Assembly (NCBI GenBank): GCA_027019605.1
Contig: JALUWJ010000043.1
Location: 1-64,000, forward strand
DNA from: Henriciella sp.
Lineage (GTDB): Bacteria > Pseudomonadota > Alphaproteobacteria > Caulobacterales > Hyphomonadaceae
Direction of reading: 5' to 3'
DNA: 64,000 nucleotides
Notes under the pieces: generated by a model
Told to the model about the DNA's origin: nothing
The model's database searches: none
What the model saw: the letters and a program-made list of their open reading frames with translations, nothing else
Part shown: one piece after another, positions 1 through 64,000 of the stretch
Position numbering within the stretch: the first letter of the stretch is position 1
Layout: every line of letters starts with the position of its first letter
Made by a program: the position numbers and the translations under genes

Positions 1-1
1 G

Positions 2-634
2 TTGGCGCCAGACACATTGGTCATGAATGATCCAGCGCATGTTCGCTCTGGCCCTGAAAAACTCTACCCGCTGCTCGTCCCAGAATTTATGCCGCCGACC
101 CTTATCTCGCGTGACACGGACGAAATCGCTGCGTTTCGCGCCGATCATAAAGATGTGATCATCAAGCCGCTTTATGGATTTGGCGGTGGTGATGTGTTCC
201 GCGTCAAACCTGATGACAGCAATTTTGGCGCACTCGTCGAATTGTTTTTAGGACGCACTCGAGAGCCCCTGATCGTGCAAGCTTTCCTCCCGGCGGTTTC
301 AGAAGGCGACAAGCGAATCATTTTGATCGATGGCGAAGCTGTTGGCGGCTTCAATCGCGTGCCATTGAAGGGCCATGCGCGCTCTAACCTGGCGGTTGGC
401 GGCACGGCAGAACCCAGCGAATTGAGCGCTGCGGACCAAGCGATTTGTGATGCGATTGGCCCGGATCTAAAGGCGCGCGGGCAAGTCCTGGTTGGCATTG
501 ATGTAATTGGCGGACGCCTCACGGAAGTGAACAATACTTCGCCCACGGGCGTCCAACAGGTTCGTGACTTTACAGGGCGCGATCCAGCGGCAATGTTCTG
601 GCAAGTTGTGCAGGATAAGCTTGCCAACAAATAG
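2..634 (+). CDS. gshB: Glutathione synthetase, C-terminal part (gene cut by left edge)
   Basis: ATP-grasp ligase that joins gamma-glutamylcysteine and glycine to make glutathione in the cytoplasm. About 210 residues are visible, roughly the last two thirds of a family usually near 315 residues, so the N-terminal domain lies outside the window and the first codon here is not a real start. Visible ATP-grasp features are the glycine-rich loop DVIIKPLYGFGGGDVFRV, the RIILIDGEAVGGFNRVP strand and the metal/ATP-binding end GIDVIGGRLTEVNNTSPTGV. A small lipoprotein gene follows after 22 bp. The assignment is firm; only the missing start is open. Confidence 0.92.
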   Translation: MAPDTLVMNDPAHVRSGPEKLYPLLVPEFMPPTLISRDTDEIAAFRADHKDVIIKPLYGFGGGDVFRVKPDDSNFGALVELFLGRTREPLIVQAFLPAVSEGDKRIILIDGEAVGGFNRVPLKGHARSNLAVGGTAEPSELSAADQAICDAIGPDLKARGQVLVGIDVIGGRLTEVNNTSPTGVQQVRDFTGRDPAAMFWQVVQDKLANK

Positions 635-656
635 CCTCCCGGCCACTATAGGAGCC

Positions 657-1049
657 ATGAACATGAAAGCTCTTTCCATCGCCTCTTTGATCGCGCTTGG
701 GATTTCAGGCGCAGCCTGTTCTCAAGACGCCGACGCCACTGCCGAAGACACACCGCCAGCCGAAACAAGCTCTGAAACAGCGGATGTTGGCGGCAGCTTC
801 AATCTTGGATTGCCCACAGAGGTCGACAATTCTGCAGCCACAAACGCTGGCGAATTCAACCTCGCTCTACCTGGCGACGCGCCAGCGAGCACAGACGGGT
901 TTAATCTCGCAACTGATGTTTCGGCATCGAGCGGGCTTTCAGAACTCCCTGAAATCGAAACAGATATTGTGCAGTCGGAAGATGCTGCTCTGTCTGATGT
1001 TCTGGAGACCGAGCCGTCTGACGACGAGCCAGTTATTCGCCTAGACTAG
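657..1049 (+). CDS. Small acidic lipoprotein with three FNL repeats
   Basis: About 130 residues. The start at 657 (or the ATG two codons later at 663) gives a clean signal peptide MNMKALSIASLIALGISGAAC ending in a lipobox-like GAAC, so the mature protein would be a lipid-anchored periplasmic protein starting at Cys. An in-frame start further upstream would lie inside the preceding gshB gene and is unlikely. The mature part is rich in Ala, Ser, Thr, Asp and Glu and carries three copies of a short motif: GGSFNLGLPTE, AGEFNLALPGD and TDGFNLATDVS. No enzyme motif is visible and I do not recognise the family. It sits 22 bp after gshB and 69 bp before comM, but nothing ties its role to either. Confidence 0.7.
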   Translation: MNMKALSIASLIALGISGAACSQDADATAEDTPPAETSSETADVGGSFNLGLPTEVDNSAATNAGEFNLALPGDAPASTDGFNLATDVSASSGLSELPEIETDIVQSEDAALSDVLETEPSDDEPVIRLD

Positions 1050-1118
1050 CGCCAGCAAAAACGTTCTTTATTTGTTCTATTCTTTCTGATACGAGAGTAT
1101 TCAGAAAGGATTGAGCAG

Positions 1119-2672
1119 ATGATTGCGCGCATTACGACTTTTTCTTTTGAGGGCATCGAAGCAAAGCCCGTCGATGTTCAAGTTCATATGGCAGGGGGCA
1201 ATCAGCCTGCCTTCACGATTGTCGGGCTACCGGACAAAGCGGTCGCAGAAAGCCGAGAACGCGTTCGCGCAGCCTTCAGCGCGATTGGCCTGGCCCTGCC
1301 GCCGAAACGTATCACCGTCAATCTCGCCCCCGCCGACCTCCCCAAAGAAGGCAGCCATTACGATCTCGCGATTTCGCTCGGGGTGATGGCCGTGATGGGC
1401 CTGTTCCCGGCCGATATGCTCGACGGACATGCTGCGCTTGGTGAACTTTCACTCGACGGCCAGCTCGGTCCAACTTTGGGCATACTGCCAGCCGCCATCA
1501 AAGCCCTGGATTTGAATTTGCGGTTGATCTGTCCGGAAGTTTGCGGGTCAGAGGCCGCCTGGGCCGGCGATGGCAACCTGGCAGCGCCCAACCTGATCAG
1601 CCTGATCAACCATTTTACCGGACGAACACCCCTGACCTGCCCGCCTCCAGGTGAGATTCCGGCCTCCGCATCCGGCCCTGATCTCAGCGATGTGCGCGGC
1701 CAAGATGGCGCCAAACGCGTCTTGGAAATCGCTGCAGCCGGCGGACATAATTTGCTCTTTTGCGGCCCGCCTGGATCTGGAAAGTCCATGCTGGCCAAGC
1801 GCCTGTCTGGGCTTCTGCCACCATTATCAGCCCGCGAACTGTTGGAAGTGTCGCAAATCCAGTCTGTCTCGGGTCTGCTGGAACGAGGACAGCTGTCGCG
1901 CAAACGCCCGTTTCGCGCCCCGCACCATTCAGCCTCAATGGCAGCCCTCGTCGGTGGCGGAGTGCGCGCGCGCCCGGGCGAAGTATCACTCGCGCATCAC
2001 GGCGTTCTGTTTCTGGACGAATTGCCGGAATTCTCGGCGCAAGTTCTGGATAGCCTGCGCCAACCGCTGGAAGATGGAACAGTGACGATTTCGCGGGCCA
2101 ACCGGCACGTCAAATACCCTGCGAGATTTCAACTAATCGCGGCCATGAACCCGTGCCGATGCGGCGGCGGACAAGGCGACACCACTTGCCGCAAAGGACC
2201 ACGCTGCGTCGAACAATATCAAGCGCGGCTGTCCGGCCCGTTCCTCGATCGCATTGATCTTTTCTTCGACACCCCGCCTGTGACCGCGATTGACTTAACC
2301 TTGCCGCAAAGCAGCGAAGGCAGCGCCGATGTCGCCAAACGCGTGGCGGCGGCGCGGGAGGCGCAAGCAGAACGCTATGACACGTGCAATTCACAGGAAC
2401 ATGCCCGGCCGCTTAATGTTGATGCCGATGGCAAAACTTTGGACCGCTGCGCCGCCCCGGACGCTGCTGGCCAAGCCCTCATTGCTGAGGCAGCCGTGAA
2501 ACTGTCTTTGTCCGCCCGCGCCTATCACCGCACCCTAAAGGTAGCCCGAACGATTGCGGATCTCGACAGGTCGACCGGCGTCAAACGCATCCATGTCGCT
2601 GAAGCGCTGTCATACCGGCGCCGCCCCACAATTGAGGCACAGGCACCTGCTGCAAACACGCTTGCACATTAA
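1119..2672 (+). CDS. comM: ComM/YifB-type Mg-chelatase-like AAA+ ATPase
   Basis: 517-residue AAA+ protein of the YifB/ComM family; in naturally competent bacteria ComM is a hexameric helicase that promotes branch migration during integration of transformed DNA. The N-terminal ChlI-like domain covers about residues 20-140. The AAA+ core has Walker A GPPGSGKS near residue 217, Walker B VLFLDELPEF, and the family stretch MNPCRCGGGQGD; the C-terminal Mg_chelatase_C domain ends in AEALSYRR. The length is normal. ATG at 1119 is preceded by an AGAAAGGA-like ribosome site. The next gene, a hybrid kinase, begins 47 bp later on the same strand. Competence itself cannot be judged from this window. Confidence 0.93.
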   Translation: MIARITTFSFEGIEAKPVDVQVHMAGGNQPAFTIVGLPDKAVAESRERVRAAFSAIGLALPPKRITVNLAPADLPKEGSHYDLAISLGVMAVMGLFPADMLDGHAALGELSLDGQLGPTLGILPAAIKALDLNLRLICPEVCGSEAAWAGDGNLAAPNLISLINHFTGRTPLTCPPPGEIPASASGPDLSDVRGQDGAKRVLEIAAAGGHNLLFCGPPGSGKSMLAKRLSGLLPPLSARELLEVSQIQSVSGLLERGQLSRKRPFRAPHHSASMAALVGGGVRARPGEVSLAHHGVLFLDELPEFSAQVLDSLRQPLEDGTVTISRANRHVKYPARFQLIAAMNPCRCGGGQGDTTCRKGPRCVEQYQARLSGPFLDRIDLFFDTPPVTAIDLTLPQSSEGSADVAKRVAAAREAQAERYDTCNSQEHARPLNVDADGKTLDRCAAPDAAGQALIAEAAVKLSLSARAYHRTLKVARTIADLDRSTGVKRIHVAEALSYRRRPTIEAQAPAANTLAH

Positions 2673-2719
2673 GCCCTGATATTAAGCAAATCCTCAGTGG
2701 CTTGTGTCATGGTGGCCGG

Positions 2720-4198
2720 ATGAGTGATGAATCCGCCAAACTGAGCCCAGAACAGTCTTTCCTGGCAACTGCGAGCCACGAGATCCGAACGCCGCTGAAT
2801 GGTATTCTTGGAACCGTTTCCTTACTGATGGAAACGGAATTGTCGCCAGCACAGCGCGAATATGCGGACGCGATCCAGAATTCGGGCGAGCGTTTGCTCG
2901 ATTTGCTCAACAATGTGTTGGATTTCGCGCGCTTGGATTCCGGTTCGATTGCGCTCTCAGACGAGACCTTCCGGCCAAGCGCTTTGGCGCGCGAGGTGGT
3001 GGAATTGCTCTCTCCGAAGGCGCATGCGCACGGCCTGGATATTGCGCTACGGTGCCGGATTGATCACGCGCTCACGCTGCGCGGCGATGCCGGAAAGACC
3101 CGTCAAATTCTGTTCAATTTGGTCGGCAATGCTATCAAATTCACCGAGACAGGCGGCGTCCTGATCGATCTGACCTATGATCAGGGCCACCTCATACTCG
3201 ACATTTACGATACCGGCCCCGGCATCACCGAGAGCGGACAAGCCGACTTGTTCAAAGCCTTCCAGCAAGTCAGCCATGAAGATGCACAGAAAGATGGCGG
3301 TGTTGGCCTCGGTCTCGCGATCGTGAAACGTATCTGCGATGCGCTCGGCGGTGACATTTCCGTCACCAGTGCGCTCGGGGTCGGAACCCGGTTCCGCGTC
3401 CAAATCCCGTTCGAGCAGGAAACGAACAGCCTGGACTATGCGGCCAATGACCCGATTGAAGGTCGAATCGTTCTGGTCGGACTGCCCACCGCAAGCACGC
3501 TCGCGGTTGCCGAGGCTTTGACGCGCGCTGGCGCCACGGTGATCAACATCATGCCGCCCGAAGCAGCACTCTTGGTCGATGCCAGGCTCATCTTGGCAAG
3601 CGCCGACCTGCCGACGGCGACGCTCCAAATTCTCTGTAAATCGGCTCCGGTTCTGGTCGTGCTGCGACAGGAAGATCGGAACGAGATGCCGCGGTTCCGA
3701 AAAATGGGTGCGCTCGGTTGGCTCGTCCGTCCGCTGCGGGCCGCTTCCGTGGTCAACCGCGCCGGGCTCGCGCTCTCTGGTGAGCATGCGCATCAGGAGG
3801 AGGCCACTCCATCCGGCGAGGGGCGCATCCTCATCGCCGATGACAACCCAATTAACACTTTGATTGCGCAACGCGCCTTGGAATCGTCAGGATTCACCGT
3901 CACGGTTGCAACGACTGGGCGAGAGGCCCTCGACGTCGTCGAGCAAATCAGTCCAGACTTGATTTTGATGGATTTGAGGATGCCCATCATGGATGGATTT
4001 GAAGCGACCCGCCGCCTGCGCATGGCCGGAATAAACACGCCGGTGATCGCTGTCTCGGCAGAAATTAATCCTGAGATTGAACGCCGCGCCCGAAGTGCTG
4101 GCGCCGATGGCGTCGCCTCAAAACCGCTCGAAGCCGAAGCGCTGCGCCAGCTCGCCTATAAGTGGGTGGGCCTCAAATCTCAGGCGGGCGCGGCGTGA
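2720..4198 (+). CDS. Soluble hybrid histidine kinase with pseudo-receiver and receiver (ShkA-like)
   Basis: About 492 residues from the ATG at 2720; no transmembrane or PAS segment. Order of domains: HisKA with phosphoacceptor His near residue 20 (TASHEIRTPLNG), HATPase_c with N box LFNLVGNAIKFT, G1 DTGPGI and G2 GVGLGLAIVKR, then a receiver-like fold (about residues 245-345) lacking the acidic pocket and phospho-Asp, then a true receiver (about 367-480) with ADDN, phospho-Asp in LILMDLRMP and Lys in SKPLE. This order matches Caulobacter ShkA, where the pseudo-receiver binds cyclic di-GMP to release kinase activity. Arg320, Trp334 and Arg340 are candidate ligand contacts here (inference). The stop overlaps the start of the AmpG-like transporter gene (GTGA), implying translational coupling. 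Kinase identity is certain; ShkA orthology is probable. Confidence 0.85.
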   Translation: MSDESAKLSPEQSFLATASHEIRTPLNGILGTVSLLMETELSPAQREYADAIQNSGERLLDLLNNVLDFARLDSGSIALSDETFRPSALAREVVELLSPKAHAHGLDIALRCRIDHALTLRGDAGKTRQILFNLVGNAIKFTETGGVLIDLTYDQGHLILDIYDTGPGITESGQADLFKAFQQVSHEDAQKDGGVGLGLAIVKRICDALGGDISVTSALGVGTRFRVQIPFEQETNSLDYAANDPIEGRIVLVGLPTASTLAVAEALTRAGATVINIMPPEAALLVDARLILASADLPTATLQILCKSAPVLVVLRQEDRNEMPRFRKMGALGWLVRPLRAASVVNRAGLALSGEHAHQEEATPSGEGRILIADDNPINTLIAQRALESSGFTVTVATTGREALDVVEQISPDLILMDLRMPIMDGFEATRRLRMAGINTPVIAVSAEINPEIERRARSAGADGVASKPLEAEALRQLAYKWVGLKSQAGAA

Positions 4199-5967
4199 GC
4201 GAGACGGCGACAGCAACTCAGCCAACCGAGTCCCGGTTGCTTCGCGCGTTCAAATCGCTAAATGATCGAAAAATGGCCGCCATGGTCATTCTGTCTTTCG
4301 CCGCCAGTCTTCCTTATGGCGCGGTGCTTGGTGTTCTGACCGCATGGCTGACCGAAGAAGGCGTTGGCCCCGCTGTGATCGGCGCGATCGGTCTCGGGAC
4401 AATGGGGTATGCGTTCAAATACCTTTGGGCGCCTGGCTTCCAACGCGCAAAACAATTGCCCTTCTTGAAGATTGGCGGCCGCCGGTCTTGGCTACTCTTC
4501 CTCCAGGCCGCGATATCGATCGCCTTGATGGTTCTCGCCTTTTCCAATCCGGCACAGAACATTGGCTTGGTGACGGTGATTGCATTCGTCATCACCCTGC
4601 TCTCGCCGACCCATGACTTAATCTTGGATGCATGGCGGATCGAAGTCGCGGAATCTGAAGAAGACAAAGACTTGATGTCGGCCCTGTATCAGTTTGGCTA
4701 TAAGGCAGGCGGCTTTGTCAGCGGGTTTCTCGCCCTCATTCTGGCGGCGCGGATCGGATGGGTGAACGTTTATCTGATGATCGCTGTGTTTATGGCGCTA
4801 TGCGTGATTGGCAGCCTTCTCGCACCTGAGCCGAAAGCCACCGAGACTGCGGACGATGGCAGCTATGACCATATTAGTTTCCAGCCAAGCTTGCCGCAAA
4901 ATGCCGTAAACCTCGGCGTTTGGGTCGTCGCGATGAGCTGGCTTGTGGCCTTCGCGTTGATCGGAAACTTCTTGATTTCCTTTGTCAGCAATCCTGAGGG
5001 CTCTAGCGCGCGTGTCTTTGTCCGCAATCAAGGCTGGTTGATCGTATCTTTGACTGTGCTTGTGCCAACGCTCACCTCGGCTTGGCTGGTTTTCTTGAAA
5101 AACGGTACGCCATCTTCAATCCGTATCGGTGCCGCCGAACCGAACAAGACAGTCGCCTTTCAGGGCGTCCTGTTTCGGGCGATTTTCGACCCCTTGATGG
5201 ACCTGCTCGTCCGCTTGCGCTGGGGCATTATTCTGGTCCTCGGCTTGGCGCTGATGTACCGGTTTACCGATGCGGTTTGGGGTTCCCTGGCCTACGCCTT
5301 CTATCTTGGCGAAAACTATGGCGCCTTGGGGCATTCCCTGGATGACGTGGCCATCGCCTCGAAATTCTCCGGCGTTATTGCAACAATTTTCGGCGCATTC
5401 TTAGGCGCTGCCCTGATTACGCTACTGGGCCGCATGCCGATCCTGTTCATCGGCGCGATCGTCGCAGCGGTAACGAACCTATTATATGCAGATCTCGCCG
5501 TCGGCGGCGCCAATGTCGACGCCTTCCTGGCGCTCACACGGCTGGATATCCCCTTAATTGCATTTGCAGAGTGGGCGGCTGTCATGCAGCCAGAGCAGGT
5601 CTCCATTCCCCCCGATCAAGGCCAGCGCATGGCGCGGCTCATGCTGACCATCTTCGCAGAGAACATTGCTGGCGGCTTAGCCCTGGTGGCGATCACCGCC
5701 TACCTCACCAGCATTGTGAATCCGCGCTTCGCGACCATGCAATATGCCTTACTCGTCTCGCTGACCATGTTGTTGGGGACGCTTGGCCGGGCCTGGCTCG
5801 GTGAGCTTATGGAGTCCGAAGGTTTCTACTATGTGTTCGTGCTCACCTTCTGGCTCGGCGGCGTCGCGGTTGTGCTGTGTATCCTCGAATGGCTCAGGCA
5901 ATCCCGCAGCAAAACCGCGAGTGAAAGCCTGATCCTGAACGAGCAAATCTCGACTACGAGCGACTAA
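4195..5967 (+). CDS. AmpG-like MFS transporter
   Basis: 590-residue major facilitator superfamily protein of the inner membrane with about 12-14 hydrophobic segments. The N-terminal part resembles AmpG, the permease that brings anhydro-muropeptides into the cytoplasm for cell-wall recycling: LPYGAVLGVLTAWLTEEGV, then FKYLWAPGF and GRRSWLLFLQ in the positions typical for AmpG. It is longer than E. coli AmpG (about 490) with an extended loop between residues about 215 and 330. The GTG at 4195 overlaps the kinase stop by four bases (GTGA), so both are co-translated. The 3' end overlaps the stop codon of the opposing malic enzyme gene. Substrate is inferred from family only. Confidence 0.8.
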   Translation: MSETATATQPTESRLLRAFKSLNDRKMAAMVILSFAASLPYGAVLGVLTAWLTEEGVGPAVIGAIGLGTMGYAFKYLWAPGFQRAKQLPFLKIGGRRSWLLFLQAAISIALMVLAFSNPAQNIGLVTVIAFVITLLSPTHDLILDAWRIEVAESEEDKDLMSALYQFGYKAGGFVSGFLALILAARIGWVNVYLMIAVFMALCVIGSLLAPEPKATETADDGSYDHISFQPSLPQNAVNLGVWVVAMSWLVAFALIGNFLISFVSNPEGSSARVFVRNQGWLIVSLTVLVPTLTSAWLVFLKNGTPSSIRIGAAEPNKTVAFQGVLFRAIFDPLMDLLVRLRWGIILVLGLALMYRFTDAVWGSLAYAFYLGENYGALGHSLDDVAIASKFSGVIATIFGAFLGAALITLLGRMPILFIGAIVAAVTNLLYADLAVGGANVDAFLALTRLDIPLIAFAEWAAVMQPEQVSIPPDQGQRMARLMLTIFAENIAGGLALVAITAYLTSIVNPRFATMQYALLVSLTMLLGTLGRAWLGELMESEGFYYVFVLTFWLGGVAVVLCILEWLRQSRSKTASESLILNEQISTTSD

Positions 5968-8237
5968 GAGCCGACGCGGTCAATATCGAACGCAGCCAGC
6001 GTTGCCAGATTGACGATATCGTTCACCGTCGCGCCGAGCGACGCGATCTGCACTGACTTGGACATGCCAAGCAATACCGGTCCAATCACCGTGGCGCGTG
6101 ACATGCCTTCCAGCAGTTTTGTCGAGATCGAAGCCGAATGAATGGCCGGCATGACCAAGACATTGGCTTCGCCAGACAGACGCGAGAATGGGTAGATGAC
6201 TTTGTGCATCGGGTTCAACGCCACATCCGCGGCGATGTCCCCTTCATACTCAAAGTCACAGTCTCCGCACGCATCCATAATCGCCACGGCTTCGCGAACT
6301 TTTTCGGCGCGCTCGCCCATTGGGTTTCCGAATGTCGAATAGGACAAGAACGCCACTCGCGGGGTGAAGCCAAGGCGTTTCACCGCCATCGCGGCTTCTT
6401 TGGCAATCCCAGCCAGCTGTTCGCCATCTGGCAGTTCGTTGACGCTGGTATCAGCGATGAAGATGGTTTTGCCGCGATTGATCACCATCGACATGCCGAT
6501 GACATCCGCCCCCGGCAGCGGGTCCAGCGACAAGCGGACATCGGTTAGGCAGACATCATAGTTTCGCGTCACGCCCGTGACCATGCCATCTGCGTCGCCA
6601 TGCGCCAGCATACAGCACCCGAACACGTTACGGTCCTGATTGACCAGGCGCTGCGCATCCCGCTTGAGGTAGCCACGGCGCTGTAAGCGAGCATAGAGAT
6701 AGTCTGTATAGTCGGCATTGCGGTCAGACAGGCGCGCATTGACGATTTCGAGCGCACCTTCCGGAACCCCCATCTGTTTCATCGTCCGCTCGACCTGAGC
6801 TTCGCGGCCGATCAGGACAGGATGGCCAAGGCCTTGCTGTTTGAACGTCCAGGCAGCGCGAACAACTTGTGGCTCTTCGCCTTCTGCAAACACGATACGT
6901 TTTTGATCGCGGCGAACGGCAAGCTGCACGCCCTGCAGGAAGGACGCAGTTGGATCGAGGCGGCGCGCCAAAGACTGGCGATACTCTTCCATATCCTCGA
7001 TTGGCTTACGCGCGACGCCAGTATCCATGGCGGCCTGCGCCACGAAGGGTGGAATGAAGCTGATCAGGCGCGGATCGAATGGCGTCGGGATAATATAGTC
7101 GCGGCCAAATTGTGGGCGCGCGCCGTGATAGGCGGCGGCAACCTCGTCCGGCACATCTTCTCGCGCCAGCTCCGCAAGCGCGCGAGCGGCGGCGACTTTC
7201 ATTTCCTCGTTGATACTGCGCGCACGGACATCGAGCGCGCCGCGGAAAATGTAGGGAAATCCGAGCACATTGTTGACCTGGTTCGGATAATCAGAGCGAC
7301 CGGTTGCTATAATCGCATCGCCGCGAACAGCTTTGATTTCTTCCGGACGGATTTCCGGATCGGGGTTTGCCATGGCAAAAATGATCGGGTCCTTGGCCAT
7401 GGATTTGACCATGTCTTGAGTAACCGCACCTTTGACAGAAAGCCCCAGGAAACAGTCCGCCCCATCCATGGCCTCGGCCAAGGTTCGCTTGTCGGTTTTG
7501 ACGGTGAACGCAGACTTGAACTGGTCCATCTTTTCGGAGCGGCCTTCATACAAAATGCCCGCACTATCCGCCATCAGGATGTTTTCTGCCTTCACGCCCA
7601 GGTGGCGAATAAGGCCAGCCACAGAGAGGCCCGCAGCCCCGGCGCCAGACACCGCAACTTTGAGATCTTCAAGTTTACGGCCGGTAATCGCACACGCATT
7701 GATGATGCCCGCTGCGGCAATGATCGCTGTGCCGTGCTGATCATCATGGAAGACTGGAATGTCGAGTTCGTCGCGCAACCGTTGTTCAATGATGAACGCA
7801 CTAGGTGACGCAATATCTTCCAAATTGATGCCGCCCCACGTCGCACCAATATTACGCACGACGGTGCAGAATTCGTCGACGTCTTTGGTTTGCACTTCGA
7901 CATCAAAGCTGTCGATGTCGGCGAACCGTTTGAACAGGACAGACTTACCTTCCATCACGGGCTTGGAGGCCATAGCGCCCAAATCGCCGAGCCCGAGAAT
8001 GGCAGTTCCATTCGAGATCACAGCGACCGTATTGCCTTTGGCGGTGTAATCATAAGCCAGGTCTTCGTCTTTCCCGATCGCTTCAACCGGGACCGCAACA
8101 CCAGGACTATAAGCCAGAGACAGATCGCGCTGCGTCTGCATGGGCTTGGTCGGCATCATCGAAATTTTGCCGGGAACCGGGCGAGCGTGGAAGTCGAGCG
8201 CTTCTTGATCGGTGAAGCTTGGACGCTTGGTGGTCAT
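5964..8237 (-). CDS. maeB: NADP-dependent malic enzyme with phosphotransacetylase-like domain
   Basis: Decarboxylates malate to pyruvate with NADP reduction, feeding gluconeogenic and lipid precursors. 757 residues from the ATG at 8237, chosen over a TTG six codons upstream because an AAAGGCG ribosome site precedes it. N-terminal malic enzyme part (to about residue 430): SLAYSPGVAVP, VFHDDQHGTAII, and the Rossmann motif VAVSGAGAAGLSVAGL. The remaining C-terminal half is a phosphotransacetylase-like domain (VIGPVLLGMSKSVQIASLG near the end), which in MaeB proteins is regulatory and binds acetyl-CoA rather than acting as an enzyme. Divergent from mutS, with 118 bp between the starts; convergent with the transporter gene. 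Confidence 0.94.
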   Translation of the reverse strand: MTTKRPSFTDQEALDFHARPVPGKISMMPTKPMQTQRDLSLAYSPGVAVPVEAIGKDEDLAYDYTAKGNTVAVISNGTAILGLGDLGAMASKPVMEGKSVLFKRFADIDSFDVEVQTKDVDEFCTVVRNIGATWGGINLEDIASPSAFIIEQRLRDELDIPVFHDDQHGTAIIAAAGIINACAITGRKLEDLKVAVSGAGAAGLSVAGLIRHLGVKAENILMADSAGILYEGRSEKMDQFKSAFTVKTDKRTLAEAMDGADCFLGLSVKGAVTQDMVKSMAKDPIIFAMANPDPEIRPEEIKAVRGDAIIATGRSDYPNQVNNVLGFPYIFRGALDVRARSINEEMKVAAARALAELAREDVPDEVAAAYHGARPQFGRDYIIPTPFDPRLISFIPPFVAQAAMDTGVARKPIEDMEEYRQSLARRLDPTASFLQGVQLAVRRDQKRIVFAEGEEPQVVRAAWTFKQQGLGHPVLIGREAQVERTMKQMGVPEGALEIVNARLSDRNADYTDYLYARLQRRGYLKRDAQRLVNQDRNVFGCCMLAHGDADGMVTGVTRNYDVCLTDVRLSLDPLPGADVIGMSMVINRGKTIFIADTSVNELPDGEQLAGIAKEAAMAVKRLGFTPRVAFLSYSTFGNPMGERAEKVREAVAIMDACGDCDFEYEGDIAADVALNPMHKVIYPFSRLSGEANVLVMPAIHSASISTKLLEGMSRATVIGPVLLGMSKSVQIASLGATVNDIVNLATLAAFDIDRVGS

Positions 8238-8355
8238 GATCTTGTCGCCTTTCAAGGCTTTTCAAATTTCTGCCGCCTCATAAGCCTGTCCGCAAGGGGG
8301 GACAAGCCGTTGTGATTGCTTTATTTGGGACACCTCTTGAAGGATTCGCAAAACA

Positions 8356-11034
8356 GTGCCTGACACCGCCCAACCTGTAAAAAAACCCAAGGCGCCAACG
8401 CCATTCATGGCGCAATACCTAGCGATCAAGGCGCAGCACCAAGATGCGCTTCTGTTTTTCCGCATGGGCGACTTTTACGAACTGTTTTTTGAGGATGCGG
8501 TGCGCGCCGCAGAAATCCTAGATATCACGCTGACCGCCCGCGGTGAGCATAATGGCGAACCAATCCCGATGGCCGGCGTGCCCTATCATGCCGCTGAAGG
8601 CTATCTCGCGCGATTGATAAAATCCGGTGAGCGGGTTGCCGTTTGCGAACAAACCGAAAGCCCCGCAGAAGCCAAAAAGCGCGGCTCGAAAGCGATCGTA
8701 AACCGTGAAATCGTTCGCATCGTCACACCCGGCACCATCACCGAGGAAAGCCTGCTACCCGCCCGCCAGGCGCAGGCGCTCGTGGCAGTGGTGTTTGGCG
8801 CAGGCGGCGCCGATGCCGCCCTCGCGGCTTGCGATGTTTCGACCGGCTATTTTGAAGTTTTTGCTTTCGCGCCCGAAGTCTTGTCTGAAACGCTTGGGGC
8901 TTTTCCGATCCGAGAGCTGTTGGTCACCGAGCGCGATGCTGAGCGTCCGCTGATCGGGATGGCCAATGAAGCGCTGAAACTGCCGCTCACCTATCGCCCG
9001 AACAGCGCCGCATCATCCAAATCTGGGGAACGACTTCTGAAAGACGCCTTCAAAGTGGCGGCGCTCGATGCGTTCGGCGCGTTCTCGAAAAGCGAGCTCG
9101 GGGCCTGCGGTCTCTTGCTGGACTATCTGTCGCTCACTCAAGCGGGCGCTGAAATCCGGCTTGATCCGCCGAAACGAAGCGCGAAGACCAGTGCCCTCAG
9201 CATTGATCCAGCGACGCGCGCGAGCCTTGAGATCGATACAGCGCTGAATGGCTCGCGGCAGGGCACGTTGCTCGATACGGTTGATCGCACGCTAACTTCA
9301 CCCGGCGCGCGGCTCTTGGCGTCTCGACTGGCGCGTCCAGAAACAGATCAAGGCGCGATCACCGCGCGATACGATTCAGTCGAGTATTTCCTGGCCAATG
9401 AGCATTTGCGCGACGCCATCCGCACGCGCCTGAAAAGCGCGCCTGACCTTGAACGCGCGCGCTCACGTATTCGGCTTGGGCGCGGAGGTCCGCGTGACCT
9501 CGCCGCGATTGGAACTGCCTTGAAGGCGGGCGAAGCGGCGGTGGCGGAAACCGCGCGCACACAAACCAATCCCCCCACTCTGATTGAACAAGCGCTTGAT
9601 GCGCTGACCCTCGCCAATCAACCCGAGCTTGCCGCGCTGACCACAGATCTTGGACAGGCGCTAAGCGATGACCTGCCAACCCTTGCCCGCGATGGCGGGT
9701 TCGTCGCGGATGGCTGGGACGCCGCGCTTGATGAAGCACGATCGCTGAAATCAGACAGCCGTCAGATTATCGCCGAACTGCAAGCACGATATTCTGACGA
9801 GACCGGCATCAGCGCGCTGAAAATCAAGTTCAACAATGTGCTTGGCTATTTCATCGATGTGCCGGCCCGGCATGCCGACCCGATGATGCAGTCGCCTCTG
9901 GCGGAGACGTTTATTCATCGCCAAACCCTGGCATCCAATGTCCGCTTCTCAACCGCAGAACTTTCGGAGCTTGCCGGAAAAATTTCCCGCGCCGACGATA
10001 TTGCGAAAGGCCGCGAGCTCGATGTGTTCGACCATTTCTGCCAGCGCATTGAGACGCTGTCTGAGCCCCTGAACGTCGCGGCCCTCGCCCTGGCCGAACT
10101 CGATACCGCGAGCGCCAATGCGGAATGGGCGCATGAGTGCCAGGCTGTGCGCCCTACCCTGAGCAACGACCCGGTGTTTCACGCAGAAGGCTTGCGCCAC
10201 CCTGTGGTTGAGGCTGCGCTACGCAAGCAAGGTGATGGCTTCACCGCCAATGATACGCTGCTGGATGCATCTGGCGCGCAAGGCCCCCGCTTGGCGGTCG
10301 TCACAGGTCCGAACATGGCCGGTAAATCGACCTATTTGCGGCAAGCCTGCCTGGCGGTCATCCTGGCGCAAGCGGGCCTCTATGTCCCGGCACGCCAGCT
10401 CACCATGGGCCTGGCAGATCGTGTATTCTCGCGCGTCGGGGCGAGTGATGACCTATCGCGCGGGCGCTCGACCTTTATGGTCGAAATGGTCGAGACAGCC
10501 GCGATCCTGACCCAGGCGACGGAACAGTCTTTCGTCATCCTGGACGAGGTTGGCCGTGGGACATCAACCTATGATGGCCTCGCTATCGCCTGGGCGGCGG
10601 TGGAGCATCTACACAATACCAATAAGTGCCGCGCCCTGTTCGCCACTCACTATCATGAGCTGACCGGTCTCGCAGACGATCTTGCCGCTGCAACCAATCT
10701 ATCGCTGCGCGCAAAAGAGTGGAAGGACGAGCTGGTCTTCCTGCATGACGTCCAATCAGGGCCAGCAGATCGTTCCTATGGCGTTCAGGTTGCGAAACTC
10801 GCGGGGCTCCCCGCAAAAGCTGTCAGGCGAGCCGAGCAAGTGCTTAAGAAGCTCGAAGCCGCCCCTGACGCGGTGGAGACGCTGCCTTTGTTTGCGGCCG
10901 TCGCGGATGACGCCGAAGTCCCTCAAGATGCGGACTCGCACCCCGCTCTCGATTTGCTCGACACCATCGATCCGGACGCCCTGACCCCACGCGACGCACT
11001 CGACGTTATCTATCGCCTGAAGAACAATCTCTAA
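8356..11034 (+). CDS. mutS: DNA mismatch repair protein MutS
   Basis: 892-residue mismatch recognition ATPase. The N-terminal mismatch-binding domain carries the Phe-X-Glu reading motif in [15 protein letters not shown]; the connector, lever and clamp domains follow; the C-terminal ATPase has Walker [14 protein letters not shown], Walker [21 protein letters not shown] and the helix-turn-helix dimer region. Length is normal for the family. The GTG at 8356 is used because the homologous region begins within about 15 codons and no ATG lies nearer. mutL is not in the window. The stop overlaps that of the opposing GGDEF gene through a shared CTAA. Confidence 0.97.
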
Positions 11035-12113
11035 GCCGCTTGCTGGTTTTTGAGGTCGAACTTGATCGCACTCTTGTCGGCAACTCTAACTTGCCGCGCC
11101 TGCTCGGTCGCCAGTTTGATTAGATCATCCGGCGCGATACCGGGGCGCAGTGAAGAGCCGCCAATATTGCATGTGATGTATCCAACCAGCGTGCCGCTTG
11201 GGCGCTTCATCAGTTTAAAGATCTCAAGCTCGTCAATGATCGTTCGTGCCACTTTACTGGCATCGCCATAGGCTGACCTCGGCAGAATGATCCCAAACAC
11301 GCTGCCCGAAAAGCGCGCGCAAACGCCTTTGTTTCCAACCGATCGGGTCATGATTTCAGAGACCGATTTCACAATGAACTCTGAGATATCCATACCAGCG
11401 CTATCGTTCAGCGCCTGGACATTTTTCAAACTCAAGATGAGGACCGTCAAAGAATAACCATTGGCGAGCGCTTCAGCGGACTTTTCCTCCAGCAAACTCA
11501 CAAATTTCTGCCGATTGATCAGCTCCGTAACCGAGTCTCGCATCAGGGTTTCGCGGACCTTCCCAACCCTGGTGCTGAGTTGAGAGATTTCGCTATGGGT
11601 GGTCTGCAAAGCCGATTGAACACCCAAGGCTGATTTTTTCGATGCCTCGCCTTGTTCGATAATGCCCTCAATCGCGCCGACGACTTGTTCGCGAGTGGAC
11701 CCGACCGGTAGCTGCTGTTTCGCCCGATCCAGCGATGATACATATTCGTCAGTGCTGGAAATGGCTTCGCTCACCAAAGATTGCGCGCCTGCGACTTTAT
11801 CCTCGATCGCGCGGCTAATCGTTTCCAGGTTTGCCTCGGCGCCGCCCCGGTCCCGCAGATAGGTGTCGAACAGCTGCTGAATCTCTGCTGCGGTGATGCC
11901 CCCATTTTCAGCCAGAACTTCATCGAGATCGGTGTTGAGCGCAGGATGACTCTGAGAGGCGTAAGCAAACCAAACTGCATATGAGTTTGGATCGGCAGAG
12001 CTCTTATGCTGAACGATAAGCTTAAATGCCGCTCGCCCATGATCCCACGAAATAGCACGCGGGGTTTTTACTTTCCCTGTTTGAGCAGAATTAGAGTCGG
12101 GAGCATGTATCAT
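11031..12113 (-). CDS. GGDEF-domain protein with degenerate active site
   Basis: 360 residues. An N-terminal helical domain (about 1-150, containing [15 protein letters not shown]) of a type often found in front of alphaproteobacterial GGDEF domains is followed by a coiled-coil-like stretch and a GGDEF fold (about 195-350, starting [19 protein letters not shown]). The signature loop reads SGSVF instead of GGDEF, in context [14 protein letters not shown], so the metal- and substrate-binding residues needed for cyclic di-GMP synthesis are missing. The upstream NQxxGHxxGD equivalent is also altered ([10 protein letters not shown]). It is more likely a regulatory or structural protein than a cyclase. 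It is monocistronic in this window and converges on mutS. Confidence 0.82.
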
Positions 12114-12149
12114 TCTGATGTCGGTCCTAGTTCTAATTGAATGCTTGGA

Positions 12150-12158
12150 TTATCCACC
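12150..12158 (+). promoter_or_regulatory. DnaA-box-like nonamer in the echA upstream region
   Basis: TTATCCACC differs from the classic DnaA box TTATCCACA only at the last base. It lies in the 251-bp stretch (12114-12364) between the divergent GGDEF gene and echA, upstream of echA-rpsT-dnaA. A GANTC site (GAATC at 12190-12194) and a 6-bp-stem inverted repeat (GCCGTC/GACGGC, 12316-12330) occur in the same stretch. A single box is weak evidence, so this is only a candidate. Confidence 0.3.
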
Positions 12159-12364
12159 TTTCGTTGCATGGCTTTTAAAGATATCGCGCGAATCCCGCAG
12201 ATCGCGATTAACCACGTCGCCGGGGCCAAGGGGCCCTCCCCCGCCGGATTGGCGTCTCTGACACCCGCTATCGACGCTTTGCGCTTTATAATCTACACCT
12301 TGCGCAGAATGGGCAGCCGTCAGCGACGGCGAACTTGGGCAAAATAAGGATAGCTGGGATTTCC

Positions 12365-13141
12365 ATGGCCTACGAAACACTCTTAACTGAGGTCGATGGC
12401 GCGGTGGCCGTCATCACTTTGAATCGTCCGGATGCGATGAACGCATTCAACAATCAACTGATGGACGAGCTGACAGCCGCACTCGATCGGTTCGACACAG
12501 ATCCAGAGATTGGCTGCATCGTGATCACGGGCTCAAAGAAAGCCTTTGCCGCCGGCGCTGACATTAAGGAAATGCGCGAGCTTTCTTATATGGAAGCCTA
12601 TTATAATGATTTCATCACCCGCAATTGGGAGCGGGCTGCACGCACTCGCAAGCCCTTGATCGCGGCCGTAAACGGCTATGCGCTCGGCGGCGGCTGTGAG
12701 CTGGCAATGATGTGTGACTTCATCCTGGCCGGCGCGAAAGCAAAGTTCGGCCAGCCAGAAATCACCATTGGCGTCTCGCCCGGCGCTGGGGGCACACAGC
12801 GCCTGACGCGCTTTGCCGGAAAGTCAAAGGCGATGGAAATGTGCCTGACTGGACGCATGATGGATGCCGAGGAAGCAGAACGCTGCGGCTTGGTCTCACG
12901 CATCGTCCCGGTGGATGATCTCGTCGAAGAGGCCAAGGCCGTTGCGAAAAAGATCGCTTCTATGCCGCGCGCCGCTGCGATGCTGACAAAAGAGATGGTG
13001 AATGCCGCCTATGAAACACCGCTCAGCCAAGGCGTTATGTTCGAGCGGCGCCTGTTCCATTCTCTGTTTGCAACCGAAGATCAGAAAGAAGGTATGGAAG
13101 CCTTCGTTGAGAAACGTCAGGCGCATTTCAAAAACCAATAG
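12365..13141 (+). CDS. echA: Enoyl-CoA hydratase
   Basis: 258-residue crotonase-family enzyme that hydrates trans-2-enoyl-CoA in beta-oxidation. Oxyanion-hole motifs are [10 protein letters not shown] and the [16 protein letters not shown] stretch; both catalytic glutamates of the family are in place, in GQPEITIG and in KAMEMCLTG after PGAGGTQRL. The ATG at 12365 gives the normal length; the open frame extends 10 codons upstream without homology. Its position just ahead of rpsT and dnaA is a conserved alphaproteobacterial arrangement. Natural substrate chain length cannot be read from the sequence. Confidence 0.93.
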
Positions 13142-13274
13142 GCGTGCCCGATTGGGGTGATCGAAAAAGAGTCAGTAGATTCTACACGAACAAACGCATG
13201 CAGCGGTTGACGCGATGGGGTGCATTCTGTACTTAGCGCCTCTTCGCCAGATAGGGCGACCAAAGGAGTTTTAG

Positions 13275-13538
13275 ATGGCGAACACGAAATCAGCCAAAAA
13301 GATGGTGCGCAAGATCGCAACGCGCACCGAAGTGAACAAAGCGCGCCGCTCACGCATGCGCACTTATGTTCGTAAAGTTGAAGAAGCGATCGAAGCTGGT
13401 GACAAGGCGGCTGCCGCTGAAGCCCTGAAAGCTGCGCAACCTGAAATCATGCGCGCTGCTGGCAAAGGTGTGATCCATAAAAACACCTCATCTCGCAAAG
13501 TTTCGCGTCTCTCAGCACGCGTAAAGGCGATGGCGTAA
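13275..13538 (+). CDS. rpsT: 30S ribosomal protein S20
   Basis: 87-residue basic protein that binds 16S rRNA and is needed for small-subunit assembly. It begins [21 protein letters not shown], has the expected helical, Lys/Arg-rich composition, and ends [13 protein letters not shown]; length is normal. A good ribosome site (AAGGAG) lies 8 bases upstream of the ATG. A TTGACG hexamer at 13207-13212 could be the -35 box of its promoter, but no convincing -10 follows. A strong intrinsic terminator ends the unit at 13578-13607, separating it from dnaA. Confidence 0.97.
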
Positions 13539-13577
13539 CGCCCACATAACTCTGTCTTTGAACAGATGAAATTGCAT

Positions 13578-13607
13578 AGCCCGCTGGTCCTGCCATGCGG
13601 GCTTTTT
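13578..13607 (+). terminator. Intrinsic terminator after rpsT
   Basis: Perfect 7-bp stem AGCCCGC/GCGGGCT with a 12-base loop, running straight into a T tract on the + strand about 40 bp after the rpsT stop. This insulates dnaA from rpsT read-through. Confidence 0.85.
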
Positions 13608-13987
13608 CTATGGCATTTTCGCTATAATTATCCGGGTGTCTTAACCTTGCAAATTCCACAAGGAATAGCCAATTTTGGCGTTGACAGAACAAAGCTTGAA
13701 TACGCTTTCACCATTGGGGATTGAAACCTGTCAAGCGCAACTTTTTTTCTTTTTTTTTGGCTGATTCTTCAAGGGGTTTGGACGAGTCAACCTGCGGTTT
13801 GACGGAGTTTGCGAAGTTTCTTCAGTTGCATGAAAAATCCGTCTCTGATTAACTATCTTCATCGACGGAAAGTCCTCTGCATACAGCGTATTTGGGGCAG
13901 GTTTTCGCAAACCTGATCAGAGGGCGTGTCTGTTCCGTTCGGTCACCAAGATGAACACATAAAAGAATTAAAAGAAAGGAACATCTG
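13608..13987 (+). other. Long leader/control region of dnaA (no gene)
   Basis: This 380-bp stretch between the rpsT terminator and dnaA holds no coding frame I can support. It contains a pyrimidine run of 17 bases (T7-C-T9, 13742-13758), two GANTC methylation-type sites (GATTC 13763-13767, GAGTC 13784-13788), an AT-rich patch, and a perfect inverted repeat at 13898-13915. A TATAAT at 13623-13628 and a TTGACA at 13681-13686 occur, but neither has a good partner box. I read it as the dnaA promoter and leader. I find no cluster of DnaA boxes, so I do not call it the replication origin. Confidence 0.6.
13898..13915 (+). promoter_or_regulatory. Perfect inverted repeat in the dnaA leader
   Basis: CAGGTTT-TCGC-AAACCTG is an 18-base element with 7-bp arms and a 4-base loop, ending 72 bp before the dnaA ATG. 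As DNA it could be an operator; as RNA it would form a compact hairpin in the dnaA leader. No T tract follows, so it is not a simple terminator. Confidence 0.55.
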
Positions 13988-15454
13988 ATGGGGCTGACGC
14001 ATGGGGTTGATGGGCAGAAAGCTGCACCCGAGACGGTTCAAGCCGTTGCTCATCAAGGTGCCAAAGCTATCTGGTCGAAGTCGCTGGACGCAATTGAAGC
14101 AGACACAAAACCGGGTAACGCGCAGCAATGGCTCACGGCCATTCGCTTTGTCGCTGAAGTTAACAATTCTATTGTCATCGCGGCACCGGATCAGCTGACC
14201 CTTGATCGGGTCACCTCGGATTTTGCTCGCCCGCTGCAACAGGCGTGGCGCAAACTGGATCCGAAGAACCGCCGTTTGAAGTTTGAGCTCTGGGGCCGAG
14301 TCCCAGAAGATGTGCGCGACGTTGTCGGCGATCCGTGGCTGAGTGAAGACGAAGCTGCAACGGTTGAAGCGGACGAGGTTCAGGCCGAGTATGAGGCTCT
14401 GGATATCGACCACGCGATGACCTTCGCGACATTGGTCTCTGGCCCTTCAAACGCACGCGCTGTCGGGCTTGGAAAACGCCTCGCAAAAGGCGCTCCGATT
14501 CCGGCTGGCGTGATCGTTATTTACGGACAGCCAGGCACCGGCAAAACGCATATTCTAAAAGCTATTGAAGCAGATGCGCAGGTGCGCGGCGACAAGCGTC
14601 GTCTAGCTTACATCTCGGCTGAAGAGTTTATGACCCGGTTCGTCAATGACTCTCGCTCTGGCGATACCAGCGCGCTACAAGCCTATGTGAAGCAGAACGA
14701 CCTTTTGCTGATCGACGATCTGCACTGGATTGCGGGCAAAGCGAAAACTGACAAAGCCTTCTTTGGCGCCCTGCGGGCCGTCACTTCAATGGGCGGTCAC
14801 GTGATCATCACGGCTGATGCTGCTCCAGGCGACATGGTTGGCCTGTCCAAAGAGCTTGCCGGTGAGATTAAAGGCGCGGCCTCGGTTGAAGTCGCCATGC
14901 CAGACAATGAGATGCGCAAGGCGATTGTTCGCCGCCATGTCGATCTGATCGCAAAGGATACCCCAAACTTTGCTCTCACCGACGCTATGGTTGAGCGCAT
15001 CATCGCAACCGTTCGCGGCGCTGGTCGTGAACTGTGCGGCGTGCTTTGGAGTTTGCAGCTCGAAACCGGTTATGGCGAACTCGCGCCGACCCCGGAAATG
15101 CTGGAAACCGTCATCCGCCGGATCGCGGGCGAGCCACGTACACCGACGCTTGATGATATTAAGCGGACTTGTATGGATCTGTACCGGATCTCTAAGACTG
15201 ACATTGAGAGCTCCAGCAAAGTCCGCACGATTTGCCATCCGCGCCAGGTCGCGATGTACCTTTCGCGCGTCATGACGGACAAATCTTTCCCGCAAATCGC
15301 GACGGCGTATAAGAAGAAAGATCACACGACCGTTCTGCACGCCTATCGCAAGATCAAGAAAGCCTTGGATAAGGGCGATCGCGATATGAGTGAGGAAATT
15401 GACCGGGTCAAAAATGCGGTCTTCGATCGTCTCGCTGGCCACGATCAGACCTGA
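13988..15454 (+). CDS. dnaA: Chromosomal replication initiator DnaA (strongly divergent)
   Basis: 488 residues. Domain I (about 24-100, AKAIWSKSLDAIE), short linker, AAA+ domain III with Walker A GQPGTGKTH (180-188), Walker B LLLIDDLHW (239-247), sensor I ITADAAP and sensor II Arg347 (GRELCG), then domain IV with DHTTVLHAYRKI (445-456) for DNA recognition. Context dnaA-dnaN-recF leaves no doubt about identity. Unusual: the Box VII segment that carries the arginine finger in other DnaA proteins reads SKELAGEIKG, with Glu289 and Glu293 where E. coli has Arg281 and Arg285. GGRDHTT is KKKDHTT and the position of E. coli Arg399 is Lys411. ATP binding looks intact; the inter-subunit ATP contact must differ. 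Preceded by GANTC sites. Confidence 0.95.
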   Translation: MGLTHGVDGQKAAPETVQAVAHQGAKAIWSKSLDAIEADTKPGNAQQWLTAIRFVAEVNNSIVIAAPDQLTLDRVTSDFARPLQQAWRKLDPKNRRLKFELWGRVPEDVRDVVGDPWLSEDEAATVEADEVQAEYEALDIDHAMTFATLVSGPSNARAVGLGKRLAKGAPIPAGVIVIYGQPGTGKTHILKAIEADAQVRGDKRRLAYISAEEFMTRFVNDSRSGDTSALQAYVKQNDLLLIDDLHWIAGKAKTDKAFFGALRAVTSMGGHVIITADAAPGDMVGLSKELAGEIKGAASVEVAMPDNEMRKAIVRRHVDLIAKDTPNFALTDAMVERIIATVRGAGRELCGVLWSLQLETGYGELAPTPEMLETVIRRIAGEPRTPTLDDIKRTCMDLYRISKTDIESSSKVRTICHPRQVAMYLSRVMTDKSFPQIATAYKKKDHTTVLHAYRKIKKALDKGDRDMSEEIDRVKNAVFDRLAGHDQT

Positions 15455-15511
15455 TCCACAGCGCGAGTCTGACAGGGACTTGCTTTTAGCTGGAAATTCG
15501 TGATTTTAGCG

Positions 15512-15535
15512 GCCCGCTCTCGAAATGGAGCGGGC
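15512..15535 (+). terminator. GC-rich hairpin between dnaA and dnaN
   Basis: Perfect 8-bp stem GCCCGCTC/GAGCGGGC with an 8-base loop, 57 bp after the dnaA stop. It lacks a proper T tract (TGATTCGTTT follows), so it may attenuate rather than stop transcription into dnaN. GANTC sites flank it at 15465-15469 and 15537-15541. Confidence 0.5.
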
Positions 15536-15601
15536 TGATTCGTTTATGCGGGACGATCAAACACGCAGGCAAGACCGGATAACCGGCAAAGGGATGATGA
15601 G

Positions 15602-16720
15602 ATGAAACTGACGATCGAACGCGGCGCGCTTTTGAATGCGCTTGGACATGTCCAAAATGTCGTGGAACGCCGGAATACGATCCCGATCTTGTCGAACATC
15701 CTGATTGATGCGACCGGCAGTGAAGTCAAATTCACCGCGACTGACCTGGATATCGAGGCAGTCGATCATGCCGATGCCAAGATCGCCGATGCTGGCGCGG
15801 TCACGGCCCCAGCCGGAACCCTGTTCGACGTCATCCGCAAACTGCCCACCGGCGCTGACGTTGAGCTTGAGTTAAACCCAGAGAACAGACAGCTGGCGAT
15901 CCGCTCCGGCCGCTCCAATTTCTCTCTGCCGACCCTGCCTGCTGGCGACTTCCAAACCATGACGCCAGACGAGGATGCAACTGAGTTTGATCTCGAAGCC
16001 GCAGACCTTCGTCGCCTCATCGACAAGACACGTTTCGCGATCTCAACTGAAGAAACCCGTTACTATCTCAACGGTGTCTACCTCCACACGGCGGACACGG
16101 ATGGCGGCAAGAAGCTGCGCACAGTGGCGACAGATGGGCACCGCCTGGCCCTGTCAGAAGTCGACGCTCCGAAAGGCGCTGAGGCCCTCGAAGGCGTTAT
16201 CGTACCGCGCAAAGCGGTTGGTGAAGTTCGCCGCCTGATCGACAGCGATGATGGTGACGTCTCGGTATCCGTGTCTGACACGAAAGTCGTGTTCAAGTCT
16301 GGCCGCGCCCAGCTGACCTCAAAGCTGATTGATGGCTCATTCCCAGACTATGCGCGCGTCATTCCGAAAGGGAACGCGAAAGCGCTGATCATCGACAACA
16401 AACTGTTCGAAGCCGCTGTCGACCGCGTCGCAACCGTCTCTGCGGAGCGCTCGCGCTCGATCAAACTCTCGCTCGCAGAAGGCCGCATCACACTGGCCGT
16501 GAACAGCGCCGAGACCGGCCAAGGCCATGAAGAAGTTGAGTGCGACTATCAAGATGACGAAATGGATATTGGCTTCAACGCGAAATACCTGCTCGACGTC
16601 ACCGCGCAGATCGAAGCGGAAGATGCTCGGTTCCTGTTCAATGATCCGGCCTCCCCTGCCCTCGTCCTCGATCCGGGCGATGAGAGCGCGCAATACGTGT
16701 TGATGCCGCTCAGGGTCTAG
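15602..16720 (+). CDS. dnaN: DNA polymerase III beta sliding clamp
   Basis: 372-residue ring-forming processivity clamp; two subunits encircle DNA and tether polymerase III and other partners. The three clamp repeats are recognisable, beginning MKLTIERGALLNALGHVQ and ending YVLMPLRV, the typical C-terminal strand of the peptide-binding pocket. A GAGATG context with AAGGGATGATGAG upstream serves as ribosome site. Its stop TAG shares its last base with the GTG start of recF, so the two are translationally coupled. Confidence 0.97.
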   Translation: MKLTIERGALLNALGHVQNVVERRNTIPILSNILIDATGSEVKFTATDLDIEAVDHADAKIADAGAVTAPAGTLFDVIRKLPTGADVELELNPENRQLAIRSGRSNFSLPTLPAGDFQTMTPDEDATEFDLEAADLRRLIDKTRFAISTEETRYYLNGVYLHTADTDGGKKLRTVATDGHRLALSEVDAPKGAEALEGVIVPRKAVGEVRRLIDSDDGDVSVSVSDTKVVFKSGRAQLTSKLIDGSFPDYARVIPKGNAKALIIDNKLFEAAVDRVATVSAERSRSIKLSLAEGRITLAVNSAETGQGHEEVECDYQDDEMDIGFNAKYLLDVTAQIEAEDARFLFNDPASPALVLDPGDESAQYVLMPLRV

Positions 16721-17829
16721 TGACCGCCCTCACCCGCCTTCGACTGACCGACTTTCGCAGCCATGCGAGCCTAGACCTCAAGCTCGACGCGCGACCCGTT
16801 TGCCTGTGGGGCTCGAACGGCGCCGGCAAAACCAACATTCTTGAAGCGATCAGCCAGCTCGGACCTGGGCGCGGCTTACGCGCGGCAGCGCTGCCAGACA
16901 TGACGCGTCATGGCGGCGAAACCGGCTGGACCGTTTCCGCGACACTTGATGATGACCGCAAGATTGGCGTTGGGCTTGAGCGCGGCGCGACCGGCAATAA
17001 ACGCACCGTCCGCCTCGACGGCGCCCCCGCGACAGCTTCAGATCTTGCAGATCTGATCCGGATCGTCTGGCTCACACCAGCGATGGACAGCGTGTTCCGA
17101 GGCGGCGCCAGCGAGAGACGTCGGTTCTTCGATCGCCAGGTTATGGCGCACATTCCGGGGCATGGCAGCGTCTCAAGCCGCTATGAAAAAGCCATGCGGG
17201 AGCGCAATGCCCTGCTCGAACGGGGCCGTGTCGACCCGGCATGGGCGGACGCGATTGAGGGCCGTATGGCCGAGGCTGGTGCCCTGATCGCAAGCCACCG
17301 CGCGCGCGTCCTGACTGCCTTGCAGGAGGGTATCAATGCCCGCCCGGAAGGCTATTTCCCGAAAGGCGATCTGGCGCTTGAAGGCGAACCTGAGCAACTC
17401 GCAGGTGAAGGTGCGAGCCTGTTCGATATCCAAGATCTGATTGCGGAGTCGCTCGCCAAAGGGCGCTACCGCGACCAAGCTGCCGGACGGACACTCTCCG
17501 GGCCGCATCGCACCGACCTTACCGTCATTCACCGCCCGACGGGTGCCCCGGCCGGAGAGGCCTCAACCGGCCAACAAAAGGCGCTCCTGATTGGCTTGAT
17601 CCTCGCCAGTGCCCGCGCGCTATCAGAGGATGGCGCAGGCCCAAGCCCACTTATCCTTCTCGATGAAGCTGCCGCCCACCTTGATCGCGACCGCCGCGCC
17701 GCCCTGTTCGACGAGCTGATCGAGCTTGGCGGCCAGGCCTGGCTGACCGGGACGGAAGAATTCCTGTTCGAAGCGTTTGGAGATCGCACACAGCGGGTCG
17801 AGGTTCTGGCAGATGCGGACGCGCCGTAA
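16720..17829 (+). CDS. recF: DNA replication and repair protein RecF
   Basis: 369-residue SMC-like ATPase that helps load RecA at gapped DNA during recombinational repair. Walker A GSNGAGKTNILEA, ABC-type signature STGQQKALLIGL and Walker B LILLDEAAAHLD are all present, with the family start TRLRLTDFRSH. The GTG at 16720 overlaps the last base of the dnaN stop (TAGTG), which fixes the start. Gene order dnaN-recF is conserved widely. gyrB, often next, is here displaced by two genes. Confidence 0.95.
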   Translation: MTALTRLRLTDFRSHASLDLKLDARPVCLWGSNGAGKTNILEAISQLGPGRGLRAAALPDMTRHGGETGWTVSATLDDDRKIGVGLERGATGNKRTVRLDGAPATASDLADLIRIVWLTPAMDSVFRGGASERRRFFDRQVMAHIPGHGSVSSRYEKAMRERNALLERGRVDPAWADAIEGRMAEAGALIASHRARVLTALQEGINARPEGYFPKGDLALEGEPEQLAGEGASLFDIQDLIAESLAKGRYRDQAAGRTLSGPHRTDLTVIHRPTGAPAGEASTGQQKALLIGLILASARALSEDGAGPSPLILLDEAAAHLDRDRRAALFDELIELGGQAWLTGTEEFLFEAFGDRTQRVEVLADADAP

Positions 17830-17902
17830 CGCGTCCTCAGATCTTTGGTGACAGCGGCATTATCGCCTCATAGGTTAACCGCCTAAAGCATTGAGGCGTC
17901 AC

Positions 17903-19390
17903 ATGCAGAGACTTGTTCTAAGCCTAATCGGGCTCACCCTGTTAACGCTCGCTGGGTGCGCGAGCACGCTCCAACGCGATGTCGAGACGGCACTCTTTAA
18001 CCCCGATCATACCGGTATCCGCTGGGGTCTGGTGGTCGCCGACATGAACGGCGAAGAGCTTCTCGCCCTCAAACCCGATGATCGCTTCACACCCGCTTCA
18101 AACACCAAAATTTTCACGACCATGGCAGCGTATCATCATCTGGACGCGCTTGAGTCAGCGGCCAAAAATCCGGGAACGCAGCTCTTTGTCGAAGAAATGC
18201 CAGACGGGATAGCGCCCCGTCTGGTACTCAAAGGCGGCGGCGATGCGATGCTGCAAGATACACCGGATTGCGAAGCGACTTGCCTCTCGACCCTGGCTGA
18301 TCAAGTCGCATCTTGGGGCCTAGAAGAGGTGAACGCCGTGGTTGGAGATGACACCCTCTTTCCGTTTGAGCGTTGGGGACCAGGCTGGAGCCAAGAAGAC
18401 CTCACCTTCTATTATGGCACCGCGATATCGGCGCTCAGCATCAACGATAATGTCGTTTGGGTCGACGTAGCGCCTGGCAATGCAGCCGGCGATCTCGCGA
18501 ACGTGTCCTGGCAGGCTGGGGACGCTTATTTCCAACTCGATAATCAGCTGAGGACGGCTTCCGAAGACGGCGATTGGGCGATGCGGATCGAGCGCCTCCC
18601 GGGCACGCAGACCGTTCGCTTCTATGGTGAGATCCCGGTTGCGGCCTCGCAGCGCACCTATCGCCTCGCCATCGACAATCCGGCCGAGTATGCGGCCTGG
18701 CGTTTTAAAAACCTGCTGGAAGAGCGCGGTATTTCGGTCGGCGAGATGATGACCCGACATCGCCCGTTCGCCCTCTCCGATGAAGCGCCAGACCCAGACG
18801 AAACGGTCGGCACAGCAACGCTGGCAATCGCCCAGGAAACAAGGACTGCCGCCGCCATCCTGCCAGCAGGACCGCTTAGAGACAGTCTCAAACAGGTTTC
18901 GAAAGACAGCCAAAATCTGCACGCTGATATCACCCTGCGTCGTCTCGGCCTGCTGAACGGGACGGGATCGCGTGATTATGGTGTCGCTGCGTTGAAAGAC
19001 TTTCTGGCCGAAGCGGGTCTTCCCGAACATGGGTATGCCGTGCACGGTGGGTCGGGCATGTCGATCTATAACCGGATCAGTCCGCGCAGCATGGTCACGC
19101 TCCTCGCCTTTGCCGCGCAGCAGCCCTGGTTCGAGGCCTGGTTGGAAGATCAACCGATTGGCGGCGTCGACGGCTCGCTGAAGCGCCGCTTTGTCGGCAC
19201 CGCATTGGAAGGCAAGATCTTCGCCAAGACGGGCACGCTGAACGGCGCTAATGCGCTGTCAGGTGTGATGGTGGCGCAGAGTGGCCAGCGATTACTCTTC
19301 TCTATTCTCGCCAATGACCGGCCAACGAGCGCCCGCTCAGCCATCGCTGAAATGGACGCGGCTTTAGTCGAGATTGCTTCGCGCTATTGA
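17903..19390 (+). CDS. PBP4-type D-alanyl-D-alanine carboxypeptidase/endopeptidase, lipoprotein
   Basis: About 495 residues, peptidase family S13; trims or cleaves peptide crosslinks of peptidoglycan in the periplasm. The signal peptide MQRLVLSLIGLTLLTLAGC ends in lipobox LAGC, so the protein should be membrane-anchored, unlike soluble E. coli PBP4. The three penicillin-binding motifs are SNTK (PASNTKIFTT, catalytic Ser near residue 70), SQN (KDSQNLHADITLR) and KTG (FAKTGTLNG). The ATG at 17903 is preferred over a TTG four codons upstream because it starts the signal peptide. The stop overlaps the end of the opposing hydrolase gene by 7 bp. Confidence 0.9.
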   Translation: MQRLVLSLIGLTLLTLAGCASTLQRDVETALFNPDHTGIRWGLVVADMNGEELLALKPDDRFTPASNTKIFTTMAAYHHLDALESAAKNPGTQLFVEEMPDGIAPRLVLKGGGDAMLQDTPDCEATCLSTLADQVASWGLEEVNAVVGDDTLFPFERWGPGWSQEDLTFYYGTAISALSINDNVVWVDVAPGNAAGDLANVSWQAGDAYFQLDNQLRTASEDGDWAMRIERLPGTQTVRFYGEIPVAASQRTYRLAIDNPAEYAAWRFKNLLEERGISVGEMMTRHRPFALSDEAPDPDETVGTATLAIAQETRTAAAILPAGPLRDSLKQVSKDSQNLHADITLRRLGLLNGTGSRDYGVAALKDFLAEAGLPEHGYAVHGGSGMSIYNRISPRSMVTLLAFAAQQPWFEAWLEDQPIGGVDGSLKRRFVGTALEGKIFAKTGTLNGANALSGVMVAQSGQRLLFSILANDRPTSARSAIAEMDAALVEIASRY

Positions 19391-20325
19391 GCCGCGCCAG
19401 AATACCAATCGACCAGCCATGGATTGACGAGCGCGTGCATCTGATAGTTGAGGCCGTGCTCTCCGCCCTCGACGATCCGCACATCTGCATCTGGCATCAG
19501 CGCCTCCAGTTTCGCGGCGCTTGAGACCAGCACGGTTTCGTCAGCGTCGCCATAGATTGCGAGCGTCGGAACCCCCGTCGCGGCGAGCCGCTGAAACGTC
19601 TCTTCGCGCGCCGCCATGGGCATATGACGAAGCGTCGACAGCAAGGCTTGCAGATAGCCGCGATATTCGAACTGTTCGGCAACATCCCCGCGCAGGCGGT
19701 TTTCCGGCGCCCGTTGGCTTTCATCATATTGTCGGTCGCCTAGCAGGACACCTTTGCCGACCATGCGCCAAATCCAGTCACCGATCAGAGACGTGCTCAG
19801 CAAGGCCCCGGTCACGCCGCTAGCGCCCGGCGTATCGAGACCGGCTGGCACCAGGAGGACGAGACGGTTCACGCGCTCAGGATGGCGCGCTGTAAACTCC
19901 GCAACGATTGGGCCGCCCATGGAGAGGCCCGCCAGCCCGAAAGGCTCATCAATGTCTAAACCCGCTAGCAGCTCGGTTAGAGCCCGATCATAAAAATCGA
20001 CATCGTATCGCGTCGAGGGACGGTCCGACCAACCTCGTCCGAAATGATCGAATCGGAGCGTACGAAAGCCGGCCGCATTCAGGGCTTCGACATTCTGCTC
20101 ATAGATGAAATTGGGCGTGGAGAACCCGTGTACCAGGACGATGAGAGGTCCGTCTTCCGGGCCTTCAAGGCGATAATGGACTTGCCCATCGGTGAGCTCA
20201 ATAAACGCGCCTGGCGCTTTCGCCCGCGCTTCGTCATTCATCGGTTTAAGCCGCAAGTCTGCGATCAGATAGACCGAGATAAGCGCAAAAAGAACGAGCC
20301 CAACACCCCGAATAATCCATTTCAT
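19384..20325 (-). CDS. Alpha/beta hydrolase, membrane-anchored
   Basis: 313 residues from the ATG at 20325, which has GGAGACGAAA directly upstream. A single N-terminal membrane segment (WIIRGVGLVLFALISVYLIA) anchors a classic alpha/beta hydrolase fold: oxyanion region LVHGFSTPN, nucleophile elbow GLSMGG, acid in GDADETV and His in GGEHGLNY. The lid region (about residues 160-220) has no family-specific sign, so the substrate, probably an ester or lipid, is unknown. It lies between dacB-like and gyrB genes in the replication block but in reverse orientation, suggesting an insertion into an ancestral recF-gyrB order. Confidence 0.8.
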   Translation of the reverse strand: MKWIIRGVGLVLFALISVYLIADLRLKPMNDEARAKAPGAFIELTDGQVHYRLEGPEDGPLIVLVHGFSTPNFIYEQNVEALNAAGFRTLRFDHFGRGWSDRPSTRYDVDFYDRALTELLAGLDIDEPFGLAGLSMGGPIVAEFTARHPERVNRLVLLVPAGLDTPGASGVTGALLSTSLIGDWIWRMVGKGVLLGDRQYDESQRAPENRLRGDVAEQFEYRGYLQALLSTLRHMPMAAREETFQRLAATGVPTLAIYGDADETVLVSSAAKLEALMPDADVRIVEGGEHGLNYQMHALVNPWLVDWYSGAAQ

Positions 20326-20339
20326 TTTCGTCTCCTGAA

Positions 20340-20361
20340 CCCCTGATTCAGGGGCTTTTTT
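20340..20361 (+). terminator. Hairpin with T tract upstream of the hydrolase gene
   Basis: CCCCTG-ATT-CAGGGG followed by C and six T on the + strand. It would stop + strand transcription before gyrB, for example antisense read-through from dacB. On the - strand the same hairpin sits just ahead of the hydrolase ribosome site and could affect its translation. It includes a GANTC site. Confidence 0.45.
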
Positions 20362-20421
20362 AATGCCATTTCGCAGGGGCAAGGCCAGGGTCATTCCTTG
20401 TGACAGCAAAAAAGCCAGTAA

Positions 20422-24338
<3,917 letters not shown>

Positions 24339-24622
24339 GTTCTGCTCCTCATCCGAAGTAACGGCATTTTGTCTCTCAATCAGAATAGGAATCGAAATCG
24401 ATTTGTCGATCCATTCCCCAAGGTCCGCCGCGCTCGATTGGTTGCGAAATCCGTCATTCACGAAATATTGAACCCCAAAAAAGATCAAACCGCCAGAAAC
24501 CACTGACGCTGTAGCATTCATGCGCAATTTTACTGGTGCCTGCGTGAGTTTTAGCAGTGCAGCTGCAAGAAACCGGTACTTTTAGACTTGTCCAAAGCTT
24601 TAAATGTCTGACATATGAGCGA

Positions 24623-25039
24623 ATGGGGATAGAGACTGATCATTTCAACAATGATTCTGTGTGGACAGGTCGTTACTGGTTAAAAGACCAGAACCGAGAG
24701 GGCGTGCCTTTTTCGGTCTGGATGACCGTGAAGAATGGTAAACTCTCCGGGTCGACGCTCGAACCGAACGCTTTTGCCCTGATCAAAAAGGAAGAGCTCG
24801 AAGCGAGCATTCGCGGTCATGTCGATGAAAACGAAGTCGTCTTCCTGAAGACGTATAGCGCGTTCGAGCATGAGCCGGTCTATTTCGAAGGTGAGCTGTC
24901 TGAAGACGGTCGCAGCGTTTCCGGCAAATGGTATTTCGGCTGGCCGAACGAATGGAGCGGACCGTTTGAAATGACCCGCGGCGTCTCTGATTCAGTCGTA
25001 TCTTCGCTCAAGACTTCGAAAAGCGACATCTCCGACTGA
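24623..25039 (+). CDS. Unknown beta-rich protein
   Basis: About 138 residues from the ATG at 24623; a GTG at 24557 in the same frame is possible, and no start has a clear ribosome site. The pattern WTGRYWL...FSVWMTVKNGKLSGST...IRGHVDENEVVFLKTY...VYFEGELSEDGRSVSGKW...WSGPFEMTR looks like the repeated Gly/Trp beta strands of a small barrel. I do not recognise a named family. There is no signal peptide. It is divergent from the P450 gene with a 284-bp gap that otherwise shows only a 10-bp palindrome (AAATCGATTT, 24395-24404) and a GANTC site. An EamA transporter gene follows on the same strand after 56 bp. Confidence 0.65.
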   Translation: MGIETDHFNNDSVWTGRYWLKDQNREGVPFSVWMTVKNGKLSGSTLEPNAFALIKKEELEASIRGHVDENEVVFLKTYSAFEHEPVYFEGELSEDGRSVSGKWYFGWPNEWSGPFEMTRGVSDSVVSSLKTSKSDISD

Positions 25040-25095
25040 CTCACCCGTCGCAATTCAGACTGGTCAATTTCACCGAGACGCTCTACAGCGCGGCG

Positions 25096-26010
25096 ATGTC
25101 TTCTTGGCCCTCATTCGCACCGATATTGATTGCCATATTCGCCATCGCGATGGGCTCGAGCATTGATGCTTTGGTCAAAGCCATCGCGCCGAATGCAGGC
25201 TTGCATCACCTCCTGGCATGGCGGTTCTTGTTTGGTGGCTTGATCGCACTCGCGGTGTTTCGCGCGCAAAAACGTCCGGTTCCAAGTTGGTCATCGATCC
25301 GGTTTCATACGATGCGCGGCCTGATCCAGCTGGCCTGTGCGTTTACCTTCTTTTTCGCCCTGATCCATCTGCCTTTGGCGGTGGCGACAATTATCGGATT
25401 TACCGCCGCCTTGATGGTGCCCTTCGTCGCAAGGGTTTTGCTCGGCGAGCAGGTCACCCGTTTGGCCCTCATCGCAACCCTGATTGGGTTTGCTGGCGCA
25501 GTGCTTGCCGTCATGGGGCGCCCGCAAAGCGGCGAAGCCAGCGAGCTTTGGATGTACGGTGTCGTCAGCTGTTTTCTGTCCGCATTCCTGTACGCGTTCG
25601 GGCTCGTCTTGTTGCGGATGCGAGCCACGCATGAGGATGCAACCACGATTGCAATGTTTACCAATGTTGTGCCCGCCATTGCATTGCTCCCGATTACTTT
25701 TGGCCTGTTTGGATCGCCAGACTGGAATGACATCCCACTTTTCTTGATGTTCGGGATTCTGGGCTTCGCGACCTGGTATCTGATGACGCTGGCTTATGCC
25801 CGCGCACCGGCGCAGCGCCTAGCGCCATTGGAATATTCCGCCCTGATCTGGAGCGGCCTGTTCGGCTCGATCTTCTTTGGGGAGTATCCAGGATGGCAGA
25901 CCTGGGTCGGCGCATTGGTGATTATCGCCGCCTGTCTTATCGTCGCCTTTGAAGGACGGTTTGCAACCCGCGAGGAAACGGGTCAGCCGGTCAGTGATCT
26001 ACCGGAATAG
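25096..26010 (+). CDS. EamA/DMT-family transporter
   Basis: 304-residue inner-membrane protein with ten predicted membrane segments arranged as two EamA repeats (about residues 8-140 and 150-290). Typical elements are HLLAWRFLFGGL near the start, the end of repeat one with VPFVARVLLGEQV, and the matching APLEYSALIWSGLFGSIFFGEYP in repeat two. Family members export metabolites such as amino acids or nucleosides; the substrate here is unknown. The ATG at 25096 lies 56 bp after the preceding small gene and no better start is visible. Confidence 0.88.
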   Translation: MSSWPSFAPILIAIFAIAMGSSIDALVKAIAPNAGLHHLLAWRFLFGGLIALAVFRAQKRPVPSWSSIRFHTMRGLIQLACAFTFFFALIHLPLAVATIIGFTAALMVPFVARVLLGEQVTRLALIATLIGFAGAVLAVMGRPQSGEASELWMYGVVSCFLSAFLYAFGLVLLRMRATHEDATTIAMFTNVVPAIALLPITFGLFGSPDWNDIPLFLMFGILGFATWYLMTLAYARAPAQRLAPLEYSALIWSGLFGSIFFGEYPGWQTWVGALVIIAACLIVAFEGRFATREETGQPVSDLPE

Positions 26011-26032
26011 GTTGGCGCGCCCTTGATTGCGC

Positions 26033-26668
26033 TTAGGCGTCGCTGAGCTCGCGGCGACGTTCCAACATACCGCGCAGCGCTTCATCCCCCGCAGCGCCCA
26101 TATAAGGCACCGCCAAGAGCATGAATTGCAAAACCGTATCGTGGATGAGCGTAGGTCCGTCGCGCTCTCCGCCTTCGATTAAATCGTGGCTGAGCCAAAA
26201 GGTGAGCGTGGACAGCATTTGCTGCAGCAGAGGCCCCCGCAACCGGCGATCCAGTTCAATCAAATCCCGCTTTTCGAGTTGATTTAGAACATTCTCAATC
26301 GCTTGCCGCTTCATCGCCAAGACTTTTCGAAACCGGCTCGCCAGAGCTGGATACCGCTCCATCATGTCGCCGACATTGCGGTAGAAGAAGCGGAAATCGT
26401 AAATCTCTTCTAAGATGATGTAGATAAAGACCCAATTGTCTTCGATCGACGTTACCGCGCCATGTGACCCGCCAAGGATGATTTGCATCTCTTCTTCGAA
26501 ACGGTCGAACAGTGCCTCAATAATCGGCTCTTTGCCTTTGAAATGATAGTACAGATTGCCCGGTGACATATCGAGCGCATTGGCAATATCGACAGCCGTC
26601 TGTTTGGCTTCCCCTTCGGAATTGAAGAGGTTCAAGCTCACATCAAGAATACGATCGCGTGTCTTCAT
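26033..26668 (-). CDS. phaD: TetR-family regulator resembling PhaD
   Basis: 211 residues. The N-terminal helix-turn-helix (MKTRDRILDVSLNLFNSEGE, then DMSPGNLYYHFKGKEPIIEAL) is strikingly like PhaD, the activator of the medium-chain PHA genes in Pseudomonas, which also starts MKTRDRIL and contains SPGNLYYHFHGKEP. The rest is a helical ligand-binding domain. The gene is divergent from phaC, with inverted repeats in the 177-bp gap, which fits control of the phaC-phaZ unit and of itself. Whether it activates or represses, and whether it senses an acyl-CoA, is inference from Pseudomonas. Confidence 0.82.
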   Translation of the reverse strand: MKTRDRILDVSLNLFNSEGEAKQTAVDIANALDMSPGNLYYHFKGKEPIIEALFDRFEEEMQIILGGSHGAVTSIEDNWVFIYIILEEIYDFRFFYRNVGDMMERYPALASRFRKVLAMKRQAIENVLNQLEKRDLIELDRRLRGPLLQQMLSTLTFWLSHDLIEGGERDGPTLIHDTVLQFMLLAVPYMGAAGDEALRGMLERRRELSDA

Positions 26669-26715
26669 CTTATCCAGTTCGCGTCTCAGCCGAATTTGCT
26701 GTTTCGAGAGTACAT

Positions 26716-26733
26716 TTGACAGTAAAAGGTCAA
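26716..26733. promoter_or_regulatory. Inverted repeat between phaD and phaC (candidate PhaD operator)
   Basis: TTGAC-N8-GTCAA forms two 5-bp perfect arms, 48 bp from the phaD start and 113 bp from phaC. The left arm is part of TTGACA, a possible -35 box toward phaC, so a bound TetR dimer would meet the promoter. TetR-type operators often have this size. Confidence 0.45.
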
Positions 26734-26805
26734 TATGGAACGAATTTGATCGGCCAAGGTTATTCTAATTTAGACTCTTAACCATAAGAGCAAGCCTTGT
26801 GCCGG

Positions 26806-26821
26806 ACGAGGGGCCCCTCGT
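26806..26821. promoter_or_regulatory. 16-bp perfect palindrome ahead of phaC
   Basis: ACGAGGGGCCCCTCGT is an uninterrupted perfect palindrome ending 24 bp before the phaC ATG. With no central spacer it is a poor RNA hairpin, so a DNA operator is the likelier reading. It lies just upstream of the ribosome site region. Confidence 0.5.
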
Positions 26822-26845
26822 TCTGGGAGGTTATCGGAGGCATTT

Positions 26846-28531
26846 ATGAGCAAGACCGCAGATTACATTGGTGCAGCAGCAGCGGACTCCACCAATGCGC
26901 TCAACCCATTACTCGGGGGGTTAAACCGACAAGAGTTATTAGGCTCGGTTGCCATGATGCTGAGGCGGACCAGCATCTCTCCGATGGCGAATGCGAAATT
27001 TGCCGGCAAGATGGCCAAAGAAGGCTATGACATCGCCTTGGGCAAATCAGAGCGCGCGCCAGATCGAAAAGACAAGCGCTTCAAAGACCCCGCTTGGGCG
27101 AACAATCCGTTCTATAAGCGCGGTTTGCAGACCTATCTCGCGATGCAAGAACATCTCGAGGACTGGGTCGGCGACCTCAAGCTTGGCGAGATGGAACATG
27201 CGCGCGCCGCCTTCGTGATGAATATGATCACCGACGCGCTTGCCCCAACCAACGCCTTCGCAACCAACCCAGCAGCCAAAAAGCGGGCTATTGATAGCGG
27301 CGGCCTCTCGCTGATCAAGGGCCTTCAGAACGCTTACGAAGATTTGACCAAGAATGGCGGCATGCCGAGCCGCGTCGACAAAAAGCCGTTTGTGGTTGGC
27401 GAAAACGTCGCGATCACACCCGGTAAAGTGGTCTGGAAGAATGAGATGATGGAACTCATTCAATATACGCCGACCACAGAAGAGGTTCGGGAAATTCCCT
27501 TCCTCAATATTCCACCACAGATCAATAAATTCTACGCCAGCGACTTGGACCCGATCACCAGCATCGTCCAGTTCTTGCTGAAAGAAGGCTTCCAGACCTT
27601 CATCATCTCTTGGCGCAACCCAACCGAGGAGCACCGGGATTGGGGGCTTAGTGACTATGTCGACAGCCTGATCCAGTGCACTGAAGTGATCAAACAGATC
27701 ACCGAGTCCGACAAGATCAATATCTCTGGTGCCTGCTCTGGCGGCATCACGACCGCGACATTCGCAAGCCTGCTCGCTGCAGCTGGCGACGATCGCATCA
27801 ACTCTTTGACCCTCCAGGTCTGTGTGCTCGATCCAGAGCATGACGATAGTGAGCTCGGCCAGATGGTGTCTGAGCGTAGCCTGGAAATTGCCCGTCGTTA
27901 TTCACGTCGCAAAGGCATCCTCAAGGGCGATGACTTGGCGCGCATGTTTGCCTGGATGCGTCCGAACGACTTGATCTGGAACTATGTCGTCAACAATTAC
28001 CTGATGGGCGAAGATCCACCGCCATACAATGTTCTGTTCTGGAACGATGATACGACCAACCTGCCAGCGCAGCTGCATTCTGATTACCTGGACTTCGGCA
28101 TCCAAAAGCCGTTTTCAAATCCAGGCACGGTCGAGGTCGCTGGCCATATGGCTGACCTGACAAAAGTCGATGTCGATACGTTTATCGTCGCCGGCGTCAC
28201 TGACCACATCACACCGTGGAAAGCCGCCTATCGCTCGACCAAGCTTCTGGGCTCAAAAAATATGGAGTTCATCCTCTCGAATTCCGGGCACATCCAATCC
28301 CTCCTCAACCCACCCGTTAATCCAAAAGCCAAGTACTTTCGTAATGCGAGTATTGAGGCGACGGCTGATGAATGGGCTGCGGGAGCTGAAGAAGTTGCTG
28401 GCTCTTGGTGGACTCGTTGGGCAGAGTGGCTGCACGAACGCGGTGGTGACATGAAACCAGCGCCGAAAGAAGGCGGATCTGAGCAATTCCCAGCGCTCTA
28501 TGACTCGCCGGGGAAATATGTGTTCGACTAA
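26846..28531 (+). CDS. phaC: Polyhydroxyalkanoate synthase, class II-like
   Basis: 561-residue polymerase that builds PHA from 3-hydroxyacyl-CoA at the granule surface. The nucleophile box is GACSGGIT with Cys297, the sequence typical of class II (medium-chain) synthases of Pseudomonas, rather than the GFCVGG type of class I. The catalytic Asp lies in TDHITPW and the His in NSGHIQSLLNPP, both also in class II form. N-terminal NPFYKRGLQTYLAM and central SWRNPTEEHRDWGLSDYV are family stretches. Ribosome site GGAGGCATTT precedes the ATG. phaZ follows 45 bp later, as in the pseudomonad phaC1-phaZ pair. Monomer length is inferred from this likeness. Confidence 0.92.
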   Translation: MSKTADYIGAAAADSTNALNPLLGGLNRQELLGSVAMMLRRTSISPMANAKFAGKMAKEGYDIALGKSERAPDRKDKRFKDPAWANNPFYKRGLQTYLAMQEHLEDWVGDLKLGEMEHARAAFVMNMITDALAPTNAFATNPAAKKRAIDSGGLSLIKGLQNAYEDLTKNGGMPSRVDKKPFVVGENVAITPGKVVWKNEMMELIQYTPTTEEVREIPFLNIPPQINKFYASDLDPITSIVQFLLKEGFQTFIISWRNPTEEHRDWGLSDYVDSLIQCTEVIKQITESDKINISGACSGGITTATFASLLAAAGDDRINSLTLQVCVLDPEHDDSELGQMVSERSLEIARRYSRRKGILKGDDLARMFAWMRPNDLIWNYVVNNYLMGEDPPPYNVLFWNDDTTNLPAQLHSDYLDFGIQKPFSNPGTVEVAGHMADLTKVDVDTFIVAGVTDHITPWKAAYRSTKLLGSKNMEFILSNSGHIQSLLNPPVNPKAKYFRNASIEATADEWAAGAEEVAGSWWTRWAEWLHERGGDMKPAPKEGGSEQFPALYDSPGKYVFD

Positions 28532-28576
28532 AGGCGACAAGACCTTGGCGCAGCACTGACAGGAAAAGGAGGCCCC

Positions 28577-29464
28577 ATGGCCACCAGAAAGACTGCCGGC
28601 AACGCAACTCCGCGCCTGCCAGAGATTTCGATGGAAACGATTGGTGCTCACACGGTTCGTGTCGGGTATTGGCCAAGCGAACAGCCGTCTGACAAGCGCC
28701 CGCTCCTCTTTTTCAACGGCATTGGCGCGAATATGGAACTCGCCTTCGGGCTCGGTGAATGGATCCGAGACCGCGAGATCATCACCTTTGATATGCCAGG
28801 CGTCGGCGAGAGCCCGCCGGCGAAATTCCCGTATCGTCCATGGATGATGGCCCGCCTTGCGCGCAAACTGTGTGATCAGTTTGGCATGGGCGATGTCGAC
28901 GTCATGGGCGTCTCCTGGGGCGGCGCGATGGCGCAGCAATTTGCCTTTCAGTACCGCAATTCTGTCGGCAAGCTGATCCTGTGTGCAACCACGGCTGGAA
29001 TGACCATGGTGCCGGGCAAGATCAGCGCAATCTCCAAAATGGCAGATGCGCGCCGGTACACAGACCCTGAGTACATGCGCGAGAATTTCCAAAAGCTCTA
29101 TGGTGAAGCCGCTGATGAAGGGGCCGGTGAGCATATTGAAAATCTGCGCCCACCGGCACCAATGGGCTATGTCTATCAGCTGACAGCCTTTCTCGGCTGG
29201 TCCTCCTTGCCTTTCATCCGCTTCCTACGGATGCCGACCTTAGTGATGGCCGGCGACCGCGATGCGATTGTTCCGATGGCCAATGCGCATATTCTGAATT
29301 TCGCCCTGCCAAACTCGCGGCTTCATGTGGTTAAGGATGGAGGTCATCTATTCTTGGTCACACAGGCCGAAGAAACGGTCAGTGAGATTACCGGTTTTTT
29401 GGATGAGCCGATGGAGGCCATGCAACCGAAATCGGTTTGGCAACAAGGCTATTCCGCTGCCTGA
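28577..29464 (+). CDS. phaZ: Intracellular medium-chain PHA depolymerase-like hydrolase
   Basis: 295-residue alpha/beta hydrolase. LLFFNGIGANMELAF, TFDMPGVGESP, nucleophile VMGVSWGGAMAQQFA, and CATTAGMTMVPGK match the Pseudomonas PhaZ that mobilises stored medium-chain PHA, including the NGIGAN and GVSWGGA signatures; the acid is in AGDRDAIVP and the His in DGGHLFLVT. It has no signal peptide, as expected for granule-bound depolymerase. An excellent ribosome site (AAGGAGG) lies 5 bases before the ATG. It directly follows phaC, so synthesis and breakdown are co-transcribed. Confidence 0.86.
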   Translation: MATRKTAGNATPRLPEISMETIGAHTVRVGYWPSEQPSDKRPLLFFNGIGANMELAFGLGEWIRDREIITFDMPGVGESPPAKFPYRPWMMARLARKLCDQFGMGDVDVMGVSWGGAMAQQFAFQYRNSVGKLILCATTAGMTMVPGKISAISKMADARRYTDPEYMRENFQKLYGEAADEGAGEHIENLRPPAPMGYVYQLTAFLGWSSLPFIRFLRMPTLVMAGDRDAIVPMANAHILNFALPNSRLHVVKDGGHLFLVTQAEETVSEITGFLDEPMEAMQPKSVWQQGYSAA

Positions 29465-29561
29465 AAGCGTTACATCGCTTACGAAACTCATCCCGGATAA
29501 ATTGTAGACGATCCGTTCCTTACGCGATTAGGATTATCCTTGGTTGCTGCGGGAGATTTGT

Positions 29562-30587
29562 TTGCTGCGTTCTGCCTATGTCGTCTGTGTCGTTGGGTTG
29601 TGCCTCTTAGGCTCGGCCTGCTCTTCGCTCGAACAGCCCTCACCGCGCGCGCCCGCAAAAGTTATCCTTGATACCGATTTTGGCGGCGATGCGGATGATC
29701 TCGGCGCCCTTGCAATGCTGCATTACTACGCGGACCGCGGGGAGATCGACTTCCTCGCGATCGCCAGTTGGTCGAACGAGACATATGCCTTGCAGGCTCT
29801 CGCTGCGGTGAACCAGTATTACGGACGGCCAAAACTCGCACTCGGCGTTCGTAAAACTGAACCATGGCGGACAGATTGGAACTACACGAAAGTGATCGCG
29901 GATCAGTTTCCGCATGACCCCGAGGCCGTGCAAACCGCCCAATCCGCCGTATCGATGTATCGTCAGTTGCTGGCAAACGCGGCGCCCAATTCGATTACGG
30001 TGATTACCGTCGGACCACTGGCGAACATTCAAAACCTACTCAGATCAGATCCAGACGAGCACTCTGATCTCGGCGGTGCCGCATTGGTTGATCTTAAGGT
30101 CGACCGTTTCATCATCATGGGCGGACAGTTCCCCGATGGGATCACTGCGCACGGCCCAGAATGGAATTTTGATGGCAATATGAAAGGGGTAACGGCCGAG
30201 GTTCTGGCCTCGATCAGACGCCCAATCATATTTAGTGGATACGAAGTCGGCGAGGCATTGAAATACGGGTCGGCGCTGAATGAGCACCCGAAGGACACCC
30301 CACTTTATGTCGGCTACAAATATTTCAGCGAGCACGCGCCCTGGATGAAGCAGGATTATGTTGGCGCGGTTTTGGACAATGCCTCATTTGACCAAACTGC
30401 CGTTATGGTCGCCGCAATTGGGGGCGAGGATCAATATTGGACGTTAAGCGAAGCTGGCGAGTTGACGGTTGATGAAGATGGACGCGGCACATGGTCTGTC
30501 ACCCCGGCAGGAAACCATCGCTATTTGATCCTGACCGAGCAGACTGACGAAACGGTAGCGCATATCGCGCGTGCAATGACCCACTGA
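29562..30587 (+). CDS. Inosine-uridine nucleoside hydrolase-like lipoprotein
   Basis: About 341 residues from the TTG at 29562, chosen because GGGAGA lies just upstream and the signal peptide begins there (LRSAYVVCVVGLCLLGSAC, lipidated Cys). The calcium-binding motif typical of N-ribohydrolases is seen as ILDTDFGGDADDLGAL; later family elements are MGGQFPDG, EWNFDGN and FDQTAVMVA. The family splits nucleosides into base and ribose; as a lipoprotein this one would act in the periplasm, perhaps scavenging nucleosides. The His before the last Asp of classic enzymes is replaced (FDQ), so specificity may differ. It converges with the GGDEF-EAL gene, 18 bp apart. Confidence 0.82.
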   Translation: MLRSAYVVCVVGLCLLGSACSSLEQPSPRAPAKVILDTDFGGDADDLGALAMLHYYADRGEIDFLAIASWSNETYALQALAAVNQYYGRPKLALGVRKTEPWRTDWNYTKVIADQFPHDPEAVQTAQSAVSMYRQLLANAAPNSITVITVGPLANIQNLLRSDPDEHSDLGGAALVDLKVDRFIIMGGQFPDGITAHGPEWNFDGNMKGVTAEVLASIRRPIIFSGYEVGEALKYGSALNEHPKDTPLYVGYKYFSEHAPWMKQDYVGAVLDNASFDQTAVMVAAIGGEDQYWTLSEAGELTVDEDGRGTWSVTPAGNHRYLILTEQTDETVAHIARAMTH

Positions 30588-30605
30588 CGTGAGACAGCGT
30601 CTCGC

Positions 30606-32945
30606 TTAGCGTTTCATCTCAACCACATTGCCAGTGGTCCCGGTTTTCGAAGTTTGGACGAGTTCCATGCTTCTCAGATAAGGGATCAACGCGGCGCGGT
30701 CCTGCGGGCGGCTAAAATGATAGCCTTGTAATTCATCACAGCCTTGCTCTCGCAAGAAACGCGCTTGAGCTTCGCTCTCGACGCCTTCTGCAGTGACGGT
30801 AAGGTTCAAGGCGTGCGCCATAGAGATCGTCGCCCGAGCGATTGCGCGGCTTTGCTCGCTGGTCTCCAGTCCGCGGACGAAGGCCTGGTCGAGCTTCAGC
30901 TTGTCGAAGGGAAAGCGCTGCAAGTAAGCCAGCGATGAGAAGCCCGTACCGAAATCATCCATCGCGATGCGCAGACCGAGCTCCTTCAGTTTGCGCAGAC
31001 GGTCCAAGATAAAGGCATTGTCCGACAGAAAAACACTCTCGGTAATCTCAAGCTCAATCCGACTTGGATCAATTCGGGTTTCATCGAGCTTGCGGGTGAT
31101 CAGCGAGAGCAGGCGCGAGCTGTGCAGCTGCAATGGCGAGACATTGATCCCGACCTTCGTGTTTCCTGGCATGTCCAGCGCCGCATCAATCGCGTTTTCG
31201 ACCACAAGATCACCGAGCGCGATGATGATGCCATTATTCTCTGCAACCGGAATGAATTCTGAGGGCGAGACGGTGCCTCGGACAGGATGATACCAGCGCG
31301 ATAGGGCCTCCACGCCGACAATCGCATTCGATTTCGCGTCGACGATTGGCTGGAACTGCATGTCGAGATTATCAGCGTCGATCGCGCTAACCAAGTCTTG
31401 CGCCAATTCGCGCTGACTGCGCACGCGGGCCTTAAATGCTTCAGAGTATTCCTTCCAGCACCCGCCACCGCTTGATTTCGCCGCCAGCAATGCAAGATCA
31501 GCTTCATTCATCAATCGATCGACATCTGAAGCATCCAGTTCTATCGCGCGAACGCCAATGCTCGCGCCGCATTGGACGTCGGTATTGGCATAATGAAACG
31601 GTTGCTGAAGCGCATTCAGCAACTCTTCGACAAATTTCATTACTTGACCGCGCTTTTTGGTTCGGGAAATCAAGAGTGCGAACTCATCGCCGCCAAACCG
31701 GCAAAGCAAATCCATCGGTTCGCACAGCAGTTCAAGGCGCTTAGCAACCAATTTGAGGATCTCATCACCGCCGGTCTGGCCAAATGTGTCATTCGTCCAT
31801 TTGAAATTGTCCAGATCAATCCAAATCAGAGCGCTCTCTGCAGTGTCGCGGATCGCGCTTGCAAGATGGGCTTTCAGAGCTTCCTTGAAAGAGGTGCGAT
31901 TGAGCAAACCTGTCAGAGGGTCGTACTCGGTCAAAAACGCAGCGCGTTCTTCGCTCAAACGCAGCTGAGAAATGTCCGTCGCTGAGCCCCGATATCCGGC
32001 ATATTTTCCATCTTCAAACACGGGCCGTGCGGACACTTTCCAAAACCGGGATTCTGACTCGACCGTATCAGCAAGCTCGAGTTCAAGCGCGACCACTTCA
32101 GATCCACGCGCCACTCTCGCCCGCAGAAGCTCTCGCTCTGGCGAAGGCGCAAACACAGACAGCCAATCTTTGCCTTGCAAAAAAGCGCGCAACTGCGCAC
32201 CGAGCAGCTCATCATTGCTGATCTCGACCAATTCACCTTCAGCACTGGTCGACCAGAAGAATGTATCCGTCGCGAACCCAACGTCGCGTAGAACGCTATT
32301 GATTTCACGCGTCCGCTCGGCCGCAGTTTCGATCTCGGTGAGCTGTTTATTGTAGCGCGAAAAATACCAGCGCGCGCAAATCGCGAGGCCACTAAAATAG
32401 GCCAGGATCACCATCGAAACGAGCGATGCTCCAAGCTCTGGCTGCAACAGCGTATTAGCCAGAAAGCCGCCAACCGTGGCAGCCAGAATGATCCGGCCAA
32501 GCTGAGGCATATATTGCAGCAAAACCGCAGCCGCGAGCGTCGATCCGGAGAGAATTGCGCCGAAAACCAGATGCGCTTCTGAAGGTGAAATGAGCGCCAA
32601 GACGCCAGGCACGACGCTCCACGTCACGCACAACACGACAAAAGAAAAACTCTTGGTCAGCGTGGCAATATTACCCTCGCCGTCACTTTCAAACACTTCC
32701 GCTCGCTCGCGCGTGCTCAGCAAGAACAGTGCGCCACAAAGCAACACATGCGCCGACAACCAAAAGTCGAAGACGCCATTCTCTGTGATGTCAGTCATAA
32801 ACAGGACGGCAGCGGTCACCAGACTCGCCATGAACAGGACCGGTGCGACCAAAGACACAAGCGCAATTTCGCGCGCTTGTTGGATGTCTTTCTTGCCCGA
32901 TGAGAGGTTCATGTATCCCAAAGAAGGTGTCTTAGCCGTTTGCAT
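30606..32945 (-). CDS. Membrane GGDEF-EAL protein (cyclic di-GMP turnover)
   Basis: 779 residues. About six or seven hydrophobic segments (residues 25-200) form an integral membrane sensor, then a PAS-like region (about 215-335, ending FWKVSARPVFEDG and GYRGSATDIS), a GGDEF domain (about 350-510) and an EAL domain (about 525-770). Both catalytic sites look intact: RFGGDEFALL; and VEALSRW, MDDFGTGFSSLAYLQ and AEGVES. It can therefore in principle make and break cyclic di-GMP; net direction is unknown. A second methionine 11 codons in (32912) is a possible start. Together with the degenerate GGDEF protein and the ShkA-like kinase it shows active c-di-GMP signalling. Confidence 0.9.
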   Translation of the reverse strand: MQTAKTPSLGYMNLSSGKKDIQQAREIALVSLVAPVLFMASLVTAAVLFMTDITENGVFDFWLSAHVLLCGALFLLSTRERAEVFESDGEGNIATLTKSFSFVVLCVTWSVVPGVLALISPSEAHLVFGAILSGSTLAAAVLLQYMPQLGRIILAATVGGFLANTLLQPELGASLVSMVILAYFSGLAICARWYFSRYNKQLTEIETAAERTREINSVLRDVGFATDTFFWSTSAEGELVEISNDELLGAQLRAFLQGKDWLSVFAPSPERELLRARVARGSEVVALELELADTVESESRFWKVSARPVFEDGKYAGYRGSATDISQLRLSEERAAFLTEYDPLTGLLNRTSFKEALKAHLASAIRDTAESALIWIDLDNFKWTNDTFGQTGGDEILKLVAKRLELLCEPMDLLCRFGGDEFALLISRTKKRGQVMKFVEELLNALQQPFHYANTDVQCGASIGVRAIELDASDVDRLMNEADLALLAAKSSGGGCWKEYSEAFKARVRSQRELAQDLVSAIDADNLDMQFQPIVDAKSNAIVGVEALSRWYHPVRGTVSPSEFIPVAENNGIIIALGDLVVENAIDAALDMPGNTKVGINVSPLQLHSSRLLSLITRKLDETRIDPSRIELEITESVFLSDNAFILDRLRKLKELGLRIAMDDFGTGFSSLAYLQRFPFDKLKLDQAFVRGLETSEQSRAIARATISMAHALNLTVTAEGVESEAQARFLREQGCDELQGYHFSRPQDRAALIPYLRSMELVQTSKTGTTGNVVEMKR

Positions 32946-33053
32946 GTCCCTAAACCCACTCAGACGCTAGGGAGATAGAATAGGCGAATTTTGGAACAGA
33001 ACTGTTGAGACTGATCGGGAGATTTCAGGTTCGCTGTTTACGGTTCAGAAACG

Positions 33054-33082
33054 AAAAACGCCCCGCTGTGAAAGCGAGGCGT
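33054..33082 (-). terminator. Intrinsic terminator of the sucCDAB operon
   Basis: On the - strand ACGCCTCGCT and AGCGGGGCGT form a 10-bp stem (one G-U pair) with a 5-base loop, followed by a T run, starting 23 bp after the sucB stop. It is the clearest terminator in the window together with that of rpsT. Confidence 0.88.
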
Positions 33083-33105
33083 CCTTCAGAAACAATCAGC
33101 GACCG

Positions 33106-34608
33106 TTAAACGTCGAGCAACAAGCGCTCTGGATCTTCCAGCGCTTCCTTCACGCGGACAAGGAAGGTCACCGCTTCTTTGCCATCGACGATACGGTGAT
33201 CATAAGACAGCGCCAGATACATCATCGGACGGATAACAACTTGGCCATCGACCGCCACTGGGCGTTGCTCGATCCGGTGCATGCCGAGCACACCCGACTG
33301 CGGAGGATTCAAGATCGGGGTCGACATCAGCGAGCCATAGACCCCGCCATTTGTAATCGTGAATGTACCGCCCTGCATGTCGGCGATTGAAAGCGTGCCA
33401 TCACGGGCTTTCTTGGCGACATTGCCAAGCTCGGCCTCAATGCCAGCAATCGACAATTCATCACAATCGCGCAGCACCGGCACAACCAAGCCGCGGTCGG
33501 TGCCAACCGCCATGCCAATGTCATAGTGGTTCTTGTAGATGATGTCGGTGCCATCGATTTCTGCGTTCACCGCCGGGATTTCTTTCAGCGCAGAAACAAC
33601 CGCCTTGGTGAAGAAGCCCATGAAACCAAGCTTCACGCCATGCTTTTCAAAGAACGCATCCTTATAGGCTTTGCGAAGCTCCATAACAGCGCTCATGTCC
33701 ACATCATTAAATGTGGTCAGCATGGCCGCTGTGTCTTGGGCTTCTTTCAAGCGGCGCGCGATGGTCTGGCGCAAGCGGGTCATGCGCACACGCTCTTCGC
33801 GCGGTCCGAGATCGCGCGGGGCTTTCGCTTCAGCTGGCGCGCTGGCCGCTTTTGGTGCGTTCACATAGGCAAGCGCATCAGCTTTTGTGGCGCGCCCGTC
33901 CCGGCCTGTTCCAGGAATGCTGGCAGGATTTACGCCCGCTTCAGCAGAGATACGGCGAACAGACGGCGCAACCGGGCGATCGCCTGTCGCAGCAGGCGCT
34001 GCTGCAGGAGCCGGTGCTGGAGCGGCAGGGGCTGGTGCAGCACTGGCGCCTGCTCCGGCTGCGATCCGCGCGATGACAGCGCCAGGGGTCACGCCATCGC
34101 CTTCAGCGACAAGCCATTCAGCGATCACGCCATCTGCGGTCGCAGGAACTTCCAGGGCCACCTTGTCGGTCTCGATTTCGGCGATTGTCTCGTCTTTGGA
34201 AACGCTCTCGCCAACCTGTTTGAGGAAAGATGCAATCGTGCCTTCGGCAACGCTTTCGCCCATGCTTGGCACGGTCACGTCTACGCTCGCACCGCCAGAA
34301 CTCGCAGCAGGTGCTGCAGCTGGAGCAGGGGCAGCTTCTGGCGCTGCAGCAGGGGCCGAGGCGGCCGCGCCATTGGCCCCGCCTAGACGGCCAAGCAAGG
34401 CGCCAATCTCTACCGTGTCGCCTTCATTGGCGACGATTTCGCTCAAGGTTCCAGCGGCTTCCGCGGACACTTCTACGGCAACCTTGTCGGTTTCCAGCTC
34501 GACAAGGACATCATCCTTCGCGACCGTCTCACCGGCAGATTTCAGCCATTTTCCAACCGTCGCTTCGGTAACGCTTTCGCCCAATGTTGGGACTACGATA
34601 TCGGTCAT
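33106..34608 (-). CDS. sucB: 2-oxoglutarate dehydrogenase E2, two lipoyl domains
   Basis: 500-residue dihydrolipoyl succinyltransferase, core of the 2-oxoglutarate dehydrogenase complex. Two lipoyl domains are present: lipoylated Lys in [12 protein letters not shown] (about residue 43) and in [12 protein letters not shown] (about residue 145), each followed by an Ala/Pro-rich flexible linker. The peripheral E1/E3-binding domain lies near residue 215 ([15 protein letters not shown]) and the catalytic domain ends [14 protein letters not shown] with the active-site His. Many bacteria have only one lipoyl domain in this protein. It is last in the suc operon, 34 bp after sucA. The E3 gene is not visible here. 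Confidence 0.96.
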
Positions 34609-34642
34609 ATTTGGTCTCTGTCTTCGTCTTGTTCTTAATTGA

Positions 34643-37600
34643 TTAGGTGACCAGACTGTCTTCTACAGGCTTGTCGCCAAGGGCGGCTGAGATGAAAGCA
34701 TCTTTCTCTCGATTGTGGGTTGAGAGCAAGCCCGTCGCCGTTGCAGCAGCGGGTGGGCGCCCTGTATATTTAGGACGAGAATTCTCAAACCCAACCCGGT
34801 TTGCAGCCCATTCCAGCTCATCACGAATAAATGTCCAGCCCCCCATGTTCCGAGGCTCTTCCTGGCACCAAACCAGTTCAGCCTGCGGGAACCGTTTCAA
34901 CTCTTCCATAAGAGCTTTACGCGGAACAGGGTAGAATTGTTCCACGCGGAGCAGATAAACATCGTCGGCACCGCTCTCTTCGCGCGCTTCGAACAGGTCG
35001 TAATAGACCTTGCCCGAGCAAACGACGACGCGGCGGATCTTCTCATCATCCACCAGTTTCACCTTGCCCTGACGGCCCGGTGTTTCCGCATCATCCCAGA
35101 GGACACGGTGGAAAGACGACTTGGTGTTCATGTCATCAAAATTGCTGGTTGCCAGTTTGTGACGCAGCAATGATTTCGGCGTCATGATCACCAGTGGCTT
35201 GCGGAAGTCACGATGGATCTGGCGGCGCAGGGCGTGGAAATAGTTCGCTGGCGTCGTCAGATTACAGACTTGCCAATTGTCTTCAGCGCACATCTGCAAG
35301 AAGCGCTCAAGTCTGGCAGATGAGTGCTCTGGTCCCTGCCCTTCATAGCCGTGAGGCAAGAGCATGGTCAGACCCGACATCCGCAACCATTTGCGTTCGG
35401 CCGAGGAAATAAACTGATCGAAGAAGACCTGCGCGCCGTTCGAGAAGTCTCCAAATTGTGCTTCCCACATGACAAGCGCATTTGGATTGGCCAGCGAGTA
35501 GCCATACTCATAGCCCAGCACCGCTTCTTCAGAGAGAAGGGAATCGATCACTTCATACTCAGCCTGGCCTTCGCGAAGGTGGTTGAGCGCGGTGTAGCGA
35601 TCGCCGGTATTCTGATCGACCATATGGCTGTGGCGCTGCGAGAATGTGCCTCGCCCGCAATCCTGGCCTGACAAGCGAACATGGAAGCCTTCGTCGAGAA
35701 GCGTTGCAAATGCCAGATGTTCAGCCGTTGCCCAGTCCAGACCTTTGCCGGTCGAAACTGCGTCTGCCCGTCCTTTGATCACGCGGCCAAGCGTCCGGTG
35801 AATGTTGACGCCATCTGGAACCGTGGTGATTTTCTCACCCAGTTCTTTCAGTTTCGCTTTGGACACGCCAGTCTTACCGCGGCGATCATCATCCTCTGGC
35901 AGGCCGAGGCCTTCCCATTCGCCTTGCAGCCAATCAGCCTTGTTTGTTTTGACGGTCTTTCCGTCTTCAAACGCTTTGTCCAAGAACGCTTCAAACGCTT
36001 TGACTTCAGCATTGACCGCTTCAGCCGTCAGCAAGCCTTCAGAAACGAGGCGTTCACTGTACAGTTCGCGGGTCGATTTGTGAGACTTGATGGTCGTGTA
36101 CATGACCGGCTGGGTAAACATGGGCTCATCGCCCTCATTGTGTCCAAACCGGCGGTAGCAGAACATGTCGATGACAACGTCTTTGCCAAATTTCTGGCGA
36201 TACTCCGTCGCGACCTTAGCGGCATAGACGACCGCTTCAGGATCATCTCCGTTGACGTGGAAGATTGGAGCCTGGACCATCAAAGCGACATCAGATGGGT
36301 ATGGCGATGAGCGCGAATACATCGGGCTCGTCGTGAAACCAATCTGGTTGTTGATGATGAAGTGGATGGTGCCGCCCGTCCGGTAGCCTTGCAGGCCAGA
36401 AAGCGCGAAACACTCTGCCACGACGCCTTGTCCAGCAAAGGCCGCATCACCGTGCAAGAGGAGCGGCAGCTTCTTAGATCGGTCCAGATTTCCACGCTCT
36501 TCATATTGCATGAATTGCTTGGCTCGAACGCGGCCGAGCACCACTGGATCTACGGCTTCCAGGTGAGACGGGTTGGCATTCATTGTCAGGTGGACATGGT
36601 TGCCATCGAACTCGCGGTCCGATGATGCCCCCAAATGGTATTTTACGTCACCTGATCCGAACTCGCCTGCACCTTGAGTCGAGCCGCCCATGAATTCATG
36701 GAAGATCTTCTCATAGTCTTTGCCCATGACAGCGGCCAGCATGTTCAGACGCCCGCGGTGCGGCATGCCGACAACGATTTCGTCAACGCCAAGTGCGCCG
36801 CCGCGCTTGATGATCTGTTCCAGAGCCGGGACAGCCGCTTCACCCCCATCCAGGCCGAACCGCTTGGTTCCGGGATAGCGCTTGTGGAGAAAACGCTCAA
36901 AGGTTTCCGCTTCGATCAGTTTCGACAGAATGGCTTTCTTGCCCTCTGGCGTAAACGCAACGCCTTTATCAGGCCCTTCGATGCGTTCTTGCAGCCAGCT
37001 TTTCTCTTCCGGATCGGAGATGTGCTGGAATTCAATGCCGAGCGTTGAGCAATATGTCCGCCGGACAATTTCGAGGATTTGACGCACGCTGGCGCGCTCC
37101 AAACCCAGCACACCATCGATAAAGATGTCGCGATCAAGGTCGGCTTCTTCAAATCCATAACTCTTCGGGTCGAGTTCTGGCTGATAGTCTGGTTTTTCGA
37201 GGCCGAGCGGATCGAGCATGGCCTGCAAGTGGCCCCGCATCCGATAGGCGCGGATCATCATCAGCGCTTTGACCGAATCTTTCACGGCCTGCGAAATGTC
37301 AGCGTCCGACGCCGCTGGGGCAGACGATTTGATCTTCTTCTCTAGCTTTGGCTCCAGCAGAGTCCAATTGCCATCAAAGGCTGCGGTCTCTTCAGGAGAC
37401 GCAGGTTTCGGCCAAGCCGTACGTTTCCAGCTGGCGCCATCCGCATTGCGAGTCGCGTCCGCGCTGCCATCGCCAACTTCTTCGAAGAAGGCGCGCCAAC
37501 TCTCAGGAACCGAGTTTGGATTCTCGGCATACTGGGCCTGCATCTGTTCGATCCAGACCGCGCTTCCCCCATACAAAAACAAAGTGTCTAGCATCGCAGC

Positions 37601-37648
37601 GTTTTGTGCGCTGCGACCACCGTCGACCGGGGATCCGTCGTCTGCCAT
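34643..37648 (-). CDS. sucA: 2-oxoglutarate dehydrogenase E1
   Basis: 1001-residue thiamine-diphosphate enzyme that decarboxylates 2-oxoglutarate and succinylates the E2 lipoyl arm. N-terminal E2-docking helix [18 protein letters not shown]; active-site stretches [19 protein letters not shown]-type loop [13 protein letters not shown], the thiamine-binding [14 protein letters not shown], and [20 protein letters not shown]. Length is slightly above E. coli (about 930), as usual in alphaproteobacteria. AAAGGACGG precedes the ATG. It follows sucD after 87 bp, which hold no visible terminator, so co-transcription is likely. Confidence 0.97.
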
Positions 37649-37735
37649 GTCTTACCGTCCTTTGTATAGACGGCCCGGCGGGGTCAATAATGGCCTCGTC
37701 TGGCCGCCCTTTGCCTTTTTATATAGTGCGGCGTG

Positions 37736-38638
37736 TTAACCTTTTAATACCTCGACCATGGTCGTGCCCAAACGGGCAGGACTTGGAGATACTTTGATTC
37801 CGGCCGCTTCCATAGCTGCGATTTTGGACTCAGCGTCGCCTTTACCGCCCGAAACGATGGCACCTGCGTGTCCCATGGTTCGGCCTTTTGGCGCTGTGCG
37901 GCCCGCGATGAAGCCTACCATTGGCTTCTTGCGACCTTTCTTGGCCTCATCGATCAGGAACTGAGCGGCTTCTTCTTCAGCTGAGCCGCCAATTTCACCA
38001 ATCATGACGATGCTTTCTGTCTCGTCATCTGCAAGGAACATTTCCAACACGTCGATAAACTCGGTGCCTTTGACCGGGTCGCCGCCAATGCCGACCGCAG
38101 AAGTCTGGCCGAGGCCTTCGACAGAGGTTTGGTAAACTGCTTCATAGGTCAGTGTGCCTGAACGAGAGACCACACCGACAGAGCCCTTCTTGAAGATCTT
38201 GCCCGGCATAATGCCAATCTTACACGCCTCTGGGGTCAAAAGACCTGGGCAGTTTGGCCCGATCAGGCGGGAATTGGATTTGTCGAGTTTCGCCTTCACG
38301 CGAACCATGTCGAGCACTGGCACACCTTCAGTGATACACACGATCAGCGGGATCTCAGCATCAATCGCTTCTTCGATCGCTGCGGCAGCGCCGGCTGGCG
38401 GCACATAGATCACAGTTGCGTCTGCACCGGTCGCGTCTTTTGCGTCTGCTGCATTCGCGAAGATCGGCAGAGAAGCGCCATTATCGGCGGTCCAGCTTTC
38501 GCCAGCTTTACGTGGGTGCGTGCCCGCCACCATTTGCGTGCCGTAATATTCGAGCGCTTGATTGGTGTGGAAAGAGCCGGTTTTACCTGTAAGGCCCTGC
38601 ACAATAACTTTTGTGTTTGAATCGATAAGAATAGACAT
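37736..38638 (-). CDS. sucD: Succinyl-CoA synthetase alpha subunit
   Basis: 300 residues; with SucC converts succinyl-CoA to succinate with nucleotide triphosphate formation. CoA-binding Rossmann part with [15 protein letters not shown]; the phosphorylated active-site His lies in [20 protein letters not shown]. Length is normal. It starts 5 bp after the sucC stop, so the two subunits are translationally close and made in equal amounts. Confidence 0.97.
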
Positions 38639-38643
38639 GGGTC

Positions 38644-39840
38644 TTACGCGCCTTTCACGGCTGCAACAATTTTCTGGGCGGCGTCATCAAGGTCATCAGC
38701 AGGAATGATGTTCATCCCGCTATCGGCCAGAATGGCCTTGCCTTGGTCAACATTTGTACCTTCGAGGCGCACAACAAGCGGCACAGCGAGAGAGGTCTCT
38801 TTCACCGCCTGAATCACACCTTCGGCGATCACGTCACATTTCATGATGCCACCAAAGATGTTGACCAGAATGCCCTTCACCGCCGGGTCTTTCATGATGA
38901 TCTTGAACGCCGCGGCGACTTTCTCTGCATTGGCGCCGCCGCCAACATCACAGAAGTTTGCTGGCTCTTCGCCATACAGCTTGATGATGTCCATCGTCGC
39001 CATGGCGAGGCCTGCGCCGTTGACCATACAGCCAATCGTGCCGTCGAGCGCGATATAAGCCAGGTCCCATTCAGACGCTTCAATCTCTTTTTCGTCTTCT
39101 TCGGTCGTGTCGCGCAGTTCCATAATGTCTGGGTGACGGAACAGGGCGTTGCCATCAAAGCTCACTTTGGCATCGAGCACGCGCAGATTGCCGCTTTCCA
39201 TGACGATCAGCGGATTGATCTCCAGCATCGACATGTCTTTTTCGGTGAACGCTTTGTAGAGGATCGGGAACAGCTTCATGCCATCTTCGCGCGCCGCACC
39301 GTCGAGGGCGAGTGCATCACAAAGTTGTGAGGCAGCGGCTTCGGTGACGCCTTCTGCCGGATCGATTGGCAAAGTCAGGATTTTCTCAGGCGTGTCGTGC
39401 GCAACCGCTTCGATGTCCATGCCGCCTTCTGTAGACGCCACAAAGGCCGGACGACCGGTTTCGCGATCAACCAGCAAAGAGAGGTAAAGCTCCGTCGCGA
39501 TGTCTGCGCCATCTTCGACATAAAGGCGATTAACCTGCTTGCCTTCAGCGCTCGTTTGCGCCGTCACAAGATGGTTACCCAGCATCGCTTTGGCGTGATC
39601 CATGACTTCCTCTTTCGAGAAAGCGAGGCGAACACCGCCTTTTTCGCCTGCTGCGGCCTCAACGAATTTACCCTTACCGCGTCCACCTGCGTGGATTTGG
39701 CTTTTCACAACCCAAAGTGGCCCCGGTAATGTATCAACAGCGGTCTGCACATCGTCGAGCGTAAGAATTGGGACGCCGTCAGCCACAGGTGCACCGAATT
39801 CTTTCAGGACAGCCTTGGCTTGGTATTCGTGAATGTTCAT
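38644..39840 (-). CDS. sucC: Succinyl-CoA synthetase beta subunit
   Basis: 398 residues with ATP-grasp nucleotide-binding domain. Begins [31 protein letters not shown] and the C-terminal [13 protein letters not shown] and [14 protein letters not shown] are family hallmarks. The ATG at 39840 is preferred over an in-frame start seven codons upstream because the family always begins MNIHEYQ. First gene of sucC-sucD-sucA-sucB; promoter and leader hairpin lie just upstream. mdh, which often heads this operon in alphaproteobacteria, is not seen next to it. Confidence 0.97.
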
Positions 39841-39867
39841 GAGGGTATCAGCCTTTTGCAACGGACA

Positions 39868-39887
39868 GGGACACGCAAGTATGTCCC
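39868..39887 (-). promoter_or_regulatory. Leader hairpin of sucCDAB
   Basis: On the - strand GGGACA-N8-TGTCCC gives perfect 6-bp arms inside the predicted leader of sucC, 28 bp before its ATG. It could modulate initiation or mRNA stability, or be a DNA operator. Confidence 0.4.
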
Positions 39888-39901
39888 CAAAAGTCGCGCG
39901 C

Positions 39902-39929
39902 CTTATAGCATCGCCACCCGCCGTGACAA
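39902..39929 (-). promoter_or_regulatory. Predicted sigma-70-type promoter of sucCDAB
   Basis: Read on the - strand: TTGTCA (39929-39924), 16-bp spacer, TATAAG (39907-39902). Transcription would begin near 39895, leaving a leader of about 55 bases with the hairpin at 39868-39887. No other good box pair lies between the PhoD-type gene and sucC. Confidence 0.5.
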
Positions 39930-39951
39930 CCGTCTGTAGCTGGAAATCGTG

Positions 39952-39980
39952 AGCCTGGGTTCATAGTAGAAACCCAGGCT
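39952..39980 (-). terminator. 10-bp hairpin downstream of the PhoD-type gene
   Basis: AGCCTGGGTT and AACCCAGGCT are perfect arms around 9 bases, 34 bp past the PhoD gene stop. No T run follows on either strand, so termination efficiency is doubtful. A second small repeat, ACTCG-TTATA-CGAGT, lies at 39990-40004. Confidence 0.5.
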
Positions 39981-40013
39981 ACCCTGTATACTCGTTATAC
40001 GAGTGCTGCCGAT

Positions 40014-41198
40014 TTATTTTACACCAATATCGTCAAATGAGACGGTGTTTTCGCGGACGGTAACCCCTGAATTGTCTTTGACTTTGAGCGACAGGGATTT
40101 TGCCTCCCAGTCGATCTCGACAGAGCCATAGTTTTCAGGCGCAAAACCTGCCCCAACTTGGCGCGCATCCATCTCTTCTGATTCGGTCGCGAAAGAGACG
40201 TTGAGCGATGAGGCTGTCAGCTCGTTGGCTTCATATGGAAGAACGCCGTCTTCTTCGTAGATGAAAGCGGTGTGGCGATCACCCGACAAGAAAACGACGC
40301 CGCTTGCCTCTGTCTTTTTGATAAGATCAAACAGACGTTGGCGTTCAGCTGGCATTGCCGCCCAAGCTTCCCATCCATGCGCGGTTGGCATGACCTGGAT
40401 CGAGGAGGCGATCAGGCGAATGTCAGCGGGTTGCTGCAACTGGTTTTCGAGCCACGTCCACTGCGCCGCGCCGAGCATGTCCTGCATGCTGCCGTCTGGC
40501 GCTGGCATGTAACGCTCCTTGCCTTTCGCGCCCCATTCGTCCGTGGGGGTCAAACCCGACCGGAAAAAGCGCGTATCCAGCATAATCACCTGGGTGCGCT
40601 TACCTTCTGGTCCGAAGCTGCGAGCGTAATAAGTCCCTGGCCACTGCCCGACATCCTGATCTTCCAAGCCCCAGAAGACCTCATGAATGCGCTCAGCCAT
40701 ACGGCGGAACGCAAACTCGCTGCCGGCATCGTTGGCGCCATAGTCATGGTCATCCCAAGACACCATCATCGGCGTGGTTTCACGCACTTTTTGAAAGTCC
40801 TCGCGCGCCGCGAGGTCGGCAAAGGATTCCCGCACTTCATCCAAGAGCGGCTGATTGTTGACATAGGCGCGGCCATCGCGGTCGCCATACACATTATCGC
40901 CAACCATCAGGAAAAGATCCGCCTCTTCCGCTGGCAAGCTCATCATCGCTGCCGAAGGGCCTTTTTCTTCGTCGAGGCAAGAGCCAATCAAAATCTTTGT
41001 CAGAACAGCATCTGAAGCAGGCAGAGACATCCCGGCCGATGCCTTAGGCAGAGCGCTGTCCGGAATTGTGTCATAATAATAGTCGAGCGCATCTTCGACT
41101 GTTTGCGGAGCGGGTGTGAACAGACTGATCCCTCCGCTCTGCGTTGTGCATCCCGTTAGTGCCAGCAAAGCAGCGCCCGCCAAAAATACCTGCTTCAT
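40014..41198 (-). CDS. PhoD-type alkaline phosphatase/phosphodiesterase lipoprotein
   Basis: 394 residues from the ATG at 41198; AGGAG sits 7 bases upstream, too close to the alternative ATG at 41204. Signal peptide MKQVFLAGAALLALTGC ends in lipobox LTGC. Metallophosphatase motifs of the PhoD family: ILIGSC, MVGDNVYGD, SWDDHDYG, MLDTRFFR and LSGDRHTAF, which together hold the metal-binding Asp, Asn and His residues. It would hydrolyse phosphate esters in the periplasm to gain phosphate or remodel envelope polymers. No Pho box is evident upstream. It is separate from the DUF2306 operon (76-bp gap). Confidence 0.87.
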   Translation of the reverse strand: MKQVFLAGAALLALTGCTTQSGGISLFTPAPQTVEDALDYYYDTIPDSALPKASAGMSLPASDAVLTKILIGSCLDEEKGPSAAMMSLPAEEADLFLMVGDNVYGDRDGRAYVNNQPLLDEVRESFADLAAREDFQKVRETTPMMVSWDDHDYGANDAGSEFAFRRMAERIHEVFWGLEDQDVGQWPGTYYARSFGPEGKRTQVIMLDTRFFRSGLTPTDEWGAKGKERYMPAPDGSMQDMLGAAQWTWLENQLQQPADIRLIASSIQVMPTAHGWEAWAAMPAERQRLFDLIKKTEASGVVFLSGDRHTAFIYEEDGVLPYEANELTASSLNVSFATESEEMDARQVGAGFAPENYGSVEIDWEAKSLSLKVKDNSGVTVRENTVSFDDIGVK

Positions 41199-41274
41199 AC
41201 CCATCTCCTAATAAGAACCAATTGTGCTTCCTTATGCAGGAAGGACGACAGGAATGTAACAAGAGTCGCGCCGA

Positions 41275-41829
41275 TTAAACCCCGACAAATAAGTTCCACA
41301 TCAATCGGCCAGGCAAAAACGTGAACAGGCCCGCAATCGCCATCCCGCCCAGGAACATGCCGGTCATGGTGTGGCGGTGTTTGCGCACGTCCCGGCGCCG
41401 GATAGCCGCCACGCCAAATGGCAGTCCAATCAGGGTCCAAGCAGATAGCGCATGGATTGGACTGTAGGCGTTCTGAAACAGGCCGGTGATGAAAAATGAC
41501 GAAACGGCCGTCACGGTCATGGCGACAATCCAGGTCCAGCCCAGTGTCTTGTGAAACCGAAAGCCCTTCGGGGCCGACAGCAGAACAAGGCCGATGCAAA
41601 ACGCACTCAAAGCCCCGGCAACATGAATTTTGATTTGCAGCGGCGCTTCCAGAAGCGGCGTGAAATCAATCCGGAAATGTGGATCCACATTCGGCTCTGC
41701 CGCGAGGATGAAATAGCTCACAACCAGATAGATGGCGAAAGCAGCCCCGAGCTGCCACGCCCACCAAGGCGTGGCCTGAACAAGAGCGCGAAGAGAGAGA
41801 GTTGGAGGAAACGCTGTTTTTATTGTCAT
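41275..41829 (-). CDS. DUF2306-type membrane protein
   Basis: 184 residues with four or five membrane segments. Conserved family positions are HVAGALSAFCIGLVLL, FHKTLGWTW, SPIHALSAWTLIG and KHRHTMTGMFLG, with histidines spaced as in membrane proteins that bind metal or heme, though no such role is shown. The ATG at 41829 has GAGGAGAGG upstream and lies 11 bp after the stop of the carotenoid oxygenase gene, so it is the last gene of a three-gene operon. Function unknown; context suggests work on the same envelope substrate. Confidence 0.78.
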   Translation of the reverse strand: MTIKTAFPPTLSLRALVQATPWWAWQLGAAFAIYLVVSYFILAAEPNVDPHFRIDFTPLLEAPLQIKIHVAGALSAFCIGLVLLSAPKGFRFHKTLGWTWIVAMTVTAVSSFFITGLFQNAYSPIHALSAWTLIGLPFGVAAIRRRDVRKHRHTMTGMFLGGMAIAGLFTFLPGRLMWNLFVGV

Positions 41830-41840
41830 TATCCCTCTCC

Positions 41841-43319
41841 TCACGCCCAAGTGCCGTGGAACCCCAGTGGCCAGGCATAGTCAGCCTGCCAAATGCAGAC
41901 TGGTCCATCGCTGACATTTGCCGCGTCAAAGACGCAGATCTCTCGGACGCCGGCTTTGATGTTCAAGACCGGGCCGACCAGCCAAGAGTCTAAATCCGAT
42001 TGGCCGCCAGCTTTCGGAACGAACAAAAACTCCTCAACCATGCGGTTATCACCAAACATGAAGGACTGGCTCTCACCACTGGTCCAATTATGGACCGCAA
42101 GCGCGGTGCTGCCCGGACGGTTTGCGGATGCGCCGCTCGCCAAAGCCACCAAATTACGATGTTTGCCGCGATAGCGCGGATCAACCTGCGGGAATTCGCC
42201 GATGAGCGCCGTCTCAGTCAGTTTGGCGTCACCTTGTGGCGGGATCTCAACCAGCGTGAGGACGCCTTCCTCGGTTGCGTATTCGCCCGTCCACTCGCCG
42301 CGGATCTCAGCGGTGCCACCATCCACGCCCAGCACGGGCTCTTTATAGAAAGCCGCATCGAACTTGATGGTTCCGTCGCTTTCCTCCCAGGCTGATCCTG
42401 TATGGTAGAACATACGCGGCGGCGCCTGGACCCAGCGTTGGTTTGAGAAATCGTCCTTGTTGACGATCAACATTTGCAAGCCATGCTGTGGCTGCCACTC
42501 AAAGCCAGCAACAACCGGCGGGCGTAGATTTTCATTGACCCAAGGCTGCACCAGAATGATCAGGTGGCGCTCGCTCATCGTCCAATCGTGGATGTAGGCG
42601 GCCCGGCCAATGTCGACCATGCCGAAATCTTCGAGCGCTCCATTGGCGCCGATGCGATAGATCCCGACCCGCGATCCGCCGACTGCAAGGTTCCAAACCC
42701 GGCCGTCTGGCTCGACTTTCGGGTGCGCCAGGAATGGCATGCCTTTCAAGTCATCGCGCCAAGTTTTCGGACCTTTGGTTTCCAGTGTCTCGGCATCCAT
42801 GGAAAACGCCGATCCGGCTTCCCAAAGCGCCAGCAACTCGCCATTGACCACCAGGACCGATGTGTTCGCCGCGTTCGTGTCGTCAGGCCCCTGAACCGAA
42901 TAGCTTTCATCTCCCAATGTACCGAAGCCAGGGGCAAGGAAAGCCTGCGCCGCTTGTTCTTCTCGGCGCTTTCGGGTCTCAACAAAGCGCGCCTGGTGCA
43001 CCGCTTGACCATCTTCGATCGCTATCCGGTGGATCAGCCCGTCACCGTCGAACCAATGGCTGGCATATTGATCGCCATAGCTCAGCTGCGCCGGGCCGTT
43101 GCGATACAAGCTGCCTTTCAGGTCAGCAGGGGCTTTGCCAAAAACCAGCTTCATCGGCGAAGGTTCGAACCCAGATGCCGGTGCGTTCTGATAACCCAGA
43201 TGCCAAGCGGGCATCGTGTTTGGATCAGCCATCGCGCTGAGGCCAAAACTCGTACCGACTGCCCCGGCAATACCTGCGCCCAGACCCGCTTCCATAAAAT
43301 GACGACGTGACAGGTTCAT
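41841..43319 (-). CDS. Tat-exported carotenoid oxygenase (RPE65 family)
   Basis: 492-residue non-heme iron dioxygenase family that cleaves carotenoids or stilbene-like compounds at a double bond. The four iron-binding histidines are seen in FLAHPKV, AYIHDWTMSE, MFYHTGSAWEE and the C-terminal FHGTWA. The N-terminus is a twin-arginine signal (NLSRRHFMEAGLGAGIAGAVG), so the folded protein is exported to the periplasm, which is unusual for this mostly cytoplasmic family. Gene order: DUF2141 protein first (28-bp gap), this gene, then DUF2306. No carotenoid synthesis genes are in the window. Confidence 0.88.
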   Translation of the reverse strand: MNLSRRHFMEAGLGAGIAGAVGTSFGLSAMADPNTMPAWHLGYQNAPASGFEPSPMKLVFGKAPADLKGSLYRNGPAQLSYGDQYASHWFDGDGLIHRIAIEDGQAVHQARFVETRKRREEQAAQAFLAPGFGTLGDESYSVQGPDDTNAANTSVLVVNGELLALWEAGSAFSMDAETLETKGPKTWRDDLKGMPFLAHPKVEPDGRVWNLAVGGSRVGIYRIGANGALEDFGMVDIGRAAYIHDWTMSERHLIILVQPWVNENLRPPVVAGFEWQPQHGLQMLIVNKDDFSNQRWVQAPPRMFYHTGSAWEESDGTIKFDAAFYKEPVLGVDGGTAEIRGEWTGEYATEEGVLTLVEIPPQGDAKLTETALIGEFPQVDPRYRGKHRNLVALASGASANRPGSTALAVHNWTSGESQSFMFGDNRMVEEFLFVPKAGGQSDLDSWLVGPVLNIKAGVREICVFDAANVSDGPVCIWQADYAWPLGFHGTWA

Positions 43320-43347
43320 TTTTCTTCCTCCAGCTGGTCGTGTACGA

Positions 43348-43770
43348 TTAGTTCAGTGTGATTGTGTGCACCGTGCCATCGGCACCGACGGAGAATTTTG
43401 CCGCGTCCCATTTCGCAGGTCCAAATCGGCCTTTGGCGTCATTTGAAAACGCGAAAGGTTCGGTCGGCATCCCAAAAGGATTGGTGTTCATTTCGCCATC
43501 ATCATTGACGTCATGATACAGTTTGACGGCATACTCGCCGGGCTCCAGCCCCTCAAAGGTGACCGAGACAGTGTTGCCCTCGACTTTCAGATTGGCACCA
43601 TCCACGGCGCCATCGCCGCTATAGGTCCCCTCATCAAACAGACCGAGGACGATTGTGCCTTGCGTCTTGGCGATACTGTCTACGTTGACAGTGAGATCCG
43701 CAGCCAAAGCGATCGGGGTGGCAATCATGCTGGCGGCGAGCAGAGCGGCGAAAGAAGCGGTGCGGGTCAT
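43348..43770 (-). CDS. DUF2141 periplasmic protein
   Basis: 140 residues from the ATG at 43770 with GGAGACACAAT upstream. Signal peptide FAALLAASMIATPIALA, cleaved before ADLTV. The mature part is a small beta-sandwich with the family pattern TQGTIVLGLFDEG, EPGEYAVKLYHDVNDDGEMN and PFGMPTEPFAFSNDA. Family function unknown; members often sit beside carotenoid oxygenase and DUF2306 genes. First gene of the operon and divergent from the LytTR regulator, with 164 bp in between. Confidence 0.82.
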   Translation of the reverse strand: MTRTASFAALLAASMIATPIALAADLTVNVDSIAKTQGTIVLGLFDEGTYSGDGAVDGANLKVEGNTVSVTFEGLEPGEYAVKLYHDVNDDGEMNTNPFGMPTEPFAFSNDAKGRFGPAKWDAAKFSVGADGTVHTITLN

Positions 43771-43879
43771 ATTGTGTCTCCGGTTTGAGTTAGTTCGAGC
43801 AGATTTGCCTGCTGTGAGAAGAGACATGTCAGGGATTGAGAGGCGCGGCATCGCATTCTACGTCTGAGGACTGGAATCC

Positions 43880-43910
43880 TTCGCGAAATGCCGCCATTGT
43901 CATTCGCGAA
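43880..43910. promoter_or_regulatory. Tandem TTCGCGAAA repeats in the divergent LytTR/DUF2141 gap
   Basis: TTCGCGAAA occurs at 43880-43888 and again at 43903-43911, a spacing of 23 bp or about two helical turns. Each core TTCGCGAA is itself a palindrome. LytTR-domain proteins bind tandem direct repeats of about this spacing, so this is a candidate operator for the neighbouring regulator, acting on its own gene or on the DUF2141 operon. Confidence 0.45.
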
Positions 43911-43934
43911 ACGTGAATAAAGGGGCTCTGCAGT

Positions 43935-44669
43935 TTGCGTATCGCGAGTGACATCGTCCGATTTTGTGCCATCGTTATTGGGCTTGGACTGATTTTCGCC
44001 TGGCTCGGCGTCTACAATACCGGGCGGCTGCCTTTCTATCAGAGTTTTGTCTTTTGGACGTCGACCATGGCGGTTGGTGCGGGAACTTCGGTGCTCGTCT
44101 CGCCATTTGTTTGGGGTCCGCGCTTCGAAGACGTCCCTGCGATCTTTAAAATTGGAATCGCAGCGGCGATCATCTCAGTTCCGGTGACCCTCACGCTTAT
44201 GCTGTTCTTCAGCATCGATCCCTGGAGTCTTTCCACATATGTGATGCAGTATGCCTATGTTCTGGTGATCTCACTGATCGTTACGACTGGTGCTTATGTT
44301 CGCGATGCGATGATCAATAAGTCAGAGGCACCGGAGAGCGGCGAGACCCCCGTCACCACCTTCTTGGACCGATTGCCAGTGAAGTTCCGAACGGCTGAAT
44401 TGCATGCCATTTCGTCTGAAGATCACTATCTGCGTGTGCATACCAGTCTCGGCGAAGAATTGATCCTGATGCGGCTCGCAGATGCCGTGCGCGAACTGTC
44501 CGGCGCCGATGGGCTGCAAGTGCACCGCTCTTGGTGGGTGGCGAAATCCGGCGTCACCGAAGAGAAACGCGTCGATGGCCGCAGCCTGTTGGTCTTGCCC
44601 TCTGGCACCGAAGTCCCGGTCTCACGCAGCTATCGCAACAAAGCCAAGGATGCCGGGCTCATTCGCTAG
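43935..44669 (+). CDS. Membrane-anchored LytTR transcription factor
   Basis: 244 residues from the TTG at 43935, with AGGGG 9 bases upstream. Four membrane segments (about residues 8-28, 33-55, 70-92 and 98-118) are followed by a LytTR DNA-binding domain (about 140-240): VKFRTAELHAISSEDHYLRV, LILMRLADAVREL, LQVHRSWWVA and VPVSRSYRNKAKDAG are typical. There is no receiver domain, so the membrane part itself should sense the signal, perhaps lipid or polyene. Divergent from the DUF2141-carotenoid oxygenase-DUF2306 operon. Downstream lie a direct-repeat pair and a gene for a 37-residue membrane protein, likely targets. Confidence 0.9.
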   Translation: MRIASDIVRFCAIVIGLGLIFAWLGVYNTGRLPFYQSFVFWTSTMAVGAGTSVLVSPFVWGPRFEDVPAIFKIGIAAAIISVPVTLTLMLFFSIDPWSLSTYVMQYAYVLVISLIVTTGAYVRDAMINKSEAPESGETPVTTFLDRLPVKFRTAELHAISSEDHYLRVHTSLGEELILMRLADAVRELSGADGLQVHRSWWVAKSGVTEEKRVDGRSLLVLPSGTEVPVSRSYRNKAKDAGLIR

Positions 44670-44690
44670 CGGGCGGTGATCATCAAATCG

Positions 44691-44728
44691 CCCTATTCAA
44701 AATACGCATAGCCCCTATTCGGTATACA
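44691..44728 (+). promoter_or_regulatory. Direct-repeat pair between LytTR gene and small membrane gene
   Basis: CCCTATTC-N3-ATAC occurs at 44691-44705 and 44713-44727, a shift of exactly 22 bp. This is the layout seen in LytTR-family binding sites: two direct repeats on one helix face. The second copy includes TATACA (44723-44728), a possible -10 box for the 37-residue gene starting at 44811. Confidence 0.55.
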
Positions 44729-44810
44729 CAGTGTTCATCAAGGACGTTCGTCCCCATCTGGTCGTTAACGAAAGACAACGGCGAGATCGCCAGAAGACGA
44801 AAGCAAGACG

Positions 44811-44924
44811 ATGAGCAACAATCACATCTTTTCCCGCAGCCTGACGCTCCTTTTCACCGGGGTTACCGCTCTGACCCTGTTTATGGTCGCGTTCGCGCCG
44901 AGCACTCCCCTGTTCGCGGGATAG
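44811..44924 (+). CDS. 37-residue single-span membrane protein
   Basis: ATG at 44811 to TAG at 44924. The peptide starts MSNNHIFSRSLTLLF, has one hydrophobic segment (about residues 11-30, SLTLLFTGVTALTLFMVAFA) and ends PSTPLFAG. No classic ribosome site is seen. It follows the LytTR gene by 141 bp and the direct-repeat pair by 83 bp. Small hydrophobic proteins are often encoded beside membrane LytTR regulators, sometimes as partners that modulate them; that role is only inference here. The coding call rests on length, sensible composition and position. Confidence 0.5.
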   Translation: MSNNHIFSRSLTLLFTGVTALTLFMVAFAPSTPLFAG

Positions 44925-45034
44925 CGCAAATCTAAACCTAAGCTTGGGACTTCACTAAGAATTCAACCAAGTTCCATAACTCGATCTAAAAACAAATTTG
45001 CGAGTCTGCCCGCCTGCAAAGGATTGGGGTTTAC

Positions 45035-45910
45035 ATGGCGCGCTACAGCTCAGCGAATTCATCCGGAAACTTATTTGCCGTCCTGGTGGCGTTTCTCGCG
45101 GTTGGTCTTTTCACGGCGATCGTGATGTGGCCAAGCGGAGATCCAATCAAAGTCGTCAACAGCGACCTTCCCGACACGCCGCTGACCCAAGCTTTGAATG
45201 ATCCAGAAACTCATAAATATCTGACCGCGCTGCACCGGGTGAAACCGAATGTCGCCAAACGCTTGAATGAGCGCGCCGATGCAGCGATTGCTGACGGCGC
45301 TGGCAATAATGAGCTTGCCGCGCTGATCCTGGAAACCTACAGCACCGCCGTCGAAGAGGATGTCAAACATCTGGTGAGCGCCGATGTGAAACACTTCGAC
45401 AAAATGTTGCAAATGTCTCAGCGCGGCCTGTCGACCCTGTCGAGCAAAGCTCCGAAATACTGCCGCCCAGCGAGCTACCTACAATACACCCACATGGAGC
45501 CGCAGGAAATCGCCAACGAAATGTCCAGCCTGTTTGGATACGGTTCAGAGGCATATAACTGGGTGCTGCGTTTCAACGTGGTTACCCTGGAAGCGATTGA
45601 GAGCGGCCGCGATAATCCTCAAAAGTATCAGAGACTGAACTCTGGCGACCAAATGGCGCTGCAGAAAACGATGATGAAGATGATGAATAATCCTCAAGTC
45701 GCGCGTTTGATGCAGCTGCAAGGCCGCTCTGAAGAAGAACAGAAACGCGCCGCCATGACGATGAATTTCTGCGGCCTTGGCTCAGATCTGCTGGCCGCTG
45801 TGAACGGTCTGCCTGCAGACACGAAATCTCGTCTCTTGGGCGAGCTGCAGCATCAAGCCAGAAGCGGTGATTTTGAGCGTGTTCTGAGCACGGTGCAGAG
45901 CCGCATCTAA
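45035..45910 (+). CDS. Unknown protein with one N-terminal membrane anchor
   Basis: 291 residues. One membrane segment (NLFAVLVAFLAVGLFTAIVMW, residues 12-32) precedes a helical, presumably periplasmic domain with no motif I know. Conserved-looking parts are KYCRPASYLQYTHMEPQEIANEM and MALQKTMMKMMNNPQVARLM; cysteines at KYCRP and MNFCGLG might form a disulfide. The ATG at 45035 has AAGGATTGGGG upstream. The gene lies 110 bp after the small membrane gene in the same direction and converges, 16 bp apart, with an RNA methyltransferase gene. Confidence 0.75.
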   Translation: MARYSSANSSGNLFAVLVAFLAVGLFTAIVMWPSGDPIKVVNSDLPDTPLTQALNDPETHKYLTALHRVKPNVAKRLNERADAAIADGAGNNELAALILETYSTAVEEDVKHLVSADVKHFDKMLQMSQRGLSTLSSKAPKYCRPASYLQYTHMEPQEIANEMSSLFGYGSEAYNWVLRFNVVTLEAIESGRDNPQKYQRLNSGDQMALQKTMMKMMNNPQVARLMQLQGRSEEEQKRAAMTMNFCGLGSDLLAAVNGLPADTKSRLLGELQHQARSGDFERVLSTVQSRI

Positions 45911-45926
45911 GCAAACCTGAAAAGCT

Positions 45927-46409
45927 CTAAGACCGCGGGCCGCCCGGCATGATCGGGCGGTCGCGCCAGGCGCCCATGCTGCGCACCCGGTCATACATGA
46001 CCAACGCACCCGCCAGACTGACATTGATGCAGAACTTGGTGGGGATTTTCACGATGTGATCACAGCGCGCGACCATTTCATCGGAAAGGTTCCCGCGTTC
46101 CGGGCCGAGCACATAAGCGGCCATGCGCGGATGCTTAAACTCCGGCAACTCGACCGCATCGTCCGTCAGCTCAATCCCCACCAGCTGACAGCCTTTCGGG
46201 AACACCATCTCATCCATCGAGTCCCAGGCATAATAAGGCACGTTTTTAAACGTCCGAGACGTATCGGCGAGATTGGCGATCTTGGTGCGGTCAGCCGCCT
46301 CAACTGAGAACACAAAGCTCGCGCCAAACGCATTGGCGGTGCGCATCAACGCCCCCAGATTCATCGGCTTCGAAATGCCCTCAGCGCCGATCGCGAAATA
46401 GCCCTTCAT
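45927..46409 (-). CDS. SpoU/TrmH-family RNA 2'-O-methyltransferase
   Basis: 160-residue SPOUT enzyme with the three knot motifs: NLGALMRTANAFGA (motif 1), AYVLGPERGNLSDEM (motif 2) and IPTKFCINVSLAGALVMYDR (motif 3), which form the AdoMet pocket. It methylates a ribose in tRNA or rRNA; size without extra domain recalls TrmL-like tRNA enzymes, but the target is unknown. The start ATG overlaps the stop of the upstream membrane protein gene (TGATG), so the two are coupled. Confidence 0.86.
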   Translation of the reverse strand: MKGYFAIGAEGISKPMNLGALMRTANAFGASFVFSVEAADRTKIANLADTSRTFKNVPYYAWDSMDEMVFPKGCQLVGIELTDDAVELPEFKHPRMAAYVLGPERGNLSDEMVARCDHIVKIPTKFCINVSLAGALVMYDRVRSMGAWRDRPIMPGGPRS

Positions 46410-46765
46410 CAGATCACTCCTAATACGGTTCGGCCCAAAACGAGCACAGCGAACAACAAGACCGGCATCACCACGCTATAACGCCGCGCCGTGCGCAAAT
46501 GCGAGAGTGGATTGGGATACGTCGTACGCAAATGCTCGACAGCATCCGTCAACCAAGCCCGCATTTCATCTGGAATGGGTTTCTCACCGGCGGCCCAAAC
46601 CACAGCTGTGTTGGCTTTCACGCGATCCTCAAACTCAGGGCGCCACGCCTTCAGCGCACGGCGCAAGACCAGCGCGATCATCATGCGCATTTGCACGGCC
46701 AAAGCGAAGGCAAAGCCCAAGCTGCCGAGCAGGATCCAGAAAATCACAATTTTCGCCAAGCGCAC
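46409..46765 (-). CDS. Unknown two-span membrane protein
   Basis: 118 residues from a GTG at 46765. Hydrophobic segments at about residues 5-27 and 98-116 flank a charged helical middle containing WRPEFEDRVKANTAVVWAAGEKPIPDEM. I do not recognise the family. Its stop overlaps the start of the RNA methyltransferase gene by one base, so it is the first gene of a two-gene unit. Divergent from the quinone oxidoreductase gene with 82 bp between. Confidence 0.65.
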   Translation of the reverse strand: MRLAKIVIFWILLGSLGFAFALAVQMRMMIALVLRRALKAWRPEFEDRVKANTAVVWAAGEKPIPDEMRAWLTDAVEHLRTTYPNPLSHLRTARRYSVVMPVLLFAVLVLGRTVLGVI

Positions 46766-46847
46766 ATCTCCGCTACGTCAGACCTTCACAGCGCCGGTTG
46801 CCATGGCTACGAAGCTGACGTCAACGAATGAGATGAGGAATCCCAAG

Positions 46848-47840
46848 ATGAAAGCCCTGCTCTCGAAAGCCCCAGGCGGCACAGATACTTTGGTTCTGGA
46901 AGAGATTGAAAGCCCAACCCCAGGCAAGGGCGAGGTGGTCATCCAAGTCAAAGCCATCGGCGTGAACTTTCCTGATACGCTGATTATCCAAGATCTGTAT
47001 CAGTTTAAGCCCGAACGCCCGTTCAGCCCTGGTGGCGAGGTGTCCGGCATTGTCACTGCGCTTGGTGAAGGTGTCTCAAACCTGCAGGTCGGTCAGCGCG
47101 TCATCGGTTCCTGCGGTTGGGGCGGCATGCGCGAAGAAATGACGCTCGAAGCCGGACGCTGCATTCCAATCCCAGACAGCGTCCCATTTGATGAAGCCGC
47201 CGCCTTCGTTATGACTTACGGTACGTCTTATTACGCCCTGAAAGACCGCGCGGACCCGAAACCCGGCGAGAAACTACTCGTGCTCGGCGCGGCTGGCGGC
47301 GTTGGCATTGCGGCGGTTGAGCTCGGAAAAGCGATGGGCCTGGAAGTCATCGCCGCTTGCTCTACCCAGGAGAAGGTTGATTTCTGCCTCTCCAAGGGCG
47401 CCGATAAAGGCCTTGTCTATGAAAAAGGTGAGCTTGATCGGGCCCAACAAAAAGCCTTCTCAAACCAGATCAAAGAGGTCAGCGGCGGCGGTGTCGACAT
47501 CATTTATGATGCGGTCGGCGGCAATTATGCAGAGCCGTCTGTGCGCGCCATGAACTGGGAAGGACGCTACCTGGTCATCGGCTTCCCAGCCGGCATCCCG
47601 AAAATTCCGTTGAACCTCACTCTGCTGAAGTCTTGCGACATTCGCGGCGTGTTCTGGGGCGCTGCCGTCGCGCGCGATCCAGCGGCCAATCAGCAAAACC
47701 TGGCTGAGATGTTCGCGATGTATCAAGACGGCAAGATCAAGCCGCACGTCTCTGAAACCTTCCCGCTCGAGCGCGGCGGCGAGGCGATCCAATACCTGAT
47801 CGACCGCAAAGCCCTCGGCAAGGTTGTGGTAACCGTTTAA
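46848..47840 (+). CDS. NADPH:quinone oxidoreductase, zinc-free MDR family
   Basis: 330 residues from the ATG at 46848 (GAGGAA upstream); the frame is open much further upstream, where it runs antisense to the small membrane protein. GVNFPDTLIIQDLYQ and FSPGGEVSGIV are typical of quinone-oxidoreductase MDR proteins; the NADPH-binding stretch is VLGAAGGVGIAAVELGKAMG. Zinc ligands of alcohol dehydrogenases are absent. Many such proteins reduce quinones or enoyl compounds; the substrate is open. Confidence 0.88.
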   Translation: MKALLSKAPGGTDTLVLEEIESPTPGKGEVVIQVKAIGVNFPDTLIIQDLYQFKPERPFSPGGEVSGIVTALGEGVSNLQVGQRVIGSCGWGGMREEMTLEAGRCIPIPDSVPFDEAAAFVMTYGTSYYALKDRADPKPGEKLLVLGAAGGVGIAAVELGKAMGLEVIAACSTQEKVDFCLSKGADKGLVYEKGELDRAQQKAFSNQIKEVSGGGVDIIYDAVGGNYAEPSVRAMNWEGRYLVIGFPAGIPKIPLNLTLLKSCDIRGVFWGAAVARDPAANQQNLAEMFAMYQDGKIKPHVSETFPLERGGEAIQYLIDRKALGKVVVTV

Positions 47841-47917
47841 ACAGCTTGCGGGCTTGTTGACACATTCCGTCATCAAGCCCGCTTGCTCCTGATCAAAAAG
47901 GCCCCTACCTCCTCGGC

Positions 47918-48763
47918 ATGCCTGAATTACCTGAAGTCGAGACGGTGCGCCGTGGTCTTTCTCCTGAAATGGAAGGCAAGATCATTGAGCGTTTGGATGT
48001 GAACCGCCCAAATCTGAGATTCCCGTTTCCAGATGGCTTCAAGGCCCGTGTTGAAGGCGCAACCATCACGCGGATGGGCCGACGCGCGAAATTTCTCGTG
48101 ACCGAATTGTCGACTGGGGAAGCTTTGATCATGCATCTCGGCATGTCGGGGCGCTACACCGTGAACAATTCCGCGACCGCTGAATTTCACCACGACCCTG
48201 GCACCAATCCCGCGCACGATCATGTCGTCTTTCATATGCAGGGCGGCGCGACGATCACCTATAATGACCCGCGCCGGTTCGGCTTTATGGAATTGTGGGC
48301 AACCGATGATCTCGCCAATTATCCACGGATCAAAGATCTTGGGCCAGAGCCACTCTCGAACCATTTCAATGCTGCCTATCTGGATGAAGCGCTGCGTGGC
48401 AAAGCGGCACCGATCAAGGCCGCCTTGCTGGATCAAGCCGTGGTGGCCGGGCTCGGCAATATTTATGTGTGCGAGGCCTTGTTCCGCTCTGGGATCAGCC
48501 CCCGGCGCAAGGCCGCAAGCGTTGTCGGCAAACGCAATGAGCGCCTGGCACCGGCGATCAATGAGGTGATCGCAGAAGCCATCGCCGCGGGCGGCTCATC
48601 AATTTCAGACTTTGCCAGTGCGAGCGGCGAGCTCGGTTACTTCCAAAAACAGTTCTCGGTTTATGACCGCGAAGATGCGCCGTGTGAAACCTGCGGCGCG
48701 CAGATCAAGCGGATCGTGCAATCAGGCCGTTCAAGCTTCTTTTGCGGGACATGCCAGCGCTAA
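47918..48763 (+). CDS. mutM: Formamidopyrimidine-DNA glycosylase
   Basis: 281-residue base-excision repair enzyme removing 8-oxoguanine and formamidopyrimidines, with AP lyase activity. The catalytic N-terminal PELPEVETVRRGL (Pro and Glu after the cleaved Met), the helix-two-turn-helix around VVAGLGNIYVCEALF, and the C-terminal zinc finger CETCGAQIKRI...FFCGTCQR with four cysteines are complete. In many alphaproteobacteria mutM lies next to echA-rpsT-dnaA or ubiE; here it is about 35 kb from dnaA but only 3 kb from ubiE. Its stop shares CTAA with the opposing pilin-like gene. Confidence 0.97.
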   Translation: MPELPEVETVRRGLSPEMEGKIIERLDVNRPNLRFPFPDGFKARVEGATITRMGRRAKFLVTELSTGEALIMHLGMSGRYTVNNSATAEFHHDPGTNPAHDHVVFHMQGGATITYNDPRRFGFMELWATDDLANYPRIKDLGPEPLSNHFNAAYLDEALRGKAAPIKAALLDQAVVAGLGNIYVCEALFRSGISPRRKAASVVGKRNERLAPAINEVIAEAIAAGGSSISDFASASGELGYFQKQFSVYDREDAPCETCGAQIKRIVQSGRSSFFCGTCQR

Positions 48764-49008
48764 GCGCCTCTACGCCGACAAAATCGGTTGGCTTTACGCC
48801 CTTTCATCGCCCGTTTGACGCAATTCAAGTTTTTACGTTTGCGGCGCCCGACCCGGTTCACGGCACCAACGAGAACAACCCCGATTAGTCCGGCGATCAA
48901 ACCATACTCAACCGCCGCCGCGCCATCTACTGAATAACGCAAATCAGAAGCGACCTCGCCCGGTTCTGGGCGCGGCGCTCCAAACAGAAGTGCGCGGCGT
49001 GTCAACAA
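48760..49008 (-). CDS. Flp-pilin-like small protein with basic tail
   Basis: Up to 82 residues from a TTG at 49008; no ATG is available and the start is uncertain. The core DGAAAVEYGLIAGLIGVVLVGAV matches type IVb (Flp) pilin precursors: prepilin peptidase cleavage Gly followed by AAAVE with Glu at +5 and Tyr at +6, then a hydrophobic helix. Instead of the usual short polar C-terminus it ends in a stretch with many Arg and Lys (RVGRRKRKN...CRRRGA). No tad assembly genes are near, so it may be a stray or decayed pilin, or another class III signal-peptide protein. Confidence 0.5.
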   Translation of the reverse strand: MLTRRALLFGAPRPEPGEVASDLRYSVDGAAAVEYGLIAGLIGVVLVGAVNRVGRRKRKNLNCVKRAMKGRKANRFCRRRGA

Positions 49009-49113
49009 TCTAACGTTCCCTTTGCAAACTTGTTTACAATAAAGAACTTACGAAAGACCTACTGTTTTTAGAAAACGCCGCGCAATCTCCGATTTATATC
49101 AAACTATACGCGT

Positions 49114-50511
49114 CTAGTTTCCCCAAAGGCGGTGCCACCATTTGCGCTTTGGTTTTGGCTCCGAGACACCGATCGCCGCCGCAGAAAAACCACCCTCAGC
49201 CATTTTCTGCTTGATCTCATCGAGCTCCCAGCCGGTCAGCTTTGCGAGACTGTCAGCTTCGGTATCCCAGCGCTCGACAAGCGACTCAGCATACTCACCC
49301 GCCGCTTCGCACTGTCCATAATCGCCTCGCCACGGATGGCGCAGGACATAGCGACCCTGATAATTCTCGCGGTCACCCGTGACTTGGAAGTTCAGATCCT
49401 CAGGGAAGGTCTTGCCATCATATCGCACGTGCAAACGCGTGACGAACGCATCCACTGGCTGCGGCCCACCAAAGCCAGGGCGTGGCATGGGGCGAATATC
49501 GTCCTGAGGACGTTCATCCAGCCACATGACGCCCAGCTCTCTCAGCTCTGATTCAGACAATGGATTGGCCGCGCAAGGGTCGCACCAAGACATGTCCCAC
49601 GCATATTCCATGAAGACGGCCTTGCCGTTTTCTTTCTCGGTCTGATGCTCAAACATGGCTTTGTAAAATTCGCCAAACTCATCTTTGACGAAGATCGGAA
49701 CATCCATGTTCGAAGGCAGTTTCACAGTCTTGTAGTTGGTCGTTTCAACCCGCCCTTCGCGGGTGATCGCAAACACGAACAATTCCTGTTTGCCCTCAGC
49801 GTTCACCGTGCCGAGGCGGATGGGCAGCATGAAATTCTCGTCTTCATACGCCACTTGAATGGGGCGCAGCACTGAAGAGCCGCTATGGCGTTCCAGGTTC
49901 ACCTTAGCGACGAAGAATTTCATCCCGCGTTTGAGATACGCCCCCACGACCTCTTCAGCGCCGTCAGGAATGCGGTAGTTTTCCTGGTTGAGCCAAGTGA
50001 TGAGACCGTCGCTTTCCTCGGCTGAGAGGATCAGGATGTCATACTCACCGACTTCGTATTCGGCTTCGATTGTGACGCCGAGATCTTCTGCTTCCATTGG
50101 CGGCGCAGACATGGCCATCTCAGGGATCGCTGATGAGGTCACTGTCACGCTCTTCAATCTTCGATCGAGCATGCACGGGTTTTCGTCATGATACTCAACC
50201 AGCCGCGGGGCCGTATATTCATCCAGATGGTCCACCAAGCCTGGATTGGCGACATTGATCTGTTCGCGCTCGGGCACATCGACGACCGGCACCACCATCG
50301 CAAACTCACTCGCTTCTCCGCGATAGTCTGAGGCCATCGTGATCACGGTCCGCTCATCATCTCGGACGAGCACGACTTTCGAGGCATCGTTAAACAGATC
50401 CGTGTCTGCTTTCGCGACATAGAACCCGCAAAACGCCGAAGCAGCTGGCGCGCTAAGCGCGAACGATGTGAGGCCGAGGGCGCACGCCCCCGCGAGGTGT
50501 TTTAAGTTCAT
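49114..50511 (-). CDS. DUF2330 secreted protein
   Basis: 465 residues. Signal peptide MNLKHLAGACALGLTSFALS with cleavage near ASAFCGFYVAKAD; the FCGFYVA start is typical of DUF2330. Later parts include NPCMLDRRL, YDILILSAEESDGLITWLNQ and LKRGMKFFVAKVNL; the C-terminus is Trp-rich and basic (RKWWHRLW). The start ATG at 50511 (GGGACCTCGAA upstream) lies inside the 3' end of the RnfD-like gene, overlapping by 59 bp in another frame. Function unknown; pairing with an RnfD/NqrB-like protein suggests a joint envelope or redox role. Confidence 0.8.
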   Translation of the reverse strand: MNLKHLAGACALGLTSFALSAPAASAFCGFYVAKADTDLFNDASKVVLVRDDERTVITMASDYRGEASEFAMVVPVVDVPEREQINVANPGLVDHLDEYTAPRLVEYHDENPCMLDRRLKSVTVTSSAIPEMAMSAPPMEAEDLGVTIEAEYEVGEYDILILSAEESDGLITWLNQENYRIPDGAEEVVGAYLKRGMKFFVAKVNLERHSGSSVLRPIQVAYEDENFMLPIRLGTVNAEGKQELFVFAITREGRVETTNYKTVKLPSNMDVPIFVKDEFGEFYKAMFEHQTEKENGKAVFMEYAWDMSWCDPCAANPLSESELRELGVMWLDERPQDDIRPMPRPGFGGPQPVDAFVTRLHVRYDGKTFPEDLNFQVTGDRENYQGRYVLRHPWRGDYGQCEAAGEYAESLVERWDTEADSLAKLTGWELDEIKQKMAEGGFSAAAIGVSEPKPKRKWWHRLWGN

Positions 50512-51424
50512 TTCGAGGTCCCTTTGTGGATGTCCATTCAAACCGACTTGCTGGCAGCAAGCGGTCAAGAATGGGCGATAGAAGTGCGAGGCTGGCGAGC
50601 GCATAGAGCATCGCCCCGCGAATGTGATATTCCCAGCTGAGCCAAGCTGCGAAGGCCGCAACTGCGAAAGCAAAGATCAAACGCGCAAGGCGAGAGTCAG
50701 GAGTTGAGCGCGGATCGGTGATCATGAAAAACGCAAAGACGAGCAGCGCGCCGGATTGCAATTGATGGATCGGGATCGCCATCGGATCGCCGAGATACAG
50801 CGCGCGGCCAAACAACATGACCGCAAACCCAGCCAAAAAACCGAGCGCGATATCAAGCCGTTTGGCGCTGGACAGTACCAGGGCTGCAAAGCCAATCGCG
50901 AAGGCTGCAAACAGGGGCGCCTGTCCCCATTGGCCTGGCGACACCCAAGCCGCGCTACCACCGAGCAGGCTGACCACCACAATACCGATACAGGCCGGGT
51001 TAAAAATATGCTTGCCGCGATAGCGGATAAGGAATTTTGCAGACACACCAATCATCCCGGCGGCGAGCCAGAACCATAGCGAATTGGCGCGCAAGAGGAT
51101 GGATAGCGATAGCGATGTGATCAGGGCTGACTTCCATTGAAAGCCTGCAAACCAGCCGACAATACCCGCGACCAAAGGCGAGCCTCGCCAATACGAACCG
51201 GACTCGGCGCGGCGCGCTTCTTTTCTGGCATTCACCCAAACGGTTCCGGCAGCCTGGGCGAGCATTGCGCCGGAAATGGCTGCGATCAGCGCAAGAGGCT
51301 GCGCGCCAAAATCGCTGGTTGTGAGAGACATTGTAAACAGGCCTGAGAGGGCCAGGATCTGCCAATGTCTGGCATCCCTGTTTATGGCCTTGAATAGACC
51401 TGCAACCTGCGTCCTCGCTCCCAT
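50453..51424 (-). CDS. RnfD/NqrB-like membrane protein
   Basis: 323 residues from the ATG at 51424, about eight membrane helices. RGKHIFNPACIGIVVVSLL and LQSGALLVFAFFMITDPRSTP match the NQR2/RnfD/RnfE family, membrane flavoproteins of ion-pumping oxidoreductases. In true NqrB/RnfD the FMN is linked to a Thr in an SGAT-like motif; here the corresponding stretch reads SGAL, so covalent flavin looks absent. No other Rnf or Nqr subunits are nearby. Its 3' end overlaps the DUF2330 gene by 59 bp. Confidence 0.8.
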   Translation of the reverse strand: MGARTQVAGLFKAINRDARHWQILALSGLFTMSLTTSDFGAQPLALIAAISGAMLAQAAGTVWVNARKEARRAESGSYWRGSPLVAGIVGWFAGFQWKSALITSLSLSILLRANSLWFWLAAGMIGVSAKFLIRYRGKHIFNPACIGIVVVSLLGGSAAWVSPGQWGQAPLFAAFAIGFAALVLSSAKRLDIALGFLAGFAVMLFGRALYLGDPMAIPIHQLQSGALLVFAFFMITDPRSTPDSRLARLIFAFAVAAFAAWLSWEYHIRGAMLYALASLALLSPILDRLLPASRFEWTSTKGPRNELKTPRGGVRPRPHIVRA

Positions 51425-51531
51425 ATTTGCGAGGTAACACACCAAATGCGGGCGAAATAGGGCGCGGGTTTTACAAATCCGCGACACACACGCCCATAGC
51501 CCTTTAACGCTTCTCGGCTTAGATGGGCATT

Positions 51532-52308
51532 ATGAGCGAGCAAGATACTGTTTCCTTTGGGTTTGAGAGCGTCACGCCGGACGAGAAAGTCGACCGGGTT
51601 AAGGGCGTCTTTCGCTCCGTGGCGTCGAAATATGATCTGATGAATGATTTCATGTCTGTGGGCATCCACCGGCTATGGAAACATGACACGATGAACCGCG
51701 TGAACCCGCAGCCTGGCGAAGCCCATCTGGATGTCGCCGGCGGCACAGGTGAACTTGCTCGCGCCTTCCTCACTTTGGCTGACGCGGCCGGCAAACGGCG
51801 CGGCGACAAAAGGCAAGCCACGGCGATTGTTTGCGACATCAATGATGCGATGCTGGAAGCCGGCAAAGCCCGCGCCGACAATGCCGAATGGGGCGATCGT
51901 CTGAACTGGGTCTGCGCCGATGGTACAGCCCTGCCCTATCCTGATCGCAGCTTCGACGCTTTGACCATCAGTTTCGGCATCCGCAATTTCGCCGATCGGG
52001 TCGCTGGATTGAAAGAGTTTCGCCGCGTGTTGAAGCCGGGCGGGCGCCTGGCTGTGCTGGAATTCAGCCAGATGACCGCGCCGATGCTTCAACAAGCTTA
52101 TGACACGTACAGCTTCAACGTGATCCCGGCGGTCGGCAATCTCGTCACCGGGGATCGTGACAGCTATCAATACCTGGTCGAGAGTATTCGACAGTTTCCA
52201 GATCAAGAAACGTTTAAAGCAGAGGTGGAGTCGGCGGGCTTCTCCAATGTCTCAGTCACCAATTTCTCGGGCGGCATTGCGGCGCTACACTTCGGGTGGG
52301 CGATCTAG
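51532..52308 (+). CDS. ubiE: Ubiquinone/menaquinone C-methyltransferase
   Basis: About 258 residues; AdoMet-dependent C-methylation of the quinone ring precursor. Family blocks are VFRSVASKYDLMNDFMSVGIHRLWK, DVAGGTGELA (AdoMet motif), ADGTALPYPDRSFDALTISFGIRNF and the YLVESIRQFPDQETF end. Two starts, 51523 and 51532, are nine bases apart and neither has a clear ribosome site; the shorter is given. ubiB follows 3 bp after the stop, a conserved alphaproteobacterial pair. Confidence 0.96.
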   Translation: MSEQDTVSFGFESVTPDEKVDRVKGVFRSVASKYDLMNDFMSVGIHRLWKHDTMNRVNPQPGEAHLDVAGGTGELARAFLTLADAAGKRRGDKRQATAIVCDINDAMLEAGKARADNAEWGDRLNWVCADGTALPYPDRSFDALTISFGIRNFADRVAGLKEFRRVLKPGGRLAVLEFSQMTAPMLQQAYDTYSFNVIPAVGNLVTGDRDSYQYLVESIRQFPDQETFKAEVESAGFSNVSVTNFSGGIAALHFGWAI

Positions 52309-52311
52309 TCG

Positions 52312-53835
52312 ATGTTGAAAGCGCTCGCAGACTACGCTCGGCTTTTGCGTGCAGGCACGGCGCTGGCGCGCCATGATGTTATTTTGCCGGGCGAATATCA
52401 CTCGCGCCTCCCCTTCCCGGCCAAGCTCGCAGGAAAGACGCTTCGCATCTTTGGCGGCGGCGCCAGGGGGCGTTCAGGGGAACGCCTGGCGACGGCACTC
52501 GAAAAACTGGGGCCCGCCTATATCAAGCTCGGGCAGTTTCTGGCGACGCGGCCCGACGTGTTCGGGGTTGAGACCACAACAGACCTGTCACGCCTGAAAG
52601 ACAAGCTGCCACCTTTCTCGATGAAAGCCGCACAAAAAGCATTGGCGGAAGAATTTGGGGAAGACGAAGCGGGGCAACTTTTCCCGGAACTCTCTGATCC
52701 CATTGCAGCGGCCTCGCTGGCGCAAGTTCATCGCCTACAGACGCCAGACGGCGCAAAAGCAGTCAAAATCCTTCGCCCCGGTGTTGAGAAACTTATTGAT
52801 CGAGAGCTCCGCGCGATGAAGCGCGCCGCTCGAACGGTCGAACGCGTCAACGTGGAAAGCCGCCGGCTAAAGCCCGTCGCATTCACCGAGACGGTTGCCG
52901 CCTCCATGGAGAAAGAACTCGACCTGCGCCTGGAAGCTGGCGGCGGGGATGAGATGCGCGAGCTCTCATTCAAGGCTGGTTACTATTATGTGCCCGAGGT
53001 CGACTGGGAGCGCTCTGGCAAACGTGTGCTGACGACCGAGTGGATTGAGGGCAAACCGCTCACCGATCCCGAAGCTATCAAAACGCACGGGATCGATCCG
53101 GAAACCCTCGCCAATACCGTGACGCGCGGCTTTCTGGATCATGCGATCCATCACGGCGTGTTCCATGCGGACATGCATGAAGGCAATATGATCGTCACGC
53201 CGGACGGGCGCCTGACTCTGGTCGATTTCGGGATTATCGGCCGCATCGGAATGAATGAGCGCCGCTTCTTGGCGGAGATTCTGTGGGGCTTTTTGCGCCG
53301 TGACTATCACCGCGTCGCCGAGGTCCATTTCGAAGCCGGATATGTGCCCGCAGACAAGTCCGTTGGCGATTTTGCGCAGGCTTTGCGCAGCGTAGGCGAG
53401 CCGATTCATGGTAAGTCGGCCAGCGACGTTTCCATGGGCCGCCTCTTGCTGCAGCTTCTGGATTTCACCCATACATTTGGCATGCAGCTGCGCCCGGAAT
53501 TGGTGCTCTTGCAAAAGACCATGGTTCAAGTCGAAGGCGTGGCCAGAGCGATTGATCCTAATCATGATATTTGGGGCGCCGCGGAACCGATCGTCAAAGA
53601 CTGGATCACGCAGAACCTTGGCCCTGCCGGCGCTGCAAAAATCGTCGCGCAGAATGTCAAAGAAGTTGCCGACCGACTGAAACGCCTGCCAGAGGTGATG
53701 GATCAGGTTGAAGCCAAACTGACCGCTCCAGATCCTGAGCCGCTGCCGCGCGAACGCTTTGCGCCATGGTGGGGATGGCTCGGATTTATTCTAGGCTTGG
53801 CGGCAGCCGTGGTCGCGGTGGTCTACGCGCCTTAA
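52312..53835 (+). CDS. ubiB: UbiB-type atypical kinase for ubiquinone biosynthesis
   Basis: 507 residues, ABC1/ADCK family; needed for ubiquinone synthesis, probably as an ATPase that mobilises membrane-bound precursors. KxGQ motif in AYIKLGQFLATRPD, the Ala-rich nucleotide loop AAASLAQVHR in place of a kinase P loop, catalytic HADMHEGNM and metal-binding VDFGIIGR. The C-terminal membrane segment is WWGWLGFILGLAAAVVAVVY. It is coupled to ubiE and ends in a TTAA shared with the opposing kinase gene. Confidence 0.95.
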   Translation: MLKALADYARLLRAGTALARHDVILPGEYHSRLPFPAKLAGKTLRIFGGGARGRSGERLATALEKLGPAYIKLGQFLATRPDVFGVETTTDLSRLKDKLPPFSMKAAQKALAEEFGEDEAGQLFPELSDPIAAASLAQVHRLQTPDGAKAVKILRPGVEKLIDRELRAMKRAARTVERVNVESRRLKPVAFTETVAASMEKELDLRLEAGGGDEMRELSFKAGYYYVPEVDWERSGKRVLTTEWIEGKPLTDPEAIKTHGIDPETLANTVTRGFLDHAIHHGVFHADMHEGNMIVTPDGRLTLVDFGIIGRIGMNERRFLAEILWGFLRRDYHRVAEVHFEAGYVPADKSVGDFAQALRSVGEPIHGKSASDVSMGRLLLQLLDFTHTFGMQLRPELVLLQKTMVQVEGVARAIDPNHDIWGAAEPIVKDWITQNLGPAGAAKIVAQNVKEVADRLKRLPEVMDQVEAKLTAPDPEPLPRERFAPWWGWLGFILGLAAAVVAVVYAP

Positions 53836-55232
53836 TCGCCCGTTGGTAGGAAGATTACAAAACGGGTCCCACTCTCGCTCGTTTCCCCGAGCTCGAGATC
53901 ACCGCCCATGGCCCGCGCGAGGTCTCGCGACAGCGCCAAACCGAGCCCTGTTCCATCGCGCCGGGTTGAGCCTGCGAACGGCTTAAACAGATTGGTTTTG
54001 GCCTGATTGGGTAGGCCTGGACCTGTGTCGAGCACGCTCAAAGCTGCGCCATCGAACCCGACAGAAATCGTGCCTTTGCCGTCCATCGCTTCGGCAGCGT
54101 TGCGGATCAGGTTGGCGCAGATGCGATGCAAATGATCTGGATCAGCCTGCGCATTCGCGTCCTCGACCACGGCATTTGAAAACTCGACCTCACCAAAGGC
54201 CGCAAGTGCTTCAGCCGAGGCTTCTTCGACAATGTCATACAGGCGGACCGATTGGACCTTCGTGTCCGGCGTCGAGGAGCGGCCATATTTTAGCGTATCG
54301 CTCGCCAAATTGATCGCGCGCTCCAAGGCCCGTTCGAGACGCGGCAAGCTCTTCGCGACGCGCGGATCTTCAGAGCGCGACAGCGAATCCGAGACGAGTT
54401 GAGCCGTCGCGAGCGAGTTGCGCAGGTCATGGTTGATCTTTGCAACCGCTTCCCCGAGCTGCGCCAGGCGTTCTTGCTGACGGAAAGCATTCGACACCGC
54501 CTCTTCCATGTCAGACAGCGCGTTTTGGGCGCGGCCAATCTCATCAGTCCGCACGGTTGGAGAGAGGCGCCGCCGCCAACTGCCAGGGTCTTCTTTGATC
54601 TGCACAACAGACCGCGTCACGCGCCGGATCGGGCGAACCACCGTTAGCAACAGCATCAGATAGATCAGGCCGCCAGTCACGATTGAAATGATCAAAGACA
54701 GGACCAGAATATTCCGGCCATATTGCGCAAGCCCCTTGCGGAGCGCAGACTCATCCGCAACGACTTCAATCACACGCCCAGGTTGCGATCCCGCGGCGCG
54801 AATGATCAGGAACCGGTCATTCGGCGCAAAAAACGTCGCCATCGTATCGCCGACCTCTGAGATATCAGGCGTCTCATCAAACAAGACAATCTCGCCGACA
54901 CAGCAAATCTCTTCGCCCGGATTGAGGATCATATCGCGGCGCTCATCATAGAGTTCTGCAACCGCCAAGACCATCGCGCTGGAGAGCAGATCCTGCTCCA
55001 GCTCTTCCGATACCATCCGCGATGGCGCAGCCTCCAAGGCCAGAGCTGCCAGGCGGCCCGCCTCGATCTGATCTTTCAGCCAAATGTTTCTGTAATTGGT
55101 CGCACTCGGCACAAAGATCAGAGCTTCAACGATCAGCACCGTTGAGATCGCAATCAGAAACAGCCTGAAAGACAAGCTGTCCCGCCAACGTAGACTAGGT
55201 CCCGTCGCAACCGAAGATTGTGGTTCGCTCAC
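53832..55232 (-). CDS. Membrane sensor histidine kinase
   Basis: 466 residues from a GTG at 55232. Two membrane helices (about 23-43 and 175-197) enclose a periplasmic domain of about 130 residues with a Cys pair (EEICCVGEIVLFDE). HAMP (about 198-250), HisKA with the phosphoacceptor in AKINHDLRNSLATAQ, and HATPase_c with LIRNAAEAM, DTGPGLP and GTGLGLALSRDL follow. No response regulator gene is next to it. It is the last gene of a likely operon with DUF547, TVP38 and flavin reductase genes (14 bp after the latter), which suggests it senses the redox or membrane state they affect (inference). Confidence 0.9.
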   Translation of the reverse strand: MSEPQSSVATGPSLRWRDSLSFRLFLIAISTVLIVEALIFVPSATNYRNIWLKDQIEAGRLAALALEAAPSRMVSEELEQDLLSSAMVLAVAELYDERRDMILNPGEEICCVGEIVLFDETPDISEVGDTMATFFAPNDRFLIIRAAGSQPGRVIEVVADESALRKGLAQYGRNILVLSLIISIVTGGLIYLMLLLTVVRPIRRVTRSVVQIKEDPGSWRRRLSPTVRTDEIGRAQNALSDMEEAVSNAFRQQERLAQLGEAVAKINHDLRNSLATAQLVSDSLSRSEDPRVAKSLPRLERALERAINLASDTLKYGRSSTPDTKVQSVRLYDIVEEASAEALAAFGEVEFSNAVVEDANAQADPDHLHRICANLIRNAAEAMDGKGTISVGFDGAALSVLDTGPGLPNQAKTNLFKPFAGSTRRDGTGLGLALSRDLARAMGGDLELGETSESGTRFVIFLPTGD

Positions 55233-55246
55233 GCGATGCTGGTACT

Positions 55247-56767
55247 CTATGGAATGCGTTGCAGCAACCCAACGAGCGTTCTTGACGCTTTACCAAACAC
55301 AGCTGGGGTGAAGTGCGCACTGGCTGCGCGTTTCACGACCTCGGCCCGTGTTGGGTAAGGTGAGATGAAATTCGTCAAGGACTGAACGCCGAGTTTGTTC
55401 GACATGCCATAGCCAACAATTTGGATAATATCGCCCGCACCGTCGCCGACCACGGACGCGCCAAGAATTTTACCTTTGCGGATCACCAGCTTCGCCTCGC
55501 CGAGGGTTTTGCCTTCGGCAATTGCCCGGTCATTCTCGTGGAATGGGAAGGATGAAGTGGTGACACTGTCGCCATATTGCTCACGGGCTTCCGCTTCCGT
55601 CAGGCCAACTTGCGCCACTTCTGGCGCGACATAGGTCACGGATGGCAAAGGCAGATCACTTGCTTTGCTGCCTTGTTTGAAAAACGCACGGCGCGTGAAG
55701 ACACTGGCATGCCAGCCCGCCAAATGGGTGAATTGTCCTTGTCCGGCAATATCGCCGAGCGCCCAAACGCGTGAATTGGAAACTGAACGCAATTTGTCGC
55801 CAACTTGAATGCCGCGGCGATCAAACGTCACTTTCCCAGCTTCCAAATTCAGCCCGTCCAGCATGGCTCGGCGGCCGACCGCAACCAGGATGTGCGTGCC
55901 GGTAATTGTTTGCGTGCCATCCTCGCTTTCCGTGTCGACGGAAATCGCACCGGTCTCGCCGGTGACTTTCACGGCCTTATGGCCTTCGAGGATTGTCACC
56001 CCTTCTTCGCGAATCGCATCGACCGCGATCTTGGCATGGTCAGCGTCCGCACGCGCCATCGCACGGCCCATCTCGATGACGGTCACTTCGGTGCCCAGCC
56101 GGTGAAAGGCTTGCGCCATTTCCATGCCGATCGGTCCGCCGCCGAGCACGATCAGGTGCTTTGGCTGCTCTGGCAGCGAGAACACCGTCTCATTGGTGAT
56201 GTATGGGGTCTCTTCCAGGCCCGGGATTGGCGGGATGAACGCGGTTGAACCGGTTGAGACAATGATTCGACGCGCGGTCGCTTCTGTCGTCGCTGAGACA
56301 ATGGTTTTCGGGTCGGCAAAACTTGCATGCTCGCGGATCACAGTGACGCCGAGGCCTTCGAACCGTTCCTGGCTGTCGACCGGAGCGATTGTATCAATCG
56401 CTTTACGAACGTGCGCTTTGACAAGTTCCCAATCCACGGTTGGCTCAGACACGGACACGCCATATTTCGCGCTTTCGCGCGCCGTTTGAGCATATTTCGC
56501 AGTCGTCAGCAGCGCCTTGGACGGCACACAGCCATAGTTCAAGCAATCGCCGCCCATTTCGGCTTTCTCATAGAGAATGACATTGAGGCCAAGCATCGCC
56601 GCCCCCGCCGCAGCTGAAAGGCCACCTGACCCGCCGCCGATAACAATCAGATCGGCTTTCAGCTTTCGCTTCGCGCCCGTTTCCACTGGAGTATTGGTCA
56701 TTGTTTTTGTCTCCAAAGGGTCAGTTTCAGCCATGCGGGCTGTTGGACTTGCAATCGCGTCAGACAT
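55247..56767 (-). CDS. Mercuric reductase-like flavin disulfide oxidoreductase
   Basis: 506 residues. FAD-binding LIVIGGGSGGLSAAAGAAML, redox-active disulfide GGDCLNYGCVPSKAL, NAD(P)-binding IVLGGGPIGMEMAQ, and second FAD motif VWALGDIAGQG; C-terminal dimer domain. The His of the usual HPYPT catalytic loop is replaced (ISPYPTRAE), and the N-terminal heavy-metal domain and C-terminal Cys pair of true MerA are missing, so mercury reduction is unlikely. The ATG follows the TVP38 stop with no gap (TAAATG). This enzyme and TVP38 are adjacent or fused in many bacteria, pointing to a shared membrane-redox task. Confidence 0.87.
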   Translation of the reverse strand: MSDAIASPTARMAETDPLETKTMTNTPVETGAKRKLKADLIVIGGGSGGLSAAAGAAMLGLNVILYEKAEMGGDCLNYGCVPSKALLTTAKYAQTARESAKYGVSVSEPTVDWELVKAHVRKAIDTIAPVDSQERFEGLGVTVIREHASFADPKTIVSATTEATARRIIVSTGSTAFIPPIPGLEETPYITNETVFSLPEQPKHLIVLGGGPIGMEMAQAFHRLGTEVTVIEMGRAMARADADHAKIAVDAIREEGVTILEGHKAVKVTGETGAISVDTESEDGTQTITGTHILVAVGRRAMLDGLNLEAGKVTFDRRGIQVGDKLRSVSNSRVWALGDIAGQGQFTHLAGWHASVFTRRAFFKQGSKASDLPLPSVTYVAPEVAQVGLTEAEAREQYGDSVTTSSFPFHENDRAIAEGKTLGEAKLVIRKGKILGASVVGDGAGDIIQIVGYGMSNKLGVQSLTNFISPYPTRAEVVKRAASAHFTPAVFGKASRTLVGLLQRIP

Positions 56768-57505
56768 TTACGCCTCCGCAGTTTCAGGCTTACGGCCTGT
56801 GATTTTCTTATAAATAACAGGGATCAAAGCAACGATACCGAGGGCCGCGAGGGCTGGTAGCATATTCTTTGCGATAATCGCCAGATTTGGATCTTCACCC
56901 GCAGCAAAGGTCGCGCCAAGGCCAGATCCAACCCACGTATAGGCAACGACACCCGGAATGATTCCGACAGCCGTGGTGATGGCATATTCACGGTATTTCG
57001 CACCGAGCAAGGCTGGCGCAATATTCGCCACTGGGAATGGAACGACAGGCAACAGACGCAGAGCAAACATGTAAGAGAATGGGTTCTCGTTAAACCCGGC
57101 TTCCATTTTCGCCATGAATGGCCCCGCGCGGTCCCGCAGAGCGCTGCCGATTGAGGTTTTCGCGGCAAAGAAGAGCATACTCGCACCGAGCGTTGCCCCG
57201 GCAATCGTCGCAATCGAACCGCCGACCAGGCCGAACAGGAAGCCACCTGCGATCGTAATCCACAAAGCCCCTGGGATCATGAACAGAGTTGCAGCGGCGT
57301 AAATACCGATGAAGATCGCGACCGCCAGGATAAGGTTTTCCGAGACAAAGCTCTGGAGAACCTCTTGTTGCTCGCGCAGCGTGTCCAAAGAAAGATACTG
57401 GAACAAGCCAAGCTGCCATGCGCCGACCATTACCGCTGCGATCAAATAGACCGGCCATAGCTTGATGAGGATCGAGCCTTGTTTCGTTTCGACAGTGTCC
57501 GTCAT
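56768..57505 (-). CDS. TVP38/TMEM64 (DedA-like) membrane protein
   Basis: 245 residues from the ATG at 57505 with AAGGAAGAC upstream. Five to six membrane segments and two re-entrant loops are suggested by GALWITIAGGFLFGLVGG and the family motif ALRLLPVVPFPVANIAPALLG, which in this superfamily lines a lipid or ion path. Members act as lipid scramblases or transporters; the cargo here is unknown. Second gene of the DUF547-TVP38-flavoprotein-kinase operon, 31 bp after DUF547. Confidence 0.87.
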   Translation of the reverse strand: MTDTVETKQGSILIKLWPVYLIAAVMVGAWQLGLFQYLSLDTLREQQEVLQSFVSENLILAVAIFIGIYAAATLFMIPGALWITIAGGFLFGLVGGSIATIAGATLGASMLFFAAKTSIGSALRDRAGPFMAKMEAGFNENPFSYMFALRLLPVVPFPVANIAPALLGAKYREYAITTAVGIIPGVVAYTWVGSGLGATFAAGEDPNLAIIAKNMLPALAALGIVALIPVIYKKITGRKPETAEA

Positions 57506-57536
57506 GGGTGTCTTCCTTCTTGCCGTCTCTAAGCGC

Positions 57537-58301
57537 CTATTCGACGTCGTTGAGAGACCAGTCATATTCGTGTTTGGTAATTTTTCGTTTCGCTTGGATT
57601 TTCTCAGCCAGTTCTGGCTCGGCATGTTCCAGCAGGTGATCGATCACCCCATCATTCGAGCCGCCAAAATCCTCACGGAACCATTTATAGATGGTTGAAA
57701 CCTGCAGCGTGCCATTCCGTCGAACAGTCACACCGCGTGGATTGTTGATATAGTCACGCGCCGCGTCATCCAGCTCTTCGTCAAGCGTTGCGCCAAACCA
57801 AGCATCCGTGCGCAGATTTGGGCATCCGAATGAGGCACAGTTCACAGCATAGTGGACCCGCGGGTCGCTGAACTGAACCCGTAGAATGCCATGCTCAAGG
57901 TCATCCAGGCTGACTTTCTCGCCGTCAACCACAGTGAAAACACGCTTCCACGGCCCGACTATATAGCCAGATCGGATCGATTTTGTCGGATAGCGACCGA
58001 CAATGTGTTGGATGGTCAGGGCGTTATAAATGTTCGAATAGGCTGCGAATTGCTCGTCTTCCGACAGTGTATCGAAATCGAGATTTTCGAAACTCTCCAG
58101 ATATGCGTCGAGTTTGGCAGAGTCTTCGGTATTGGCTTGGAGGGCGCCATAATCAAAGCGATTCACGCCATCATCACTCTCCACCACATATGTGCCCAGG
58201 ATGTCGTCCCAAGCCTGGTGCAGCTCGGTATCGTCAGCCGAGGCAGTTCCCGCAGCAATCGTCATGGCAATAGCTCCAACCGTCAGCATTTTGCGTAGCA
58301 T
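57537..58301 (-). CDS. DUF547 secreted protein
   Basis: 254 residues from the ATG at 58301. Signal peptide MLRKMLTVGAIAMTIAAGTASA, then a DUF547 domain: AYSNIYNALTIQHIVGRYP, LDDLEHGILR and HYAVNCASFGCPNLR, with Cys and His arranged like a thiol hydrolase or transglutaminase-like core, though activity is not established. First gene of the operon; DUF547 proteins often accompany TVP38 and flavin disulfide reductases. Confidence 0.83.
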   Translation of the reverse strand: MLRKMLTVGAIAMTIAAGTASADDTELHQAWDDILGTYVVESDDGVNRFDYGALQANTEDSAKLDAYLESFENLDFDTLSEDEQFAAYSNIYNALTIQHIVGRYPTKSIRSGYIVGPWKRVFTVVDGEKVSLDDLEHGILRVQFSDPRVHYAVNCASFGCPNLRTDAWFGATLDEELDDAARDYINNPRGVTVRRNGTLQVSTIYKWFREDFGGSNDGVIDHLLEHAEPELAEKIQAKRKITKHEYDWSLNDVE

Positions 58302-58451
58302 AGATTTCGCATCCCTTTTAGAAACTTTGTTCGAGCCGGATATACGCAGGGGGCGGTAAAGATGCACGTAACGGTATGGTCCCAAACCATCACCGATGCG
58401 TGAGCGGGATGTGACGGCTGTATTTGACGCGGAAAACCTGCGCGATTTCTC

Positions 58452-58480
58452 TTGACCTCTCCGGCTCGCAGCCGTAATAG
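58452..58480 (+). promoter_or_regulatory. Possible promoter of rpmH
   Basis: TTGACC, 17-bp spacer, TAATAG, placing the transcript start near 58487 and giving a leader of about 38 bases. The spacer holds an inverted repeat CGGCT-CGC-AGCCG (58462-58474). The rest of the 223-bp gap before rpmH shows a second TTGACG (58424-58429) and nothing else I can support. Confidence 0.45.
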
Positions 58481-58524
58481 CCGCGCTTTCGAGTTTAACT
58501 AATTTCTATTGAGGCGAGACGCCC

Positions 58525-58659
58525 ATGAAACGCACATTCCAGCCAAGCCGCCTGAAGCGCGCCCGTACACACGGTTTCCGCTCTCGCATGGCAACCAAGA
58601 ATGGCCGTAAGGTTTTGGCCCGCCGCCGCGCGAAAGGCCGTAAGGTTCTGTCTGCTTAA
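58525..58659 (+). CDS. rpmH: 50S ribosomal protein L34
   Basis: 44 residues, starting [18 protein letters not shown] and ending AKGRKVLSA, the full L34 sequence type: very basic, binds 23S rRNA. TTGAGGCGAG precedes the ATG. It heads the conserved run rpmH-rnpA-yidC-engB. A promoter-like pair lies about 45 bp upstream. Confidence 0.97.
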
Positions 58660-58685
58660 GACAGGCCTGCCCGGGGACTGGTCCC

Positions 58686-59066
58686 ATGGCAAAATCTAAA
58701 GCTTCCGAATCTGGGGTCGTCCGTCTGAAGACACGGCCCCAGTTTCTTTTTGTACGATCGGGCAAGTCCGAGCGGCGCAAATCGCTCGTCGTCCAAGCCC
58801 GCCCGCGAAATGGCTCTGACACCATTGGCGCCGGGTTTACCGCCACCAAAAAGATCGGGAATGCGGTTATTCGCAATCGCGCCAAGCGCCGCCTGAAAGA
58901 AGCGTCCCGTCAACTACTACCCCTTCACGGCGTGGCCGGCGCTGACTATGTGTTTATTGCCCGAATGGATACTGCGACGATTGGCTGGCAGCGGCTGCTT
59001 GACGATATGGAAAGCGCACTGATAAGCCTCGCCAAAGATTTTTCAGCGGGGACAGGTCCGGCCTGA
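58686..59066 (+). CDS. rnpA: Ribonuclease P protein component
   Basis: 126-residue basic protein that partners RNase P RNA in 5' maturation of tRNA. The RNR signature lies in AVIRNRAKRRLKEASRQL, with GAGFTATKKIGN before it. It starts 26 bp after rpmH. In many genomes yidD follows between rnpA and yidC; here only 32 bp separate them and yidD is absent. Confidence 0.94.
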   Translation: MAKSKASESGVVRLKTRPQFLFVRSGKSERRKSLVVQARPRNGSDTIGAGFTATKKIGNAVIRNRAKRRLKEASRQLLPLHGVAGADYVFIARMDTATIGWQRLLDDMESALISLAKDFSAGTGPA

Positions 59067-59098
59067 CCCCTCTTTTTATATCAGGATACGCATCGCTC

Positions 59099-60937
59099 AT
59101 GCTGCCTAATCAACAAAACGGTATGGACCCTCAGGACCAGCGCAATTTCATCATCGCAATGGCGCTGATGATTGTCTTTGTGTTTGGCTATCAGTTCTTC
59201 GTCCTCGAGCCACAAGCCAAACGCGCAAATGAAGCGCGCGAAGCCGCGCAAGCCGAAGCCGGGCTCGAAACGCCGGTCGAAGCAGCGACGCCAGAACCTT
59301 TGCAACAGGTCATCAAATCGGTCGACGAAGCGCTGAGCGAAACCTCACGCGTCGGTTTTGACGCCAATCGCGTCGACGGATCGATCAATCTCAGCGGCGC
59401 GGTGATCGATGATCTGAATTTGAAAGACCATTATCGCACGGTTGAGCGCACCGAAGAGCTGCGTCTCCTGCGCCCGGCCAACGCGCCGAGCGGCTATACG
59501 GTCGGCTGGAACTGGTTTGATGGCCGCGACGCAATTGCGGGCTATCGCGACAATTGGACAGCGACCGAAGAGACATTTGGCGACGACAATACGACCACAC
59601 TCCGCCTCGAAAAGGACGGATTGCGGTTTGAACGCACGATCAGTGTAGACGAGAATTACATGTTCTCGTTCCAGGACTCAGTCACCAATCTTGGCACAGA
59701 GACACGGACCCTGATCCCAATCGGCACAGTGCGCCGCTATGGCGGATGGAAAGAATTCGTCGACGCCACAGACCCGGGTTCATCCCGCAAAACAGGCTTT
59801 GCACACCAAGGCCTGATGGGCAGCTTCGACAGCGCTCTGACCTGGCGCAGCTATAACAACCTGTTCAAAGGACGCGGCATCAAGAAAGCTGAAGACGGCA
59901 TTCGGGTTGCGGAAACCGGCGGTTGGCTCGGCTTGACCGACATGTACTGGATGGCCGCGCTGATCCCGCAGCAAGGCGAAGGCTTCCGCGCGCGTGTTCG
60001 CAATCTTGAAAACCATTTGGAAGTCCTGGTGCAAGGCGCTTCGCTTGAACTCGCACCCGGCGCGACCCAAACTGTGACCAATCAGGTGTTTGCTGGCGCC
60101 AAAGAATATGATGTCGTCAACGCATACCAGGAAGCTGGCATTCCACGCTTCGGCGATGCGATCGACTGGGGCAACATCCTCTACTACCTGACCAAAGGCC
60201 TGTTCTTCGTCTTGAACTGGTTACAAGGCATCCTTGGATCATTCGGCTGGGCGATTATCGGCCTTGTGGTCCTGGTCAAACTGCCGCTCGTACCGCTCTA
60301 CAATCAGAGCTACAAATCGATGGCCAAGATGAAAAAGCTGGCCGAGCCGATGAAAGAGATTTCCGAACGCTTCAAGGCCGACCCTCAGCGCCGCCAGCAA
60401 GAGGTGATGAAACTCTATCAGCGCGAAAAAGCGAACCCGCTTGCCGGCTGTGTGCCCATCCTGCTGACCATCCCAATCTTCATCGCGCTCTATAAGACCC
60501 TGTATGTGACGATTGAAATGCGCCATACGCCATTCGGGTTCATCAATGACCTGTCCGCGCCGGATCCGACCGCGATCGGCAACCTGTTTGGGCTTCTGCC
60601 CTGGGCGGCAGCAGACGTGAAAGCGATTCCAATCCTCGGATTCGTGATCGGTATCGGTATTCTGCCAATCCTGTACGGCGTCACCATGGCCGGGATCCAA
60701 TCTCTGTCACCACCGCCGCCAGACCCAACCCAGCGCACCATCATGATGGCCTTGCCATTCGTGTTCATGTTCGTGTTTGGCGGGTTTGCTGCGGGGCTCG
60801 TCCTGTACTGGGTCTGGTCAAACATTCTGTCACTCGGGCAGCAATATTTCATCATGCGCCGCAACGGCGTCGAAACCGAACTCGACAAATTGATAAAACG
60901 ATTGCTCGGACGGGGTTCTTCCACCCCAGCTGAATAG
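59099..60937 (+). CDS. yidC: Membrane protein insertase YidC
   Basis: 612 residues. N-terminal anchor FIIAMALMIVFVFGYQFFVL, large periplasmic beta domain (about 60-355), then the conserved insertase core of five helices: LVVLVKLPLVPLYNQSYKSM, cytoplasmic helical hairpin rich in Lys, NPLAGCVPILLTIPIFIALY, and FVFMFVFGGFAAGLVLYWV. It inserts inner-membrane proteins alone or with Sec. Start at 59099 gives a short soluble lead; a Met eight codons later is possible. engB begins directly after its stop (TAGATG). Confidence 0.96.
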   Translation: MLPNQQNGMDPQDQRNFIIAMALMIVFVFGYQFFVLEPQAKRANEAREAAQAEAGLETPVEAATPEPLQQVIKSVDEALSETSRVGFDANRVDGSINLSGAVIDDLNLKDHYRTVERTEELRLLRPANAPSGYTVGWNWFDGRDAIAGYRDNWTATEETFGDDNTTTLRLEKDGLRFERTISVDENYMFSFQDSVTNLGTETRTLIPIGTVRRYGGWKEFVDATDPGSSRKTGFAHQGLMGSFDSALTWRSYNNLFKGRGIKKAEDGIRVAETGGWLGLTDMYWMAALIPQQGEGFRARVRNLENHLEVLVQGASLELAPGATQTVTNQVFAGAKEYDVVNAYQEAGIPRFGDAIDWGNILYYLTKGLFFVLNWLQGILGSFGWAIIGLVVLVKLPLVPLYNQSYKSMAKMKKLAEPMKEISERFKADPQRRQQEVMKLYQREKANPLAGCVPILLTIPIFIALYKTLYVTIEMRHTPFGFINDLSAPDPTAIGNLFGLLPWAAADVKAIPILGFVIGIGILPILYGVTMAGIQSLSPPPPDPTQRTIMMALPFVFMFVFGGFAAGLVLYWVWSNILSLGQQYFIMRRNGVETELDKLIKRLLGRGSSTPAE

Positions 60938-61585
60938 ATGAGCGACCTGCCTGCCTTCTCTGAAGAAACGCTGGAGGCAGGCCGTAGGCTCTGCATGGGG
61001 CCGGTTGAGTTTGTGCTCGGTGCGGCAAGCCTCAGCCAACTCCCGGATGGCAACCGACCGGAAATCGCCTTTGCCGGGCGCTCAAATGTCGGCAAGTCTT
61101 CCCTGATCAATGCCGTGCTCAATCGCAAGAACATGGCGCGTTCATCGGCTGAGCCAGGCAAAACGCGCGAGCTCAATTATTTTGATGTCGGTGACGGCAA
61201 GCTCTGGCTCGTGGACTTGCCGGGATTTGGCTATGCGAAGGTCTCGCGCGAACAGCAGGCCAAATGGGTGCAACTGACCAAGCGCTATCTCCGCGGCCGG
61301 GCGAACTTGCGCCGCGTCTTTTTGCTCGTAGATAGCCGCCGCGGGCTGATGGACACCGATCTTGAAACCATGGCCATGCTGAACACCGCCGCGGTCACCT
61401 ATCAGATTGTTTTGACCAAGGCCGATAAGATCAAAAAGTCGGCACTCGAGGCCGAAACGAAAAAAATTCAGACCACGTTGAAAAAAAATCCAGCCGCACA
61501 CCCGATTGTTCGCGTGACATCTTCGGAAAAAGGCTTTGGTATCCCGGAACTAAGAGCAGAGATCGGACAAATCGCGGAGGTCTAA
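60938..61585 (+). CDS. engB: Ribosome-biogenesis GTPase EngB/YihA
   Basis: 215-residue small GTPase needed for large-subunit assembly. G1 GRSNVGKSSLIN, G3 DLPGFG, G4 TKADK and the switch I PGKTRELNYF are complete. The ATG joins the yidC stop without gap and the stop joins the next ATG (TAAATG), so yidC-engB-GNAT are tightly coupled. Confidence 0.96.
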   Translation: MSDLPAFSEETLEAGRRLCMGPVEFVLGAASLSQLPDGNRPEIAFAGRSNVGKSSLINAVLNRKNMARSSAEPGKTRELNYFDVGDGKLWLVDLPGFGYAKVSREQQAKWVQLTKRYLRGRANLRRVFLLVDSRRGLMDTDLETMAMLNTAAVTYQIVLTKADKIKKSALEAETKKIQTTLKKNPAAHPIVRVTSSEKGFGIPELRAEIGQIAEV

Positions 61586-62047
61586 ATGTCGATTGAAATC
61601 TTAAGCGCCAATCTCGATACCCCGGAATTTGCAGCTTTGATCGACACCCACGCAGACCTTATGCTCAGCCTTTCGCCGCCTGGAAGTTGTCATTTCTTGC
61701 CTATGGAGGGTCTGCGCGACCCAGCCGTCACCGTTTGGGAAATGCGCGATGGCGATGAACTTGTCGGCTGCGGCGGCTTGAAAGAGCTGTCCTCGACGCA
61801 TGGCGAGATCAAATCCATGCACACCCTATCGGCCAAACGCGGCGCCGGACTTGGCCGTAAAATGCTCGATCACGTGATGAATGAAGCGCGCTCCAGAAGG
61901 TATCAGCGGCTCAGCCTCGAGACCGGCAGCGTAGACGGATTTCTGCCCTCCCGAAGGCTGTATCAGAGCTGCGGCTTCGAAATTTGCCCGCCCTTTGGCG
62001 ACTATGTCGAAGACCCGCACAGCGTGTTTATGACGTTGGCGCTCTAA
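61586..62047 (+). CDS. GNAT-family N-acetyltransferase
   Basis: 153 residues with the acetyl-CoA loop [17 protein letters not shown] and the C-terminal [13 protein letters not shown] of GNAT proteins. [19 protein letters not shown] and the substrate region resemble small-molecule acetyltransferases of the PanZ/YjgM-like kind. The substrate is unknown. It starts directly at the engB stop and lies 43 bp before argB, placing an acetyltransferase next to an acetylglutamate enzyme; whether that is meaningful is not shown. Confidence 0.85.
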
Positions 62048-62090
62048 GCACCATTCCTTTGGCCGCCAAATCCGGCTAAGAGCCAGCGCC

Positions 62091-62990
62091 ATGACTGAGA
62101 CGCCTCTGCCCCCCGCCCAACTTACCGCTGAAACCCTGTCAGAGGCCTTGCCCTATATTCAGCGCTATGCCGGGCGGACAATTGTGATCAAATTTGGCGG
62201 TCATGCCATGGTGGATGAGGCCCTATCAGATGCGTTTGCGCGCGATGTGGTCCTGCTCAAACATCTCGGCGCCAATCCCGTTATTGTTCATGGCGGCGGG
62301 CCTCAGATCGCGAAATTGCTCGAACGGCTCGGCATTCAATCAGAATTTCGCGACGGCCTCCGCGTGACAGATGATGCAACCATGGAAGCGGTTGAGATGG
62401 TCCTCTCCGGGCCAATCAATAAATCGATCGTCCGGGCGATTAACGCAGCCGGCGGCAAAGCGGTTGGCCTGTCTGGCTCAGATGGTGACTTGATGCGCGT
62501 CACCAAAGCCACCCGCACCCAGCGCGACGCCAGCAGCGAGATCGAGAAAGTGGTCGATCTCGGCTATGTTGGCGAACCTGACAAAATTGACATCTCCGTC
62601 CTGAAAGCCCTGATGCAGAGCGAGAAAGCCATTATTCCGGTGATCGCACCGGTGGGGGTCGGCGACGATGATCGCCGTTACAATGTCAATGCTGATACCG
62701 CTGCGGGCGCGGTGGCCACGGCTCTTCAGGCGAAGCGGTTATTGCTGCTGACCGATGTGGCAGGTGTGCTCGACAAACAAGGCAGCCTGATGCGTGAGAT
62801 CCGGCGCGATCAAGTTGATGGCCTGATGCAGGACGGAACGATTAGTGGTGGCATGATACCAAAGCTTGAAACCGCCGCGAAAGCCGTCAACATGGGAGTT
62901 GGCGGGGCAGTTATTCTGGACGGGCGCGAACGTCACGCGCTGCTAATGGAGCTCTTCACCGAACATGGCGCAGGTACCTTTGTCTATTAA
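62091..62990 (+). CDS. argB: Acetylglutamate kinase
   Basis: 299 residues; phosphorylates N-acetylglutamate in the second step of arginine synthesis. Motifs: [55 protein letters not shown] and [14 protein letters not shown]. The N-terminal extension of about 30 residues before IVIKFGG is typical of arginine-inhibited hexameric forms. The last gene of the window starts inside its 3' end. Confidence 0.96.
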
Positions 62991-64000
62991 ACTTATCCTC
63001 GGAATTTTCGCGTTCGCATTAACCTTGGCTTTACCCGCGAAAGCTGCGGCGCAGGGCAATTCAAATGGCTGGGATGTGTGTAACGAGACCAGTTACATCA
63101 TTGAAGCCGCAACCGGGCGATATGATGGTCAGGGCGTTGTGGTCGAAGGTTGGACGCGGCTGCGCCCCGGCGCCTGCGCAAAGGTAATTGAAGGCGTCCT
63201 ACAGCCTGGCATCTACTATTTGTTTGGGCGCTCCTCGACCGCTCATCGCGGCGGACGCAAAGTTTGGGGCGGCAAGAGCAAGCTCTGTATCGATCCAACC
63301 GGCAGCTTCGCCGTCGAGAACATTCCAGACTGCGCCGTTATGGGCCTCGAACAGCGCGAGTTTCGCCCTGTCCTGGTGGAAGACGACAAGCGCTGGCGAA
63401 CCAGCTTCACCGAGACAGAGAAACGCAATTTGGAACAAGCGAGCGCCGCAGGGGTGCAGCGCCTGCTCGACAATGCAGGCGTCTATTCCGGCCAAATTGA
63501 TGGCTATCTTGGCCGGAAAACCCGCGCCGCGATTGGCGACTTCCTGAAATCGAAAGGCTTGAACGCCAATACGTCTGATGCCGATTTGATGGATATCCTC
63601 GAACAAACAGCTATCGAACGGGCGCGAAACGTTGGTCTAACCTTCTGTAATCGCACCAATAACCGAATTTGGAGCGCGATGGCGCGGCGGCGCGGCGAAG
63701 GCTGGGAAAGTCGCGGCTGGTGGTTGTTGGAAGCGGGCGGTTGTGCCCGCGTGATTGATGAGCCGCTGCTGCAAGCTGGTCTGTTTGCATATGCCGAAAT
63801 GGAGACCGGCGACGGCGACATCCGAACGCTCACGCGCGGCAGCGACGAATTTTGTGTCTCAAAGTCAAAGTTTGCCATCTCAGGGAATGAAGCCTGCGAA
63901 GAGGCCGCATACCGAACCGGCCAGTTCGTTGCGACCCCAGCACCGGTGAATCGCCGCCTGGTGTTCGAATTCTTCGACCGCGACTTTGGGGATCCCGTCG
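62965..64000 (+). CDS. DUF1036 / peptidoglycan-binding protein (cut by right edge)
   Basis: Open frame with no stop up to the window end; about 345 codons visible. ATG at 62965 overlaps argB by 26 bp; a TTG at 62980 is an alternative. A signal peptide ([19 protein letters not shown], cleavage near AAA) is followed by a DUF1036 domain ([33 protein letters not shown], paired Cys), a peptidoglycan-binding-like repeat ([20 protein letters not shown]), and a second DUF1036 domain ([36 protein letters not shown]). This suggests a periplasmic, wall-associated protein. The function of DUF1036 is unknown. Confidence 0.8.

Follow-up and report, generated by a model that had tools for sequence, protein, structure and literature searches.

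Work on E. coli and on thermophiles has led to the view that the arginine by which DnaA reads ATP is the core of bacterial initiation control. A dnaA gene whose product lacks this arginine lies in the 64,000-nucleotide stretch of Henriciella DNA analysed here (‘the window’; features in Table 1). The encoded protein matches, in order, Pfam DnaA_N (24.7 bits, cut-off 24.6), Bac_DnaA (108.4 bits, cut-off 23) and Bac_DnaA_C (79.2 bits, cut-off 31.5). The NCBIfam equivalog TIGR00362, the top scorer among the families listed, aligned over nearly its full length (E 2.7e-88) at 296.9 bits, short of the cut-off of 343.9. Identity to E. coli DnaA over domains III–IV has a median of 26.8% in the window's genus, against 49.8% in the class, and the best named relative by DnaA is a Henriciella MAG (L034, 97% identical). 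The initial annotation had described a normal dnaA–dnaN–recF setting and taken this gene to be the organism's initiator: Pfam matches do identify dnaN and a recF-like gene downstream, and a search for a second dnaA returned a single PF00308 match in the whole draft genome (G000; 3.37 Mb, 327 contigs, 84% complete, 5.28% contaminated). On dN/dS ratios of 0.018–0.078 against seven relatives, which are rough as dS was mostly >1 (in an eighth pair dS was saturated), dnaA is evidently under purifying selection. The window's DnaA is the working replication initiator of its organism. Elsewhere in the draft, a 115-aa frame (L002, G000:C67:8547-8726) scored 56.5 bits against PF08299; it holds the DnaA domain IV helix-turn-helix alone, and was rejected as a second dnaA.

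Domain order, Walker A and B, sensors I and II, the domain IV helix-turn-helix and the dnaN/recF neighbours are all as in E. coli; unlike E. coli DnaA, the protein has no arginine in Box VII, and Lys and Ala replace R227 and L290. The glutamates reported at 289 and 293 were recovered from the ORF codons and placed at R281 and R285 by MAFFT. The range given for the segment, 14837–14872, does correspond to residues 284–295, whereas the peptide quoted for it, SKELAGEIKG, comprises residues 287–296 (14846–14875) and so runs three bases past that range. In five HMMER alignments to solved DnaA chains Box VII was free of gaps and Glu293 fell on the arginine of the SRF motif, which in the Aquifex chain 1l8q is residue 155 by count and, with an offset of 75, presumably R230. 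Alignment also upheld the retention of Walker A, Walker B and the sensor II arginine, and the two oddities noted in domain IV, KKK before DHTT and Lys at the R399 position. The latter was found in 29/29 genomes of the genus, in 4/8 other genomes of the family and in 2/103 of the class. Walker A holds Pro at residue 182, where 95/103 of the class have Val.

According to passages of PMC5742627, E. coli R285 is required for ATP-dependent assembly and for intrinsic ATPase activity, R281 contributes to complex stability, and R227 and L290 make domain III contacts. These four trans-interface residues all differ in the window's sub-clade (R227K, R281E, R285E, L290A). With Glu in place of each Box VII arginine, ATP sensing between DnaA subunits cannot use the arginines of E. 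coli, and to that extent the proposal that it works differently holds. AlphaFold2, given the window protein with eight related loci (nine sequences), returned a mean pLDDT of 54.7, falling below 50 over residues 275–305, too low for the model to be of use. A search of viral contigs for further DnaA sequences confirmed no relative.

Table 1. Features of the dnaA region in the window. Residue numbers are those of the window's DnaA unless E. coli is named.
Feature	Position	Strand	Basis or remark
dnaA	13988..15454	+	488 aa; ORF; Pfam DnaA_N, Bac_DnaA and Bac_DnaA_C above cut-offs; sole DnaA detected in genome
Walker A GQPGTGKTH, K186 kept	14525..14551	+	alignment
Lys235 at E. coli AID-1 R227	14690..14692	+	alignment
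Walker B LLLIDD (D243/D244), kept	14702..14719	+	alignment; E. coli D235/D236
Arg263 at E. coli N255	14774..14776	+	covaries with 285; candidate replacement basic residue
Sensor I Asp277 (E. coli D269), kept	14816..14818	+	alignment
Box VII segment, residues 284–295 (VGLSKELAGEIK), without arginine	14837..14872	+	ungapped against solved DnaA chains
Glu289 at E. coli R281	14852..14854	+	codon GAG; MAFFT against E. coli K-12 DnaA
Glu293 at E. coli R285 (arginine finger)	14864..14866	+	codon GAG; HMMER and MAFFT
Ala298 at E. coli AID-2 L290	14879..14881	+	alignment
Sensor II Arg347 (E. coli R334), kept	15026..15028	+	Arg in 61/61 of order
Ser355 at E. coli R342	15050..15052	+	Arg/Lys in 97/103 of class, 0/61 of order
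Domain IV Lys411 at E. coli R399	15218..15220	+	alignment
Domain IV Lys442–Lys444 replacing GGR before DHTT	15311..15319	+	alignment
dnaN (beta clamp)	15602..16720	+	Pfam
recF-like gene	16720..17829	+	RecF/RecN/SMC N-terminal domain

The loss, first described in this one organism, proved not to be peculiar to it. Within the order, DnaA was read from G000 and from 60 relatives, a sample of 61 genomes weighted to the window's family, from which 37 derive; a second DnaA in the assembly of G007 was excluded from these counts. A class-wide survey covered 144 genomes, two of them (G000 and G037) from the window's order; three gave no match. Of the other 139, which did, DnaA was read in 103 (the 30 best as loci and 73 hand-chosen, including most low-scoring ones), the remaining 36 including G181, whose only match was very weak (E 9.1e-4). 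‘Caulobacterales’ is used here in the wide GTDB sense, which assigns the family containing C. crescentus-type DnaA (f2) to the same order as the window's genome; NCBI taxonomy instead places Henriciella under Hyphomonadales and Caulobacter under Caulobacterales. Families and genera carry the codes of the genome collection (f1, g1 and so on, f1 being the window's family), and the names attached to codes are deduced.

Arg occupies the R285 position in 101/103 DnaA from other alphaproteobacterial orders, compared with just 7/61 genomes of the order (0/37 in the window's family, 7/24 outside it); the residue is thus absent in 54/61 overall and in 17/24 outside the family. The keepers are all six f5 genomes and one of f4. 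In its place f1 has Glu (34), Asp (1), Gln (1) or Val (1), f2 has His (6/6), f4 has Tyr, His or Leu, and f3 has Val, Ile or Asp. R281 is less affected, being Arg in 99/103 outside the order and in 43/61 inside it. Neither Box VII arginine is present in 18/61 genomes, among them the 14 genomes that make up the window's sub-clade, where each position holds Glu. Since the whole sub-clade shares the pair and all 37 family members lack R285, the two glutamates are not a matter of chance or base error. The positions of K178, D235, D236 and R334 are nonetheless kept in 61/61, and that of D269 in 55/61. As read from these alignments, the canonical Box VII finger has been lost across much of the wide Caulobacterales.

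The six f5 genomes (L054, L060, L068, L069, L071, L072) retain both Box VII arginines; R227 is lost in 6/6, and the sensor I Asp is mostly lost as well (Ala 3, Glu 2, Asp 1), so decay of the interface has not followed one fixed order. A HemE tree of 60 genomes and E. coli (G029 gave no match), a quick tree with long branches, nested f5 among finger-less families with SH-aLRT support of 84–87; this topology is compatible both with a single loss followed by regain and with repeated loss. Outside the order, the sole two DnaA without R285 both have Leu (L189 of G103 and L191 of G116), and that of G116 also has His at sensor II. Three genomes from other orders of the class (G067, G079 and G128, 91–94% complete) gave no PF00308 match at E 0.001.

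A second position, N255 in E. coli and situated between Walker B and sensor I, changes together with the finger. Its counterpart here, R263, is Arg in 37/37 family genomes, against Asn in 96/103 of the class. Among 108 proteins with R285, position 255 is Asn in 97, Asp in 8, and Glu, Lys or Gly in one each; among 56 without it, Asn does not occur, and the residues are Arg (38), Asp (5), Thr (4), Ile, Ala, Val and Met (2 each) and Gly (1). An acidic residue at 285 is always accompanied by Arg255 (36/36; 35 in f1 and one in G058 of f3). In an analysis of mutual information with APC correction (332 columns, 165 rows), which corrects in part for the relatedness of rows, the 255–285 pair ranked 2nd of 53,301, position 153 scoring slightly better with 285; after removal of f1 (128 rows) the pair ranked 11th of 53,301 and 255 became the top partner of 285. 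One position of the Walker A loop, 174, also scored high. On the HemE tree the presence of R285 changes at least three times and that of Arg255 twice. Tests on independent pairs reached no significance, just two pairs lying on well-supported branches, which is too few. Nor is the coupling strict: 5/56 proteins without R285 have Asp255, and 2/108 with it have Lys or Gly. With independent events this few, we tentatively read 255 and 285 as a structural pair that would be charge-swapped in f1, and R263 as the leading candidate for the interface's new basic residue.

Other candidates had been named for that role, and were rejected. R310 corresponds to E. coli R302 and is ancestral (Arg in 101/103 of the class), while R315 and R316 are not fixed in the family (Arg in 28/37 and 14/37); R263, present in 37/37 and covarying, fits better.

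The partner that inactivates DnaA presents the reverse picture. Hda, or HdaA, the RIDA factor, is an AAA+ paralogue of DnaA that donates an arginine finger. HdaA was read in 57/61 genomes of the order (G024 and G042 gave no match, G048 and G056 weak partial ones), and all 57, G000 included, have Arg at the finger position (R153 of E. coli Hda). In G000 itself (G000:C221, L152) the protein carries the finger motif DLRSRL and an N-terminal RQIPIKF, which resembles a clamp motif; its name comes from NF051883 (E 7.5e-21, 75.3 bits, under the cut-off of 300). By contrast with the finger, the Walker A Lys of HdaA has given way to Leu, Val or Ile in 28/28 genomes read from the window's genus. Of eight other f1 genomes, three have lost it, four have Lys and one Arg, so that Lys is absent in 31/36 read of the family, compared with Lys in 21/21 of f2–f5; E. 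coli Hda itself has Arg at this position. As far as sequence goes, in the window's genus the two proteins are mirror images, DnaA lacking the finger but retaining the ATP site, HdaA retaining the finger but lacking the Walker A Lys. Retention of the HdaA finger is no special response to the loss in DnaA, since families with and without the DnaA finger both keep it.

C. crescentus offers a comparison in which mutants have been described. When 24 bases of the primer that PMC3193534 gives for the start of dnaA were searched for, 3/299 f2 genomes matched. The DnaA so found has 490 aa, Arg357 in TDSVRELEG and a C-terminal TRKLRG, in agreement with the residue number and primers of that paper, and is taken to be that of C. 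crescentus. It has His298 at R281, His302 at R285 and Thr272 at 255. It therefore shares with the window's protein the absence of both Box VII arginines, as well as an HdaA with a finger (according to passages of PMC3836487), but differs in having His rather than Glu, Thr at 255 and canonical residues at 227, 290, 399 and 432; the f2 HdaA (six genomes read), unlike that of the window's genus, keeps the Walker A Lys. Excerpts from three papers report that R357A, equivalent to E. coli R334, causes over-initiation (PMC3193534), that HdaA with its finger R145 changed is no substitute for HdaA (PMC3836487), and that a DnaA allele unable to bind ATP fails in partitioning (PMC6399470). In so far as these excerpts go, nucleotide state appears to matter in C. 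crescentus despite a DnaA of the finger-less type.

The reading that we favour, with a probability of about 0.57, is of a working initiator that has lost the canonical finger, in which the ATP switch would survive, the finger of HdaA would trigger hydrolysis and the interface would have been rebuilt. DnaA would still bind ATP, and its ATP or ADP state would still matter. In RIDA, HdaA at the clamp would contribute in trans the arginine needed to complete the ATP site for hydrolysis. The head-to-tail contact between DnaA subunits would be rebuilt around the charge-swapped pair, R263/E293 in the window's family, and ATP would there be read by R263 or some other new basic residue, or no longer be read at all. 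Loss of the finger from DnaA while HdaA keeps its own suggests an ATP switch used differently from that of E. coli. The dispensability of E. coli R285 for RIDA, stated in passages of PMC5742627, agrees with the favoured reading, yet RIDA is no test of it. A more far-reaching version, which we advance tentatively, would have one AAA+ active site split, in the window's family, between two proteins, DnaA holding the ATP and HdaA the finger, the latter having given up its own ATP-binding lysine in the window's genus and some others; the ATP timer would be read solely by HdaA at the replisome, and assembly at the origin would be independent of the neighbour's ATP or would proceed via a relocated finger, R263, of charge-swap origin.

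The finger might instead merely have moved, a nearby basic residue replacing R285 and assembly remaining unchanged in kind. In the family this residue would be R263, in the sub-clade K295 or K288, and in f2 an Arg at E. coli K283; fixation of R263 in 37/37, of Lys or Arg at 287 and 280 in 14/14 of the sub-clade, and of Arg at 283 in 6/6 of f2 is what such a shift would leave behind. Separate families would, however, require separate rescue residues, other E. coli interface residues have changed too (L290 and, in the sub-clade, R227), and R263–E293 may be a mere internal salt bridge, which together make simple relocation rather doubtful. It is also conceivable that assembly is blind to ATP, a few adequate boxes sufficing without ATP-dependent DnaA–DnaA contacts and ATP serving stability, HdaA or other functions. 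That a finger-less DnaA can initiate is known from E. coli, where oriC(allADP) rescues the lethality of DnaA(R285A) (Grimwade 2018, as recounted in passages of PMC6727663), although that is a laboratory construct on an altered origin, whereas here the loss is natural and family-wide. The putative origin of the sub-clade, with few box sites within ~400 bp, points the same way; but with the cis ATP residues kept in 61/61, ATP-blind assembly seems unlikely. Finally, misalignment, assembly error, a pseudogene or a canonical second dnaA elsewhere could mimic the loss, and is hardly credible. The genome is an incomplete draft, and the assembly of G007 does carry a second DnaA with canonical residues, including R281 and R285. 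Yet the alignment is ungapped, the loss recurs in 37/37 family genomes, dN/dS is below 0.08, and the single-contig relatives G018 and G028 have one PF00308 match each. The second copy of G007 (L073, G007:C13) lies on a 12.5-kb stretch of 63% GC, against 53% around the first copy, and no DnaA in the set shares more than 37.7% identity with it; it is likely, though unproved, to be a contaminant.

If the favoured reading is true, models of the DnaA-ATP filament are not transferable to Caulobacter as drawn, and the role of ATP on DnaA becomes approachable by changing two residues; the covariation of 255 and 285 supplies a concrete contact to seek in DnaA structures. Among titles, abstract openings and passages of papers, no published statement of finger loss in the DnaA of Caulobacterales was found; subscription reviews lay outside this search, and an earlier mention is possible.

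The origin probably lies away from dnaA, beside hemE on another contig, a placement assumed by analogy with Caulobacter. In the window, TTATCCACA with at most one mismatch occurs eight times against 6.39 expected, no excess over chance. Upstream of hemE (L250, G000:C190), compared in 10 of the 14 sub-clade genomes, all ten share an unbroken ACAAGCCCTGTGGATGNNTTGTGGA block containing two box cores 11 bp apart. A second pair of boxes ~175 bp on has at least one site within two mismatches in 8/10. Within ~400 bp, the putative origin holds the first pair of cores, which is head-to-tail and strongly conserved, the second pair, which is less so, and a further box-like site. Sites of the TTAA (CtrA-like) and GANTC types were also noticed there by eye, uncounted. 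The degenerate first two positions of the boxes may be linked to Lys411 at the R399 position.
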